Part shown: positions 1 to 62,930 of the stretch, piece after piece
Position numbering within the stretch: the first letter of the stretch is position 1
Layout: every line of letters begins with the position of its first letter
Assembly: GCF_023544715.1 (NCBI RefSeq)
Contig: NZ_JAMJEZ010000014.1
Coordinates: 1-62,930 of the forward strand
Direction: 5' to 3'
Length of the DNA: 62,930 nucleotides
From: Pseudomonas eutrophicaquae
Lineage (GTDB): Bacteria > Pseudomonadota > Gammaproteobacteria > Pseudomonadales > Pseudomonadaceae
Translations under genes and position numbers: made by a program
Notes under the pieces: model-generated
What the model saw: the letters and a program-made list of their open reading frames with translations, nothing else
Told to the model about the DNA's origin: nothing
Databases searched by the model: none

Positions 1-34
1 CCAGGGGGCTGAGGCTGCGTGCATCGTTGGTCAT
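1..34 (-). CDS. possible start of a divergent gene (partial)
   Basis: On the minus strand an ATG at 34-32 opens a frame that stays open to the window edge, reading MTNDARSLSPL. Only eleven codons are visible, too few to recognise a family, and there is no strong Shine-Dalgarno upstream of the ATG. The head-to-head layout with the copper chaperone gene would be compatible with a shared intergenic promoter region, but this is inference. Confidence 0.25.
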   Translation of the reverse strand, partial: MTNDARSLSPL

Positions 35-103
35 TTTGAAAATACTGATTATGCTCTATCTTATTGCCGGATTAATACGCCAGTCCTCAAAGGAGTTCTA
101 AAG

Positions 104-592
104 ATGCTCATACGCCCCTTGGCTTTGGCCGCACTGTTTGCCAGCACATTTCCCGTATTAGCGGCTGACTACCGTGTGGGAGATCTGATGGTTCATGAGC
201 CGTGGTCGCGAGAATTGCCCCCTAATGCTCCGGCAGGCGCTGCGTATTTTGAAATACACAATGAGGGCGGCGATGGTGATCGATTGATCTCTGCCAGCAC
301 TCCGCGCGCTGCGCATAGCGAGCTGCATACCCACATCGAACGTGATGGCCTGCTGCGTATGGAAGAGGTTGCGTCTGTAAATACTCCAGCGAATCAGCGC
401 GTCATGTTCCGCCCTGGAGGTTTGCATGTGATGCTGTTTGATCTGCAGCAGCCGCTGAAGGCCGGCGAGCGCTTCCCTCTCACGCTGGAATTTGAGAAGG
501 CAGGCAGCCTGACGGTCGAGGTAGAAGTACGCGCGGCTGACATGCCTGCAGGACACGGTCACGGCATGGAACACGGGCATAAGGGGCACTAA
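104..592 (+). CDS. periplasmic copper chaperone, PCu(A)C family
   Basis: Encodes 162 residues. A signal peptide covers about residues 1-20 (cleavage near VLA/AD). The rest matches the PCu(A)C/DUF461 fold, which delivers Cu(I) in the periplasm, classically to the CuA site of cytochrome oxidase. The copper-site region reads ELHTHIERDGLLRM followed by LHVMLF, fitting the family's His/Met ligand pattern. The C-terminus is His-rich (GHGHGMEHGHKGH), as in many family members. An AAAGGAG Shine-Dalgarno sits 8-10 bases before the ATG. The gene stands alone and converges on gor. Family assignment is secure; the exact copper client is inferred. Confidence 0.88.
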   Translation: MLIRPLALAALFASTFPVLAADYRVGDLMVHEPWSRELPPNAPAGAAYFEIHNEGGDGDRLISASTPRAAHSELHTHIERDGLLRMEEVASVNTPANQRVMFRPGGLHVMLFDLQQPLKAGERFPLTLEFEKAGSLTVEVEVRAADMPAGHGHGMEHGHKGH

Positions 593-604
593 CACGCTCC
601 CCTG

Positions 605-650
605 CCCTCACTTGCGCACTGCCTGTACCAGAACCGTGCGCAAGTGAGGG
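605..650. terminator. 15-bp perfect hairpin between convergent genes
   Basis: Two perfectly complementary 15-base arms (605-619 and 636-650) flank a 16-base loop between the stops of the copper chaperone (+) and gor (-). The position suits a bidirectional terminator. No U-tract follows on either strand, so intrinsic termination is less certain than the hairpin itself. Confidence 0.6.
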
Positions 651-661
651 TAAGCCTTCAG

Positions 662-2020
662 TTAATTCGCGCGCGGCGTGCGTAATGTCACAAACTCTTC
701 AGCTGCTGTCGGATGGATGCCAATGGTCTCATCGAATATGGCCTTGGTTGCACCGGCTTTCATTGCAACCGCCAAGCCTTGCACGATTTCACCCGCCTCC
801 GGCCCCACCATATGACAACCCAGCACCCGGTCATCCTCAGCATCGACAATGAGCTTCATCAACGTCCGCTCTTGTAGATCACCAAGCGTTAGTTTCATGG
901 GTCTGAAGCGGCTCTCGAATACCTGAATACGGTGCTCCTGCTCCAGCGCCTGCTGCTCGGTGAGTCCAACCGTTGCGATATTAGGCAAGCTAAACACTGC
1001 GGTGGGAATCATTCGATAATCAACGGCGCGATACTCCTGCGGACGGAACAATTGGCGGGCCACCGCCATGCCTTCAGCCAGCGCCACCGGCGTCAGCTGC
1101 ACCCGGCCAATGACATCACCGATGGCCAGTATGGATGGCGTGCTGGTGCGGTAATGCTCATCGACCGCAATGAACCCACGCTCATTTAGTGCCACACCCG
1201 CCGCATCCAGATTCAGGTTATCGAGCATGGGCCGACGGCCGGTGGCATAGAATACGCAGTCTGCTTCAAGCGTGCGGCCATCACGCAGCGTCGCCCGAAG
1301 ACTGCCATCCACCTGTCGATCGATACGGGCAATGTCGCTCTCAAACTGCACATCCATGCCCTTTCTACGCAGCTCTTGTTCAAGGTGCTCGCGCACCGCG
1401 TCATCGAACCCGCGCAGGAAGCGCTCGCCTCGGTACAGCAAGGTGGTCTGCGAGCCTAATCCCTGGAAGATCGAGGCAAACTCAACGGCAATATAGCCGC
1501 CCCCCACCACCAATACCCGTGCAGGTTGTTCGGGCAGGTAAAAGACTTCGTTGGAGGTTGTGATCCACTCACGCCCGGGGATGTCCGGCACCTGAGGCCA
1601 GCCGCCCACCGCAATCAGAATGTGCGCGGCACGGTAACGCTGGCCATTGACCTCAACGGTATGGGCATCGACCAGCTGCGCGTGCCCTTCCAGAAGCGTT
1701 ACGCCACTGTTGACCAACAGATTGCGATAGACGCCATTGAGACGCTGTATCTCACGATCCTTGTTGGCAATCAGGGTCGACCAGTCGAAATGAGCCTCGT
1801 GTACCGACCAGCCAAATCCTCGCGCTTGCTCCAGCTCTTCGCTGACATGCGCGCCGTACACCATCAGCTTCTTGGGGACACAGCCGACATTGACGCAAGT
1901 ACCGCCCAGATAACGGCTCTCCGCCACGGCCACCTTCGCCCCGAAACCTGCTGCAAAGCGCGAGGCGCGCACGCCACCGGAGCCGGCACCGATCACGAAG
2001 AGATCGAAGTCATAGTTCAT
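662..2020 (-). CDS. gor: glutathione reductase
   Basis: 452-residue flavoprotein that reduces glutathione disulfide with NADPH. The N-terminal FAD fingerprint GAGSGG lies at 11-16 and the redox motif [13 protein letters not shown] places the active disulfide at Cys42/Cys47. A second Rossmann motif ([11 protein letters not shown]) starts near 170, and the nearby [13 protein letters not shown] carries the two arginines that favour NADPH over NADH, separating it from lipoamide dehydrogenase. The dimer-interface catalytic motif HPTAAEE is near the C-terminus. Full length for the family. It lies 43 bp downstream of galU on the same strand and may be cotranscribed with it. Confidence 0.93.
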
Positions 2021-2063
2021 TTTTTACCTCAGGGCAGACAAGACAAGTTCCGAGCATACCGGC

Positions 2064-2903
2064 TCAGTAGGCCTGGCCGGTCTTGTAGAGATGCTCGTAA
2101 CAGAAGTTGGTTGCATCAATGAAGCCTTCGGCACTGCCGCAATCAAAACGACGCCCTTTGAATTTATAGGCCAGCACGCAACCTTCCTGGGCCTGGCGCA
2201 TCAGTGCGTCAGTAATCTGGATTTCCCCGCCTTTGCCTGGCGGCGTTTCTTTGATCAAGTCGAAGATATCCGGGGTCAGGATGTAACGACCGATGATCGC
2301 CAGGTTGGACGGTGCGTCTTCGGGCTTGGGTTTTTCAACCATGGTATGCACGCGGTAAATATCTTCGCGGATCATCTCGCCGGCGATCACGCCATAGCGC
2401 GAGGTTTCGGAGGCAGGTACTTCTTCGATAGCCACAATCGAGCAGCGGAACTGCTTGTAGAGCTTGACCATCTGCGTCAGCACACCATCCCCTTCCAGGT
2501 TCAGGCACAGGTCATCAGCCAGCACCACCGCAAAGGGTTCATCGCCAATCAATGGGCGCCCGCTGAGGATGGCGTGCCCCAGTCCTTTCATCTCGACCTG
2601 GCGGGTGTAGGAGAACGTGCACTGGTCGATCAGGCGGCGAATGCCGACCAGATACTTCTCCTTGTCGGTGTCACGGATCTGCTCTTCCAACTCATAGCTG
2701 ATGTCGAAATGGTCTTCCAAGGCACGCTTGCCGCGCCCTGTCACGATTGCAATCTGCTCAAGGCCGGCCTCCAGAGCTTCTTCAACGCCGTACTGGATTA
2801 GCGGCTTGTTGACGATGGGCAACATTTCCTTGGGCATAGCCTTGGTAGCCGGGAGAAAACGTGTGCCATAGCCAGCAGCCGGGAACAGACACTTTTTGAT
2901 CAT
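2064..2903 (-). CDS. galU: UTP-glucose-1-phosphate uridylyltransferase
   Basis: 279 residues, the usual GalU length. Makes UDP-glucose from UTP and glucose-1-phosphate for LPS core, exopolysaccharide and osmoprotectant synthesis in the cytoplasm. The N-terminal nucleotidyltransferase signature is intact (AAGYGTRFLPATKAMPKEM, residues about 9-27). The conserved VEKP segment and the C-terminal GRRFDCGSAEGF motif are also present. The start is the first ATG. galU followed by gor resembles the P. aeruginosa galU-gor neighbourhood. Confidence 0.93.
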   Translation of the reverse strand: MIKKCLFPAAGYGTRFLPATKAMPKEMLPIVNKPLIQYGVEEALEAGLEQIAIVTGRGKRALEDHFDISYELEEQIRDTDKEKYLVGIRRLIDQCTFSYTRQVEMKGLGHAILSGRPLIGDEPFAVVLADDLCLNLEGDGVLTQMVKLYKQFRCSIVAIEEVPASETSRYGVIAGEMIREDIYRVHTMVEKPKPEDAPSNLAIIGRYILTPDIFDLIKETPPGKGGEIQITDALMRQAQEGCVLAYKFKGRRFDCGSAEGFIDATNFCYEHLYKTGQAY

Positions 2904-3220
2904 GAAGGGCGCAACCTTGCGATAGGGAAAATACAGGATACGCAGTCTAATCAGGTGGTCCGGTGTCTGACAACGCGGTCAGCAGGAAGCCTCATCGCCT
3001 GATGACTACGAAGGATTGGGCTTTCAATTTCAATAAGCACAATATGATTATGTTAAACAAGGTCTCTTTGCTGACGGTGTTTAGTTGATCTCGTCACGCA
3101 CTGCTTCACCCAGCGACCTGCCTTCAGTCTTTCGTTGGCATAATTCACAGATTGAGATACCCAGCCATCGGCATGTCGGCACCTTGTCGCGCTGCGTGCG
3201 GCCTTCGCCTAGGACTTTGC
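2904..3220. other. intergenic region between divergent galU and hybrid kinase gene
   Basis: 317 bases with no convincing gene. It must hold the promoters of both divergent genes. A TATGAT -10-like hexamer at 3043-3048 points toward the kinase gene within a locally AT-rich stretch (about 3020-3065), but no good -35 stands at standard spacing. An in-frame ATG at 3152 would extend the kinase; it is not preferred because the added residues look non-coding. Confidence 0.4.
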
Positions 3221-6200
3221 ATGAGCACCCCTTCCAGCCCAAAACATCTGGCGTCTGTTGCGACCGCACTATGGCAGCAGACCGCTGTACTGATCGGCTG
3301 TCTGCTGACCGGCCTGAGCACTGCTCTGCTCAGTGATCACGGCGCCACACTATTGGCCTGGCCTTTCATGGTCGTGTGCGTCCTGGCCGGTGTACTGACC
3401 GGCCCCCGTGCCATCGCTGGTACCTGGCTGGCAGCCACCCTGCTTCTGCTCTGGATGATGGATAACGCCCACAATTTGTTGCTCGATCTGACGCAAACGC
3501 TGATACCCGCAGCCTGCGCGGGAGTCAGTGGCTGGCTGACGCAGAAGCGCCTGCGCGAGCATCAGCCCCCCGCTACGCCTGAACCCTTGCTGCCGTCGCG
3601 CAGTCCGCGTGGGCAGCCTGATGATCGCCTGATCGAAGCCCTGCCTCAGGCACTCTTGATCAGCAGCGACGGTTACTGCAGCCACGCCAGCCGCGCTGCG
3701 CTGCAGCTGCTGGGCACCTCGCACAGTGCATTGCTGGGTCAGCCGTTGCTTGAATGGGCTTATGCCGAAAGCCAGGCCGCACTGCAGCGTCACCTGCAGC
3801 AGCGCCCGCCCGATGCGCCCCCCTTGCCCGCCACTCCGATACACCTGCAGCGCGCCAACGCCAAAGACCTCTGGCTGAGGGTTCACTCCGTCCCCTGTCA
3901 CTACCGGGGGCGGCCCGCGACGCTGCTGTTGCTAGAGGAACTGGCGCCGATGCAAGGTGATGCCGGGGATGACCTGCTGTTCAGGCTGTCCCAGGATCTG
4001 CTGGCCTATCTGGATGATGACGGCCATCTGCTGCGCATAAACCCCGCCCTTGCGGCACGCCTCGAGCCCTCGACACGCCCGTTCCTCGGGCAATCGCTCA
4101 GCGACGTGCTGCATCCTGACGATCGCCCTCATCTTGAGCAGGCGCTGCACCAAGCCTTGCAGACACAGACTCCGCAGCGTCTCGAGACACGCCTGCGAAG
4201 CCCGTCACAACAGTGGCTCTGGGTGGATTGGCAACTGTCCGCCCACGGCGCCGGCTGGCTGCTCTGCGGCCGGGACACCACCGAACAGCATCGTCATCAA
4301 CAACTGCAGCATATGGACCGCGCCACGGCGCCGCAGGCGGCTACCGCACATGACGCCCAGATTGAGCACGCCCTCACCCGCCTGCTGGACCACCTGATCG
4401 AAGGGGTACTGACGCTCGATACGCACGGGCGGATTCTGCACAGCAACCCCGCGGCGCAGCGTCTTTTCGGCCTCGAATCCGACGCACTGACCCGCCTGTC
4501 CCTGCCGCAGCTACTCTCAAGTCCTGATCGCGATCACCTGCAAGAGGCGCTGATCAGCCACGCGGCCGGCGAAGACACGCCGTGGCTTGCGCAGCGGCTT
4601 GAGCTGCACGCCCAGCACCGCAGTGGACGCACGCTGATCCTGGAGCTGAGCCTGTTCCAGCACACCTTGCGCGGTCATACGCAGTGGGTGGCGACGCTGC
4701 GTGACATCAGCGAGCGCCGGGTCTTGATCGACAGCCTGACCGAGGCGCGCCGCGAGGCTGAGCAGGCCAGCGAGGCCAAATCCAGCTTCCTCGCCACCAT
4801 GAGTCACGAAATTCGCACCCCCATGAATGGCGTGCTGGGCATGCTCGAGGTGCTGGCCCACACCCCGCTGGATGCGCAGCAAGAGGAAATGGTTGGCGTC
4901 ATTCGCGACTCGGCCACCCTGCTGCTGGGCATCATCAATGACATTCTGGATTTTTCGAAGATCGAAGCCAGCCGACTGGAAATCGAGTCCGTAGCGCTGT
5001 CCAGCGCCACCCTGATCGAGCAAGTCTGTGCCCTGCTAGATCGACAGGCCCTACAAAATGGCGTCGAGCTGACACTGTTTACCGACCCGCAGATTCCCGC
5101 CTCGCTGCTGGGCGATCCTCTGCGCCTGCGTCAAGTGCTGGTCAACCTGCTGGGCAACGCCATCAAGTTCTCCCGCCACGAGCAGGGCCATGGGCGCGTC
5201 GAAGTCCGCAGCCGTCTGCTGTCACGGGATCAGGCCATGGTGCACCTGGAAATCAGCGTGCGCGACAACGGCATCGGCATCAGCGCCGAGGCCCAGCGTC
5301 ATCTGTTCCAGGCCTTCACCCAGGCCGACAGCTCGACCACCCGGCGTTTTGGCGGCACCGGTCTGGGGCTGGCCATCTGTCATCGACTGGTGACGCTGAT
5401 GGGCGGGCGCATCGAAGTGGACAGCCGCCCAGGCGAGGGCTCCACCTTCCGCGTGCTGCTGAGCCTGCCGCTCGCCGAATCAGCTGCCGCGCCGACTACG
5501 CAGCGCCTGGATGGCGTATGCGCCCTGATCGTCGGCCTACGCGAGGGGCTGCTGGCGGATCTGGCCTGCTATCTCGAGGACGAGGGCGTCTGGCTGAGTC
5601 ATCTGCCGACACTCAGCAGTCCGCTGACCGACCGCCTGGCCCGGCGCGCGCAGTTCTGTCTGATCAGCGCGGATCACGCTGCTCCCAGCCAGGCCCAGCT
5701 CGAAACTGCCGCACAAGCCTGGCAACTGCCGGGGCTGCCCTTCCTTTGCATCGGCCATGGCGAACAGCGCCAGGCACAGCGCCGGAGCGACACGCAGGTG
5801 CAGATTGATCGCCATCTGCTGCGCCGCAACAGCTTTATCGAAGCCGTCGAGCTGACCCTCGGCCGGCGCGTCGAGCCGGTGCGCCGTGCGGCCACCACGC
5901 AGAGCTTGAGTGCGCCCAGCCGGGCCGAGGCGCTGGCCAGCGGCCGGCTGATACTGCTGGCTGAAGACAACGCCATCAACCAGAAGGTCTTGCTGCGCCA
6001 GCTGGGGCTGATCGGCCTGACCGCCGATGTGGCCAATGATGGTGTCGAGGCGCTGCAGCGCTGGCACAGCGGTGACTATGCCCTGCTGCTCAGCGACCTG
6101 CAGATGCCCAATATGGACGGTCTGCAGCTGGCCCAGGCCATCCGGGATGCCGAGGGCCCGGTGCAGCATCTGCCGATCATTGCCCTGACCGCCAATACCC

Positions 6201-6763
6201 AGCAGGGCGCCATCCAGGCCTGTCTGGCCGCCGGCATGGACGACTACCTGAGCAAGCCGGCCCAGATTGAGGAGCTGCGGGCGATGATCGAGCGCTGGCT
6301 GCCGCCGCGCGCCAGCGCCCCCGCGCCCGCGGCAGTAGTGCCGGCGCCAGCACCCACGGCTTCTCCCGTTGCCACAGCGCCAGTGTCACCTGACGCGCCC
6401 CCCAGCGCCTTCCGCGCCAGCGATCCGCGCACCCTGGATCTGGATGTGCTGCGCGCGATGGTGGGTGACGAGGATGAGGTGCTGGACGAGTTTCTCGCGG
6501 ACTTTCGGGCGGCGGCAGCGCGCATGCTGGATGAGCTGGACGAGCGCCAGATGCAGGACGATGCCGCCGCCATCGCCAGCCTCGCGCATCGCCTCAAGTC
6601 CAATGCCCGCTCGGTCGGCGCCCTGAACATGGGTGAGCTGTGCGCGCGCCTGGAAGAAGCCGGCAACCAGCGCCAGCCCGGTGCTCCACGGGCAGCGCTG
6701 CTGGAGGCGCTGCGTCAGGAGTGGGAACACGTTGCCGACGGCATCGACCGACGGCTCGGCTGA
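3221..6763 (+). CDS. BarA/GacS-like hybrid sensor histidine kinase with PAS repeats
   Basis: 1180 residues from the ATG at 3221 (AGGA upstream). About four membrane segments lie within residues 15-110, followed by three PAS-like domains (about 150-245, 255-370, 390-510). The HisKA phosphosite His529 is in MSHEIRTPMNG, followed by an HATPase with N, G1 and G2 boxes (NLLGNAIKF, DNGIGI, FGGTGLGL). A receiver-like segment at about 760-870 lacks the acceptor Asp. A true receiver carries Asp959 (SDLQMPNMDG), and the C-terminal Hpt has His1123 (AHRLKSNARSVG). This is a full phosphorelay chain in one protein. It is not canonical GacS, because the N-terminus is a multi-pass membrane region with PAS domains rather than a periplasmic loop plus HAMP. 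The stimulus is unknown. The response regulator at 6850 is the likely partner. Confidence 0.85.
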   Translation: MSTPSSPKHLASVATALWQQTAVLIGCLLTGLSTALLSDHGATLLAWPFMVVCVLAGVLTGPRAIAGTWLAATLLLLWMMDNAHNLLLDLTQTLIPAACAGVSGWLTQKRLREHQPPATPEPLLPSRSPRGQPDDRLIEALPQALLISSDGYCSHASRAALQLLGTSHSALLGQPLLEWAYAESQAALQRHLQQRPPDAPPLPATPIHLQRANAKDLWLRVHSVPCHYRGRPATLLLLEELAPMQGDAGDDLLFRLSQDLLAYLDDDGHLLRINPALAARLEPSTRPFLGQSLSDVLHPDDRPHLEQALHQALQTQTPQRLETRLRSPSQQWLWVDWQLSAHGAGWLLCGRDTTEQHRHQQLQHMDRATAPQAATAHDAQIEHALTRLLDHLIEGVLTLDTHGRILHSNPAAQRLFGLESDALTRLSLPQLLSSPDRDHLQEALISHAAGEDTPWLAQRLELHAQHRSGRTLILELSLFQHTLRGHTQWVATLRDISERRVLIDSLTEARREAEQASEAKSSFLATMSHEIRTPMNGVLGMLEVLAHTPLDAQQEEMVGVIRDSATLLLGIINDILDFSKIEASRLEIESVALSSATLIEQVCALLDRQALQNGVELTLFTDPQIPASLLGDPLRLRQVLVNLLGNAIKFSRHEQGHGRVEVRSRLLSRDQAMVHLEISVRDNGIGISAEAQRHLFQAFTQADSSTTRRFGGTGLGLAICHRLVTLMGGRIEVDSRPGEGSTFRVLLSLPLAESAAAPTTQRLDGVCALIVGLREGLLADLACYLEDEGVWLSHLPTLSSPLTDRLARRAQFCLISADHAAPSQAQLETAAQAWQLPGLPFLCIGHGEQRQAQRRSDTQVQIDRHLLRRNSFIEAVELTLGRRVEPVRRAATTQSLSAPSRAEALASGRLILLAEDNAINQKVLLRQLGLIGLTADVANDGVEALQRWHSGDYALLLSDLQMPNMDGLQLAQAIRDAEGPVQHLPIIALTANTQQGAIQACLAAGMDDYLSKPAQIEELRAMIERWLPPRASAPAPAAVVPAPAPTASPVATAPVSPDAPPSAFRASDPRTLDLDVLRAMVGDEDEVLDEFLADFRAAAARMLDELDERQMQDDAAAIASLAHRLKSNARSVGALNMGELCARLEEAGNQRQPGAPRAALLEALRQEWEHVADGIDRRLG

Positions 6764-6849
6764 GGCTGTGGTGCGGCGCGACAATGGTTTATCCTGCATC
6801 CGCGCCGCACCGGCCCACCCTTCTTACGGACCCCTGGTACGCCACGGAC

Positions 6850-7767
6850 ATGACGCTCAACAAAAAGTATCCCGCCACCATCCTGGTCGTCACCGATGAC
6901 CAGGCCGATGCCGTTATCGTGCAGAACCAGTTGCGTCCCGAGTTCAACCGGGTCCTGCTGGCGCTGGACAGCGAGCGCCAGGTGGCCAATTTCGACCAGC
7001 ATCTGCCGCAGGTGCTGGTCCTCGCCTTCAAGGATCTGGACAGCGCCGAGCAGTTCTACCTCAAGCTCTACCGGCAGAGCCGCGAGATCCACCAGCACCC
7101 GCACCGCACCATCGTACTGTGCAGCAAGGATGAGGTGCAGGATGCGTATGAGCGCTGCAGCAAGGGCGTGTTTGACGACTATGTGCTGTTCTGGCCGATG
7201 GCCTACGATCCGATGCGCCTGTGCATGTCCACCCTGACCGCCGTGCGTGAACTGCAGGCCCGCCAGCAGGCCGGCCAGCCCATCGCACGCCTGCAGGTCC
7301 TCGGCAGTGAGTCCCCAGCCCTGCGCACAGAACCTGCCAGCCCCCAGCCTGCTGCTGAGCCGGCTGCACCTGAAACGCTGGTGCGTCCGCAGATTCTGCT
7401 GGTGGATGACGATGAGTTCGTCCACAAGATCGTCGCCCGCCAGCTCGATGCCGCCCGCTACGAACTGATCACCGCCGCCGATGCCACGGAAGCGCTGCGT
7501 ATCCTGCGCAACCTCACCCCCGACCTGGTGCTGCTGGATATCGTCATGCCCGGTGTCGATGGTCTGGAGGCCCTGCGGCGTTTTCGCAGCATGCCGGCCC
7601 TGGCCAAGGTGCCCTTCGTCATGCTCACCGGCAAGAGCGAGGAGCAGGTGGTGGTGGAAAGCCTCAAGCTCGGCGCCAGCGACTTCATTGCCAAACCCTT
7701 CGATCGCGCCACCCTGCTGGCCAAAGTGGCACGCTTTGCGCCACTGCCCGGTGCCGCCACCTCCTGA
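6850..7767 (+). CDS. response regulator with one degenerate and one intact receiver domain
   Basis: 305 residues from the ATG at 6850; an in-frame ATG at 6784 is an alternative. The N-terminal half (about 8-125) folds like a receiver (starts ILVVTDDQ) but the acceptor position reads VLVLAFKDL, with no Asp. After a Pro/Ala linker the C-terminal receiver (about 178-300) is complete: acidic DDD cluster, acceptor Asp230 in LLDIVMPGVDG, conserved Thr and the Lys in AKPF. There is no DNA-binding or enzymatic output domain, so it probably works by protein contact or as a phosphorelay intermediate. It follows the hybrid kinase by 86 bp. Confidence 0.8.
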   Translation: MTLNKKYPATILVVTDDQADAVIVQNQLRPEFNRVLLALDSERQVANFDQHLPQVLVLAFKDLDSAEQFYLKLYRQSREIHQHPHRTIVLCSKDEVQDAYERCSKGVFDDYVLFWPMAYDPMRLCMSTLTAVRELQARQQAGQPIARLQVLGSESPALRTEPASPQPAAEPAAPETLVRPQILLVDDDEFVHKIVARQLDAARYELITAADATEALRILRNLTPDLVLLDIVMPGVDGLEALRRFRSMPALAKVPFVMLTGKSEEQVVVESLKLGASDFIAKPFDRATLLAKVARFAPLPGAATS

Positions 7768-7819
7768 ATCTCTCGCCGCTCACCCCCTCCGGTGAGTGCC
7801 ACTACGTCTGGAAACGATC

Positions 7820-8176
7820 TTGGAACTGTTCAAAGAATTTACTTTTGAGGCCGCCCACCTGCTGCCCCATGTACCCGCTGGCCACAAATGCGGACGCCTG
7901 CACGGCCACTCCTTCCGTGTGGCCATCTACATCGAGGGCGAGGTCGATCCGTATACCGGCTGGATCCGCGACTTCAGCGAGATCAAGGCGATCTTCAAAC
8001 CGATCTATGACCGCCTCGATCACTACTACCTCAACGACATCCCAGGCCTTGAGAACCCGACCAGCGAGAACCTCTCGCGCTGGATCTGGCAACAGCTCAA
8101 GCCGCTGCTCCCGGAACTGTCTCGGGTACGGGTGCATGAAACCTGCACCAGCGGCTGCGAATACCGCGGCGACTGA
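7820..8176 (+). CDS. queD: 6-carboxy-5,6,7,8-tetrahydropterin synthase
   Basis: 118 residues if translation starts at TTG 7820, which gives the usual QueD N-terminus ([13 protein letters not shown]) and is preceded by GGAAA. A GTG at 7796 would add eight atypical residues. Converts 7,8-dihydroneopterin triphosphate to 6-carboxytetrahydropterin in queuosine (preQ0) synthesis. Zinc ligands His13, His28 and His30, nucleophile Cys24 (HKCGRLHGH) and the C-terminal Glu of [10 protein letters not shown] are all present. It lies downstream of the signalling pair with no obvious functional link. Confidence 0.9.
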
Positions 8177-8190
8177 GCCCGGCGCGCAGC

Positions 8191-8973
8191 ATGGTCTCGC
8201 CCTGTAGCGCCCCGCCGGTCCGCATGCCGTTACCGCCTTCGCCCCGCCAGCGCCAGCCAGGCCTTGACCTGCTCAAATGGCTGGCGCTGGCCAGCATGCT
8301 GATTGATCACCTGCGCTTTCTGCTGCCGGCAGACCCTGTGCTACAGGCCAGCTTCATCCCCGGACGACTGGCCTTTCCCTGGTTCTGCCTGGCGCTGGCC
8401 GCCAATATCGCCCGCCAGCCTCCCGGCCGGTTCGCTGCCAGCCAGATCCAGTATCTGGGCACCCTGCTGCTGTTTGCACTGCTCAGCGAACCCGCCCATG
8501 ACCTGATGCTGGGCAATACGCTGCGCTTCAACATCTTCTTCACCCTCGCCTTGGGCTGGCTGCTGGCCTGGGCCGTACACAGCCGCCAATTGACTGCCCT
8601 GCTGTTAGCGGTGCTATTGGCGCTGGGCAGCCAGCGGCAGGCCGCGCAGATCACCTATGGCCTTGAAGGGGTGCTGCTGCCGGCGCTGTGTTTGCTGGCC
8701 CTGCAGCATCGCCTTGGATGGCTGGCGGCCAGCGCCGGGGCGCTGCTGGCCAATCTGAATCCCCGGCTGCTGGCGCATCTGCTGGATGGCCAGATCCGCG
8801 CCCTGCTGATCACCGGCGTCTGCCTGCTTGCCGTGCCCCTCGGCCTGTGGCTGCTGAACAGCCGCACGATCGCCCGCTGGCGCATCGCACCGGTCGGTCG
8901 CTGGGCCTATGCTTTTTATCCAGTGCACATGCTGGCGATTGCCACCCTGGCCAGCGTGCTGGCCCGCCCCTGA
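8191..8973 (+). CDS. TraX-family integral membrane protein
   Basis: 260 residues; the start is uncertain (ATG 8191 or ATG 8224, neither with a good Shine-Dalgarno). From about residue 24 it reads LDLLKWLALASMLIDHL, then GRLAFPWFCLALA, the hallmark of the TraX family, first known as the F-pilin acetylase and related to acyltransferase-3-like membrane proteins. About seven to eight hydrophobic segments fill the rest, and the C-terminus has the family's YAFYPVHML. Chromosomal homologues have no settled function, and no conjugation genes are nearby. It lies 14 bp after queD and 24 bp before sbcD. Confidence 0.75.
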   Translation: MVSPCSAPPVRMPLPPSPRQRQPGLDLLKWLALASMLIDHLRFLLPADPVLQASFIPGRLAFPWFCLALAANIARQPPGRFAASQIQYLGTLLLFALLSEPAHDLMLGNTLRFNIFFTLALGWLLAWAVHSRQLTALLLAVLLALGSQRQAAQITYGLEGVLLPALCLLALQHRLGWLAASAGALLANLNPRLLAHLLDGQIRALLITGVCLLAVPLGLWLLNSRTIARWRIAPVGRWAYAFYPVHMLAIATLASVLARP

Positions 8974-8997
8974 ATGCCCCTCAAGGATTGACCGACC

Positions 8998-10224
8998 ATG
9001 CGCCTGATCCACACCTCCGACTGGCACCTGGGCCAGACCCTGCACGGCCAGGACCGCGACCACGAGCACCAGGCCTTCCTGAACTGGCTATTGGAGCAGC
9101 TGGAACAGCAGCAGGCCGACGCCCTGCTGATCGCCGGCGACATCTTCGATACCGTCAACCCGCCCTTGCAGGCCCAGCAGCGCCTCTACGACTTCATCGT
9201 CGCCGCTCACCAGCGGCTGCCGGCGCTGGAAGTCGTGATGATCGCCGGCAACCATGATTCGGGCAGTCGTATCGAGCTGCCAGCAGCTTTGCTAGCACGC
9301 CTCAATACCCACGCCCGTGGACGGGTGCGCTGGCTGGAGGATGCCGTCCTCGACTGTGAACACCTGCTGCTGCCGCTGCACAACGCTCAAGGCCAAGTGG
9401 CGGCCTGGTGCATTGCACTGCCCTTCCTGCGTCCGGCTGAGGTCACGGGCGGCGCGCTGGGCGAGCACTACCTGCCGGGCATGACCCGCGTACACCAGAC
9501 ACTGATCGAGGCCGCCCAGATCCGGCGCCAACCGGGCCAGGCCCTGATAGCCATCAGCCACGCCCATATGGCCGGCGGCGCCGTTTCGGCTGACTCTGAG
9601 CGAAATCTTGTCATCGGCAATGCCGAAGCGCTGCCGGCCAGCCTGTTCCCCGAGAGCCTGGCTTATGTAGCGCTTGGTCACCTGCACCGCCCGCAGCAGG
9701 TGGCGGGGCAGGCGCGCATCCGCTACAGCGGATCGCCCATGCCGCTGTCGTTTGCCGAAGTCGATTATCCCCACCAGATCCTCTGTATCGAGCTGGACGG
9801 CGAGCAGCTGGGGAGCGTTGCAGCCCTGCCCGTACCGCGCAGCGTCGGCATGCAGCGGGTCGGCCCGCTCCCTCTGGAGCAGACACTCGCCACGCTCAGC
9901 GCACTCGAAGCCTGCTCCTTACCTCGCGAGCAGCAACCCTGGCTGGAGGTGCGCGTCAGCCTGGATGCCCCGCAGCCGGATCTGCGTCAGCAGATCGAGC
10001 AGGCCCTGGAGGGCAAGGGCTATCGTCTGGTGCGGATCGCCAGCCATTATCCGAGGGCGCAAGGCAGCCCCTCGCCGGAGGGCGATGCGCTGACCCTGCC
10101 CGATCCGGCCACCCTCTTTAGCCAGAGCTGGCAGGCCCGTTACGGCCAGCCGGCGGATGCCGAAGTCATGGCGGATTTCGCCACCCTGCTCGAGGCCGTG
10201 AGCCTGCAAGGAGAAACGCTGTGA
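8998..10224 (+). CDS. sbcD: exonuclease subunit SbcD
   Basis: 408 residues, family-typical length. This is the Mre11-like nuclease of the SbcCD complex, which cuts hairpins and protein-blocked DNA ends. Metallophosphatase motifs are intact: DWHLG near residue 8, GDIFD near 48, GNHDS near 84, then SHAHMAGG and GHLHRPQ further on. AAGGA lies before the ATG. The stop codon overlaps the GTG start of sbcC in a GTGA tetranucleotide, so the two subunits are translationally coupled. Confidence 0.93.
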   Translation: MRLIHTSDWHLGQTLHGQDRDHEHQAFLNWLLEQLEQQQADALLIAGDIFDTVNPPLQAQQRLYDFIVAAHQRLPALEVVMIAGNHDSGSRIELPAALLARLNTHARGRVRWLEDAVLDCEHLLLPLHNAQGQVAAWCIALPFLRPAEVTGGALGEHYLPGMTRVHQTLIEAAQIRRQPGQALIAISHAHMAGGAVSADSERNLVIGNAEALPASLFPESLAYVALGHLHRPQQVAGQARIRYSGSPMPLSFAEVDYPHQILCIELDGEQLGSVAALPVPRSVGMQRVGPLPLEQTLATLSALEACSLPREQQPWLEVRVSLDAPQPDLRQQIEQALEGKGYRLVRIASHYPRAQGSPSPEGDALTLPDPATLFSQSWQARYGQPADAEVMADFATLLEAVSLQGETL

Positions 10225-13200
10225 AGATCCTCGCCATCCGCCTGAAGAATCTCGCCTCGCTGGCCGGTGAGCAGGTCATCGACTTCACCCAAGAGCCCCT
10301 GGCCAGTGCCGGGCTGTTCGCCATCACCGGGGCCACCGGTGCCGGCAAGAGCACCTTGCTGGATGCGCTGTGTCTGGCGCTATTCGGGGAGACGCCGCGG
10401 CTGAAGTTGGCCGGCAATCAGGCCAGGATTCCCGATGCCGCCGGCGATCAGGAGACCCTGACCAGTAATGATGGCCGTAACCTGCTGCGCCGTGGCTGCA
10501 GCAGTGGCTACGCCGAGGTGGATTTTCTCGGCGTGGACCAGCGCCGCTACCGTGCCCGCTGGGAGGTGCGCCGCGCCCGGGAGCGGGCCACCGGCCGCCT
10601 GCAAGCCAGCCAGCAGAGCCTGCAGGATCTGGAAACCGGCCAATTGCTGTGCAGCGCCAAGCTGGACTTTCAACAGCGTATCGAGGTCTTGCTGGGCCTC
10701 AACCATGCCCAGTTCACCCGGGCAGTGCTGCTGGCGCAGAGCGAGTTCAGCGCCTTTCTCAAAGCCAGTGACAACGAGCGCGGCGAGCTGCTGGAAAAGC
10801 TCACCGACAGCCAGCTGTACAGCCAGCTGGGACAGGCTGCCTTCCTGCGTGCCCGTGACGCCCGCGAGGTGCTGCAACGGCTGGAGCAGCAACTCGGTGA
10901 GCGAGCACCACTGGAGGAGGCCGACCGTCAGGAGCTTGAGCAGCAACACCGTCTGCTCGCCCAGACGCTCAGCGACCTGCGCCAGCAGCAAGAGACTCTG
11001 ACGCAGCAGCGCCAGTGGCGCCTGACCCTCGCCCAGCTGGAAGCCGCCGAACAGCAGGCCAGCGACACCCTGGCCCAGCGGATGGCCGCGCATGCCGCCG
11101 CAGCCGCGCAGCGCCAGCAGCTGGCACTGCTGGAACAGCTGGCCCCGGTGCGCCATGCCTTCCTGCGTCTGGCAGAGCTCCCCGAGCAGCAAGCCGGACT
11201 GGAACAGCGTCTGGCGCAATACCAGCAGCAGGCCCACCGCCTGCAGCAACAGGTCGAGCAGCAGGCCCAGCTAACCCAACAAGCCCTGCAGCGCTGGCAA
11301 ACTGCCCAGCAGGCTCGCCAGCATGCCGCGGCACCCTTGGCCCGCGCTTGGCAACTGGAGCAGCAGCGCGAGGTGCTGGACGCGGCACTGACGCGCAGCC
11401 ACAGCCAGGCAATGGCCGCCCAGCAAGCACTGGCACACAGTGAAGAGCACCTGCACGCCCAAGCCGCTGCACAGACGCAGGCCCGGGGCCAGCTCAAACA
11501 ACTGGATGCCCACCTGCAGCGCCATGCCGCCCTGCAGCCGCTGTGCGAGGCATGGGAGGGGCAGATCATCCATCTGCGTCAGGCCCTGCAGCTGGCCAAC
11601 CGCATGCGGCAGGGCGAGCGCGAACAGCCACTGCTCGACGCCGCCTGCGCAGAGGCCCACCAGCGCCACCAGCAGCTGCACGCCGAATGGCAGGCGCTGC
11701 TGGCGCCCTTGCAAGGCATCAGCCCGGCCGAGGCACTGACCGCCCTGCAAGCTCCGCTACGCACCTGGCGTCAGCAGCTCGAACAGCTCGAACACGTGCT
11801 GAGCCAGCTGCAGCACTACCAGCAGCTGCAGGCACAGCAAGCGAGCGATCGCCAGCAGCATGCGCAGCTGATTGCTCAGGAAGCCCACTGCAAGGCCGAA
11901 GGCCTGGCCCTGCGTCAGGCGCTGGATGAGGATGAGCGGCAGCTGGCCGTGCAACAGGCCTTGCTCGAACGCCAACGCCTGCTGCGTAGCGCCAGCGTCG
12001 AGGCGCTGCGTAACCAGCTGCAGCCGGGTGAGCCCTGCGCGGTGTGCGGCAGCCTTGAGCATCCCTATCACCAGGACGATGCCCTGCTGGCCGCAATCGC
12101 CGAGGCCGACCTCACCGCCCTCAAGCCCCTGCGCGAGCAGATTGCTGAGCAGCAGATGAAGCGGGGCGAGAGGGTCCGGGAGCTGCTGGAGCTACGCGAG
12201 CGCCGCGCCGCGCTCGACGCGCAGCAGGAGCGGCTGGAAACCGAGCGCCGGCTGCTGCAGCAAGCCCTTCAGGCCCAGGGCATTGCCCCCCACGCTGACC
12301 GTGCGGCGCTGCTGGCCACCCAGCAGCAGCTGCGCGAGGCCATTGATAGCGCCGAGCAGGAACAAAGCACCCTGCTGACCCTGCAGCAGCAGAGCCAGCA
12401 CCTGCAGCAGGCTTGTCATCTGACCGAGCAACAATGGCGCGACAGCCAAGCCCTCGTGCAGCACCAGCAGCAACAGCTGACCCAGGATCGCCGGCAGCTG
12501 GCCGAAGCCGAGCAGGCCTTCACCCGCCTGATGCCCGAAGACTGGCTGGCCCGCTGGCGACAGGACCCTGCTGCCACCCTGCTGGCGCTGGAGCCGCAAG
12601 TGCAGGAACAGCGCGAGGCCCGTCAGCAGCGTGAGAGCCTGCAAGGCTTGCTCGGCGAGCTACAAACCCGCATCGCCCAGCTGCAACTGCAGCGTGACCA
12701 TGCCGAGCAGATCCTCCTCACCCTGCAGCAGCAACAGGCCGAGCAACGCGAGCAGGCGGCGCACAACCGCCAGCAGCTGGCCGAGTGTCTGGGCGAGTTT
12801 CCTAGCGCGGCCGCTTGGCAGCAATACCTGGAACAGCAGGACGCGCAGCAGCATCAAGAGGCCCAGGCGCAGCAGCAGCGCTTGCACAGCGTGCAGCAAC
12901 AGCTGATCCGCCTGGACAGCGAACAGCGCAATCTCCAGCAGCGTCTGGACGAGCTGCGGGATGAGCAGCGCCAGCTCGCCGCAGCACTGGCCGACTGGCG
13001 CCAGCGTCAGGTAGCGCTGGATGACGATCAGCTGCTGACGCTGCTCGCGGTCGATCCCGCGCAGCTCGAACCCCTGCGCCAGCAGCTGCAGCAGGAAGAG
13101 CGCCAACTGGCCGAAGCACGCACCCGCCTGCAGGAGCGCCAGCAGCAACGTGCGGCGCACCGCAACCAGATGCCCGCGCCGGCGGCACTGGAGCAGCTGG

Positions 13201-13847
13201 AGGCTGCGCTGCAGCACACCCGCGTGCAGCTTGAGCAATACGATCAGGAGCTCACCACCTGTCGCGCCCGGTTGCTGGATGATGACCAGCGCCGCGCGGC
13301 CTGCGCCCACTTGCAGGAGCGCATCCAGAGCGTCCGGCAGGAGCACCAGCGCTGGGCGCGGATCAGCGACCTGATCGGCTCCGCCGATGGTGCGGCCTTC
13401 CGGCGCATCGCCCAGGCCAGCAACCTGGACCTTCTGGTGCGCCATGCCAACGTCCAGCTCACCCAGCTGTCGCGGCGCTACCGCCTGCAGCGCGGCGGCA
13501 GTCCGCTGGGGCTGTTGATCTGCGATACCGAGATGGGCGATGAACTGCGCTCGGTCCACTCGCTCTCCGGGGGCGAAACCTTCCTGGTGTCACTGGCGCT
13601 GGCGCTGGGGCTGGCGGCGATGGCGTCCAGCACACTGCGCATCGAATCGCTGTTCATCGATGAGGGGTTTGGCAGCCTGGACCCGGAGTCCCTGCAACTG
13701 GCGATGGACGCTCTGGACGGCCTGCAGGCGCAGGGCCGCAAGGTCGGCGTGATCTCCCATGTTCAGGAGATGCACGAGCGCATCTCGGTGCAGATTCGCG
13801 TCCGGCGCCTGGGCAATGGTGCCAGCCGGCTGGAGGTCAAGGGCTGA
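10221..13847 (+). CDS. sbcC: exonuclease subunit SbcC (SMC-like ATPase)
   Basis: 1208 residues, longer than E. coli SbcC (1048). Rad50-like ATPase partner of SbcD. Walker A is GATGAGKSTL near residue 35, the zinc hook CAVC places Cys606/Cys609, the ABC signature is LSGGETFLVSLAL and Walker B is SLFIDEGFGSLD near the C-terminus. Between head and hook run two very long coiled coils unusually rich in Gln (many QQ and QQQ runs), which accounts for the extra length. The start is GTG 10221, overlapping the sbcD stop; the stop overlaps the next ATG. Confidence 0.92.
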   Translation: MKILAIRLKNLASLAGEQVIDFTQEPLASAGLFAITGATGAGKSTLLDALCLALFGETPRLKLAGNQARIPDAAGDQETLTSNDGRNLLRRGCSSGYAEVDFLGVDQRRYRARWEVRRARERATGRLQASQQSLQDLETGQLLCSAKLDFQQRIEVLLGLNHAQFTRAVLLAQSEFSAFLKASDNERGELLEKLTDSQLYSQLGQAAFLRARDAREVLQRLEQQLGERAPLEEADRQELEQQHRLLAQTLSDLRQQQETLTQQRQWRLTLAQLEAAEQQASDTLAQRMAAHAAAAAQRQQLALLEQLAPVRHAFLRLAELPEQQAGLEQRLAQYQQQAHRLQQQVEQQAQLTQQALQRWQTAQQARQHAAAPLARAWQLEQQREVLDAALTRSHSQAMAAQQALAHSEEHLHAQAAAQTQARGQLKQLDAHLQRHAALQPLCEAWEGQIIHLRQALQLANRMRQGEREQPLLDAACAEAHQRHQQLHAEWQALLAPLQGISPAEALTALQAPLRTWRQQLEQLEHVLSQLQHYQQLQAQQASDRQQHAQLIAQEAHCKAEGLALRQALDEDERQLAVQQALLERQRLLRSASVEALRNQLQPGEPCAVCGSLEHPYHQDDALLAAIAEADLTALKPLREQIAEQQMKRGERVRELLELRERRAALDAQQERLETERRLLQQALQAQGIAPHADRAALLATQQQLREAIDSAEQEQSTLLTLQQQSQHLQQACHLTEQQWRDSQALVQHQQQQLTQDRRQLAEAEQAFTRLMPEDWLARWRQDPAATLLALEPQVQEQREARQQRESLQGLLGELQTRIAQLQLQRDHAEQILLTLQQQQAEQREQAAHNRQQLAECLGEFPSAAAWQQYLEQQDAQQHQEAQAQQQRLHSVQQQLIRLDSEQRNLQQRLDELRDEQRQLAAALADWRQRQVALDDDQLLTLLAVDPAQLEPLRQQLQQEERQLAEARTRLQERQQQRAAHRNQMPAPAALEQLEAALQHTRVQLEQYDQELTTCRARLLDDDQRRAACAHLQERIQSVRQEHQRWARISDLIGSADGAAFRRIAQASNLDLLVRHANVQLTQLSRRYRLQRGGSPLGLLICDTEMGDELRSVHSLSGGETFLVSLALALGLAAMASSTLRIESLFIDEGFGSLDPESLQLAMDALDGLQAQGRKVGVISHVQEMHERISVQIRVRRLGNGASRLEVKG

Positions 13848-15265
13848 TGCGCCGCACCGCTCACCTTCTACTGCTGATCGCCGGCTGCTGGCTGGCGCTC
13901 CCCGCCCGTGCCGAGCCGGTGCGGCTGATCGAGGTCTATCAGCAGGCGCGCGTGCATGATCGCACCCTGGCGGCCGCCGAAGCCGAACAGGCCGCCCGCG
14001 CCGAGCAGGTGCCTCAGGCACGCGCCGCCCTGCTGCCCCAGCTGGAAGCCCGCCTGAGCCTCAGCGATACCCGGCTGGACGATACCCGCACCCTGCAGCG
14101 CAGCGGCACGCTGTATCAGCTGACTTTAAGCCAGGCCCTGCTACGCGCCGATCGCTGGTTCGCCCTGCAGGCGGCTGAATCCGGCAGCCGACAAGCGGCC
14201 TTGCAGCGCGCCGACAGCGAGCAGCAGCTGATCCTGCGCAGCGCCGAGGCCTACCTGGCCGTTCTGCAGGCCGAGGACGAGCTGGCCGCCAGCCGCGCCG
14301 AAGAGCGCGCCGCGCAGCAGCAGCTCCTCGGCGCGCAGGCCCGTCTGGACACCGGACTCGGCGAGCGCACGGCCCTGCTGGAGGCCCAGGCCGCTCGCGA
14401 CAGCGCCCGCGCCAGCCGTCTGGACAACGAGCGTGCCCTCATCGATGCCCACGAGGCGCTGGAAACCCTGAGCGGCCGCGCCCAAGGCCTGCTGGCGGCG
14501 CTGGCCAGCCCGCTGCCGCTGGGAGTAGCCGAGGGCGAGCAGGCGGCGGACTGGGTAGACACCGCCCGCCAGCGCAACCTGGCCCTTAAAGCCAGCGCCG
14601 CCGGCGTCGAGGTCGCCGGACAGACCCTGCGCCAGCGCAACGCCGCGCATGCCCCCAGCTTCGAGCTCGTGGCCCAGCATCAGGAAGGTGACCGAGATCG
14701 TCTTGTGATGAGCAGCGCCTCCACCGGCAGCGGGGCCGCCTCGATCAGCCAGCAGAGTCTGAGCCTGCAACTCACCGTGCCGCTTTACAGTGGCGGCCTG
14801 ACTAGCGCACAAAGCCGCGAAGCCCGCCAGCGTCTGTTGCAGAGTGAAGCATTGCACGAAGGGCTGCAGCGCGATCTCATCGAACAGGTGCGTACCCTGT
14901 ACCGGGCCGTGAGCAGTGCAAACAGCCGGCTCGAGGCCCGCGCACAGGCACTGCGCTCACGCAGCAGCGCCCTGCACGCCAGTGAACTGGGTTACCAGCT
15001 CGGCACCCGTACCCTGCTGGATGTCCTGGATGCGCGGCGCCAGCAGTTTGCCGCCCTGCGCCAGTACCAGCAGGTCCGCTACGCCAGCCTGCTGGATCAG
15101 CTGCGCCTGCGCCGTGCCGCCGGGCTGCTGACCCCCGACGATCTGTTGCAGCTGCATCCCGCGCAAGTAAAGGCCCACGATCCACAGAGCCTGCTGACCT
15201 GCCTGACTGTCGAGGGAGCGGACGATACCGCCGCACCCGCCGCCCACACGAGACCCTGCCCATGA
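13847..15265 (+). CDS. TolC-family outer membrane efflux protein
   Basis: 472 residues with a signal peptide (about 1-22, ending LPARA). Helical repeats rich in Ala, Gln and Arg match the OEP/TolC fold, with the two-fold internal duplication expected of channel-tunnel proteins; YQQARVHDRTLAAAEAE is the typical TolC-type N-terminal helix. Should form the outer membrane exit duct for the adaptor and ABC proteins encoded next. Its ATG shares bases with the sbcC stop and its own stop overlaps the HlyD start, so it is part of a translationally linked series. Confidence 0.85.
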   Translation: MRRTAHLLLLIAGCWLALPARAEPVRLIEVYQQARVHDRTLAAAEAEQAARAEQVPQARAALLPQLEARLSLSDTRLDDTRTLQRSGTLYQLTLSQALLRADRWFALQAAESGSRQAALQRADSEQQLILRSAEAYLAVLQAEDELAASRAEERAAQQQLLGAQARLDTGLGERTALLEAQAARDSARASRLDNERALIDAHEALETLSGRAQGLLAALASPLPLGVAEGEQAADWVDTARQRNLALKASAAGVEVAGQTLRQRNAAHAPSFELVAQHQEGDRDRLVMSSASTGSGAASISQQSLSLQLTVPLYSGGLTSAQSREARQRLLQSEALHEGLQRDLIEQVRTLYRAVSSANSRLEARAQALRSRSSALHASELGYQLGTRTLLDVLDARRQQFAALRQYQQVRYASLLDQLRLRRAAGLLTPDDLLQLHPAQVKAHDPQSLLTCLTVEGADDTAAPAAHTRPCP

Positions 15266-16335
15266 CCTTGCCCTCCTTGCGCCGCGCCCTGCTGCTCCTG
15301 TCCCTGCCCGTCCTGCTCGCCGGCGCCTGGGCCCTCCGGCAGCACCAGCAGCAGAGTGCTCGGGATGAGTTTTTGATCTCCGGCAATGGCCGCCTGGAAG
15401 CCACCGAAATCGATGTGGCGAGCAAACTGCCCGGGCGCATTGCCCAGATCGCGGTCAACGAAGGCGACATCGTCGAGCCCGGCCAGCTGCTCGCTAGCAT
15501 GGACACCCGCAGCCTCGAAGCCCAGCAACATCAGGCCGAGGCCCAACGCCGCCAGAGTGAAACCGCCATCCTCACCGCCCGTGCCCAGGTGACCCAGCGT
15601 GAGAGCCAGCAGCGCAGCGCCGAGGCACTGGTCGTGCAGCGCCAGGCGGAGTTGAGCGCCGCCGAGAAGCGCTACCGGCGCAGCGAAGCTCTGGTACAGA
15701 GCCGCGCCATCTCGCGCCAGCAACTGGACGATGACCTCGCCGCCCGGCAGCAAGCCGCCGCCGCCCTGAGCGCCGCCCGTGCCCAGGTGCAGGCCGAGCA
15801 GGCCGCGGTCGAAGTCGCCCGCTCCCAGGTGCTGGAGGCTGAATCCGCGGCGCTGGCGGTACGCGCCACCCTAGAGCGCCTGCAGGCAGACCTTGAGGAC
15901 AGCCAGCTCAAAAGTGACCGCACGGCCCGCGTGCAATACCGCATCGCCCAGCCGGGCGAGGTGCTGGGGGCCGGCGGCAAGCTGCTCAATCTGGTCGATC
16001 TCTCCGACGTCTACATGACCTTTTTCCTGCCCGAGCGGGTGGCCGGGCGGGTGGCGATCGGCAGCGAAGCCCGCCTGATCCTAGATGCCGCGCCGCACTA
16101 TGTGATCCCGGCCCAGGTAAGCTACGTGGCCAGCGTCGCCCAGTTCACGCCCAAGATGGTGGAGACCGCCAGCGAGCGGGAGAAGATGATGTTTCGCGTC
16201 AAGGCACGCATCGACCCTGCGCTGCTGCGCCAGCATCGTGAGCAGGTAAAGACCGGGCTGCCGGGAGTCGCCTGGCTCAAGCTCGATGAGCACGCCGAGT
16301 GGCCGGCCCATCTGCAGATCGGCCTCCAGCCATGA
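15262..16335 (+). CDS. HlyD-family periplasmic adaptor (YhiI-like)
   Basis: 357 residues. One N-terminal membrane anchor (about 9-26), a lipoyl-like half ([20 protein letters not shown], then [14 protein letters not shown]), a long alpha hairpin from about 90 to 215, then the second lipoyl and beta-barrel region ([15 protein letters not shown]). It bridges the inner membrane ABC transporter and the TolC-like channel. It resembles E. coli YhiI, which is also encoded beside rbbA (yhiH) and yhhJ. The start is ATG 15262 in an ATGA overlap. Confidence 0.85.
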
Positions 16336-19067
16336 GCCACCGGCCAGACTCCGTGGCGCAGCTGGCGGGCGTCGGCCTGCGTTATGGCCCGACCTGCGCC
16401 CTGGAGGATATCCAGCTGGAGATTCCCGCCCGGCAGATGGTCGGCCTGATCGGCCCGGACGGGGTCGGCAAGTCCAGCCTGCTGGCCCTGATCGCCGGTG
16501 CCCGCCAGCTTCAGCAGGGCTATCTGCAGGTACTCGGCGGGGACATGCGCGATGCCACGCACCGCCGCGCCGTCTGCCCGCGCATCGCCTACATGCCCCA
16601 GGGGCTGGGCAAGAACCTCTACCCGACCCTCAGCGTGGCCGAGAATCTGGAATTCTTCGCCCGCCTGTTCGGCCAGCCCCCTGTCGAGCGCCAGCGACGG
16701 ATCGAGGCACTGACCCGCAGCACCGGCCTGTATCCGTTTCTCGCCCGCCCGGCCGGCCAGCTCTCCGGCGGCATGAAGCAGAAGCTCGGCCTGTGCTGCG
16801 CGCTGATCCACGATCCTGACCTGCTGATCCTCGACGAGCCGACTACTGGGGTCGATCCGCTGTCGCGCAGCCAGTTCTGGGCGCTGATCGGGCGGATTCG
16901 CGCCGAACGGCCCGCGATGAGCGTGCTGGTCGCCACCGCTTACATGGACGAGGCACAGCGTTTCGACCAACTGGTGGCCATGGACGCCGGGCGCATCCTC
17001 GCCACCGGCAGCCCCGCCGAGCTGCTGGCGCGCACCGCCAGCGCCAGCCTTGAGGCTGCCTTCATCCACCTGCTGCCGGAGGAAAAGCGCCGCCGCCACC
17101 GCGCCCTGCACATCCCGCCGCGCCAGAGCAGCGAGGTGGCCGCCATCGAGGCCCACGATCTCAGCATGCGCTTTGGAGACTTCGTTGCGGTGGATGCGGT
17201 GAGCTTTCGCATCGAACGCGGGGAGATCTTCGGCTTTCTTGGCTCCAATGGCTGTGGAAAGACCACCACCATGAAGATGCTCACCGGCCTGCTGCCGGCC
17301 AGCGAGGGCGAGGCGCGGCTGTTCGGCAAGCCGGTCGATCCCCATGACCTGGCGACCCGCCAGCGGGTGGGGTACATGTCGCAGGCCTTCTCGCTGTATG
17401 GCGAGCTGAGCGTGCGGCAGAACCTTGAGCTGCACGCCCGGCTGTTCCATATCCCCGCCGCCGAGCGCGAGGCGCGCATCCAGGAGATGCTCGAGCGCTT
17501 CGAGCTGGCCGACTCCGCGGACAACCTGCCCGAGCGCCTGCCGCTGGGCGTGCGTCAGCGCCTGTCACTGGCCGTGGCGGTGATCCATCGCCCGGAAATC
17601 CTGATTCTCGACGAGCCGACCTCAGGGGTCGATCCAATCGCCCGCGATGGTTTCTGGGAGCTGCTGGTGCAGCTGTCCCGCGAGGATGGTGTGACCATCT
17701 TCATTTCCACCCACTTCATGAACGAGGCGCTGCGCTGCGACCGCATCTCGCTGATGCACGCCGGCCGCGTGCTGGACAGCGACACCCCGCAGGCGCTGAT
17801 CGCCAAGCGTGGGCTGCCGGATCTGGAAAGCACCTTCATCGCCTACCTGCGCGAGGTCACGCCCGAAACCACGATGCCGAACAGTCGCACGGTGACCTTG
17901 CCGCCCGCGGCCGATGGCATATCTCCGCCACCGGCAGTGCAGGCGCGCTTCAGCCTGCGCCGCCTGTTCAGCTACAGCCGCCGCGAATCCATGGAGCTGC
18001 GCCGCGACCCGGTGCGCGCCACCCTGGCGATGCTCGGCACCGTGCTGCTGATGTTCATCATGGGCTATGGGGTCAGCTACGACGTGGAGAACCTCACCTA
18101 CGCGGTGCTTGATCGGGACCAGACCACCAGCAGCCAGCGCTATCTGCTGAACATTGCCGGTTCACGCTATTTCACAGAGAAAGCCCCGCTCACCGACCAT
18201 GCGCAGCTCGATAGCCGCCTGCGCAGCGGCGAGATCAGCCTGGCGATCGAAATCCCGCCAGGCTTTGCCCGTGACCTCAAACGGGGCGCCCGCCCGCAGG
18301 TTGCCTTCTGGATCGACGGGGCCATGCCGATGCGCGCCGATACCGTGCAGGGCTATGTGCAGGGGATTCACGCCCGTTATCTGCAGGAGCTGGCGCAATT
18401 GACCGGGACGGAGGCCGCGCCACTGGTCGATGTGGCGATCCGCTACCGTTACAACCCGGATGTGGCGAGCCTGCCGGCGATGGTGCCGGCGATGATCCCG
18501 ATTCTGCTGATGATGATCCCAGCGATGCTCACCGCCCTGGGCGTGGTGCGTGAAAAGGAGCTGGGCTCGATCATCAACTTCTATGTCACCCCGGTAACCC
18601 GCCTGGAGTTTCTGCTCGGCAAACAGCTGCCCTACATCGCGCTGGGCATGCTCAACTTTCTGACCCTAGTGCTGCTGGCGGTAGGGTTGTTTGCCATCCC
18701 GATCAAGGGCAGCCTGCTCGCCCTATGCCTGGGGGCTTTGCTTTACGTCACCTGCGCCACCGGGCTGGGGCTTTTGATGTCCTCGATTTTGCGCAGCCAG
18801 ATCGCGGCGATCTTCGGTACCGCCATCGCGACCCTGCTGCCGGCGATCCAGTTCTCCGGGCTGACTCACCCGATCTCCGCGCTGGAAGGCCCGAGCGCCT
18901 TTCTCGCCCAGCTTTACCCGACCAGCCACTTTTTGATCATCAGCCGCGGGGTGTTCTCCAAGGCGCTCGGGCTGGCTGAGCTGTGGCCCTACCTGCTGCC
19001 GATGCTGGCGGCCGTCCCGCTGCTGACCCTGGCCAGCGTGGCGGGTCTGCGCAAGCAGGAGCGATGA
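16332..19067 (+). CDS. double ABC ATPase fused to ABC-2 membrane domain (RbbA/YhiH-like)
   Basis: 911 residues from ATG 16332, which overlaps the upstream stop as ATGA; an in-frame ATG at 16299 would overlap further. ABC domain 1 has Walker [10 protein letters not shown] near 38, signature LSGGMKQK and Walker B LLILDEP. ABC domain 2 (about 275-510) has Walker [11 protein letters not shown], but its signature is degenerate (LPLGVRQR instead of LSGGQ-type). From about residue 545 an ABC-2 permease with six hydrophobic segments follows ([12 protein letters not shown], then a large loop). The architecture equals E. coli RbbA; the YhiI-RbbA-YhhJ gene order is preserved. The substrate is unknown. 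Confidence 0.85.
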
Positions 19068-19068
19068 C

Positions 19069-20181
19069 ATGCGCGCCCTCAGTAATATTTTCCAGCTTGG
19101 CCTCAAGGAACTGCGCAGCCTGCAGCGCGACCCGGCACTGCTGGCCTTGATCATCTATGCTTTTACCCTCGCGATCTACACCAGCGCCACCGCCCTGCCC
19201 GAAGCCCCGCACCGCGCCAGCGTCGCGGTGGTCGATGAGGACCGCTCCCCGGCCTCAGCGCGGATCCTCGACGGCCTGCAGATGCCCTATTTCATGCCGC
19301 CGGCACACATCGATCTGGCCACCCTGGACCGCGGCATGGACGAGGGCCGCTACACCTTCACTCTGAACATTCCACCCAACTTCCAGGCCGATCTGCTCGC
19401 CGGGCGCAGCCCCAGCGTGCAGCTCAACGTCGATGCCACCCAGGTCAGTCAGGCCTTTACCGGGGCCGGACATATCCAGCAGATCATCACCCGCGAAGCC
19501 AGTGCCTTTGTTCAGCCGCAGGCGGGGGAGACGCCAGCGGTGGACGCCGTGATCCGCATAGCCTTCAACCCCAACCTGATGCGCGCCTGGTTTGGTGCAG
19601 TCAACGAGGTGATCAACCAGATCACCCTGCTAGCCATCATCCTCACCGGCGCGGCGCTGATCCGCGAGCGCGAGCACGGCACCATCGAGCATCTGCTGGT
19701 CATGCCGGTCACGCCGCTGGAGATCATGCTCGGCAAGGTCTGGGCGATGGGACTGGTGGTGCTGGTGGCGGCCACCTTTTCGCTGCAGGTGGTGGTCGGT
19801 GGCTGGCTGCAGGTGCCTTTGCAGGGTTCGCTGGCGCTGTTTGTCGCCGGCTGTGCGCTGCACCTGTTCGCGGTGACCTCGATGGGGGTCTTTTTAGGCA
19901 CGGTGGCGCGTTCCATGCCGCAGCTGGGTCTGTTGGTGATTCTGGTGCTGATGCCTCTGGAGATTCTCTCCGGCGGCATCACGCCACGCGAGAGCATGCC
20001 CTGGCTGGTGCAACAGGTGATGCTGGTGGCACCCACCACCCACTTCGTCCAGCTCGCTCAGGCAATCCTGTTTCGCGGGGCGGGGCTGGAGACGCTCTGG
20101 CCACAGTTGCTGGCCCTCGCCGCCATCGGCGCTCTGTTCTTCACCGCCGCCCTGAGCCGGCTACGCAAGTCACTGCGCTAA
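19069..20181 (+). CDS. ABC-2 type transporter permease (YhhJ-like)
   Basis: 370 residues beginning one base after the ATPase gene. An N-terminal membrane helix (ALLALIIYAFTLAIY) is followed by a large extracytoplasmic domain (about 45-175) and a block of five further hydrophobic helices. The segment IREREHGTIEHLLVMPVTP is the characteristic cytoplasmic motif of ABC-2 permeases. Together with the preceding fused permease it can form the heterodimeric membrane channel of the exporter. It ends the operon; no clear terminator follows, and the next gene runs convergently 55 bp on. Confidence 0.86.
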   Translation: MRALSNIFQLGLKELRSLQRDPALLALIIYAFTLAIYTSATALPEAPHRASVAVVDEDRSPASARILDGLQMPYFMPPAHIDLATLDRGMDEGRYTFTLNIPPNFQADLLAGRSPSVQLNVDATQVSQAFTGAGHIQQIITREASAFVQPQAGETPAVDAVIRIAFNPNLMRAWFGAVNEVINQITLLAIILTGAALIREREHGTIEHLLVMPVTPLEIMLGKVWAMGLVVLVAATFSLQVVVGGWLQVPLQGSLALFVAGCALHLFAVTSMGVFLGTVARSMPQLGLLVILVLMPLEILSGGITPRESMPWLVQQVMLVAPTTHFVQLAQAILFRGAGLETLWPQLLALAAIGALFFTAALSRLRKSLR

Positions 20182-20235
20182 AGAGTCCGGTATGCCGTGA
20201 CCTGATGATGACCCGCTGCAGAGCGGCGCAGCCCT

Positions 20236-21561
20236 TCAGCGGGAGGCCGGCGCGGCCGGCAGCAGGACGCGCGCGCACAGACCACCCAGCGCCGGGCTGT
20301 CCTCGAGTTCCAGGGTACCGCCGCAGGCCTCGGCGATGTCGCGCACGATGGCCAGCCCCAGGCCGTGCCCCGCGACCTGCTCGTCGAGCCGCTGGCCACG
20401 GGCGATGACCTCACGACGACGCTCCGGCGCGATGCCGGGACCATCATCCTCCACGGCCAGCCAATAGCCTTCAGCACCGCGCCCGGCACTGCACAGCACC
20501 TGGCTGTCGGCCCACTTGCAGGCGTTATCCAGCAGGTTGCCCAAAAGCTCCAGCAGATCCTCGCGATCACGCGGGATGCTCAGGCCGGCCGGCGCCTGCC
20601 AGTGGATGTCCACATGGGGATGCACCAGCGCGAGAGTACGGCACAGGGCGGGCAGTTCGCTGCTGCAGTCAAAGTGCGCGCCGGGCAACGCCTCGCCGGC
20701 CAGGCGCGCGCGCCCCAGTTCGCGGGCCAGGCGCTGCTCGATCTGCTGCAGGGGCTCGCGCAGCGCACGGCGCAGCGCCGGTTCAGCGCGCAGCTCCTCA
20801 CGCTCGAGCAGACTGAACAGCACGGCCAGCGGGGTCTTCAGGGCATGCCCGAGGTTGCCAAGACCGTGACGTGAGCGCTGCAGCGTCTGCGCGGTATGGC
20901 GCAGCAGGTGATTGAGTTGCCCGACCAGCGGCGACAGCTCACCCGGTACCTGCTCATCAAGCTGAGTCAGACGCCCGGCCTGCAGCTCGGCAATCTGCGT
21001 GCGGACCTGCTCCAGCGGACGCAGGGCCCGGCGCACGCTCAGCCACTGCAGCAGCAGGGTCAGCAGCAAGGCGCCACCGCCGAGCAGCGCCGTGAGCCAG
21101 CGGATGCGGGCGAACTGGTCTAGCACCGGGGTGTAGTCACTGGCCACTGTGATGCTCAGCCGCTGGGCGAAGCGCTGGTAATCGCCACGAAACACCAGCA
21201 GCTGCTGATCGATCACCCCGGCCTGCAGATCAGCCTGCAGACCCGCCGTGGCAGGCTGGGGCAGATCACTGTCCCACAGCGAGCGCGAGCGCCAACGGCC
21301 CTCAGGGAAGTCGATGCGAAAATACCGCCCGGAATAGGCGCGCTGAAAGGCCGGTGCCAGGCGCGTCTCATCCAGCTGCAGACCGGCCGGGCCACGCACC
21401 AGCGCCGCCAGCAGCCCCTGCGCCTCCTCTTCCAGAAGGCCTGCGTGATAGCGGCGCAGGCCATCGTCGAGCAGCCACAGGCTGCCTTGCAGCAGCAGCA
21501 ACCCCACCAGCAGCAGGATGCTGGCCAGCCCAATGCCCAGCCGCTGCTGGATCGACCTCAT
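20236..21561 (-). CDS. two-component sensor histidine kinase (PhoQ-type layout)
   Basis: 441 residues. Two membrane helices (about 9-30 and 157-177) enclose a periplasmic sensor of about 125 residues. Then come a HAMP linker, HisKA with the phosphosite in [11 protein letters not shown] (about residue 242) and HATPase boxes [19 protein letters not shown] and GHGLGLAIV. Its start overlaps the stop of the response regulator gene (ATGA), so the two are co-translated. The signal is unknown; the two PepSY proteins encoded upstream are candidates for sensing or modulation. Confidence 0.87.
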
Positions 21562-22235
21562 GCCGGGGTATCCGCCGCACCGGCGTAGCGATAACCCTGC
21601 CCGCGACGAGTCTCGATCACCTCACGCCCGAGCTTGCGGCGCAGGTGGTTGACATGCACCTCGATGACGTTCGATTCCCGCTCGCTTTCGCCATCGTAGA
21701 GATGGTCATTGAGCTGGCTCTTGGAGAGGATCTGCCCGGCGTGCAGCATGAAGTAGCGCAGCAGGCGAAACTCCGCACCGCTCAGACTGATTTCCTCATC
21801 GCCGCGGCGCACACACTGGCGCGCTTCATCCAGCACCAGACCCGCGGCACTCAGCTCGTTCTGATTGGCCAGCCCGCGTGCCCGACGCAGCAGCGCCTGA
21901 ATGCGCAGGGCCAGCTCCTCAGGGTGGAACGGCTTGCTGAGATAGTCATCAGCCCCGGCCTTGAGCCCCTCGATACGCTCCGCCCAGCTGGCCCGCGCCG
22001 TGAGGATCAGGACCGGCACACTCAGCCCGTCCGCGCGCCAGCGCTGCAATACCTCAAGACCGGGCAGCCCCGGCAAGCCCAGATCAAGCACGATCAGGTC
22101 ATAGGGCTCCGTGGCGCCCTGCACCAGCGCATCGCGGCCATCGGCCAGCCAGTCCACGGCATAGCCCTGGCGGGTCAGGTCGCTCAACAGCTCATCGGCC
22201 AGCGTGACGTTATCCTCGACCAGCAACAGGCGCAT
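21558..22235 (-). CDS. OmpR/PhoB-family response regulator
   Basis: 225 residues. Receiver domain with the acidic EDN near the start, acceptor Asp in [13 protein letters not shown] (about residue 51) and Lys in [11 protein letters not shown]-terminal winged helix with the OmpR recognition region [15 protein letters not shown]. Typical of the PhoP/QseB branch. The start overlaps the stop of the preceding PepSY gene by one base, and the kinase gene follows with an overlap. It probably controls its own operon; see the repeat at 22901-22921. Confidence 0.9.
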
Positions 22236-22546
22236 CAGTCGTCCTCCTCGTCCTTGAGCAGACGCCCGGTCACTGCATCGAACTCCAGCTCACGCACCTG
22301 CCCGTCACGGGTCAGCAGTTCGATCTCGTAGAGGTAGTGATCGTCATCCTCTTCCAACTCGACTTCCAGAATACGCGCCTGCGCATACCGCTGGCGCGCC
22401 TGCTGCAGCACGTCGCTCAGCGGCAGGATGATGCCCCGCTCACGCAGGCGCAGCGCCTCGTCCTGACTGAGGTCACGAGCAAGGGCGCTGCTCTCCCAGA
22501 GCAGCAGCGGCAGCGGCAGCAACAGGCAAAGCAGGCGTTTCATCAA
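22235..22546 (-). CDS. PepSY-domain periplasmic protein (second of a pair)
   Basis: 103 residues with a signal peptide (about 1-23, [16 protein letters not shown]). The remainder is one PepSY-type domain: [15 protein letters not shown], then [18 protein letters not shown] and a closing [12 protein letters not shown]. It parallels the neighbouring gene across its whole length, indicating tandem duplication and divergence. Small PepSY proteins often sit next to two-component systems; a role in modulating the sensor or a protease is inferred. It overlaps the previous gene's stop by four bases. Confidence 0.78.
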
Positions 22547-22851
22547 TCGTCCTGATGGTTCTTGAGGATCTGGCCGGTGGTGGCATCCAGCTCAAGGTCC
22601 CACATCACCCCGCGCGGGTCACGCAGCTCAAGCTGGTAAATGTAGCGGCCATATTCCTCTTCCAGTTCGGTTTCTGCAATTGATGCCCCCGGATGCTGGG
22701 CGCGTGCGGCCGCGTTGAGCTGCTCAAAGGGCAGGATCGTACCGGCATCGCGCAGGCGAATGGCCTCGTCAGGGCCAAGGTCTCGGGCCTGGCTCAGGGT
22801 CGGCACCAGCACCAGGGCGAGCAAAGCAGGAAGGGTCAGCAGCGTTTTCAT
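22543..22851 (-). CDS. PepSY-domain periplasmic protein (first of a pair)
   Basis: 102 residues from the ATG at 22851, chosen because GGAG lies upstream and a clean signal peptide follows (MKTLLTLPALLALVLVPTLS, cleaved near SQA). A PepSY-type domain then follows: RLRDAGTILPFEQLNAAARA, ETELEEEYGRYIYQLEL and [14 protein letters not shown]. First gene of the four-gene PepSY-PepSY-regulator-kinase operon, with every junction overlapping. Confidence 0.78.
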   Translation of the reverse strand: MKTLLTLPALLALVLVPTLSQARDLGPDEAIRLRDAGTILPFEQLNAAARAQHPGASIAETELEEEYGRYIYQLELRDPRGVMWDLELDATTGQILKNHQDD

Positions 22852-22900
22852 GGGATCACTCCGAAGCGGATAGGGATTCAACCGGCACAAGCCTTGCGCA

Positions 22901-22921
22901 CTGAACTTAAATCATCCTGAA
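22901..22921. promoter_or_regulatory. direct repeat upstream of the PepSY/two-component operon
   Basis: CTGAA occurs at 22901-22905 and again at 22917-22921, separated by an AT-rich core (CTTAAATCATC). On the operon strand this reads TTCAG, 11 bases, TTCAG, about 50 bp ahead of the first PepSY start. OmpR-family regulators bind direct repeats upstream of their own operons, so autoregulation is plausible. Spacing of 16 is unusual for that family; low confidence. Confidence 0.25.
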
Positions 22922-22978
22922 AGCGCAGCCGGCACCCCGCCTCACGAGCGTAGGCTGGCCGCATCGCGCGACACACCC

Positions 22979-23008
22979 TTGGCGCTGATCGGGCTTTTCG
23001 GGCACAAT
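22979..23008 (+). promoter_or_regulatory. candidate sigma-70 promoter of infA
   Basis: TTGGCG at 22979-22984 and CACAAT at 23003-23008 with an 18-base spacer lie about 65 bp before infA. A short GC hairpin (GGGC...GCCC) follows in the presumed leader. The hexamers are imperfect but well placed. Confidence 0.4.
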
Positions 23009-23070
23009 AACGCCCGTTTTTGCCCGACTCCATCCACGGGCCATCCTAAAGTAATTGAGGGCTTTACCGC

Positions 23071-23289
23071 ATGTCGAAAGAAGACAGCTTCGAAATGGAA
23101 GGCACTGTCGTCGACACCCTGCCCAACACCATGTTCCGCGTGGAGTTGGAAAACGGGCACGTCGTTACCGCGCACATCTCCGGAAAGATGCGCAAGAACT
23201 ACATCCGCATCCTGACCGGTGACAAGGTGCGCGTCGAACTGACGCCCTACGACCTCAGCAAGGGTCGCATCACCTACCGCGCCCGCTGA
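23071..23289 (+). CDS. infA: translation initiation factor IF-1
   Basis: 72 residues, exact family length. OB-fold protein that occupies the ribosomal A site during initiation. Recognisable throughout: [20 protein letters not shown], then [20 protein letters not shown], then [23 protein letters not shown] precedes the ATG. It stands alone here, ends in a shared terminator with the convergent clpA and is separated from ate, unlike in P. aeruginosa. Confidence 0.97.
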
Positions 23290-23320
23290 TCTCAGCGACC
23301 GGACAGGTCAACTGCTCATA

Positions 23321-23352
23321 CAAAAACGCCCGGCACATGCTGGGCGTTTTTG
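23321..23352. terminator. bidirectional intrinsic terminator between infA and clpA
   Basis: Arms 23321-23331 (CAAAAACGCCC) and 23342-23352 (GGGCGTTTTTG) are perfectly complementary with a 10-base loop. A-tract on one side and T-tract on the other make it a textbook terminator for both convergent genes. Confidence 0.9.
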
Positions 23353-23372
23353 TTGGGCGCAGATCAGCCGGC

Positions 23373-25640
23373 TCAGGCCGGCTCAGCTACGCACTCGTAG
23401 TCAAAGACCAGCTCGCCCGCGCGGGCGTCGATGTACACAGTGCCCCCCTGCTCGGCCAGCTCGCCAAACAGGATCTGCTCGGCCAGCGGGCGCTTGATCC
23501 GCTCCTGGATCAGCCTCGCCATCGGGCGGGCGCCCATCTGCTCATCGTAGCCACGTTCAGCCAGCCAGCTGCGCGCCGCCTCGCTGACCTCCAGCTGCAC
23601 GTGCTTGTCTTCCAGCTGGGCCTGCAGCTCGGTGAGGAACTTGTCGACCACGCTCTTAATGATCGCGTGATCGAGCCGGCCAAACTGGATGATCGCATCC
23701 AGACGGTTGCGGAACTCCGGCGTGAAGCTCTTGCGAATTACCTCCATGGCATCGCTGGAGTGATCCTGACGGGTGAAACCGATCGAGGCCCGTGCCGCTG
23801 TCTCAGCCCCCGCGTTGGTGGTCATGATCAGGATCACGCTGCGGAAATCCGCCTTGCGGCCGTTGTTGTCGGTCAGGGTGCCGTGATCCATCACCTGCAG
23901 CAGCAGGTTGAAGACCTCCGGATGCGCCTTCTCGATCTCATCCAGCAGCAGCACGCAGTGCGGCGTCTTGCTGATCGCCTCGGTGAGCAGACCGCCCTGA
24001 TCAAAGCCCACATAGCCCGGCGGCGCGCCGATCAGCCGTGAGACAGTATGCCGCTCCATGTACTCGGACATGTCAAAGCGCACCAGCTCAACGCCCAGCG
24101 CCTTGGCCAGCTGACGGGCCACCTCGGTCTTGCCCACCCCGGTGGGGCCGGCAAACAGGAAGGAACCCACCGGCTTATCCGGCGCCTTGAGCCCGGCGCG
24201 CGACAGCTTGATAGCGGTGGACAGCGCATCGATCGCCTCATTCTGGCCGAACACAGTCAGCTTGAGATCTCGCTCCAGATTACGTAGCAGCTCCTTGTCG
24301 GAGGTGGTGACGTGCTTGGGCGGAATCCGCGCAATCTTGGCGATGATGTCCTCGATCTGCGGCACATCGATGCACTCGGCGCGCTGTTCGGCCGGCAGCA
24401 GCCGCTGACGGGCCCCGGCTTCATCGATCACATCAATGGCCTTGTCCGGCATGTGCCGGTCGTTGATGTAGCGAGCGGCCAGTTCGGCAGCAGCACGCAG
24501 CGCCTCATCGGTATAGGTGATGGCATGGTGCTGCTCGAAGCGGCTCTTGAGCCCCTTGAGGATGCCGAAGGTATCGTCCACCGAGGGCTCGACCACATCC
24601 ACCTTCTGGAAACGCCGCGCCAGCGCGCGATCCTTCTCGAAAATGCCGCGAAACTCCTGGAAGGTGGTGGAGCCGATGCAGCGCATTTCACCGGACGACA
24701 GCAGCGGCTTAAGCAGGTTGGAAGCATCCATCACCCCGCCAGAGGCCGCCCCGGCACCGATGATGGTATGAATTTCATCGATGAACAGGATGGCGTGCGG
24801 ACGACGACGCAGCTCAGCGAGCAGCGCCTTGAAGCGCTTCTCGAAGTCGCCGCGGTACTTGGTGCCGGCCAGGAGTGCGCCCAGATCCAGCGAATAGACC
24901 ACGCTCTCGGCCAGCAGCTCCGGCACCTGCCCATCGACGATACGCTTGGCCAGCCCTTCGGCAATTGCGGTCTTGCCCACCCCGGCCTCACCGACCAGCA
25001 GCGGATTGTTCTTGCGCCGGCGGGCGAGAATCTGCGCCACCCGCTCGACCTCCTGATCGCGCCCGACCAGCGGATCGATCCGCCCCTGACGCGCCAGCTC
25101 GTTGAGGTTGCTGGCATACGCCTCGAGGGCATTGCGGCGGGTGGCCGTGTCGGCTGATTCCTCGTCGCTGCTCTCCGGCTCCTGCGCAGCCGACTCCTCT
25201 CCCGGGACCTTGGAGATGCCGTGGGAGATGAAGTTGACCAGATCAACGCGAGCAATGTCTTGCTTGCGCAGCAGATAGACTGCTTGGCTCTCCTGCTCAC
25301 TGAAGATGGCCACCAGCACATTCGCCCCGGTGACCTCCTGCTTGCCGGAGCTTTGTACATGGAAGACCGCCCGCTGCAGCACGCGCTGGAAGCCCAGGGT
25401 CGGCTGGGTTTCACGCACGTCATCCTCGTCCGGGATCAGCGGCGTGGCGCTGTCCACAAAATCTCGCAGCTCACGGCGCAGCCGCTCCATGTCGGCACCA
25501 CAGGCGCGCAGCACGGTCGCGGCAGCGCCGTTGTCGAGAAGCGCCAGCAAGAGGTGCTCGACGGTCATGAATTCATGCCGCTTCGCCCGAGCATCCTTGA
25601 AGGCAAGATTGAGGGTCACTTCGAGTTCGCGATTCAACAT
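23373..25640 (-). CDS. clpA: ATP-dependent Clp protease ATPase subunit ClpA
   Basis: 755 residues. AAA+ unfoldase that feeds ClpP. The N-domain starts [17 protein letters not shown]. The first AAA module has Walker [15 protein letters not shown] (about residue 214) and Walker [15 protein letters not shown]. The second has [14 protein letters not shown] (about 495) and [13 protein letters not shown]. The ClpP-docking loop IGFTRQD is present (about 622). clpS lies 36 bp upstream on the same strand, the normal pairing for adaptor and unfoldase. Confidence 0.95.
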
Positions 25641-25676
25641 GGGTTCACCTCATGCCCTAGAGCCCTGGAGCCCTGA

Positions 25677-26039
25677 TCAGTCGTCTTGCTCGATCTCGCA
25701 GAGCAGCGGGTGCTGGCACTCGCGGGCGTACTGGTTGACCTGCATGGCCTTGGTCTGCGCGATATCACGGGTATAGATACCACAGACCGCCCGGCCTTCG
25801 GTATGGACCGCCAGCATGATGCGCGTGGCAGTTTCACGATTCATGGCAAAAAATGTTTCAAGCACCTCGACCACGAAATCCATCGGGGTGTAGTCATCGT
25901 TGAGCAGCAGGACCTTGTACATCGGCGGCGGCTTGAGTGCCGGTCGGGCGTCCTGAACGGCAAGCCCGGCGTCCTCGTTACCTTCCGGTCGAGCGGGATC
26001 CTGACTCATGGAGAGGCGAAGCGGCTGGTTGGCATGCAT
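25677..26039 (-). CDS. clpS: ClpS adaptor, N-degron recognition
   Basis: 121 residues from ATG 26039, giving the Pseudomonas-like N-terminus [13 protein letters not shown] 26009 is an alternative. Delivers proteins with Leu, Phe, Trp or Tyr at the N-terminus to ClpA. The core motif [20 protein letters not shown] and [19 protein letters not shown] contain the family's substrate-binding Asn-Asp and His. It forms an operon with clpA. The matching aminoacyl-transferases Aat and Ate are also in this window (52.8-54.3 kb). Confidence 0.93.
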
Positions 26040-26201
26040 GCGGGGAAACAACGCTGGCAGATGGATGAAGGATGGAAGATGTCTTACCGCAGCGCGGCAA
26101 GCGGCGCGAGGATCATACCGCAGCCCTTGGAGCCTGTGCAGCGCTACCCGGCCAAAGCCACCGCGCTTGCATGCACCAAGGTCAGGCACCGGGCGAGCGC
26201 T

Positions 26202-26237
26202 GGGTGACGGTGGCCGCTAACGGCCAGCCCGTCACCC
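26202..26237 (-). terminator. long GC hairpin just downstream of cysS
   Basis: Outer arms GGGTGACGG (26202-26210) and CCGTCACCC (26229-26237) enclose inner arms TGGCCG/CGGCCA with a CTAA loop. It begins 15 bases past the cysS stop. There is no clear U-tract, so it may be a weak or Rho-assisted terminator or a 3'-stabilising hairpin. Confidence 0.5.
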
Positions 26238-26252
26238 TTGGCAGACGCCTGA

Positions 26253-27638
26253 TCAGTCGGCCAGACGCCAAGTGGTGCCGCTCTTGCCGTCCTCCAGCAC
26301 CACCCCCATGGCGGTGAGCTGATCACGAATGCGGTCGGATTCGGCCCAGTTCTTCTCGGCACGCGCGGCAAGGCGCGCGGCGATCAGCGCCTCGACCTCA
26401 GCGGCGTCGACCTTGCCGGCGGCGCCGGCCTGCAGGAAGGCCTCAGGATCAAGCTGCAGTACACCGAGCACGCCAGCCAGCTCCTTCAGGCGCGCAGCCA
26501 GCGCGGCGGCAGCGGCGAGATCCGTCTCACGCAGGCGGTTGACCTCGCGGATCATCTCGAACAGCACTGCGCAGGCTTCCGGCGAGTTGAAGTCGTCGTC
26601 CATCGCCGCCCCGAAGCGCAGGGCGAACTCCTCGCCACCGGCCGGCGGAGCGTCCGGCAGGCCCTTGAGGCCGTTGTAGAAGCGCTCCAGGGCGCCCTTG
26701 GCCTCGCGGAGGCTGTCCTCGGAGTAGTTGATCGGGCTGCGGTAGTGGCTGGATACCAACAGATAGCGCACCACCTCGGGGTGGTACTTCTCCAGCACCT
26801 CGCGGATGGTGAAGAAGTTGCCAAGGCTCTTGGACATCTTCTCGCCATCGACGCGCACCGCGCCGGCGTGCATCCAGGCGTTGGCATATTGCTTGCCGGT
26901 GGCCGCCTCGCTCTGGGCGATTTCGTTCTCATGGTGCGGGAACACCAGATCCGGGCCGCCGCCGTGGATGTCGAAGGTCTCGCCCAGGCAGCAGGTGGAC
27001 ATCACCGAGCACTCGATGTGCCAGCCCGGCCGCCCCGGTCCCCAGGGCGACTCCCAGCTCGGCTCGCCGGGTTTGGCGCCCTTCCAGAGCACGAAGTCGA
27101 GCGGATCTTCCTTGGCCTCGTCGACCTCGATGCGCGCACCGATCTTCAGGTCCTCGATCTTGCGGCGCGACAGCTTGCCGTAACCTTCGAATTTGCCGAC
27201 CCGGTAATAGACATCGCCGTTGCCCGGCGCATAGGCATAGCCCTTGTCGATCAGGGTCTGGATCATGGTGTGCATGCCGGCGATATGGTCGGTGGCACGC
27301 GGCTCGATATCCGGGCGCAGCACATTGAGGCGCGCCTCGTCCTCGTGCATGGCGGCGATCATGCGATCGACCAGCGCGAGGAAGGGCTCGCCGTTCTCAT
27401 TGGCCCGCTTGATGATCTTGTCATCGATATCGGTGATGTTGCGCACATAGGTCACGTCGTAGCCGCGATGGCGCAGCCAGCGGGTCACCACGTCGAACGC
27501 CACCATCACCCGCGCATGGCCGATATGGCAGAAGTCGTAAACGGTCATGCCGCAGACATACAGGCGCACCTGATTGTCCACCAGCGGCGTGAAGACATCC
27601 TTGCTCTTGCTCAGGGTGTTATAGATCGACAGCGCCAT
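26253..27638 (-). CDS. cysS: cysteinyl-tRNA synthetase
   Basis: 461 residues, full length. Class I synthetase charging tRNA-Cys. Contains the zinc-site Cys in [17 protein letters not shown] (with the HIGH motif), the Cys/His zinc ligands ECSVMS and HHENE, and KMSKSLGNF. The DALR-like C-terminal domain is intact. It starts three bases after the glnS stop, so the two synthetases form an operon, as in other pseudomonads. Confidence 0.96.
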
Positions 27639-27641
27639 GGC

Positions 27642-29312
27642 TCAGGCTCCCCAGGAATCGCGCAGGGTGACGGTACGGTTGAACACCGGCGCACCCGGCT
27701 TGGAATCCTTCAGATCCGCGCAGAAGTAGCCTTCGCGCTCGAACTGGAAACGCTCCTCCGGCTGCGCATGGGCCAGCGACGGCTCGGCGCGGCAGCCCTT
27801 GAGCACCACCAGAGAGTCAGGGTTGATGTTGTCGAGGAAGCTGGCGCCCTCCTCGTCGGTCTTCTCCGGGTTGGCGGTCTTGAACAGGCGATCGTACAGG
27901 CGCACCTCGCACTCGATGCTGCCTTCGGCCGGCACCCAGTGAATCACGCCCTTGACCTTGCGGCCTTCCGGGTTCTTGCCGAGGGTGTTCTCGTCATAAG
28001 AGCAGCGCAGCTCGACGATGTTGCCGGCGTCGTCCTTGATCGCCTCGTCGGCGCGGATCACGTAGCTGCCGCGCAGGCGCACTTCGCCACCGGGGATCAG
28101 GCGCTTGTAGCCGGCCGGCGGATTTTCCTCGAAGTCGCTGGCGTCGATGTAAAGCTCGCGGGAGAACGGCAGCACGCGCACGCCCATGTCCTGCTTGGGA
28201 TGGCGCGGTAGCTCGAGCTGCTCGACCTGACCTTCCAGGTAGTTGGTGATCACCACCTTGAGCGGCTTGAGCACGCACATGGCGCGCGCGGCATTGGCAT
28301 CCAGATCTTCGCGGATGGCGAACTCCAGCATGCCGATATCCACCACCCCGCCGGCGCGGTTGACGCCGATCATGTCGCAGAAATGGCGGATCGACGCCGG
28401 GGTGTAACCGCGGCGACGGTAGCCGGACAGAGTCGACATGCGCGGGTCATCCCAGCCAGTCACGTGACCTTCATCGACCAGCTGCTTGAGCTTGCGCTTG
28501 CTGGTGATGGTGTAGTTCAGGTTGAGGCGGGCGAACTCGTACTGACGCGGCTGGGCCGGCACCGGCAGGTTGGTGAGGAACCACTCGTAGAGCGGGCGGT
28601 GATCCTCGAACTCCAGGGTGCAGATCGAGTGGGTGATGCCCTCCAGCGCATCCGACTGGCCGTGGGTGAAGTCGTAGCTCGGGTAGATGCACCATGCATC
28701 ACCGGTCTGGTGGTGATGGGCGTGACGGATGCGGTAGAGGATCGGATCGCGCAGGTTCATGTTCGGCGAGGCCATGTCGATCTTGGCACGCAGCGCCTTG
28801 GCACCGTCAGGGAACTCGCCGGCCTTCATCCGCGCGAACAGGTCGAGGTTCTCCGCAACCGAGCGCTCGCGGAACGGGCTGTTCTTGCCCGGCTCAGTCA
28901 GGCTGCCGCGGTAGGCGCGCGCCTCATCCGGCGACAGGTCGCAGACGTAGGCCTTGCCGGTCTCGATCAGGTGCACCGCCCAGGCGTACAGCTGGTCGAA
29001 ATAGTTGGAGGCGTAGCGCGCCTCGCCAGACCACTTGAAGCCCAGCCACTCGACGTCACTCTTGATCGCGTCGATGTATTCCTGGTCTTCCTTGGCCGGG
29101 TTGGTGTCGTCAAAGCGCAGGTTGCACTCGCCGCCAAACTCCTCGGCCAGACCAAAGTTCAGACAGATCGACTTGGCATGGCCGATATGCAGGTAGCCAT
29201 TGGGCTCGGGCGGGAAGCGGGTGATGATCTTGGCGTGCTTGCCGGCTTCCAGGTCGGCCTGGACGATCGGGCGCAGGAAGTTGGCGGCTTTTTCGACGGT
29301 GGGCTTGCTCAT
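27642..29312 (-). CDS. glnS: glutaminyl-tRNA synthetase
   Basis: 556 residues from ATG 29312 (AAGGATCCC upstream; N-terminus [13 protein letters not shown]). A further ATG at 29333 would add seven unlikely residues. Class I synthetase; HIGH motif in [20 protein letters not shown] and KMSKS-equivalent in [11 protein letters not shown]. The C-terminal beta-barrel anticodon-binding domains are complete. Divergent from ppiB. Confidence 0.96.
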
Positions 29313-29433
29313 GGGATCCTTGGTATGCGGCACGCGGCTCAGGGTAGGCCGCTCAAGTCAAAGCCCGTATCATAGCCGAAGCTGTCAACCCCCTGACAGG
29401 CCTTAGGTTTTTCCGACAGAGCGAAACGAATTC

Positions 29434-29931
29434 ATGATCAAGCTGCACACCAACTTCGGCGTCATCACCCTCAAGCTGTTCGCTGACAAGGCCCCGGAAA
29501 CCGCGGCCAACTTCGAGCAGTACGTCAAGGAAGGCCACTACGATGGCACCATCTTCCACCGCGTGATCGGTAACTTCATGATCCAGGGCGGCGGCTTCGA
29601 GCCGGGCATGAAGCAGAAGAGCACCCGCGCACCGATCAAGAACGAGGCCAACAACGGCCTGTCCAATAAGACCGGCACCATCGCCATGGCCCGCACCATG
29701 GACCCGCATTCGGCCAGCGCGCAGTTCTTCATCAACGTTTCCGACAACGACTTCCTCGACCACAGCGCGCCGACCACCCAGGGCTGGGGCTATGCGGTGT
29801 TCGGTGAGGTGGTCGATGGCATGGATGTGGTCAACCAGATCAAGGGCGTAAAAACCGCCAATCGCATGGGCCACGGCGATGTACCGGTCGAGGATGTAAT
29901 CATCGAGAAGGCCGAAGTCGTCGCCGAGTGA
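29434..29931 (+). CDS. ppiB: cytoplasmic peptidyl-prolyl cis-trans isomerase B
   Basis: 165 residues, no signal peptide, thus the cytoplasmic cyclophilin. Catalytic [13 protein letters not shown] near residues 35-47 and the downstream [11 protein letters not shown] and [15 protein letters not shown] are typical. lpxH starts four bases after the stop, so the pair is cotranscribed; ppiB-lpxH divergent from glnS-cysS is the standard Pseudomonas arrangement. Confidence 0.95.
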
Positions 29932-29935
29932 TGCG

Positions 29936-30661
29936 ATGAGCGTCCTGTTCATTTCGGACCTGCACCTTGAAGCACAGCGCCCGGACATTGCCCGGGCGTT
30001 TGTGCATTTTCTGGAAAATCGCGCCATCCATGCCGAAGCGCTGTATATCCTCGGCGACTTCTTCGAGGTGTGGATCGGCGACGATGGCATGGACGAGTTT
30101 CAGCGCTCGATTGCCGCCGCGCTGCGCCGCCTGAGCGATGCCGGCGTTCCCATCTTCCTGATGCACGGCAACCGCGACTTTCTGATCGGCCAGCGCTTCT
30201 GCCGCGAAGCCGGCTGCACTCTGCTCAAGGAAGGCAGCGTGATCGACCTTTACGGCGAGCCGGTACTGCTACTGCACGGTGACAGCCTGTGCACCCGTGA
30301 CGAGAGCTACCAGCGCCTGCGCAAGCGCCTGCGCAACCCCGTCTCCCTGTGGCTGCTGCGCCATCTGCCACTGAGTACCCGCCACAAGCTGGCGCGCAAG
30401 CTGCGCAACGCCAGCCGCGAGCGTGTGCGCGAGAAGGCCGCCGAGATCGTCGATGTCACCCCGGAGGTGGTGCCGCAGGTCATGGCCACCCACGGCGTGC
30501 GCACCCTGATCCACGGCCATACCCATCGCCCGGCGGTGCATGCGCTGGAGATTCAGGGCCAGCGCGCCGAGCGGATTGTGCTTGGCGACTGGGACCGTAA
30601 AGGCTGGGTGCTGGAGGTCGATGCCCAGGGCCGCCGCCTGCAATCCTTTGCATTGGCCTGA
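29936..30661 (+). CDS. lpxH: UDP-2,3-diacylglucosamine diphosphatase
   Basis: 241 residues. Peripheral membrane enzyme that hydrolyses UDP-2,3-diacylglucosamine to lipid X in lipid A synthesis. Metallophosphoesterase signature: [12 protein letters not shown] at the N-terminus, [21 protein letters not shown] and HGDSLCTRD, ending with [10 protein letters not shown]. All metal ligands are present. Coupled to ppiB. Confidence 0.95.
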
Positions 30662-30718
30662 GCCGGGCGCGTTACCGCGGGCAAGCGGCGCGGGGGAAGC
30701 CCCGCCCACCCCTTGCAC

Positions 30719-31330
30719 TCAGGCGGCGGCGCCACTGTGGAAGCGAAAATCCTTGTCCGGGGTAAGAATTGCCTCACGCTCCAACTCGGCAAAAAAGGCC
30801 ACCCGCTCATCGATCGGCTCATCGGCATACTGCGCGGCCATGCGCAGGTAGTCCTGGTAATGACGCACCTCGGACTTGAGCAAGGACGTGTAGAAGTCCC
30901 CCAGCTCCGCATCCAGATGCGGCGCCAGCCGGTAGAAGCGCTCACAGGAACGTGCCTCGATGAAGGCCCCCACGATCAGGGTGTCGATCAGTTTCTGCGG
31001 CTCGCCCTTGCGGATATGGGCGTGCAGGCGCTGCGCGTACAGCGAGGCACTGAGCGGGCGATAGGTGATGCCGCGTTTTTTCATCAAGGCACTCACCTGC
31101 TCGAAATGCCGCAGCTCCTCACGCGCCAGCCGCGACAGCTTGTATTGCAGGTCATCCTTCTCCACATAGCGAAACAGCAGCGTCAGCGCGGTGCTGGCGG
31201 CTTTTTTCTCGCAGTTGGCATGATCGATCAGCAGCTCTTCGGGATGCGTGAGCGCCTGCTCGACCCACGCCTGCGGGGTGGGACAGCGCAGAAATAGCTC
31301 GATTTCGGCAAGGGCATCGGACAGGGGCAT
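30719..31330 (-). CDS. miaE: tRNA 2-methylthio-N6-isopentenyladenosine hydroxylase
   Basis: 203 residues from ATG 31330. Non-heme diiron enzyme hydroxylating ms2i6A37 of tRNA. The ferritin-like carboxylate/His motifs are visible: HANCEKKAAST, EELRHFEQVSALM, FIEARSCERFY and KSEVRHYQDYL. An in-frame extension to 31456 exists, but it runs through the promoter region and is rejected. A TATAAT at 31372-31367 sits about 37 bp ahead of the start. Confidence 0.92.
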   Translation of the reverse strand: MPLSDALAEIELFLRCPTPQAWVEQALTHPEELLIDHANCEKKAASTALTLLFRYVEKDDLQYKLSRLAREELRHFEQVSALMKKRGITYRPLSASLYAQRLHAHIRKGEPQKLIDTLIVGAFIEARSCERFYRLAPHLDAELGDFYTSLLKSEVRHYQDYLRMAAQYADEPIDERVAFFAELEREAILTPDKDFRFHSGAAA

Positions 31331-31366
31331 GGACGCTTCCAGGCAATGAGGAACAAGAATGCCGCG

Positions 31367-31372
31367 ATTATA
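31367..31372 (-). promoter_or_regulatory. perfect -10 box upstream of miaE
   Basis: On the minus strand this hexamer is TATAAT, correctly placed 37 bases before the miaE ATG. No recognisable -35 stands at the usual distance, so the promoter call rests on the -10 alone. Confidence 0.35.
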
Positions 31373-31483
31373 CGCGCAGCCCGGGCAGCCTCGTGCGCCG
31401 ATTGACCTGCGACAACAACGCAGTGCGCCGTTAGCGGCTACAGTGAAGTCAGTCATTTTTCATACCGCCCCGAGGGTCATACC

Positions 31484-32389
31484 ATGCAATCCATTCGCAG
31501 CATTCTGGTCGTTCTGCTTGAAGAGCCGGCCAACGATCTGGCCTTGCGCCGTGCCCGCCGGATTGCCGGTGCGACGGGTTCGGAGCTGCACCTGCTACAG
31601 GGCGCGGCCGACGATGCACAGCGCACAGCGCTCAGTGCCCAAGCCGAGCAACTGCGCAACGAAGGCCATCGCGTCACCGTGTGTCAGACCCACGAACCGC
31701 TGACCCACCGCACCATCATCGCGGCCCAGCAGGCCGAAGGCTGCGGTCTGGTGGTCAAGCAGCATCAACCCGACAGCCTGCTGACCCGCGCCCTGCTCAC
31801 CCCGGAAGACTGGCGCCTGATGCGCCACTGCCCGGCGCCGGTCCTGCTGGTCAAGAGTGACCGGTCCTGGAAAGGCGGCAAGGTGTTGGCCGCTGTGGAT
31901 GTGGGCAACAGCGATCCGGAACATCTGGCTGTGCATGATGAAATCGTCAGCCATGCCAGCGATCTGGCACGGATTGTCGAAGGTGAGCTGCACGTCCTCA
32001 CCGCGCACCCAGCTCCGGTGCTCAGCGCCAGCGACCCGGTGTTCCAGCACAGCGAGAGCATCGCCGCCCATTACCGTCAGGCCTGCCAGCAGTTTCAGGA
32101 CGATTACGGTTTCAGCCACCAGCAGCTGCATGTCGCCGAAGGCAGTGCCAACTTGCTGATCCCGCAACTGGCTGACCAGCTGAATGCCGTGGTCACCGTG
32201 ATCGGCACCGTGGCACGCTCGGGGCTCTCTGGCGCGCTGATCGGCAATACCGCCGAGGCGGTGCTCGATGCGCTGGAAAGCGATGTGCTGGTGCTCAAGC
32301 CCGAGGCTATCATCCAGCGGCTCGAGGCAATGCTCGAGCCCCACGAAAGCCTTACAGGAGTACAGCATGGCGGTTCTACTGCAGATTGA
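31484..32389 (+). CDS. universal stress protein with two Usp domains
   Basis: 301 residues holding two UspA-like halves (about 1-140 and 150-280). The second half ends with VTVIGTVARSGLSGALIGN followed by EAVLDALESDVLVLKP, the classic UspA C-terminal signature; the first half lacks a clear G-x2-G-x9-G(S/T) nucleotide site. UspE-like layout. A general stress role is inferred from the family. Its last 23 bases overlap the start of the next gene. Confidence 0.85.
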   Translation: MQSIRSILVVLLEEPANDLALRRARRIAGATGSELHLLQGAADDAQRTALSAQAEQLRNEGHRVTVCQTHEPLTHRTIIAAQQAEGCGLVVKQHQPDSLLTRALLTPEDWRLMRHCPAPVLLVKSDRSWKGGKVLAAVDVGNSDPEHLAVHDEIVSHASDLARIVEGELHVLTAHPAPVLSASDPVFQHSESIAAHYRQACQQFQDDYGFSHQQLHVAEGSANLLIPQLADQLNAVVTVIGTVARSGLSGALIGNTAEAVLDALESDVLVLKPEAIIQRLEAMLEPHESLTGVQHGGSTAD

Positions 32390-32693
32390 TTTCCCCTTCC
32401 AGGGGCCATGGGGCGCCCAGATGAGCGAGGCCCTGCAGGGCCTCGCCACCTCCATCGCCGAAGAGCTGGGCCTGCTCTGGAAGATCTGGACCGAAAGTCC
32501 CGAGCGCGAGGAGGCTGGCGGCATCTACCTGTTCAGTGACCGCGCCCAGGCCGAGGCCTATCTGGCCATGCACACGGCAAGGCTGCAGTCCTTTGGCGTG
32601 CCGCAGGTCAATGGCAAGCTGTTCGAGATCAACACGGCCTTGTCGCTGATCGACCGCGCGCCCCTGCCCGCGGCAGCAGCCGACGCCCCCTGA
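32367..32693 (+). CDS. YdhR-like putative mono-oxygenase (dimeric ABM-type fold)
   Basis: 108 residues from ATG 32367 with AGGAG (32356-32360) just before it, inside the end of the usp gene. Begins MAVLLQIDFPFQGPWG, then LGLLWKIWTESPEREEAGGI and YLFSDRAQAEAYLAMHTARL, which is the YdhR family pattern (small ferredoxin-like fold related to antibiotic-biosynthesis monooxygenases). Substrate unknown. Overlap with usp implies cotranscription and a shared stress-related role. Confidence 0.8.
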   Translation: MAVLLQIDFPFQGPWGAQMSEALQGLATSIAEELGLLWKIWTESPEREEAGGIYLFSDRAQAEAYLAMHTARLQSFGVPQVNGKLFEINTALSLIDRAPLPAAAADAP

Positions 32694-32706
32694 GCAGGAG
32701 CTCATC

Positions 32707-34170
32707 ATGAACAAGATTGCGCTCGTCGCCACCCTGCTACTGGGCGGCGCTGGCCTGTACACCGCCGCCAGCGGCTACACCGGCGGGCGCATCGCCAGCA
32801 CCTTGCCCGAACGGGTCGCGCAGGGTGATCTGGCGCTGCAACAGGCTCTGCCGGGTAGCCGGCTGACCCTTGAGCGCCTGGAGCGCGGCCTGTTTTCCAG
32901 CACCGCCCACTACCAGCTGAGCCTCATGGCGCCCACGCACGGCGGCGCAGCGCACCGGCTACACCTGACCAGCACGATCGAGCACGGCCCGCTGCCCCGC
33001 TCGCGCTTGCTGCGCCTGCAGTGGCAGCCCGTGCTGGCCTTCAGCCGCAGTCAGCTGCGTGAAACACCTGATACGCGCGCCTGGTTTGTGGCAACCGGCA
33101 AAGCACAGGAGCCGCTGAGTGCAGAGCTGACCCTCGCCTATGACGGCTCGTACCAAGGCACCTTGCGTATCGCCCCGCTCGATCACAACGCTTCACCGAA
33201 GCGCCTGCGCCTGGCCGAATTGCTATTCAACTATCGCTTCAGCAACGCCACCCAGGCTCTCGACCTGACAGTCACCACGCCCAGCCTGATTCTCGGCGAA
33301 AAAGGTGAGACGCTGCGCCTGAATGGCTTGCACATCGCTCTGGAGGGGCGACAAGCGCTGCAGCAGATTGCGCTGCGTACCCAGCTGGACAGCCTGAGCA
33401 TCAGCACCCGGATGAGCCAGCAGCTCAGTGAATGGCGCCTGAGCGCCCTGTCACTCGACAGCCAGCGGCAGCGCCAGCCCAGCGGGCTGTATACAGGAAG
33501 TAGCCGGCTCAGCATCCGTCAGGGAGAGCTGCTCCAGGCCAAGCAATCCACGTGGGTTCACGAGGATCTGCAGCTGCAGGAACAGATGCGCGAGCGTGAT
33601 GGCATGCTGGAAGGAAGCCTCGAGCAGCACATCGCACAGATCCGCCATCAAGGTGAAGCGTTCGCTTCCAGCCGCCTGCGATTGAGCTACAGCGGCCTGC
33701 CGAGCCACTGGCTTCTCGCTACGCCAAAGACGGAGCAACCCAGCCCCGATCCTGCGCCCGTCGCCTCCAGCGTGCCGCTGCGTATTGCCCTTGATGAGGG
33801 GCGCCTGGCGTCCCGCCATGGCCTTGGCCTGCTCTCGCTGGAGGCAGAGCTGAACCCGGCCCAGCTCCCCAAGGGGGTTGAAGCGGTGAGCGGCTGCCCT
33901 GCGTCACGCCTGCAGAGTCTGCGCGGCGAGCTGTCGGTCGATCGCGCCTTGCTCGTCGACCTGCTGCGCGTACAGGCCAGCACACTGCCACAAAGCCGCC
34001 CCAGCGAGGAACAGGTGCAGGCTCAGGTCGATCTGCTGATCCAGCAGGCGCTGAGCAGCCACATGGCAGTGCGTGAGGGTGAGCGACTGTTCAGCCGCCT
34101 GCAGTACCGCGAGGGACGCCTTTTGCTCAATGGAGAACCGATCAGCGCCCTGTGCCCACCGACCCCGTGA
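32707..34170 (+). CDS. DUF945 family protein, YdgA-like
   Basis: 487 residues. Short N-terminal membrane anchor or signal (about 4-20), then GYTGGRIASTLPERVAQGD, closely matching the start of the YdgA/DUF945 family, whose members are envelope proteins with repeated beta-rich segments and unknown function. The rest is low in Cys and without catalytic motifs. It starts 13 bp after the YdhR-like gene. Confidence 0.72.
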   Translation: MNKIALVATLLLGGAGLYTAASGYTGGRIASTLPERVAQGDLALQQALPGSRLTLERLERGLFSSTAHYQLSLMAPTHGGAAHRLHLTSTIEHGPLPRSRLLRLQWQPVLAFSRSQLRETPDTRAWFVATGKAQEPLSAELTLAYDGSYQGTLRIAPLDHNASPKRLRLAELLFNYRFSNATQALDLTVTTPSLILGEKGETLRLNGLHIALEGRQALQQIALRTQLDSLSISTRMSQQLSEWRLSALSLDSQRQRQPSGLYTGSSRLSIRQGELLQAKQSTWVHEDLQLQEQMRERDGMLEGSLEQHIAQIRHQGEAFASSRLRLSYSGLPSHWLLATPKTEQPSPDPAPVASSVPLRIALDEGRLASRHGLGLLSLEAELNPAQLPKGVEAVSGCPASRLQSLRGELSVDRALLVDLLRVQASTLPQSRPSEEQVQAQVDLLIQQALSSHMAVREGERLFSRLQYREGRLLLNGEPISALCPPTP

Positions 34171-34203
34171 GGCGGATACACGATGGCTTGGCGGCACCGG
34201 CGT

Positions 34204-34995
34204 TTACGCCGCGTGACGCAGCCGCGCCACCAGCTGCGCATGCAGCGCCGGATCGCCACAGGCGATGATCGCGCCGCCATGCTGGGCATCGCCGCCATCC
34301 CAGGTAGTCATCACCCCGCCCGCGCCTTCAACAATCGGCATCAGCGCCTGTACGTCATAGGGCTGCAGACTGGCCTCGACAATCGCATCGACAAACCCCG
34401 AGGCCAGCATGCAGTAGGCATAGCAGTCGCCGCCAAAGCGCAGCAGCTGCGCCTCCTGGGCGACCGACTCAAAGGCTTCACGGCGGGCCGGGGTGTCGAA
34501 CATGTCCGGGGTGGTACACATCAAGCGGGCCTGGGACAGCTCCGGGCAGGCACGGGTCTTTAACGGGCGATCGTTGCACCAGGCGCCCTGTGGCGTGCCA
34601 AGGTAGCGCTCACCGGTGAACGGCTGATTCATCACCCCCAGCAGCGGACGCTGGCCATCGTTCAGGGCAATCAGCGTGCCCCACAGCGGCAAGCCGGTGA
34701 TGAAGGCGCGCGTTCCATCAATCGGATCGAGCACCCAGGTCAGTCCATTGCGGCTGGCCAGCGCTTCTTCTTCCTCACCGAGGATGCCGTGCTGCGGGTA
34801 GTGCTGACGGATCAGGTGGCGCATCGCTCGCTCAGCCGCCCGGTCGGCCTCGGTCACCGGATCGAACAGGCGCCCGCCCTTGTCACTCACCGCCAGCGGA
34901 ATACGAAAGTACGGTGCAATGGCTGCCGCGGCGGCATCGGCCAGGCGCTCGGCAAACGCGCGGTACTCGGTGATCTGCTCAGGACTCAGGGACAT
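34204..34995 (-). CDS. hisN: inositol-monophosphatase family phosphatase, histidinol-phosphatase-like
   Basis: 263 residues from ATG 34995, chosen because GGAG stands nine bases ahead; ATG 35010 is possible. Mg-dependent phosphatase with GEEEEAL, WVLDPIDGTRAFITG and the C-terminal EASLQPYDVQALMPIVEGAGG, all metal ligands present. The sequence is closest in style to the HisN histidinol-phosphate phosphatases rather than SuhB, so a role in histidine synthesis is likely but not proven. Confidence 0.78.
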   Translation of the reverse strand: MSLSPEQITEYRAFAERLADAAAAAIAPYFRIPLAVSDKGGRLFDPVTEADRAAERAMRHLIRQHYPQHGILGEEEEALASRNGLTWVLDPIDGTRAFITGLPLWGTLIALNDGQRPLLGVMNQPFTGERYLGTPQGAWCNDRPLKTRACPELSQARLMCTTPDMFDTPARREAFESVAQEAQLLRFGGDCYAYCMLASGFVDAIVEASLQPYDVQALMPIVEGAGGVMTTWDGGDAQHGGAIIACGDPALHAQLVARLRHAA

Positions 34996-35056
34996 CAACT
35001 GCAGCTCCATGGACAAGGCCCCGGGCGGGGCTGGAAGGTAGATTGATCGGTCGCCC

Positions 35057-35545
35057 TCAGCCCGCCTGCCCCGCGGCGGGGACAACCGGTGCCTCGGCGC
35101 TGGCGTGCGCGAGCTGGCGCTGGTACTGGGCTTCGGACAACAGGAAATACTCACGATCGATGGCGTCCCGCAGCTCCGGCAGGCCGCTGCTGCGAAACTC
35201 TGGCAGCAGCACGATGCCATAGGCCTCAATGCGCCGGATGTGCCGGGCGCCGCGGGCGATCAGCTGATAGGCCCAGCAATACGGCGACTGGCCCTCGACA
35301 AAACGGATCTGGCGCTGCTGCAGCTGCTGGCGCAGCAAGGCTGCATCCACCACCTCCAGCTTGGCGGACACCACCTGCACCAGCAGGAGCTCAAGGCGGC
35401 GCCAGACCGCACCCTTGCGCTCCTCGTCATACAGATTCCAGTCCACCACCTCGTGCATGAAGCGCTTGCAGCCCCGGCAGACCAGGTCGCCATAGACCGT
35501 GGAGCACAGACCGACGCAGGGTGTCTTGATGAGCTGGGTGGACAT
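35057..35545 (-). CDS. DUF1289 cysteine-motif protein
   Basis: 163 residues from ATG 35545. The N-terminal 50 residues are a DUF1289 domain with four conserved Cys (TPCVGLCSTVYGDLVCRGCK), which looks like a metal or Fe-S binding knuckle. The remainder is helical and charged with no recognised domain. Encoded just upstream of the hisN-like gene on the same strand (61 bp). Function unknown. Confidence 0.75.
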   Translation of the reverse strand: MSTQLIKTPCVGLCSTVYGDLVCRGCKRFMHEVVDWNLYDEERKGAVWRRLELLLVQVVSAKLEVVDAALLRQQLQQRQIRFVEGQSPYCWAYQLIARGARHIRRIEAYGIVLLPEFRSSGLPELRDAIDREYFLLSEAQYQRQLAHASAEAPVVPAAGQAG

Positions 35546-35654
35546 GGATTTGACCGCTGGGCAACCGTGGACCGGGCGCATGTTAGCCCTTTGTCTAAGC
35601 CGGGTCACCCGCCAGCAACGGGCGGGCTTGCTTAACTTGTCATGGCTTTTCCAT

Positions 35655-35660
35655 TAGAAT
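35655..35660 (+). promoter_or_regulatory. possible -10 box of acnB
   Basis: TAGAAT at 35655-35660 begins about 34 bases upstream of the first arm of the folded leader, so a transcript starting near 35667 would contain the whole structure. A fitting -35 is unclear (several TTG-containing hexamers at non-ideal spacing). Confidence 0.3.
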
Positions 35661-35693
35661 CCGCGAGCCTTTTACAGGCACCAATGTCTGCTG

Positions 35694-35815
35694 GAAGCTG
35701 TTTTCAAAGCCTCACGAGCACAGTCCGGCGATCGGCGACGATCGCCACCGCCGCTGCCGACACACCGTCATCATGCGGGCGTAAAACTTTGAAAACAGCT
35801 TCTGGACGAAAGTCC
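35694..35815 (+). promoter_or_regulatory. strongly folded leader upstream of acnB
   Basis: A 16-bp perfect inverted repeat (35694-35709 against 35787-35802, arm GAAGCTGTTTTCAAAG) closes a 77-base interior that holds a second perfect hairpin (GGCGATCG-GCGA-CGATCGCC, 35727-35746). Right after the outer stem comes GGAC-GAAA-GTCC (35804-35815), a GNRA-tetraloop hairpin. The structure ends about 37 bases before the acnB GTG start and its GAGGG. This looks like a structured 5' untranslated region rather than a terminator, as no U-run follows. No short ORF of note lies inside. Regulatory function is inferred. Confidence 0.6.
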
Positions 35816-35852
35816 CGGACTCCCGCATGGGACCACTGATGAGGGTAATACT

Positions 35853-38462
35853 GTGCTTGAAGCCTACCGCAAACACGTAGAAGAGCGTGCCGCCCAGGGC
35901 GTCGTGCCCCAGCCGCTGAACGCCGAGCAGACCGCTGCACTGGTCGAGCTGCTGAAGAACCCGCCGGCTGGCGAAGAAGAATTCCTGGTTGACCTGATCA
36001 CCAACCGCGTTCCGGCGGGTGTGGATGAGGCTGCCTACGTCAAGGCGGGTTTCCTGACTGCCATCGCCAAGGGCGAAGCCAGCTCCCCGCTGATCACCAA
36101 GACCCGCGCCGTCGAGCTGCTGGGCACCATGCAGGGCGGCTACAACATCGCCACCCTGGTCGAGCTGCTGGACAACGCCGAGCTGGCCACTGTCGCCGCC
36201 GAGCAGCTCAAGCACACCCTGCTGATGTTCGATGCCTTCCACGACGTTGCCGAGCGTGCCAAGAAGGGCAACGAAGCCGCCAAGGCCGTGATGGCTTCCT
36301 GGGCTGAGGGCGAGTGGTTCACCAGCCGCCCGGCACTGGCCGAGAAGATCACCCTGACCGTGTTCAAGGTCACCGGCGAAACCAACACCGACGACCTGTC
36401 CCCGGCTCCGGATGCCTGGTCGCGCCCGGACATCCCGCTGCACGCCCTGGCCATGCTGAAGATGGCCCGTGACGGCATCAACCCGGACGTCCCGGGTTCG
36501 GTCGGCCCGATCCAGCAGATGGAAGCCCTGAAGGCCAAGGGCCATCCGGTTGCCTACGTCGGTGACGTGGTCGGTACCGGCTCCTCCCGTAAGTCCGCCA
36601 CCAACTCGGTGCTGTGGTTCTTCGGTGACGACATCCCCTACGTGCCGAACAAGCGCGCTGGCGGCTTCTGCTTCGGCACCAAGATCGCCCCGATCTTCTA
36701 CAACACCATGGAAGACGCCGGCGCCCTGCCGATCGAGTTCGATTGCACCAACCTGGCCATGGGCGACGTCATCGACGTGTACCCGTACGCTGGCAAGGTC
36801 TGCAAGGCCGGTACTGATGAAGTCATCACCACCTTCGAGCTGAAGACCGAAGTCCTGCTGGACGAAGTCCGTGCTGGCGGTCGTATTCCGCTGATCATCG
36901 GTCGCGGTCTGACCGAGAAGGCGCGTGCCGAGCTGGGTATGACCCCGTCCACCCTGTTCAAGAAGCCGCAAGCTCCGGCTGACAGCGGCAAGGGCTTCAC
37001 CCTCGCCCAGAAGATGGTTGGCCGTGCTTGCGGTCTGGCCGAAGGCCAGGGCGTGCGTCCGGGCACCTACTGCGAGCCGAAGATGACCACCGTCGGCTCC
37101 CAGGACACCACTGGCCCGATGACCCGCGACGAGCTGAAGGACCTGGCGTGCCTGGGCTTCTCCGCCGATCTGGTGATGCAGTCCTTCTGCCACACCGCCG
37201 CCTATCCGAAGCCGATCGACGTCAAGACCCACCACACCCTGCCGGACTTCATCATGAACCGCAGCGGCGTGTCCCTGCGTCCGGGCGACGGCATCATCCA
37301 CAGCTGGCTGAACCGCATGCTGCTGCCGGATACCGTCGGTACCGGTGGTGACTCGCACACCCGCTTCCCGATCGGTATTTCCTTCCCGGCCGGCTCCGGC
37401 CTGGTGGCCTTCGCCGCCGCCACCGGCGTGATGCCGCTGGACATGCCGGAATCCGTACTGGTGCGCTTCAAGGGCAAGATGCAGCCGGGGATCACCCTGC
37501 GTGACCTGGTGCATGCCATCCCCTACTACGCCATCCAGGCTGGTCTGCTGACTGTCGAGAAGAAGGGCAAGAAGAACATCTTCTCCGGCCGCATCCTCGA
37601 GATCGAAGGCCTGGACGGTCTGACCGTCGAGCAGGCGTTCGAGCTGTCCGACGCCTCGGCCGAGCGTTCGGCGGCCGGTTGCACCATCAAGCTGCCGGAA
37701 GATGCGATCGCCGAGTACCTGAAGTCGAACATCACCATGCTGCGCTGGATGATCGGCGAAGGCTACGGTGATGCTCGTACTCTGGAGCGTCGTGCCCAAG
37801 CCATGGAAGCCTGGCTGGCCAACCCGCAGCTGCTGTCCGCCGATGCCGACGCCGAGTACGCCGCTGTCATCGAAATCGACCTGAGCGAAGTCAAGGAGCC
37901 GATCCTCTGCGCGCCGAACGATCCGGATGATGCCCGTCTGCTGTCCACCGTCGCCGGTGACAAGATCGACGAAGTGTTCATCGGTTCGTGCATGACCAAC
38001 ATCGGTCACTTCCGCGCTGCCGGCAAGCTGCTGGACAAGGTCAAGGGTGGCATTCCGACCCGTCTGTGGCTGGCTCCGCCGACCAAGATGGATGCTCACC
38101 AGCTGACCGAGGAAGGCTACTACGGCATCTACGGCAAGGCTGGCGCGCGCATGGAAATGCCGGGCTGCTCGCTGTGCATGGGTAACCAGGCGCGCGTACA
38201 GACCGGTTCGACCGTGGTCTCCACCTCGACCCGTAACTTCCCGAACCGTCTGGGCGATGCCACCAACGTCTACCTGGCGTCGGCTGAGCTGGCTGCGGTT
38301 GCATCGATCATCGGCAAGCTGCCGACCGTCGAGGAGTACATGGAGTACGCGAAGAACATCGACAGCATGGCTGCCGATATCTATCGCTACCTGAGCTTCG
38401 ACCAGATGGCCGAGTACCGCGATGCCGCGGCCAAGGCCAACATTCCGGTCATCCAGGCTTGA
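35853..38462 (+). CDS. acnB: aconitate hydratase B
   Basis: 869 residues, full length. [4Fe-4S] enzyme of the TCA and 2-methylcitrate cycles converting citrate to isocitrate. Domain order HEAT-like N-terminal, swivel ([10 protein letters not shown] near 245), then the catalytic core with cluster Cys in [13 protein letters not shown] and [13 protein letters not shown]. The start is GTG, preceded by GAGGG; the ATG at 35839 is out of frame. Codon use is strongly biased to C/G-ending codons, as expected for a highly expressed gene. Confidence 0.97.
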
Positions 38463-38483
38463 TGCCTCGCTGATCCGGCAATG

Positions 38484-38514
38484 AAAAAGCCCCGCCTTCT
38501 GGCGGGGCTTTTTT
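38484..38514 (+). terminator. intrinsic terminator after acnB
   Basis: AAGCCCCGCC / GGCGGGGCTT stem with a TTCT loop followed by six T, 21 bases past the acnB stop. The A-run on the other side lets it also serve the convergent kinase gene. Confidence 0.92.
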
Positions 38515-38554
38515 GTGCGTGGCGTGGCGTACCGCAACCGCTGCCGTGAACGGC

Positions 38555-39487
38555 TCAGGCCGGCATCGCACCATACAGCTGCTCGACCACCTCGCGCTCG
38601 CACAGCCCTGTCCCCGGGCACATCACCGTCGCCGCGCCTGCGGCCATGGCAAAGCGCACCGCCTCGCGGGGTGTCCAGCCACGAGCCAGCGCCAGCACCA
38701 GTGCCCCGACCATGCTGTCGCCGGCGCCGACCGCACTGCGCACCGGCACCGCCAAGGCCGCAAAGCGCTCGATTCCCTCAGCATGCGCCAGCACGGCGCC
38801 CTCTTCCCCCAGCGATAGCACGATCATCCGGGCCGCACCCTGCTCGATCAACGCACGCAGTGCCTGCTCCTGCTCGGCACGCGCCTCCAGCGGCCGTCCA
38901 ACCAGCGCCGCCAGCTCACTCAGGCTGGGCTTGAGCAGATCAATCCCGCCCAGCGCCACCGCCTGGCGCAAGGCCTCCCCCGAGCAGTCGAGTGCCAGAC
39001 GGGCGCCCAGCTGGCGGGCCAGCGCCGCAAAGCGGGCAAAGAAGTCCGCCTGCATACCTAGCGGAAAGCTGCCACTCAGTACCAGCCAGTCCGGCTGAGG
39101 CACCGCACGGGCCATCGCCTCCAGACAGGCCTGCTGTTCGGCGGCCGTCAGCGCAGGGCCAGGCAGGACAAAGCGAAACTGCTGCCCGGTGGAGGTTTCA
39201 TCGACGGTGAAGCTCTCCCGCGTATCGGCACTGATCGGGACGGTCCGTTGCGGCACCTGCAGCTCGCTGAGGATGCGCTCCAGCATGTCACCAAAGGGGC
39301 CGCCCGCCGGATAGACCGCCAACGCCTGCCCACCAAGATTGCGCACCACCCGCGCCACATTGATACCGCCACCGCCCGGATCATAGCGGGGCAGGCTGCA
39401 GCGCAGCTTGCGGGTCGGCTCGACCTGCGTCACCGCAGTGGTCAGATCCATGGCCGGGTTGAGGGTCAGGGTCACGATCTGGGGCAT
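38555..39487 (-). CDS. pfkB: PfkB-family hexose-phosphate kinase, 6-phosphofructokinase II-like
   Basis: 310 residues from ATG 39487. Ribokinase/PfkB fold: substrate-binding GGGGINVARV near residue 38 and the ATP anion-hole motif VGAGDSMVGA near 254. The whole sequence tracks E. coli PfkB closely (TLTLNPAMDL, KLRCSLPRYDPGGGGINVAR, GQQFRFVLPGPAL, SGSFPLG), more than FruK or LacC as I know them. Most Pseudomonas lack 6-phosphofructokinase and use the Entner-Doudoroff route, so the true substrate (fructose-6-phosphate, fructose-1-phosphate or tagatose-6-phosphate) is open. It shares the bidirectional terminator with acnB. Confidence 0.75.
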   Translation of the reverse strand: MPQIVTLTLNPAMDLTTAVTQVEPTRKLRCSLPRYDPGGGGINVARVVRNLGGQALAVYPAGGPFGDMLERILSELQVPQRTVPISADTRESFTVDETSTGQQFRFVLPGPALTAAEQQACLEAMARAVPQPDWLVLSGSFPLGMQADFFARFAALARQLGARLALDCSGEALRQAVALGGIDLLKPSLSELAALVGRPLEARAEQEQALRALIEQGAARMIVLSLGEEGAVLAHAEGIERFAALAVPVRSAVGAGDSMVGALVLALARGWTPREAVRFAMAAGAATVMCPGTGLCEREVVEQLYGAMPA

Positions 39488-39571
39488 GACGGCTCCATAA
39501 ACAGCAATAGGGTAACGAGCAGCCCCGATGGGCACGTAGCCCATCCGGGCTGAGGGGCAGATACGGCCATT

Positions 39572-40549
39572 TCAGCGGCTCGGCAGCGGCGAAAACTCCA
39601 GCGGCACCCAGGCATAGCCCTCGCCCTCACGCTTCACCCGCCCCACACCGGGGAACGGCAGATGGCTGCCCGCGACCAGCAGCGACTGATCGGCCGCCTC
39701 GGCCAGCACCCGGCGACGGGTCGCGATGGCCTGCGCCTTGTCGCTATCAAACTCGATGCTGACCTCCGGCAGGGCAAACTGCACGGCATGGCTGTGCACG
39801 ATATCTCCCCAGAGCAGCAGCCGCTCCCCGGCCGACTCCAGCAGATAGCTGCTGTGCCCCGGCGTGTGCCCGGGGGAGGACTGGGCGCGAATGCCCGGCA
39901 GATCCAGCGCCTGCGGCTCGAACACCTGCAGACGCCCCGCCTTGGCATAGGGCGCCAGCGCCTCCTGCGGCATGCGGAAGAAGCCCTGCGCCTCGGCGGG
40001 CGACGCCGCCATCCGCGCCTTATCCAGCCAGTGATCCGCCTCGGCCTTGGGCACATAGACGCGCGCCTGCGGGAATGCCGCGCGCCCTTCAGCATCGCGC
40101 AGACCACAGACGTGATCCGGGTGCAGATGGGTCAGCAGCACGGCATCCACCTGCTCGGGGGCGTAACCGGCTGCGCGCAGGTTGGCGAGCAACTGGCCGA
40201 GCGACGGGCCGAAACAGGCCGCGGCACCACTATCGACCAGCACCAGCTGGGTGCCGGTGTGTACCAGATACGCATTGACCGCCGTCGAGACCCCTTCCGG
40301 CGCCGCCAGGAACTGGGCCGCCAGCCGCGCCTGAATGCGCTCGGCCGGTGCGCCGGCGAGCAGCGCAGCACCCAGTCGGGTCATTCCGTCATGCAGGGCG
40401 GTGACCTGCATCTGACCGACCATCAACCGGTAGACGCCCGGCACCTGAGTCTCCTGTTGGGCCGGTGGCTGCGCCGCCAGCAGCGGAGCGGTAGCGCCGA
40501 GCGCCAAGGCCAGCAGGGCCGGACGAGCATATGAGAGCAGAAAGGACAT
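39572..40549 (-). CDS. secreted metallo-beta-lactamase-fold hydrolase
   Basis: 325 residues from ATG 40549 (GGAG upstream). Signal peptide of about 25 residues (ARPALLALALGATAPLLA). Catalytic metal motif LTHLHPDHVCG near residue 121, second His in SSPGHTPGHSS and Asp in LLWGDIVH. This is the quorum-quenching-lactonase/periplasmic MBL pattern seen in Pseudomonas 'MBL fold' proteins; substrate unknown. It is 84 bp downstream of pfkB's start on the same strand, with no obvious shared pathway. Confidence 0.8.
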   Translation of the reverse strand: MSFLLSYARPALLALALGATAPLLAAQPPAQQETQVPGVYRLMVGQMQVTALHDGMTRLGAALLAGAPAERIQARLAAQFLAAPEGVSTAVNAYLVHTGTQLVLVDSGAAACFGPSLGQLLANLRAAGYAPEQVDAVLLTHLHPDHVCGLRDAEGRAAFPQARVYVPKAEADHWLDKARMAASPAEAQGFFRMPQEALAPYAKAGRLQVFEPQALDLPGIRAQSSPGHTPGHSSYLLESAGERLLLWGDIVHSHAVQFALPEVSIEFDSDKAQAIATRRRVLAEAADQSLLVAGSHLPFPGVGRVKREGEGYAWVPLEFSPLPSR

Positions 40550-40765
40550 CGCAGAAACTCCATGAGCCAGAAAGCGGTGCACCGGCACCGTTGATCGTCC
40601 GGGGCTTTATGCCCGCGCCGCGGCGCGCTTGTCCAGCCTGTGGGCACCCTGCACGCCCTCAACTCTGGTTACAGAATACGGATACCTCCCCGGGTAACCG
40701 CCAATTTCCGCCCCCTGAGCGCGCACGTAGAATCGACGCCAATTTCCGCACGCAGGCCCTCACCC

Positions 40766-42532
40766 ATGCCGCTGTCGATCGCCGCCCTGAGCCCACGCAC
40801 CGCATCATCTGCCACGCCACCGGCCTCGCGTGGGCGCCTGCTGCTGAACCTGCTGCTGCTCAGCAGCCTGAGCAGCGTACTGCTGATGGCCGATGACTTC
40901 CTGCAGCAGCTGTTCACACCGGCCAACCACGCCGAACTGGAGCTGCGCTTCGTGCTGGTGGTCTTTCTGTTCAGCCTGGCGCTCTGGCTATGCGCGATGC
41001 CGCGCCTGGTCAGCGCCTTGCTGGTGATGCTGGCCGGCATGCAGCTGATCCAGCTGGGGCATGTGTCGTTCTTTGGCGAGCCCTTGAATGCCATGGACAT
41101 CGCCAGCCTGTTCAGCGACTGGGCCGAGGTGCAGGAAACCGCCTGGCATAGCCTCGGCGATCACTGGAACGTGCTGCCCAGCGTGCTGCTGCCCTATGGC
41201 CTGCTGCTCTGGCTGCACCGCACCCTGCCTGCGCGGATCGCCCTGCCGCGCAGCCGCTGGGCCCTGCTGATCATCGTGCTGGTGCTGGGGGCCAAACCGT
41301 ACCGGGCGACCTACCGCGACTTCAGCGCCTTCACCCCGGGGCCAACCCGCAGCGCGCTGCACAACAGCTTCAATGCCTTTACCTATTTCGGCGTGCGGCT
41401 GGCCTTCCGTGAGCAGGAAAGCCTGCCACCTGCGCCCTTCAGCCCGTACCGGATCATCGCCCAGCCCAGCCAGACCCGGCACATCTGGGTGGTGGTGGCT
41501 GACTCGCTGCGCACCGACCGTCTGCCGATGTACGGTTACTCACGCAATACCACCCCGACCCTGAATCGCCTGCATGCCAGCGGTCAATTGCTGGCACGCC
41601 CAGGAATTGCCGCCGGTGTGGCCACCGCGGTCAGCCTGCCCAACCTGCTCAATGCCATCCGCGAACCCGGACAACCGCACCTGCTGCGCCAGCAACCCCA
41701 CAACCTGTTTGCCCTGGCCCGCCGCACCGGCTTCAAGACCCACTGGGTCTCTGCCCAGGAGTCCAAACTGCTCAGCCACCTTGGCCAGCGGCATCTGGAT
41801 GTGTCGATCACCCGCGAGGATTACCCGCTGCGCTTTCTGGAGCGTCACGACCATACACTGATCGACTTGCTGGCCGAGCAGGGCTGGCAGTCGCCCAGTT
41901 TCGCGGTCATCAACCTGCGCACCGCGCACCTGCCTTATGAGGAAAACTACGATCAGCACGATGAGCCCGTGGCGCTCTGGCCGACCGATGCCGCACTGCC
42001 GCGCGAGGTGCGTCAGGCCAATGCCTACGACAATGCCCTGCGCTATCTCGATGATGTGCTGGAGGGCATCATCCAGCAGTTCGAGCAGCTTGAGGGCGAG
42101 CGTTACCTGCTGATCACCGGTGATCATGGCCAGCTGCTCGGCGAGGATGGGCGCTGGGGACATAACGATCTGCGCGCGGAAGTGGCCGAAGTCCCAGTCA
42201 TGGTGCTGGCCCGCGAGGCACCGGCCGAGGCGCTGCATGCGCTGGAAGACAAACGCTGGATCAGTCATTACCAGGCCGCCCGCTGGACAGCGCAACGCCT
42301 GGGCTGGCACATCGACAATCCCAACCAGCGCGCCGGCGAGCACTTTGTGCAGGGCAAGCTGCTGTTTGGCGATAACCTGATCCAGCGGGTCGTGGAGACC
42401 GAACAGGGGCTGCGTTACGAAGAGCCGCGCCTGCTCAGCCGCTGGCTGCGCCAGCTGCCGGCCACCGATCAGCCACAACCACAGCTCGGCGATACGCGCA
42501 GCCCCGCGCCAGCAGCCACGCCCAATGGCTGA
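40766..42532 (+). CDS. sulfatase/phosphoethanolamine-transferase-like membrane protein
   Basis: 588 residues from ATG 40766. About five hydrophobic helices in the first 190 residues precede a periplasmic alkaline-phosphatase-fold domain. The domain opens IWVVVADSLRTDRLPMYGY (metal Asp), has the nucleophile region GVATAVSLPNLL (Thr expected in the AT-x-VSLP context) and the metal motif LLITGDHGQLLGE near the end. EptA/CptA-type enzymes add phosphoethanolamine to LPS lipid A or core; OpgB-type enzymes are an alternative. It may alter surface charge. Substrate not determined by sequence. Confidence 0.75.
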   Translation: MPLSIAALSPRTASSATPPASRGRLLLNLLLLSSLSSVLLMADDFLQQLFTPANHAELELRFVLVVFLFSLALWLCAMPRLVSALLVMLAGMQLIQLGHVSFFGEPLNAMDIASLFSDWAEVQETAWHSLGDHWNVLPSVLLPYGLLLWLHRTLPARIALPRSRWALLIIVLVLGAKPYRATYRDFSAFTPGPTRSALHNSFNAFTYFGVRLAFREQESLPPAPFSPYRIIAQPSQTRHIWVVVADSLRTDRLPMYGYSRNTTPTLNRLHASGQLLARPGIAAGVATAVSLPNLLNAIREPGQPHLLRQQPHNLFALARRTGFKTHWVSAQESKLLSHLGQRHLDVSITREDYPLRFLERHDHTLIDLLAEQGWQSPSFAVINLRTAHLPYEENYDQHDEPVALWPTDAALPREVRQANAYDNALRYLDDVLEGIIQQFEQLEGERYLLITGDHGQLLGEDGRWGHNDLRAEVAEVPVMVLAREAPAEALHALEDKRWISHYQAARWTAQRLGWHIDNPNQRAGEHFVQGKLLFGDNLIQRVVETEQGLRYEEPRLLSRWLRQLPATDQPQPQLGDTRSPAPAATPNG

Positions 42533-42577
42533 GCCCTGCAGGCTGCAGCAGAGGCCGGCGGGCTGGGCATTTTCGGC

Positions 42578-43171
42578 TCAGCCACGTGTAGTCAGGGCGT
42601 GCTGATACAGCCTGAAGGCCTGGCAGGCGGCCTCGATCACCTCGGGTACAGCCTTGGCATCAGCGCAGACCTGCGCCGCCTGCTGCAGATAAGACGGCCA
42701 GTGGCGTCCCGCCTCGGCCGTGCCCAGGAAGAGACAGGGCACCTGCTCACCCAGACGCCGCCGCACCTGCACCGCCAGCACCTCGCTGCCGAGCCGTGCG
42801 CCTTCCAGTACATAGCGCCAGCCAGTCAGTACCGGCACGCTGCATGTGGCCGGATCCAGCACAGCCTGCCACGCTTCACCCTCACCCGGCTCAGTGCATG
42901 GCGGGCAGAGAGGTGCCAGAGCCTGCAGGTCCGCCGTCAAGGCGGGTAGGCGCGGTGCATATGGCTGATTAGCCATGCCCACTCTCACCGCACCCTGCGT
43001 CAGTGCCGTCTCCAGCAGCATCTGAGGCCGGTAAAGTGCCTGCAGGGCATCGGCGTACTGTTCGATCGTGATCGCGGGGCGTAGCAGCGCCTGCAGTACG
43101 GGCTGTTGATCAAGGGCCTGATGATGCCCGCGCGTCGCCGTACGCAAGGCCTCAAGCCAGGGGGGCGTCAT
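42578..43171 (-). CDS. bphO: heme oxygenase, biliverdin-producing (BphO type)
   Basis: 197 residues from ATG 43171, which overlaps the stop of the phytochrome gene (ATGA). Starts MTPPWLEALRTATRGHHQAL, containing the proximal heme-ligand His region of bacterial HemO/BphO; VLTGWRYVLEGARLGSEVL is the conserved distal-helix glycine region. Cleaves heme to biliverdin, the chromophore of the neighbouring phytochrome. Coupling of bphO to bphP is a known bacterial arrangement. Confidence 0.85.
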   Translation of the reverse strand: MTPPWLEALRTATRGHHQALDQQPVLQALLRPAITIEQYADALQALYRPQMLLETALTQGAVRVGMANQPYAPRLPALTADLQALAPLCPPCTEPGEGEAWQAVLDPATCSVPVLTGWRYVLEGARLGSEVLAVQVRRRLGEQVPCLFLGTAEAGRHWPSYLQQAAQVCADAKAVPEVIEAACQAFRLYQHALTTRG

Positions 43172-44445
43172 GCCGCTACCTCCCCCAGCAGGCGCCTCAT
43201 CAACCCGCGCAGTTTGAGCAGCCTGAGCTCGGCATGGCTGGGCCAGGGCCGTGAATACCCCAGACGCCGCTCGACCCAACGCTCGAAGGAGCGGCGCGGC
43301 GCAATGGCCGACGCTCCGCCGATGATCTCGACCGGCTTATCCGGGTTACCGCCCCAGGCCACCTGCTGCACTTCCTCACTGCGGCAGAGCAGCACCCGCA
43401 AGAACCGACCGGGGCCCAGCGCCTCACGACTGGCCAGCACACCGGCCACCACCGAAAGCGGTATCCCCGGACAATCGCGCCGCAGGCTTTCCGTCACACG
43501 GGTGCTGCCCTGACCGGGCTCATCACACCAGTGACAGACCGCACGCAGGGCATCCGGCTCCAGACAGACACCGGCGCTATAGAGATGCTGGCCGTCATCG
43601 ACCATCAGCCCGTCCGCCTCAAACTCCTGACACAACCAGCCACTCAGCCCGCTCAACGTGTGGGCGGCCAGCAACGGGAACGAGACCGCCGCCCTCACCC
43701 CCATGTTGCCCATGTACAGCCGATGTACCGGTGACAGGCCACGCAGATCGGTCAGTGACAGGTCAGCGCTAACCCCGTCCACGCCCAGCAGGGCGATATC
43801 GGCGGCCTCGGCATCGGGAATGCTGCGCCAGGGGTTGCGCACGTATAGCGTGCGCGCGACCTGCGGAATGTCACTGGCCGGAAAACGCAGCCCCAGATAA
43901 CTGCCCGTAATCCCCTCAGCACGCACCTCACCCAGTACCTCGCCATCGCCTTCAAGCAAGAAGCGGTAATACAGCACACGATCAAAACCACTGGCCGACA
44001 ACAAATGCTGCAGCAAAGTCGTGCGCGCCTGCTCCAGAGCATGTTCATCAGCAAATGCCTGCACGCGGCGCCGGCCACCGAGCGATGCAGGTAGCCTGGC
44101 ATCATCGTCTATCCCCGCCGGCAGCAATTTAATCAACTGCTCGCCGCACTCACCGCGCACGGCACTCAGCAGACATTCACCGTGCGCGCCGCGAAACAGA
44201 CGGGCTGCTTGCCGCGCACCGGCGGTGGCCCCCAGCGCGCTCACGGCCTCAGCCAGCGGGGCGGGCAGAGGTTGTCCCAGCAAGTGCGGGGCAGGAACCT
44301 TCAACCAGGCCTCGATATTCGCGGAAACCTGCGTGACACAGCCCTGCCGGTCGGCAATCAGCAGAGCACCATGGCCCTGAATGCAACCGCAATACTGCAA
44401 CGCCTCACGCTCGCAGGCGTCGATAAATCCGTGGGTCTGGGTCAT
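43168..44445 (-). CDS. bphP: bacteriophytochrome photosensory core without output domain
   Basis: 425 residues from ATG 44445, preceded by GAGGGAGGTGGC, a strong Shine-Dalgarno. The PAS domain carries the candidate biliverdin-binding Cys11 in the N-terminal stretch DACEREALQYCGCIQGHGAL. The GAF domain (about 120-285) has FPASDIPQVARTLYVRNPW and SPVHRLYMGNMGVRAAVSF. The PHY domain (about 300-420) holds WGGNPDKPV and the tongue motif PRRSF. The protein stops right after PHY (LKLRGLMRRLLGEVAA): no HisKA, HATPase, GGDEF or other effector. Family BphPs of 700+ residues normally continue into a histidine kinase. The frame ends in a clean stop overlapped by bphO, so it is not an obvious frameshift. 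A partner protein must carry the output. Confidence 0.85.
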   Translation of the reverse strand: MTQTHGFIDACEREALQYCGCIQGHGALLIADRQGCVTQVSANIEAWLKVPAPHLLGQPLPAPLAEAVSALGATAGARQAARLFRGAHGECLLSAVRGECGEQLIKLLPAGIDDDARLPASLGGRRRVQAFADEHALEQARTTLLQHLLSASGFDRVLYYRFLLEGDGEVLGEVRAEGITGSYLGLRFPASDIPQVARTLYVRNPWRSIPDAEAADIALLGVDGVSADLSLTDLRGLSPVHRLYMGNMGVRAAVSFPLLAAHTLSGLSGWLCQEFEADGLMVDDGQHLYSAGVCLEPDALRAVCHWCDEPGQGSTRVTESLRRDCPGIPLSVVAGVLASREALGPGRFLRVLLCRSEEVQQVAWGGNPDKPVEIIGGASAIAPRRSFERWVERRLGYSRPWPSHAELRLLKLRGLMRRLLGEVAA

Positions 44446-44500
44446 GCCACCTCCCTCTTGCATACAGGCTCTCTCCCTGCCCAGCCGCGCTGCGCGGCAA

Positions 44501-45043
44501 TCAGGCGTCCTCGCCGTCCCCTTCAGCGCTCAAACGGCTTTCATAACTCGGCGCCGCATATATGCCCACCTCGACCGCCAAGGCCAGTACACGAGGTACA
44601 TCCTCACGATAGACCAGCACCGCCTGCAGCTCATCATCCAGCGGCTCGCTGAAATCGATCAGTACGTAACCGCCTTTTTCCGGATACAGGCTGCCCAGCT
44701 GCACCTGGATGCGCCGCAGCGCGGTCAGCAGGTCGGCACGAGCCAGATCGCACGGTTTAAGCACGAAGCTGACCTGCGGCCCGAACGAGGCCTGGATCTG
44801 CCGATACAACGCCTCGGCGGTATCGGCCTGAAACAAGACGGTATCCGGCAGGCTGCCCACGATGACCCACTCCCCTAAAGGGATCGGGAAGCTGTCGTCG
44901 TAGTTGATGTCCGGATTGGCGGCCAGAAAGCCGTCGGCGTCGGCATAGGCGGCGCTGGCCTCGGCGGCAATGCGCTGGATGTCCTGCTCACTCAGGCAGC
45001 CGGAGCTGATCAGGGTGAGCAGCTCGATCAAAGAGTCGTGCAT
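44501..45043 (-). CDS. uncharacterised protein leading the phytochrome operon
   Basis: 180 residues; I do not recognise a family. Acidic, no signal peptide or membrane segment, hence cytoplasmic. Visible features: an N-terminal helical part (about 1-40), a strand-rich middle with WVIVGSLPDTVLFQADTAEA, a segment FVLKPCDLARADLLTALRR, and a hydrophobic core stretch GGYVLIDFSEP then VLALAVEVGIYAAPSY. It is first in an operon with the output-less phytochrome (55 bp downstream) and heme oxygenase, so it is a natural candidate partner, chaperone or output. It could also be a general stress protein placed there by chance. Confidence 0.7.
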   Translation of the reverse strand: MHDSLIELLTLISSGCLSEQDIQRIAAEASAAYADADGFLAANPDINYDDSFPIPLGEWVIVGSLPDTVLFQADTAEALYRQIQASFGPQVSFVLKPCDLARADLLTALRRIQVQLGSLYPEKGGYVLIDFSEPLDDELQAVLVYREDVPRVLALAVEVGIYAAPSYESRLSAEGDGEDA

Positions 45044-45215
45044 CGGGAAAATCCTGGGAAGAAATCACAGCGCGCATTGTCACCCAGAGCGCTCGCCCTC
45101 AGCAGCAAAAGATCGCCGCTGCCCGCACCGCAGCCGCCCCAGGCGCGGGGCGAGATGCCCCGCCGTAGTGCCGACTGCCCCAGAGCAGCCCACGGCGCAG
45201 GCTGCGCCTTGCGAG

Positions 45216-45243
45216 CAGATACGCCATAACTCATTGTTTTCAA
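45216..45243 (-). promoter_or_regulatory. candidate promoter for the phytochrome operon
   Basis: On the minus strand TTGAAA (45243-45238), 16 bases, TATCTG (45221-45216) gives a passable sigma-70 promoter about 170 bases before the 180-residue gene. It lies just upstream of the sigma-54-like element for torF, on the opposite strand. The rest of 45044-45215 holds GC-rich short inverted repeats (e.g. GGCGCAGGCTGCGCC) and no gene I can support. Confidence 0.35.
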
Positions 45244-45258
45244 TAAAGAAATAGATTC

Positions 45259-45274
45259 TGGCACGCTCCGTGCT
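45259..45274 (+). promoter_or_regulatory. sigma-54 (RpoN) promoter of torF
   Basis: TGGCACGCTCCGTGCT fits the -24/-12 consensus: GG at 45260-45261 and GC at 45272-45273 with ten bases between. It lies 78 bases ahead of the porin ATG. This implies activation by an enhancer-binding protein such as NtrC; no clear NtrC site is visible upstream. Confidence 0.7.
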
Positions 45275-45351
45275 GAGTACTCAGGGAATCTTACCGGGGC
45301 GCTGTCTGCTGACCACAGGCAGCGCCTTCTCTCAGCGCAAGGAGTAACACG

Positions 45352-46077
45352 ATGCTCAAATCCCTGACCCTCGCCCTCGGCGCCACCAGCGCCCTTATCG
45401 GCGCCAGCCTGACGCAGGCCGAAACCGTGGCCAGCCCGGTCGGCGCCTTCGAGATCAGCATGAATGCTGGCCTGGCCAGCGATTACGTGTTCCGCGGCAT
45501 CTCCCAGACCCAGGGCAGTGGCGCCATCCAGGGTGGTCTGGACGTAGCCCACGAGAGCGGCCTGTATGTCGGTACCTGGGCCTCTAACGTCGACTTTGGC
45601 GGCAAGGCCTCGGTGGAGTTCGACTATTACCTGGGCTTTGCCGGCAGCCTGGGCGAGACGCTCAGTTATGATCTTGGCTGGATCAAATACGCCTACCCCG
45701 GCGAAAGCGCACTGAACTTCACGGAAACCTACGCCAGCCTCAGTGCCTACGGCGCCAGCGTAGGCGCAGCGTATTCCAGCGACGTCGGTGGTAGCGACAG
45801 CACGCTGTACAGCTACCTGGGCTATGAATACACCCTGCCCTATGAGATCGGCCTGGCCTTGCAATATGGCCGCTACGACTTCAAACAGACGACCTTCGCC
45901 AGCGGCGGCAGTGCCTACAACGACTGGTCAATCGGCTTGAGCAAGACCCTGGCCGGTCTCGACCTGGGCCTGACCTATACCGATACCGATCTCAGCAGCA
46001 CCGACTGCGCAGGCTTTGTCGGCAAGAAGGACTTCTGTGACGCCAACCTGACCTTCTCGGTCAGCAAGACACTCTGA
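45352..46077 (+). CDS. TorF-family putative outer membrane porin
   Basis: 241 residues. Signal peptide about 1-23 (SALIGASLTQA). Mature part starts EISMNAGLASDYVFRGISQTQ, diagnostic of the TorF/Gcw_chp family, and continues as amphipathic beta strands ending in Leu. Pseudomonas copies are often found with glnK-amtB and controlled by nitrogen; here there is no glnK or amtB, but the sigma-54-type promoter suggests the same control. Transport substrate unknown. Confidence 0.83.
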   Translation: MLKSLTLALGATSALIGASLTQAETVASPVGAFEISMNAGLASDYVFRGISQTQGSGAIQGGLDVAHESGLYVGTWASNVDFGGKASVEFDYYLGFAGSLGETLSYDLGWIKYAYPGESALNFTETYASLSAYGASVGAAYSSDVGGSDSTLYSYLGYEYTLPYEIGLALQYGRYDFKQTTFASGGSAYNDWSIGLSKTLAGLDLGLTYTDTDLSSTDCAGFVGKKDFCDANLTFSVSKTL

Positions 46078-46159
46078 GCCGTACGGTGAAGCCGTGCCGT
46101 GGAGTCCCGGAGGGTCGGGGCTCTGCGGCGCACACCTCCTCCACCAGCAGCGTGTGCCG

Positions 46160-46537
46160 CTACAGAACCCGCACCAGCAGCAACCCAGCCCAGGTCGCCA
46201 ACAGGCTGGCCAAGACCGTAAACCCGGCATAGCCGAGTGCCAGCGCCAGCTGGCCGCTTTCCAGCAGGCGCAGGGTATCGAGGGAGAACGACGAGAAGGT
46301 GGTCAGCCCGCCAAGAAAACCGGTGATCAGCCCGGCACGTAGCGCCAGCGGAACCTCCGGACGCAACAGAAAGGCGCCATACAGCGCACCGATCAATAGG
46401 CAACCCAGCAGGTTGACGGCCAGCGTCGCCCAGTAGAAATGCTGCGGCCAGTGGCTGCTCACCCAGTGCGCGGCGGCAAACCGCGACAGACAGCCCGTGG
46501 CGCCACCGGCGGCGACGGCCAGAATGATGCTGATCAT
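46160..46537 (-). CDS. crcB: fluoride ion channel CrcB/Fluc
   Basis: 125 residues with four hydrophobic helices. Contains the conserved [10 protein letters not shown] near residue 11, the [13 protein letters not shown] helix and [13 protein letters not shown], the Phe/Ser/Thr signature of the dual-topology fluoride exporter. Its ATG overlaps the rarA stop. No fluoride riboswitch is visible in the neighbouring sequence. Confidence 0.93.
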
Positions 46538-47856
46538 GGCGCTCTGCGCCGGCGCGGGCTCTGCCGGTCCAGCGCGGCCAGATGGGCGAGCTTCTCGCCG
46601 ATCTTCACCTCAAGCCCGCGGGGTACCGGCTGGTAATAGGTCTGCGGCGCCAACGCTTGCGGGAAGTAGTCCTCGCCAGCGGCATAGGCCTGCGGTTCAT
46701 CGTGCGCGTAGCGATATTCCTCACCGTAGCCCTGCGCTTTCATCAGGGCCGTCGGCGCGTTGCGCAGGTGCAGCGGTACCTCCAGGGATCCATAGGCAGC
46801 AGCATCACGCTGCGCGGCCTTGAAGGCCTGATACACCGCGTTGCTCTTGGGCGCACAGGCCAGATAGACGATCGCCTGGGCCAGCGCCAGCTCACCTTCG
46901 GGGCTGCCCAGACGCTCCTGTACCTGCCAGGCATCCAGACACAGGCTCAGAGCGCGCGGGTCGGCATTGCCGATCTCCTCACTGGCCATACGCACCACCC
47001 GGCGCGCCAGATACAACGGATCACAGCCGCCATCGAGCATCCGGGCAAACCAGTAGAGCGCCGCATCCGGGCTGGAGCCGCGCACCGACTTGTGCAGCGC
47101 GCTGACCTGGTCGTAGAACGCCTCACCGCCCTTGTCGAAGCGCCGCCGCCCCTCACCCAGCAACCGCTCCAACAGCGCGACGCCGATGCACTCGCCATCG
47201 GCCAACAGGTCAGCAGCGTTCTCCAGCAGGTTGAGCAGCCGTCGGCCGTCGCCATCGGCCGCCTGCACCAGCAAGGTGGCCGCCGCCTCGTCCAGTTGCA
47301 GGCGCCGCTCTCCCAGCCCGCGCGGCGCTTCAAGCGCCTGGGTGAGCAGGCGGCGCAGCGCCCGCTCATCAAGCGGCTGCAGCACATACACCCGCGCCCG
47401 CGACAGCAGCGCGTTGTTCAGCTCAAAGGATGGATTCTCGGTCGTGGCACCGACAAACAGCAGGGTGCCATCCTCGACATAGGGCAGGAAGGCATCCTGC
47501 TGCGCCTTGTTGAAGCGATGCACCTCATCGACGAACAACAAGGTACGACGCCCGCAGGCCGCCTGCTGGCGCGCCACCTCCACGGCCTGGCGGATCTCCT
47601 TGACCCCCGCCAGCACCGCCGAGAGCGTCTCAAAGTGCGCATCGCCCAGTTGCGCCAGCAGGCGCGCCAGGGTGGTCTTGCCCACCCCCGGCGGCCCCCA
47701 GAAGATCATCGAGTGCAGCGCCCCCTGCTCCAGCGCCTCGCGCAAGGGCTTGCCGGGCGCCAGCAGGTGCTCCTGCCCGACATATTCCTCCAGCGTACCC
47801 GGGCGCATCCGTGCCGCCAGCGGCTGGGTGGGCGCAGGGCGCTCGAAGAGATCCAT
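46534..47856 (-). CDS. rarA: replication-associated recombination protein A (MgsA/RarA)
   Basis: 440 residues. AAA+ clamp-loader-like ATPase acting at stalled forks. Walker [15 protein letters not shown] near residue 54, Walker [20 protein letters not shown], sensor and arginine-finger segments, then MgsA C-terminal domain ([20 protein letters not shown]). It lies six bases after lolA, forming ftsK-lolA-rarA-crcB, the common Pseudomonas order. serS and cysG, which often follow, are absent. Confidence 0.94.
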
Positions 47857-47862
47857 GTAGGC

Positions 47863-48495
47863 TCAGCGCTCCTCGATCACATCGGTGCCAGGCGGCGGCA
47901 CAAAGGTGAAGCGCGCGTTATCCAGCGCCACGTTCTGCTTCACGCCGAGGAACAGGATATTGGTGCGCTGACCAATGCTGTCGATCAGCTGCATGTCATT
48001 GATCACGCCATTGCGAAACGACAGGCGCAGGGTGTCGAACAGCGTGTCGCGGGCACGGGGCTTCAGGATGAAGTCCACCACACTGCCGCCTTCCTGATAG
48101 CTGATGGTGAAGTTTTCACGGATCTTCGATACATCGCCGGAGAGCAGCAGCGCCGGCGTGTGGGTCAGGCGCTGATCCAGCGCCTGGATGGTCACCTGCT
48201 CCAGATCTGGGTCGTACAGCCAGACCTTCTCGCCATTGGAGACCAGCAGCTGCTCCATCGGCGCATCGGTATGCCAGCGCAGCAGCCCTGGGCGCTTGAG
48301 CTCCATCTCGCCATTGGCTTCCTGCAGCTGGGTGCCCGAACCATCCAAGGTCAGCTGGGAGAAGCGCCCACTCAGGGTCTGGGCCTGGCCCAGCAGGGTG
48401 GTCAGCCGCTGTACCGCGCGGCTGTCATCCTCCGCCTGAACCAGACCAGCGCCCAGGGTCAGGGCTCCCAGCAATACCATTCGAATTAGACGCAT
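47863..48495 (-). CDS. lolA: outer-membrane lipoprotein carrier protein
   Basis: 210 residues with a signal peptide (about 1-21, [13 protein letters not shown]). Periplasmic chaperone that receives lipoproteins from LolCDE and passes them to LolB. Typical ARG-containing N-terminal strands ([13 protein letters not shown]), [12 protein letters not shown] and the C-terminal [20 protein letters not shown]. It lies ten bases after ftsK. Confidence 0.94.
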
Positions 48496-48505
48496 AGAGC
48501 CTCGC

Positions 48506-51604
<3,099 letters not shown>

Positions 51605-51663
51605 AACGGCTTCTTTCCTGCGCACATCCGGCGCCATCGACTCATGAACGGGCTCTATTGTAA

Positions 51664-52755
<1,092 letters not shown>

Positions 52756-52787
52756 GGTATGGCGGGCCTCACGGCCTGCTCTCCCCC

Positions 52788-53501
52788 ATGCTCAGCTGGC
52801 TTGATCGCACTTCTCTGGAGTTTCCGCCTCTGGCCCGTGCCTTGCGCGAGCCAGATGGCCTGCTGGCTGCCGGTGGCGATCTCTCGCCCGAGCGGCTGCT
52901 CGCCGCCTACCGGCATGGCTGCTTCCCCTGGTTCAGCGCCGGGCAACCGATCCTCTGGTGGTCACCCGATCCACGCATGGTGCTGTTCCCGGAGGAGCTG
53001 CATGTCTCGCACAGCCTGCGCAAGCTCCTGCGCCAGCAGCGTTTTGAGATCCGTCTTGATCATGATTTTGCGGCGGTCATCAAGGCCTGCGCCGAGCCTC
53101 GCGCGTATGCCGAGGGCACCTGGATCACCCCGGCGATGCAGGCGGCGTATCTGGAATTGCACCGCCAGGGCATCGCGCACTCGGTGGAAGCCTGGCAGGA
53201 CGGTGAACTGGTCGGCGGCCTCTATGGCCTGGCGCTGGGCCGGCTGTTCTTTGGGGAATCGATGTTCAGTCGTCGCAGCAATGCCTCCAAGGTGGCGTTC
53301 GTCAGCCTCGTCGAGCGCCTGCGCGATGCCGGTTTTGTACTGATCGACTGCCAGATGCACACCGAACACCTGCAGCGCCTGGGCGCCCGTCCGATCCCGC
53401 GCCCGGTGTTTGCCGACTACCTGCAGCGCTACCGCGATGTACCGGGGCCCAGTCCCTGGCCGGTATCGCTCCCTGCAACACCTCCAACGGACGCCGACTG
53501 A
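52788..53501 (+). CDS. aat: leucyl/phenylalanyl-tRNA-protein transferase
   Basis: 237 residues, standard length. Adds Leu or Phe to N-terminal Arg/Lys of proteins to make ClpS degrons. Motifs [40 protein letters not shown] and the GNAT core [17 protein letters not shown]. Overlap-free but adjacent to ate, which starts at the base after the stop. Confidence 0.95.
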
Positions 53502-54251
53502 ATGCACGCGATCCAGGCGCTGCGCTTTTATGTCTCGACCGCGCACCCCTGCAGCTACCTGCCAGGGCAGCAGGCCAGCACGCTGTTCGTTGATCCGCAG
53601 CATGCGGTGGATGCCGAGCAGTACGCCTATCTTTCCGAGCTGGGGTTTCGGCGCAGCGGCCGGCACATCTACCGCCCCCACTGCAAAAGCTGTCAGGCCT
53701 GCATCCCGCTGCGCGTTCCGGTTGAGCGCTTTCGGCCCAGCCGCCAGCAGCGACGCATCCTGCAGCGCAATCAGGATCTTAACGTCCGCTGGGTGCCGCT
53801 GCGCTGGCAGGATGAGCACTATGCGCTGTACGCCCGCTACATCGAGCAGCGCCATCGCGATGGCGATATGTACCCCCCCAGTCCCGAGCAGTTTCGCGGC
53901 TTTCTGCTGGAGGACAGCGGCTTCAGCCAGCTGATCGAGTTTCGCCTCACCGGCCGCCTACTGGCCGTGGCGCTCTGTGACCAGCTCGAGAATGGCCTCT
54001 CGGCGGTCTATACCTTTTTCGATCCGGATGAAAATGCTCGCAGCCTCGGACGCTTTGCCGTGCTCTGGCAGATCCAGGAGGCACAGCAGCTGGGACTGCC
54101 TGCGGTGTACCTCGGCTACTGGATCGAGGGCTGCCGCAAGATGAGCTACAAGTGCGAATACCGCCCCTTCGAGCTGTACCTTGAGCAGCACTGGCACTGC
54201 TTCGATGAGCGCTACACGCCGCCCGAACAGGACGCCGTTCACGGAATCTGA
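53502..54251 (+). CDS. bpt: aspartate/glutamate leucyltransferase (Bpt/Ate)
   Basis: 249 residues, often annotated as arginyltransferase. Contains the N-terminal Cys cluster [13 protein letters not shown] and [14 protein letters not shown], then the transferase core [20 protein letters not shown] and [15 protein letters not shown]. Bacterial Bpt places Leu on N-terminal Asp or Glu. It directly follows aat; the two feed the ClpS-ClpA route. Confidence 0.93.
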
Positions 54252-54412
54252 AGCCGCCTGCCAGCATTCCCGCAGCCCGTCCGAAAAACGCCCGTATCCT
54301 GAAGCAGTCCATCCTGCGCGGCTGTGCAGGCCGGCAGGCATTTGTTATTTTTCAGGTAGGGCAAGGACTTAGCGCCTTCGCGTCTTTATCGGGCACTGCA
54401 GAGGTTTTTCAG

Positions 54413-55054
54413 TTGATCAAACTGCTTCTGGTTGATGACCACGACCTGGTACGCACCGGCATGCGCCACATGCTGGCGGATGTGGAGGGGGTCAGCGTGG
54501 TGGGCGAAGCTGCCTCGGGTGAAGCGGCGCTACAACAGGTGCGGACCTTGCAGCCGGATCTGGTGATGATGGATCTGCGCATGCCAGGCATCGGCGGCAT
54601 GGAGGCCACCAAGCGCATCCTACTCAGCCATCCGAAAACCAAGGTAATCGTAGTGACGGTCTGCGAAGAGGAGCCCTTCCCTTCGCGCCTATTGGAGATC
54701 GGTGCGTCCGGCTATCTGACCAAGGGGGCCGACCTGGAGGAGATGATTACCGCCATTCGCAAGGTCCACGCTGGCCAGCATTTCCTGAGCGCCTGCATTG
54801 CCCAGAAGCTGGCCATATTGAAGATCATGCCGCAGCCTACGGCGCCCTTCAGCCAGCTGTCGGAGCGAGAGTTGCAGATCGCGCAAATGGTCGCCAACGG
54901 GCTGGCTATCCAGGAAATCTCCGACTGCCTGAACCTGTCGCCCAAGACTGTCAACACCTACCGCTACCGCCTGTTTGAGAAGCTCGGCATCAACAGCGAT
55001 GTGCAGCTGACCCGGATGGCCCTGCGCCATGGGATTGTCGATGCCGGTGACTGA
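54413..55054 (+). CDS. gacA: global response regulator GacA/UvrY
   Basis: 213 residues. NarL-type regulator with receiver (acceptor Asp54 in [13 protein letters not shown], Lys in [10 protein letters not shown]) and LuxR-type helix-turn-helix ([20 protein letters not shown], then [13 protein letters not shown]). The start is TTG 54413, as known for Pseudomonas gacA, after GAGG. Activates the regulatory small RNAs of the Gac/Rsm system. The stop overlaps uvrC, the usual arrangement. Confidence 0.95.
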
Positions 55055-56885
55055 AGCCCTGCCCGCAGCGGCCTTTGACAGCAGCGCCTTTCTGGCCAGT
55101 TGCGCCACGCACCCTGGCGTCTACCGCATGTACGATGCGGCCGAGCGGTTGCTGTACGTCGGCAAGGCCGTCAACCTGAAAAAGCGCCTGGCCAGCTATT
55201 TTCGCCAGAGCGGCCTTGCGCCGAAAACCGCAGCGCTGGTGGCGCGGATCGCCCACATCGAGCTGACCGTCACCGCCAGCGAGACCGAGGCCCTGCTGCT
55301 GGAGCAGACGCTGATCAAGCAGTGGCGCCCGCCGTACAACATCCTGCTGCGTGACGACAAATCCTACCCCTACGTATTCCTGTCCGCCGATGACTTCCCG
55401 CGCCTCGACATCCATCGCGGCAGCAAGCGCGCCCCGGGGCGCTACTTTGGCCCCTACCCCAGTGGACTGGCCATCCGCGAGAGCCTCAACCTGCTGCAGA
55501 AAACCTTTCAGGTTCGCCAGTGCGAGGAAAGCTACTACCAGAACCGCAGCCGCCCGTGCCTTCAATATCAGATCAAACGCTGCAAGGCACCCTGTGTGGG
55601 ATTGGTCAGCGCTGAGGAATACGCCGAGGATGTACGCCATTCGGTAATGTTCCTTGAAGGGCGCAGCAGTCAGCTGACTCGTGAGCTGGCCAGTGCCATG
55701 GAGCAGGCCGCTCAGCGCCTGGACTTTGAACGGGCCGCGCAACTGCGTGACCAGATCGCCCCGCTGCGCCGCGTCCAGGAACAGCAAAGCATGGAGGGTG
55801 GCAGCGGTGATGTGGATGTGATCGCCGCGCTGGTCACACCCGGTGGCGCCTGCGTCAACCTGATCACCGTGCGTGGCGGGCGAGTGCTAGGCAGCAAGAG
55901 CTTTTACCCGCAGGTAGGAATCGAGGCGGGGCCGGCAGATGTGCTGATGGCCTTCCTCGCCCAGTACTACCTGGGGAGTGCCGAGCGCGATCTGCCAAGC
56001 GAGCTGATCGTCAATACGCCCCACGATGACTTCCCTGCCCTGCTGGCCGCCGTCAGCGAGGTCCGTCAGCGCCAGCTGAGCATCAGCCACCGGGTGCGCG
56101 GTACCCGGGCCCGCTGGCAGCAACTGGCCGTCACCAACGCCGAGCAAGCTCTCAATGCCCGCCTGGCGAATCGTGAGCAGATTACCCAGCGCCTTCAGGC
56201 CCTGGGGGACGCGCTGGGGCTGCGCGAGCCGCCCAAGCGCCTCGAGTGCTTTGATATCAGCCACTCCAGTGGCGAGGCGACCGTCGCCTCCTGCGTGGTC
56301 TTTGGCCCCGAGGGTGCGCTCAAATCCGATTACCGGCGCTTCAATATCGAAAATATCGCCGCCGGCGATGACTATGCGGCCATGCATCAGGCCCTGACTC
56401 GCCGCTTCCGCCGCTTGAAGGCGGGCGAAGGTAAGATGCCGGATATCCTGCTGGTTGACGGCGGCAAGGGGCAGCTCAACATGGCCCGCGAAGTGCTGCG
56501 CGAGCTGGGGGTGGTTGATGTGGTGTTGCTGGGAGTGGCCAAAGGCAGCACCCGCAAACCGGGCCTTGAAACCCTGTACCTGGAGAGCGCCGACCAGGAG
56601 TTCACCCTGCCCGGTCACTCGCCGGCCCTGCATCTGATCCAGCAGATTCGTGATGAGGCACATCGGTTTGCCATCACCGGCCACCGCGCCCGACGCGGCA
56701 AGGCACGCACTACCTCAAGCCTTGAGGATGTTCCAGGTGTCGGCCCGAAACGACGCCGCGAACTGCTCAAGCATTTTGGCGGACTACAGGAGCTCAGCCG
56801 CGCCAGCGCCGAGGAAATTGCCCGCGCGCCAGGGATCAGCAAAAAGCTCGCCGATGCGATTTATGCAACCCTGCACAGTGAGTAG
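55041..56885 (+). CDS. uvrC: excinuclease ABC subunit C
   Basis: 614 residues from ATG 55041 ([12 protein letters not shown]), inside the end of gacA; ATG 55029 is an alternative. Nucleotide excision repair nuclease. GIY-YIG domain ([18 protein letters not shown]) at the N-terminus, UVR motif near 200, RNase H-like nuclease with [14 protein letters not shown], and tandem helix-hairpin-helix ([20 protein letters not shown], then [13 protein letters not shown]). Complete. Confidence 0.96.
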
Positions 56886-56918
56886 AATGCCTTTTTTCGT
56901 TGCAGAGCCCGGGTACCG

Positions 56919-57470
56919 ATGAATATCCCCAACCTTCTCACCGTCCTGCGCGTTCTGCTGATCCCAGTCTTCATTGCCCTGTTCTACCTGCCCTTCAGCT
57001 GGAGCTACTGGGCCGCCAGCGCCACCTTTGCCCTGGCCAGCGCCACTGACTGGCTGGACGGCTATCTGGCTCGCCGCCTGGGCCAGAGCACACCGTTTGG
57101 CGCCTTCCTCGATCCGGTTGCTGACAAGCTGATGGTGGCTGTCGCGCTGGTGCTGCTGGTCGCTGAACACGCCAATCTCTGGCTGACCCTGCCCGCCATG
57201 ATCATCATCGGTCGGGAAATCGTGGTATCGGCGCTGCGTGAGTGGATGGCTGAACTGGGAGCACGCGCCCAGGTGGCGGTATCACGCCTCGGCAAGTGGA
57301 AGACGGCGGCGCAGATGGCCGCGCTGATCGTATTGCTGGCCAATCCCCCACGCCTTGATCCATGGGTTGGGCTCGGCATTGCCCTGCTGGTCATCGCGGC
57401 CGCCCTGACACTCTGGTCGATGATTCAGTACCTTCGCGCGGCCTGGCCGCACCTCGGCGCAGAGAAATAA
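56919..57470 (+). CDS. pgsA: CDP-diacylglycerol-glycerol-3-phosphate phosphatidyltransferase
   Basis: 183 residues, several membrane helices. Makes phosphatidylglycerol phosphate. The CDP-alcohol phosphotransferase motif is intact ([12 protein letters not shown], then [11 protein letters not shown]). It follows uvrC by 33 bp and precedes the tRNA cluster, as in other pseudomonads. Confidence 0.95.
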
Positions 57471-57488
57471 CTTTTTTGAATCAATGAG

Positions 57489-57516
57489 TTGACAGTCTTC
57501 CCGGGTGCTATACAAT
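57489..57516 (+). promoter_or_regulatory. tRNA operon promoter
   Basis: Perfect -35 TTGACA at 57489-57494, 16-base spacer, -10 TACAAT at 57511-57516; the tRNA-Gly 5' end is 15 bases after the -10. A strong sigma-70 promoter for tRNA-Gly and tRNA-Cys. Confidence 0.85.
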
Positions 57517-57531
57517 GGCTCCCGTCACCAA

Positions 57532-57607
<76 letters not shown>

Positions 57608-57644
57608 GTTTCAAACGTGTGCAGCCCGATAAGCTGCATGCATA

Positions 57645-57718
57645 GGCCGGGTGGCAGAGTGGTCATGCAGCGGATTGCAAATCCGTGTACGCCGGTTCGA
57701 TTCCGACCTCGGCCTCCA
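57645..57718 (+). tRNA. tRNA-Cys (anticodon GCA)
   Basis: 74 bases including encoded CCA. Acceptor GGCCGGG pairs with the 3' strand (CTCGGCC, one wobble-type position), anticodon loop TTGCAAA, T-loop GTTCGAT. Matches the Gly-Cys-Leu cluster of Pseudomonas. Confidence 0.96.
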
Positions 57719-57722
57719 CTAC

Positions 57723-57759
57723 AAAAGCCCTGCAGTTCAATGACCTGCAGGGCTTTTTT
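57723..57759 (+). terminator. intrinsic terminator after tRNA-Cys
   Basis: AAAAGCCCTGCAG / CTGCAGGGCTTTT stem with a nine-base loop followed by a T-run, five bases after the tRNA-Cys CCA. It separates the Gly-Cys unit from the Leu sequences downstream, so the Leu copies need their own promoter. Confidence 0.92.
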
Positions 57760-57825
57760 ATTTGGCTTGTCTCTGCATCGTTTCGCAGAGAGTAAAAACG
57801 CCAAAGGTCTGCACGTTGCGCTACT

Positions 57826-57903
57826 GCCCGAATGGCGAAATCGGTAGACGCAGGGGACTTAAAATTACCAGTGTCCTTGCCGATTCCGCACCAGACGGGC
57901 ACC
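57826..57903 (+). pseudogene. degenerate tRNA-Leu (TAA) copy
   Basis: Opens like a tRNA-Leu: acceptor GCCCGAA, intact D-arm (GCGAAATCGGTAGACGC) and anticodon loop CTTAAAA (TAA). The anticodon stem has a mismatch and a wobble (GGGGA with TTACC). The T-arm lacks the GTTCGA core (reads TTGCCGATTCCGCACC). The 3' acceptor GACGGGC pairs only five of seven bases with the 5' strand, followed by ACC instead of a full discriminator-CCA. It looks non-functional, lying 65 bases upstream of the intact tRNA-Leu. Confidence 0.7.
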
Positions 57904-57968
57904 CCGGAGCCCGTTCCGGGACACGTTGATGACAAGTGACAAAAGGCTGTAACCTGTTGTTTTTGCAG

Positions 57969-58053
57969 GCCCCGATGGTGAAATCGGTAGACACTGAGCA
58001 CTTAAAATGCTTTGCCGAATGGCGTGCCGGTTCGAGTCCGGCTCGGGGCACCA
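57969..58053 (+). tRNA. tRNA-Leu (anticodon TAA)
   Basis: 85 bases with long variable arm and encoded CCA. Acceptor GCCCCGA/TCGGGGC perfect, anticodon stem GAGCA/TGCTT perfect with loop CTTAAAA, T-loop GTTCGAG. Its 3' end marks the junction with the accessory element; tRNA 3' ends are common integration sites. A matching second copy (the other att site) is not within the window. Confidence 0.96.
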
Positions 58054-58102
58054 AAACCTTGCGCACCGTCCAGCGAACCGCCCAGGCTAGGAGCCAGCGC
58101 CG

Positions 58103-58516
58103 ATGAGCAAAGACGAAAGCCCGTCCGAACGACTACAGCGCCTCTGGGCAGACCCAGAGATCTCGGCGTGTATGCGCGAAGGCGCGCTGCGTCACCGCCT
58201 GAAGTCCGCTCGCAAGCGGCGGGACGCCGGGGAGCAGCCGTTCCCGCTGGACAATCTCACGCTCACCCATTTTGGCGAAGGGGTAAACCCCCGAGAGGTG
58301 GAGAAGTCCGTGGAGCCTATGCGGGGCATGAGTTTGGAAGTTCTGAGGGCGCTCCAGAGGCACTCTGAAGGACTCACGGCTGTCCAATTGAAGGAGACAC
58401 TGGGCCTGACAGAACTCCAAGTCCGTGCCGCGCTGAACGGATTACGTGAGAAGGGACGACAGCCAATCATCAACAACGAGGGGCGGTTCCGCCTCCTTCG
58501 CCCAGGCGAGTACTGA
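58103..58516 (+). CDS. unknown protein with C-terminal winged-helix-like region, first gene of the element
   Basis: 137 residues, AGGAG ahead of ATG. Not recognised as a named family. The N-terminal two thirds are charged and basic (LKSARKRRDAGE). The last 60 residues look like a small winged helix: MSLEVLRALQRHSEGLTAVQ, LKETLGLTELQVRAALNGL, then a beta-wing with RFRLLRPGEY. No transposase or integrase motifs. Being first after the tRNA, it occupies the position where an integrase often sits but is not one. A DNA-binding regulator is a fair guess. Confidence 0.65.
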   Translation: MSKDESPSERLQRLWADPEISACMREGALRHRLKSARKRRDAGEQPFPLDNLTLTHFGEGVNPREVEKSVEPMRGMSLEVLRALQRHSEGLTAVQLKETLGLTELQVRAALNGLREKGRQPIINNEGRFRLLRPGEY

Positions 58517-58595
58517 CGCACCCGGCACCAGCCCTGGGCCACCCCGCATCCGCTTTTGCGCCTAGCTGTTGTCGGACTTCAGCCAGCTGGACAGG

Positions 58596-58640
58596 ATTCT
58601 CCTTACCGACCGGACGCCCGGTCTTCCAGAAAAGGAGAAT
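58596..58640 (+). promoter_or_regulatory. RNA stem that would bury the Shine-Dalgarno of the next gene
   Basis: ATTCTCCTT (58596-58604) is perfectly complementary to AAGGAGAAT (58632-58640), which contains the AAGGAG ribosome-binding site of the gene at 58645. Between them GACCGG-ACGC-CCGGTC (58608-58623) forms an inner hairpin. Together they make a coaxial structure that would block translation unless opened. Either an autoregulatory or antisense-RNA target is plausible. Confidence 0.65.
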
Positions 58641-58644
58641 CGCC

Positions 58645-59181
58645 ATGATCCGCATCGCCGACACCGCCATCACTCGCTTCGCTGACCTGAACGAAGTTTC
58701 CACCGCCGACCTGCTGGCCTACTACAACAGCGTCACCGGCAAGAACACCAAGCAATTCCTGAAACGCGCCAAGGGCATGCAGCAGGTCTGGGCCTTGATC
58801 GAGCCGCAGCTCGCCCAGGACGAAGGGGTCGCCCAGGTGGAGCCCGCCGAGGTTGCACCGGAGCAGCCCGAGAGCGTGCAGGAGCCCGCCACCCCGGCCA
58901 CCGTGGAGGCATCCCCCGCCACCGCGCCTAGCACCGCCGAGGAGCCCGCAGAGGGCGCAGCCACCGCCGAGGCCAAGGCCAAGCCCGCCGGACTCAAGGC
59001 CCGCGTGGATGACCTCCTGGCGGCGCTCGCCAGCGGCCCGCGTACCGTCGCCGAGCTGGCCGAGGCGCTGGGCATGGAACAGAAGAAGGTGCGCTCCACC
59101 ATCGACACCGCCCGCCGGGTCGGCCACACCATCGCCTGTGTCGGGCGCGGAACCTTCGCACTGCCGGGCGGGGAACAGTAA
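58645..59181 (+). CDS. unknown protein with acidic Ala/Pro linker and C-terminal winged helix
   Basis: 178 residues. The N-terminus (about 1-58) is a compact domain: ITRFADLNEVSTADLLAYYN, then GKNTKQFLKRAKGMQQVWAL, a pattern seen in small phage and plasmid proteins of unknown role. Residues 60-115 are a low-complexity Ala/Pro/Glu linker. Residues 118-175 resemble a winged helix (TVAELAEALGMEQKKVRSTI, then wing HTIACVGRGTFAL), echoing the gene before. Its ribosome-binding site is inside the stem at 58596-58640. Confidence 0.65.
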   Translation: MIRIADTAITRFADLNEVSTADLLAYYNSVTGKNTKQFLKRAKGMQQVWALIEPQLAQDEGVAQVEPAEVAPEQPESVQEPATPATVEASPATAPSTAEEPAEGAATAEAKAKPAGLKARVDDLLAALASGPRTVAELAEALGMEQKKVRSTIDTARRVGHTIACVGRGTFALPGGEQ

Positions 59182-59540
59182 CAGCAGGTTCTTGGTACGG
59201 CCCAGGGAGACAGGCCGCCGCCGCTCTGGGCAGTGCGCCAGCTCCCCGAGCGCACCGTCCCTGGGTTCGTGACATCTCAGGAACGGCAGTTCTCAGTCTC
59301 AGGAGAGGCAGTTGTCCTGTTGCGCCTCGGAGCGCGGATGCCGGATAATGGCTTCCGTTGGTGAGATCGTGCCTGAATCGACAGGACTCGCCAGGGTGGG
59401 CCTGCGGAGGCTCGCCCAGTGGCGGTGGAAGCCCGCGACCAACAGCCCGAACCCTGTTCCCGCCGAGCTGGGTTCTCATGCTTCGCCGGCATTGTCTCAG
59501 GCGGCACCGGATCTTGGCGTTATCAGATTCGGAGACCGTC
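59182..59540. other. 359-bp intergenic region with paired repeats
   Basis: No gene I can support; frames that cross it have coding-poor composition. Two imperfect 17-bp direct repeats, TCTCAGGAACGGCAGTT (59275-59291) and TCTCAGGAGAGGCAGTT (59297-59313), start 22 bp apart. Each can fold: GAAC-GGCA-GTTC (59281-59292) and CAGGA...TCCTG (59300-59319). About 230 bases later the excisionase-like gene begins. Probably holds the promoter and control sites of the replication operon. Confidence 0.5.
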
Positions 59541-59777
59541 ATGACCGACGTCCACCACCAAGACGAAGTATCCTTCACCGCCCCCAAGCGTTGGCTCCGC
59601 GCCCGCGAAGCCGCCGAGTACCTGGGCGTATCTGTTCCCCACCTCGCCCGGCTTCGCGAAGTTCGCAAGGGGCCGCCCTACCGCAAGTTTGGCGCTGCCG
59701 TCCTGTACGACGTCCGCGAGCTGGACGCCTTCGTTCTGGCGCAGCCCCGCTTTGAAACCAAAGGGGGTGTCCAATGA
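59541..59777 (+). CDS. AlpA/excisionase-like helix-turn-helix protein
   Basis: 78 residues from ATG 59541 with GGAG six bases ahead. A single helix-turn-helix of the MerR-like/AlpA 'HTH_17' kind: KRWLRAREAAEYLGVSVPHL then RKFGAAVLYDVRELDAFVL. Such proteins act as excisionases or as activators of integrase or replication genes (P4-type alpA). Its stop overlaps the primase start as ATGA, so the two are translationally linked. Confidence 0.8.
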   Translation: MTDVHHQDEVSFTAPKRWLRAREAAEYLGVSVPHLARLREVRKGPPYRKFGAAVLYDVRELDAFVLAQPRFETKGGVQ

Positions 59778-62113
59778 CCGACTTCTTGGAACCTCAGAAC
59801 GAAAAAAGCCCCGACCTGAGGGCGGGGCCGGGGCTTGGGCGGCAACAAAGCAAGAAGGAAGCTGACGTCCAAGGTGAATTCTCTGCGACCCAGCCCACCA
59901 CGCCAACCCCGGACTCCGCTGCCGCTGTCAGTTTCTTGCAGCGGTTCCACCCGCAAGGCCCGTGGGCGCTCACCGGCATCTCCCCGGACAAGAAGGTCAT
60001 CAAGACCCGCTCCTTCTCTCCTGGGCAGGAAGCCGCCTACCTTCAGTGGCTCGACGAGCACAACGGCAAGCTGAACCTCTACTTCCATGTGAACCGTCCG
60101 ACGAGCGAGCTGCGGAAGAAGGCCGAGAAGACCGACATCGGCGAGGCTGTCTGCCTCCACGTGGACATCGACCCGCGAGCCGGTGAGGACATTCAGGAGG
60201 AGCAGAAGCGGGCGCTGGGCATCCTGCGGGCGGCCCAGCCTGCGCCGTCGGTGATCGTCTTCTCTGGGGGCGGCTACCAGGCGTTCTGGAAGCTGGAGGA
60301 GCCGGTGCGAATCGACGGCGACCTTGCCCTGGCGGAGAGCTTCGAACGCTACAACATCCATCTGGAGCGCCTCTACGGGGCGGACAACTGCCACAACGTC
60401 GATCGGATCATGCGGCTGCCTGGGACGATCAACCTCCCGGACGCGAAGAAGCTGAAGAAGCGCCGGGTCGCCGCGCTCGCCCAGCTCGTGGAATTCAACG
60501 ACAACGTCTATCCGCTGTCGGCCTTCACCGCCGCCCCGAAGGTACAGTCCGAGGAGACCCTGGGCTTCTCTGGGCGCTCTGTGGTCGTCTCGGGCAACGT
60601 GCAGCGCTTGGAGTCGGTGGATGACCTGAACCAGTGGGACGTTCCCGACTGGCTGAAGGTTCTCATCGTCCAGGGCAACGACCCCGACAACCCGACCAAG
60701 TTCCCCAGCCGCTCCGAGGCGCTGTTCGCCTGCACGTGTGAGCTGGTGCGCCGGGGCGTTCCCGACGACGTAATCTTCTCCATCCTCACCGACGAGTCCT
60801 TCGGGATCGCCGAGTCCGTGGTCGAACACAAGCGCCCGGAGAAATACGCCCTGCGCCAGATCGACAAAGCCCACGAGGTGGTCGGCCAGGACTTGGGCTG
60901 GAACCCGACCAACAAGGCAGGCGAGCCGCTGAAGAGCCTGCACAATACCATCACGGCCCTCCGGCTGATCGGTCTGGAGTGCAGCTATGACTTGTTCCGC
61001 CGCCGGAACATGGTCGGCCATCACCAGATGCAGGAGCTTTCCGGCGAGTTCTCCGACATGGCCGAGGTGCTGATTCGGCGCGAAATTCGCTGCCGGTTCG
61101 GCTTCGATCCTGGCAAGGAGTACGTCCGCGACGCGGTTCTGGAGCTGTGCGCCCTGGGCAGCTTCGACCCGCTTCTGGATCATCTGCACAGGCTGCCCAC
61201 CTGGGACGGGATGCCCCGGCTGGACTCCTGGCTCGTTCGCTATCTGGGCGCGAAGGATTCGCCCTACATCCGGGCCGCTGGCGCTACCTGGCTCGTGGCA
61301 GCGATGGCCCGAGCCTTCGAGCCGGGCACCAAGTTCGACCACATGCTGGTGCTCGTGGGTGCCCAAGGGCGTGGGAAGTCGTCGGCGCTCAACATCCTCG
61401 CCGGGGAGTTCTTCAGCGATGCGAATTTCCTCGATGCCCAGGACACCCGCGAAGTTCTGGAGGCAACGGAAGGGGCATGGATCGTTGAATGTGCGGAGCT
61501 GGCCGGGATGCGTCGGAAGGACGTGGAGACGCTGAAGCACGAAATCACGCGGCGAGAAGATCGGGGCCGCCCCGCCTATGCGCGGACGGTCGTGTCGGTG
61601 AAGCGTCGCTTCGTTCTGGCGGGCACAACCAACAGCGGGCGCTTCCTGCACGACGAGACGGGCAACCGTAGATTCTGGCCGGTGGAGGTTGGCGAGATCG
61701 ACCTGCCTGGGCTGCAAGCCGACCGCGACCAGATTCTGGCCGAGGCGCTGGCCCGCTACCGCAGCGGCGACTTCCAGTTGTTCCTGACAGGCGAGGCGCT
61801 GGAAGGTGCCCAGCAGGCCCAAGAGGCCCGCCGAACCGTGGAAGACGGCTTCTTGGAAATGGCCGAAGGGCTGCACCCCGAAGGCTTCTACGAGGGCACG
61901 GCAGCCATCCGCACGGATACGGTGTATCAGTCCATGGGCATCCCACCCGAGCGCCGACGCGGCCAGCTCGCCACGGATGTGCGCCGGGCGATGGAGGAAG
62001 CCGGGTGGAAACCGACACCGGGCTCCGTACGCTGGCAGGGCAAGAAACAGCGCCTGTACCTCTGGGCGAAGGACGAACCGCCGCCGCCGCCCGTGTCGGC
62101 ACAACCGTTCTAA
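59774..62113 (+). CDS. primase-helicase: archaeo-eukaryotic primase domain plus VapE-type helicase
   Basis: 779 residues. After a variable N-terminus the AEP primase has catalytic acids Asp131 and Asp133 in CLHVDIDPRAGED, the SVIVFSGGGYQAFWKL strand, and NVDRIMRLPGTINLPDAKK. The C-terminal superfamily-3-like VapE/virulence-E ATPase has Walker A GAQGRGKS (529-536), Walker B WIVECAEL, a sensor TTNSGRFLHDETGNRRFWPV and DFQLFLTGEALEG. This combination initiates replication of phage satellites and mobile islands. No defect seen. The first 20 codons overlap a terminator-like inverted repeat (59802-59836). Ends in a short Pro-rich tail. Confidence 0.88.
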   Translation: MTDFLEPQNEKSPDLRAGPGLGRQQSKKEADVQGEFSATQPTTPTPDSAAAVSFLQRFHPQGPWALTGISPDKKVIKTRSFSPGQEAAYLQWLDEHNGKLNLYFHVNRPTSELRKKAEKTDIGEAVCLHVDIDPRAGEDIQEEQKRALGILRAAQPAPSVIVFSGGGYQAFWKLEEPVRIDGDLALAESFERYNIHLERLYGADNCHNVDRIMRLPGTINLPDAKKLKKRRVAALAQLVEFNDNVYPLSAFTAAPKVQSEETLGFSGRSVVVSGNVQRLESVDDLNQWDVPDWLKVLIVQGNDPDNPTKFPSRSEALFACTCELVRRGVPDDVIFSILTDESFGIAESVVEHKRPEKYALRQIDKAHEVVGQDLGWNPTNKAGEPLKSLHNTITALRLIGLECSYDLFRRRNMVGHHQMQELSGEFSDMAEVLIRREIRCRFGFDPGKEYVRDAVLELCALGSFDPLLDHLHRLPTWDGMPRLDSWLVRYLGAKDSPYIRAAGATWLVAAMARAFEPGTKFDHMLVLVGAQGRGKSSALNILAGEFFSDANFLDAQDTREVLEATEGAWIVECAELAGMRRKDVETLKHEITRREDRGRPAYARTVVSVKRRFVLAGTTNSGRFLHDETGNRRFWPVEVGEIDLPGLQADRDQILAEALARYRSGDFQLFLTGEALEGAQQAQEARRTVEDGFLEMAEGLHPEGFYEGTAAIRTDTVYQSMGIPPERRRGQLATDVRRAMEEAGWKPTPGSVRWQGKKQRLYLWAKDEPPPPPVSAQPF
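59802..59836 (-). terminator. reverse-facing terminator-like stem inside the primase start
   Basis: On the minus strand: AAGCCCCG, a 15-base loop, CGGGGCTT, then further T (six T in all). This is a textbook intrinsic terminator for antisense transcripts coming from inside the primase gene. On the plus strand it begins about 28 bases after the ATG and would be an RNA hairpin in the coding region. It leaves an otherwise odd peptide (KSPDLRAGPGLGR). Confidence 0.6.
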
Positions 62114-62118
62114 CCAAT

Positions 62119-62141
62119 CGGGGGCTTCGGCCCCCGTTTTT
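62119..62141 (+). terminator. intrinsic terminator after the primase-helicase
   Basis: CGGGGGC-TTCG-GCCCCCG stem (UUCG tetraloop) followed by TTTTT, six bases past the stop codon. Strong. Confidence 0.93.
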
Positions 62142-62180
62142 GTGCGTTCCGGCCCGCGTTCCGGCTGGCGTTCCGGGCTG

Positions 62181-62384
62181 GGAGCCTGTAGAGACGCGGG
62201 TTCTAGGCCCGGAACGAACGGGCCGAAGAACGTGCGTATATAGGGGCTAGCTCTACTGCCCTCGTGCCCACACCACACTGCTGTGGTGTAGTCCTCCGCT
62301 TCTCTCTACCTCTTACTTAATTCCTTCGTTCCGTTCGTTCCGGGGAGCTAGGAGCCTGTATCTACGCGGGCTTGGGCCGGAACG
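62181..62384 (+). repeat. pair of long direct repeats, about 35 bp each
   Basis: Copy 1 at 62181-62216 and copy 2 at 62351-62384. Both open GGAGCCTGTA, share ACGCGGG in the middle and end in CCGGAACG, with a few differences between. Start-to-start distance is 170 bp. They bracket the palindrome and AT-rich segment, as repeats do around origins. Confidence 0.85.
62270..62289. repeat. palindrome in the origin-like region
   Basis: ACACCACA (62270-62277), CTGC, TGTGGTGT (62282-62289): eight perfect pairs. It lies midway between the two long direct repeats. Confidence 0.8.
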
Positions 62385-62407
62385 CTGCCCCTGCCGCTTG
62401 CGTTCCG

Positions 62408-62636
62408 CGTTCGTTCCCACGTTCCGCTTGGGCCATAGGGCCGCCCCGGCTGCGTCTTCTGCGTTACCCATTTCAACTGACACATCGCGCACGCGCACGG
62501 GGGCCACCCGGCCTGTGCGCTCCCGCCTCCTGGGCCGCCCTCGCAGCGCCGAGAGCGCCCACCAGCACAACGCCCAGCCCGCTGGCCCGCCTGGGCAGTG
62601 CCACCGCTCCTAGGCCCGCCTAGGAGGTGCAACGGA
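62408..62636. other. GC-rich non-coding stretch downstream of the origin-like region
   Basis: No supported gene on either strand. One hairpin, GCGCAC (62493-62498) with GTGCGC (62515-62520), and a 9-bp-arm palindrome at 62607-62626. Otherwise nothing recognised. Confidence 0.4.
62607..62626 (+). promoter_or_regulatory. palindrome covering a Shine-Dalgarno
   Basis: CTCCTAGGC-CC-GCCTAGGAG, perfect 9-bp arms. The second arm contains AGGAG of the AGGAGG (62622-62627) that precedes the ATG at 62637. It could be an operator or, with so short a loop, an intramolecular or dimeric RNA site that hides the ribosome-binding site. Confidence 0.5.
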
Positions 62637-62853
62637 ATGCCCCGGTAAGTTCGAGTTACCACGCCGCGCCAGCGAGACCAGCCCGCCGACTCGTGCCTGC
62701 CGCTGCCGACCGTGGAGCGCACCGCCAGCACCTTCCTGGGCCTGCTGCCGCCCGCCAAAACTGATATCGCCGACGCAGCCGGGCCGTTCGAGCGCGAGCT
62801 GATGGAGTGCGCCCACCTGGGCACCTTCCCGCAGTCCGTCTCCGTTGGTGGTG
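62637..62853 (+). pseudogene. broken gene fragment of the element
   Basis: A good AGGAGG and ATG at 62637 lead into MPR and then TAA (62646-62648). Beyond the stop the same frame continues with protein-like sequence, including TVERTASTFLGLLPPAKTDI and GPFERELMECAHLGTFPQSV, up to 62853, where an insertion-sequence end seems to begin. Family not recognised. Either a nonsense/frameshift remnant or a frame with another, unseen start. Confidence 0.35.
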
Positions 62854-62930
62854 TGTAGTGGTCAAGCCATCCCGGACAATGGGTTAAGTTTTTTCTCGGC
62901 AACGGCGGGCGGCAGCCCGTCATTGGCCTG
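62854..62930. mobile_element. probable end of an insertion sequence (partial)
   Basis: From TGTAGTGG at 62854 the sequence changes character, and a minus-strand frame ending 62862 fits a transposase tail. IS3-family ends begin TG. The element continues past the window edge, so neither the other end nor target duplication can be seen. Confidence 0.4.
62862..62930 (-). CDS. C-terminal end of a possible transposase (partial)
   Basis: Twenty-two residues on the minus strand, open to the window edge, ending GLPPAVAEKKLNPLSGMA and a TGA at 62864-62862, only nine bases from the proposed element end. A transposase gene finishing close to the terminal repeat is typical, but identification from so little sequence is inference. 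Confidence 0.35.
   Translation of the reverse strand, partial: QANDGLPPAVAEKKLNPLSGMA

Follow-up and report, generated by a model that had tools for sequence, protein, structure and literature searches.

The window analysed here is a 62,930-nucleotide stretch of a Pseudomonas eutrophicaquae contig that carries, on its minus strand, the bacteriophytochrome gene bphP (43168..44445) and, directly downstream of it, the heme oxygenase gene bphO (42578..43171, minus strand), an arrangement that is usual in the output-less phytochrome clade described below. The bphP stop codon and the bphO start codon share an ATGA, and the clean stop in this overlap, already claimed from the letters alone, is borne out at the sequence level. 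BphO matches the Pfam Heme_oxygenase profile at 1.3e-10 and is expected to make biliverdin; a phmmer comparison of BphO with the PDB returns no match at 0.001. A gene for a 180-aa conserved Pseudomonadaceae protein (44501..45043, minus strand) lies 55 nt upstream of bphP. The boundary of the unit is formed by a convergent gene for a sulfatase-family protein beyond bphO (40640..42532, plus strand; Pfam), and on the other side a gene for a Gcw_chp family protein (45352..46077, plus strand; Pfam) diverges from the 180-aa gene and adjoins its homologue in the congener G003 too. Third-position G+C is 0.72 in bphP and bphO versus 0.77-0.87 in the seven other genes measured, which hints weakly at a foreign origin or at relaxed codon selection. 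At 3152-6763 the window also encodes a large hybrid-type sensor kinase, in which PAS, HisKA, receiver and Hpt domains are combined, at a distance of 36 kb from bphP.

The bphP frame is open over 425 codons, is preceded by a GGGAGGTGG stretch upstream of its ATG (a second possible ATG lies at 44463), and encodes an output-less PAS-GAF-PHY chain, as assigned from Pfam, alignment and trees. The residues Cys11, FPASDIP and PRRSF are all present, as the sequence-only reading of this DNA had reported; the PAS-GAF-PHY chain is not complete, 69 residues being gone. In Pfam, PAS_2 and PHY exceed their cut-offs, GAF reaches 18.4 bits versus a cut-off of 22.4, and the PHY match begins only at position 27 of the 183 positions of the profile. 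The NCBIfam model NF041576, which we take to describe the kinase-type bacteriophytochrome BphP, gives 137 bits versus the 1040 required. Behind PHY, Pfam and NCBIfam find no HisKA/HATPase module of the kind that marks a bacteriophytochrome histidine kinase, and there is no fused GGDEF domain of the kind that marks PadC; no output domain of any sort is encoded there, in agreement with the first reading of the locus. Coding on the opposite strand was considered, and the five plus-strand open reading frames scanned in the region give no Pfam match at 0.01. A second phytochrome supplying the output was likewise rejected: the only PHY match in the organism's own genome (2.55 Mb in 57 contigs, 99.85% complete) is the window bphP itself.

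The phytochrome is output-less by descent, as a member of a clade whose proteins end after PHY. A scan of named genomes finds seven relatives at 42-47% identity in Halomonas/Vreelandella and in Marinobacter bryozoorum, and these and further relatives stop after PHY as the window protein does, an N-terminal-Cys PAS-GAF-PHY chain ending directly after PHY. A kinase hidden by a sequencing error near 43168, which the earlier interpretation had named among the cases that would overturn it, is very unlikely because relatives end at about the same position, and it was dropped as a candidate since alignment and tree place that end in the whole clade. A tree was built from 60 PAS-GAF-PHY sequences, of which 15 are output-less, 17 carry GGDEF behind PHY and 28 are the best-matching ones from the organism's own family; a branch with support 100/99 separates the output-less BphPs from all the rest. 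A second tree of 57 sequences, which takes in G150 and G191 and omits five near-copies, again gives 100/99 for the same branch, which there holds 17 of the rows; the tree program cautions that this join brings long branches together. The M. bryozoorum, V. lionensis, G891 and G618 copies, all broken, are in neither tree. The window BphP pairs with that of G858, a close relative, at 98/90 in the first tree and 93/71 in the second, and its exact sister is unsure because of this fall.

Short-frame phytochrome matches in G150, G191, G273, G854 (apparently the same genome as G190) and G883 were re-examined. G191 yields a further intact operon, with genes of 1492, 499 and 196 codons. G150 yields a clade member with bphO (L173:4181-6339), its tongue reading PQHSF instead of PRxSF. 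The remaining three lie outside the clade or are broken; G854 and G883 account for two further short frames in the Halomonadaceae scan, and the G883 frame does not belong to the clade and ends at a contig end. In G854 (L176:5069-7077) a 447-aa phytochrome frame and, 50 nt behind it, a GGDEF frame of its own (204 aa) make up another phytochrome-GGDEF arrangement that is either split or broken, outside the output-less clade. A phytochrome beside a bphO-like frame in G091 (L104:4215-6382) is read in two frames that overlap, 369 and 358 aa long, and is possibly another broken copy.

The usual neighbour of these output-less phytochromes is a gene for a CheB-CheR-PAS-GGDEF(-EAL) protein. The locus was compared in 20 other genomes (20 loci from 17 genomes, three of them represented twice, together with G618, G191 and G150), and this gene stands directly upstream of bphP in 19 of them. 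In 18 of the 20, bphO follows bphP directly; the M. bryozoorum locus shows no bphO, and in G247 the gene lies about 5 kb off on the other strand. The bphP start falls -10 to +7 nt from the stop of the upstream gene in 13 of 17 genomes and 46-70 nt off, according to the start chosen, in three, with an overlap of 95 in the broken copy of M. bryozoorum. Where loci first showed only a GGDEF-EAL end, CheB-CheR was then placed in the same upstream frame. Pfam identifies CheB, CheR, PAS and GGDEF in all three partner proteins searched and EAL in two, the M. bryozoorum protein having lost nearly all of EAL. Broken copies occur in four of the 20 genomes (M. bryozoorum, V. lionensis, G891 and G618), and some of their frameshifts may be sequencing errors; in G618 (L135:7097-9926) a deletion with a frame change joins the CheB-CheR frame to BphP, which continues from its residue 44, and the module is either broken or fused. 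The association is not invariable. In the surrounding 11 kb of G150 there is no match to the CheB-CheR protein, the best match elsewhere being 38% identical, which excludes an obligate association and indicates that the bphP-bphO pair can exist without this partner. In the window, too, the gene directly upstream of bphP is not a CheB-CheR gene, the 180-aa gene occupying that place.

Co-occurrence in Halomonadaceae points to the same partner. An output-less BphP is present in 11 of 201 genomes, and a match of at least 60% identity to the CheB-CheR protein is found in 10 of these 11 versus none of the 190 others, in which the next best match is 49%; in the eleventh, G858, the match is 43% and the gene abuts bphP. 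The longer phytochromes of Halomonadaceae served as controls and have a GGDEF match directly behind PHY at 17 of 17 loci. At nine of these loci a further, separate match of EAL or GGDEF-EAL type lies no more than 1.5 kb away, so finding a c-di-GMP gene close to a phytochrome does not by itself set the clade apart. Three side observations bear on CheB-CheR matches elsewhere: in two genomes of genus g5 (L105:4712-5890 and L106:5020-6225) a protein of about 400 aa with a partial PHY match is encoded divergently from a gene for about 1400 aa with a 38-39% CheB-CheR match, and in G846 (L171:1964-13794) a phytochrome of 684 aa has a CheB-CheR gene of 1543 aa at a distance of about 5 kb. Because the operon of an output-less BphP in most cases also encodes a candidate effector as a protein of its own, the clade is best understood as photoreceptors that act in trans. 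The kind of system first proposed for the locus, a split photoreceptor, thus stands, with a separate candidate effector in the operon in 19 of 20 genomes, and its candidate partner changes from the 180-residue protein to the CheB-CheR one.

The 180-residue protein had been named earlier as a possible receiver of the light state by protein contact within the operon. Such signalling is made conceivable by the common strand, the 55-nt gap and the simple scan that finds no promoter- or terminator-like site between the two genes, and it is very unlikely in view of how the protein is distributed. Of 195 genomes searched, 71 contain a member of this protein family, the organism's own among them, and all 71 belong to its taxonomic family; the gene is present in eight of eight congeners, which give no PHY match. 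Over 118 family genomes the table for the 180-aa gene and PHY reads 32/39/14/33 (Fisher p = 0.12, or 0.09 if G118 and G119 are counted as family members), which gives no clear association with phytochromes. The 31 other genomes with both genes have them on one contig in nine cases and on different contigs in 22, and the nearest spacing is 22 kb versus 1.3 kb in the window, so that a dedicated pair does not emerge from co-occurrence or adjacency. The neighbours of the gene vary across the 30 loci compared (own included), and the protein was found in none of seven genomes holding the CheB-CheR-bphP operon, in a search run without a positive control. It has no Pfam match above cut-off, no NCBIfam match and no PDB match, and its PHROG match is weak. 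The proposed check of whether the three genes co-occur across genomes therefore comes out against the earlier claim, the 180-residue gene not tracking output-less bphP; its distribution, and the failure to find it in operon genomes, led to rejection of the protein as the partner, and its gene is judged to be a chance upstream neighbour.

The earlier reading was silent on two further features, a deletion in the window BphP and a broken partner gene on another contig. Compared with its relatives, the window protein lacks 69 consecutive residues at residue 267/268 (window position about 43644/43645), and a separate comparison gives a matching gap, in which the query skips from residue 265 to 334. 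In the alignments the junction of this in-frame deletion (43639..43656, minus strand; residues 264-269) joins TTGAGCGGG to CTGAGTGGC, which form a short imperfect direct repeat. The stretch that is gone comprises the final GAF strand with its ISCH motif, including a near-invariant His (column 294 of alignment A1), and the long GAF-PHY connector, presumably the GAF-PHY helix of known phytochrome structures. The window BphP thus lacks the complete GAF strand and connector expected of a member of its clade. Outside the deletion it differs at four of 66 invariant columns, compared with one of 61 in G247 and with six of 66, nine of 69 and eight of 68 in more distant intact members of the clade. The idea of an old pseudogene is not supported, because the frame is open over its full length and few invariant columns have changed, and the stretch before the ATG is in place.

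The organism retains what appears to be its own copy of the CheB-CheR partner gene, multiply broken and on a contig other than that of bphP (G000:C55:28124-31754). This remnant is interrupted by a stop codon within CheB and by two frameshifts, and about 262 residues have been lost at a point where the frame also changes; it sits on a 136-kb contig between an intact sigma-70-family gene, which we take to be rpoS, and an intact enoyl-ACP-reductase-family gene, presumably fabI. It is 50-59% identical to the L094 enzyme, and its breaks look recent because this matches the value for the intact G247 enzyme (57%). Among the matches listed for the eight congeners, the best per genome are 38-41% identical and span approximately residues 795-1504, the PAS-GGDEF-EAL end, and none covers the CheB-CheR part. 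With 57 contigs, the assembly could be wrong at the deletion. That the whole picture is an assembly artefact and the organism really has an intact operon is a highly improbable account: it draws on the draft state of the genome and on the short imperfect repeat that flanks the deletion, and it has to contend with several independent breaks in a remnant between intact neighbours on one contig, a genome completeness of 99.85%, and other window genes that appear whole where scanned.

The deletion and the broken partner gene together make it doubtful that the window BphP still works. An unlikely alternative is a functional shortened phytochrome in which the loss of 69 residues is tolerated or adaptive, working with another protein or as a biliverdin- or heme-linked protein with BphO. 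The open frame, the intact start region, the few changes at invariant columns and the adjoining bphO are all compatible with this, as is the retention of bphP and bphO in G150 of the same clade, where the CheB-CheR neighbour is missing. The deletion, however, takes the last GAF strand with its near-invariant His and the GAF-PHY join, the G150 protein has no such deletion, and the organism's own copy of the natural partner gene is broken. Taken together, the data favour, with a probability of about 0.7, the explanation that the window bphP-bphO pair is a displaced and recently decaying remnant of a split red-light/c-di-GMP sensor.

The intact form of this sensor, as found in Halomonas/Vreelandella, in G247 as one other Pseudomonadaceae genome and in others, consists of a biliverdin-binding BphP that has no output domain and a CheB-CheR-PAS-GGDEF-EAL protein, encoded by genes that overlap or nearly abut, with BphO expected to provide the biliverdin. 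BphP, carrying the Cys, DIP and PRxSF motifs, and its partner would bind each other, and through this contact the PAS/coiled-coil region of the partner would receive the red/far-red switch of BphP. The light state of BphP may in this way set c-di-GMP synthesis or breakdown by the partner, in a direction that is likewise a matter of prediction. What has been observed is which genes are present, how they are ordered and overlap, that they co-occur in Halomonadaceae and that the sensors descend from one ancestor; the binding, the direction in which light acts and the c-di-GMP output are predicted parts of the scheme. In the window organism, where the partner gene is broken and unlinked and BphP has lost its GAF-PHY join, the pathway most likely no longer signals, and the organism most likely has no working light signal.

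The partner enzymes themselves add a further hint about the intact module. Nine enzymes were compared, from the 19 genomes with one, and the GGDEF, EAL and CheR motifs are kept in all nine, one CheR motif having a single changed letter. The three CheB motifs (Ser, His and Asp, which we assume to be the catalytic residues) are kept in eight, and these eight also keep a Glu-rich coil. The exception is the partner in G858 (L170:2451-6458), which has lost all three CheB motifs and the Glu pattern of the coil and retains the CheR SAM motif, GGDEF and EAL. By analogy with chemoreceptor methylation, the intact module might be a receptor-free light sensor with memory, in which BphP docks on the partner and also steers its methyltransferase and methylesterase halves, which would methylate the Glu-rich NEELQATNEEL coiled coil and thereby set the gain of c-di-GMP output. 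This idea is speculative and rather improbable, and the joint loss in G858 may be a hint in its favour from one case only.

Phytochromes are usually described as single chains carrying both input and output. A conserved operon that pairs an output-less phytochrome with a CheB-CheR-GGDEF-EAL enzyme is a natural case for how light states may pass between proteins, and the module is useful both for studies of mechanism and for red-light tools built from separate parts. A natural experiment comes from the genome of the window organism, where sensor and enzyme are damaged together, as fits a functional tie between them. In the open-licence PubMed Central literature, no description of an output-less BphP with a CheB-CheR-GGDEF(-EAL) module and no link of the CheB-CheR-PAS fusion to a phytochrome was found; the output-lacking proteins treated in the relevant part of PMC4618731 are response regulators and not phytochromes.

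Both halves of the idea have precedents, in that output-less photoreceptors acting in trans (PapB-PapA) and phytochrome-GGDEF fusions (PadC) are already known. The window BphP resembles the NF041576 type in its PAS-GAF-PHY core, N-terminal Cys, DIP motif and linkage to bphO, and differs from that kinase type in having no kinase and in its far lower score. The partner has the same domain order as the CheB-CheR-PAS fusion proteins with GGDEF/EAL. The phytochrome-activated diguanylate cyclases of the PadC type (IsPadC), for which homologues are named from Halomonas and Marinobacter too (PMC9587094), similarly have phytochrome input and GGDEF output; their GGDEF domain is fused behind PHY, whereas the window clade has no fused output and is separate from the fused forms in the trees. 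The closest likeness in kind is to PapB-PapA of Rhodopseudomonas palustris, as described in PMC8846402, where a BLUF sensor without an output domain controls a separate EAL enzyme by protein contact, likewise a sensor-only photoreceptor together with a c-di-GMP enzyme from another gene. That system joins a blue-light BLUF protein to a solo EAL enzyme, whereas here a phytochrome is joined to a CheB-CheR-PAS-GGDEF-EAL protein, and the contact reported for PapB-PapA is, for the BphP module, the one that its gene arrangement would predict.
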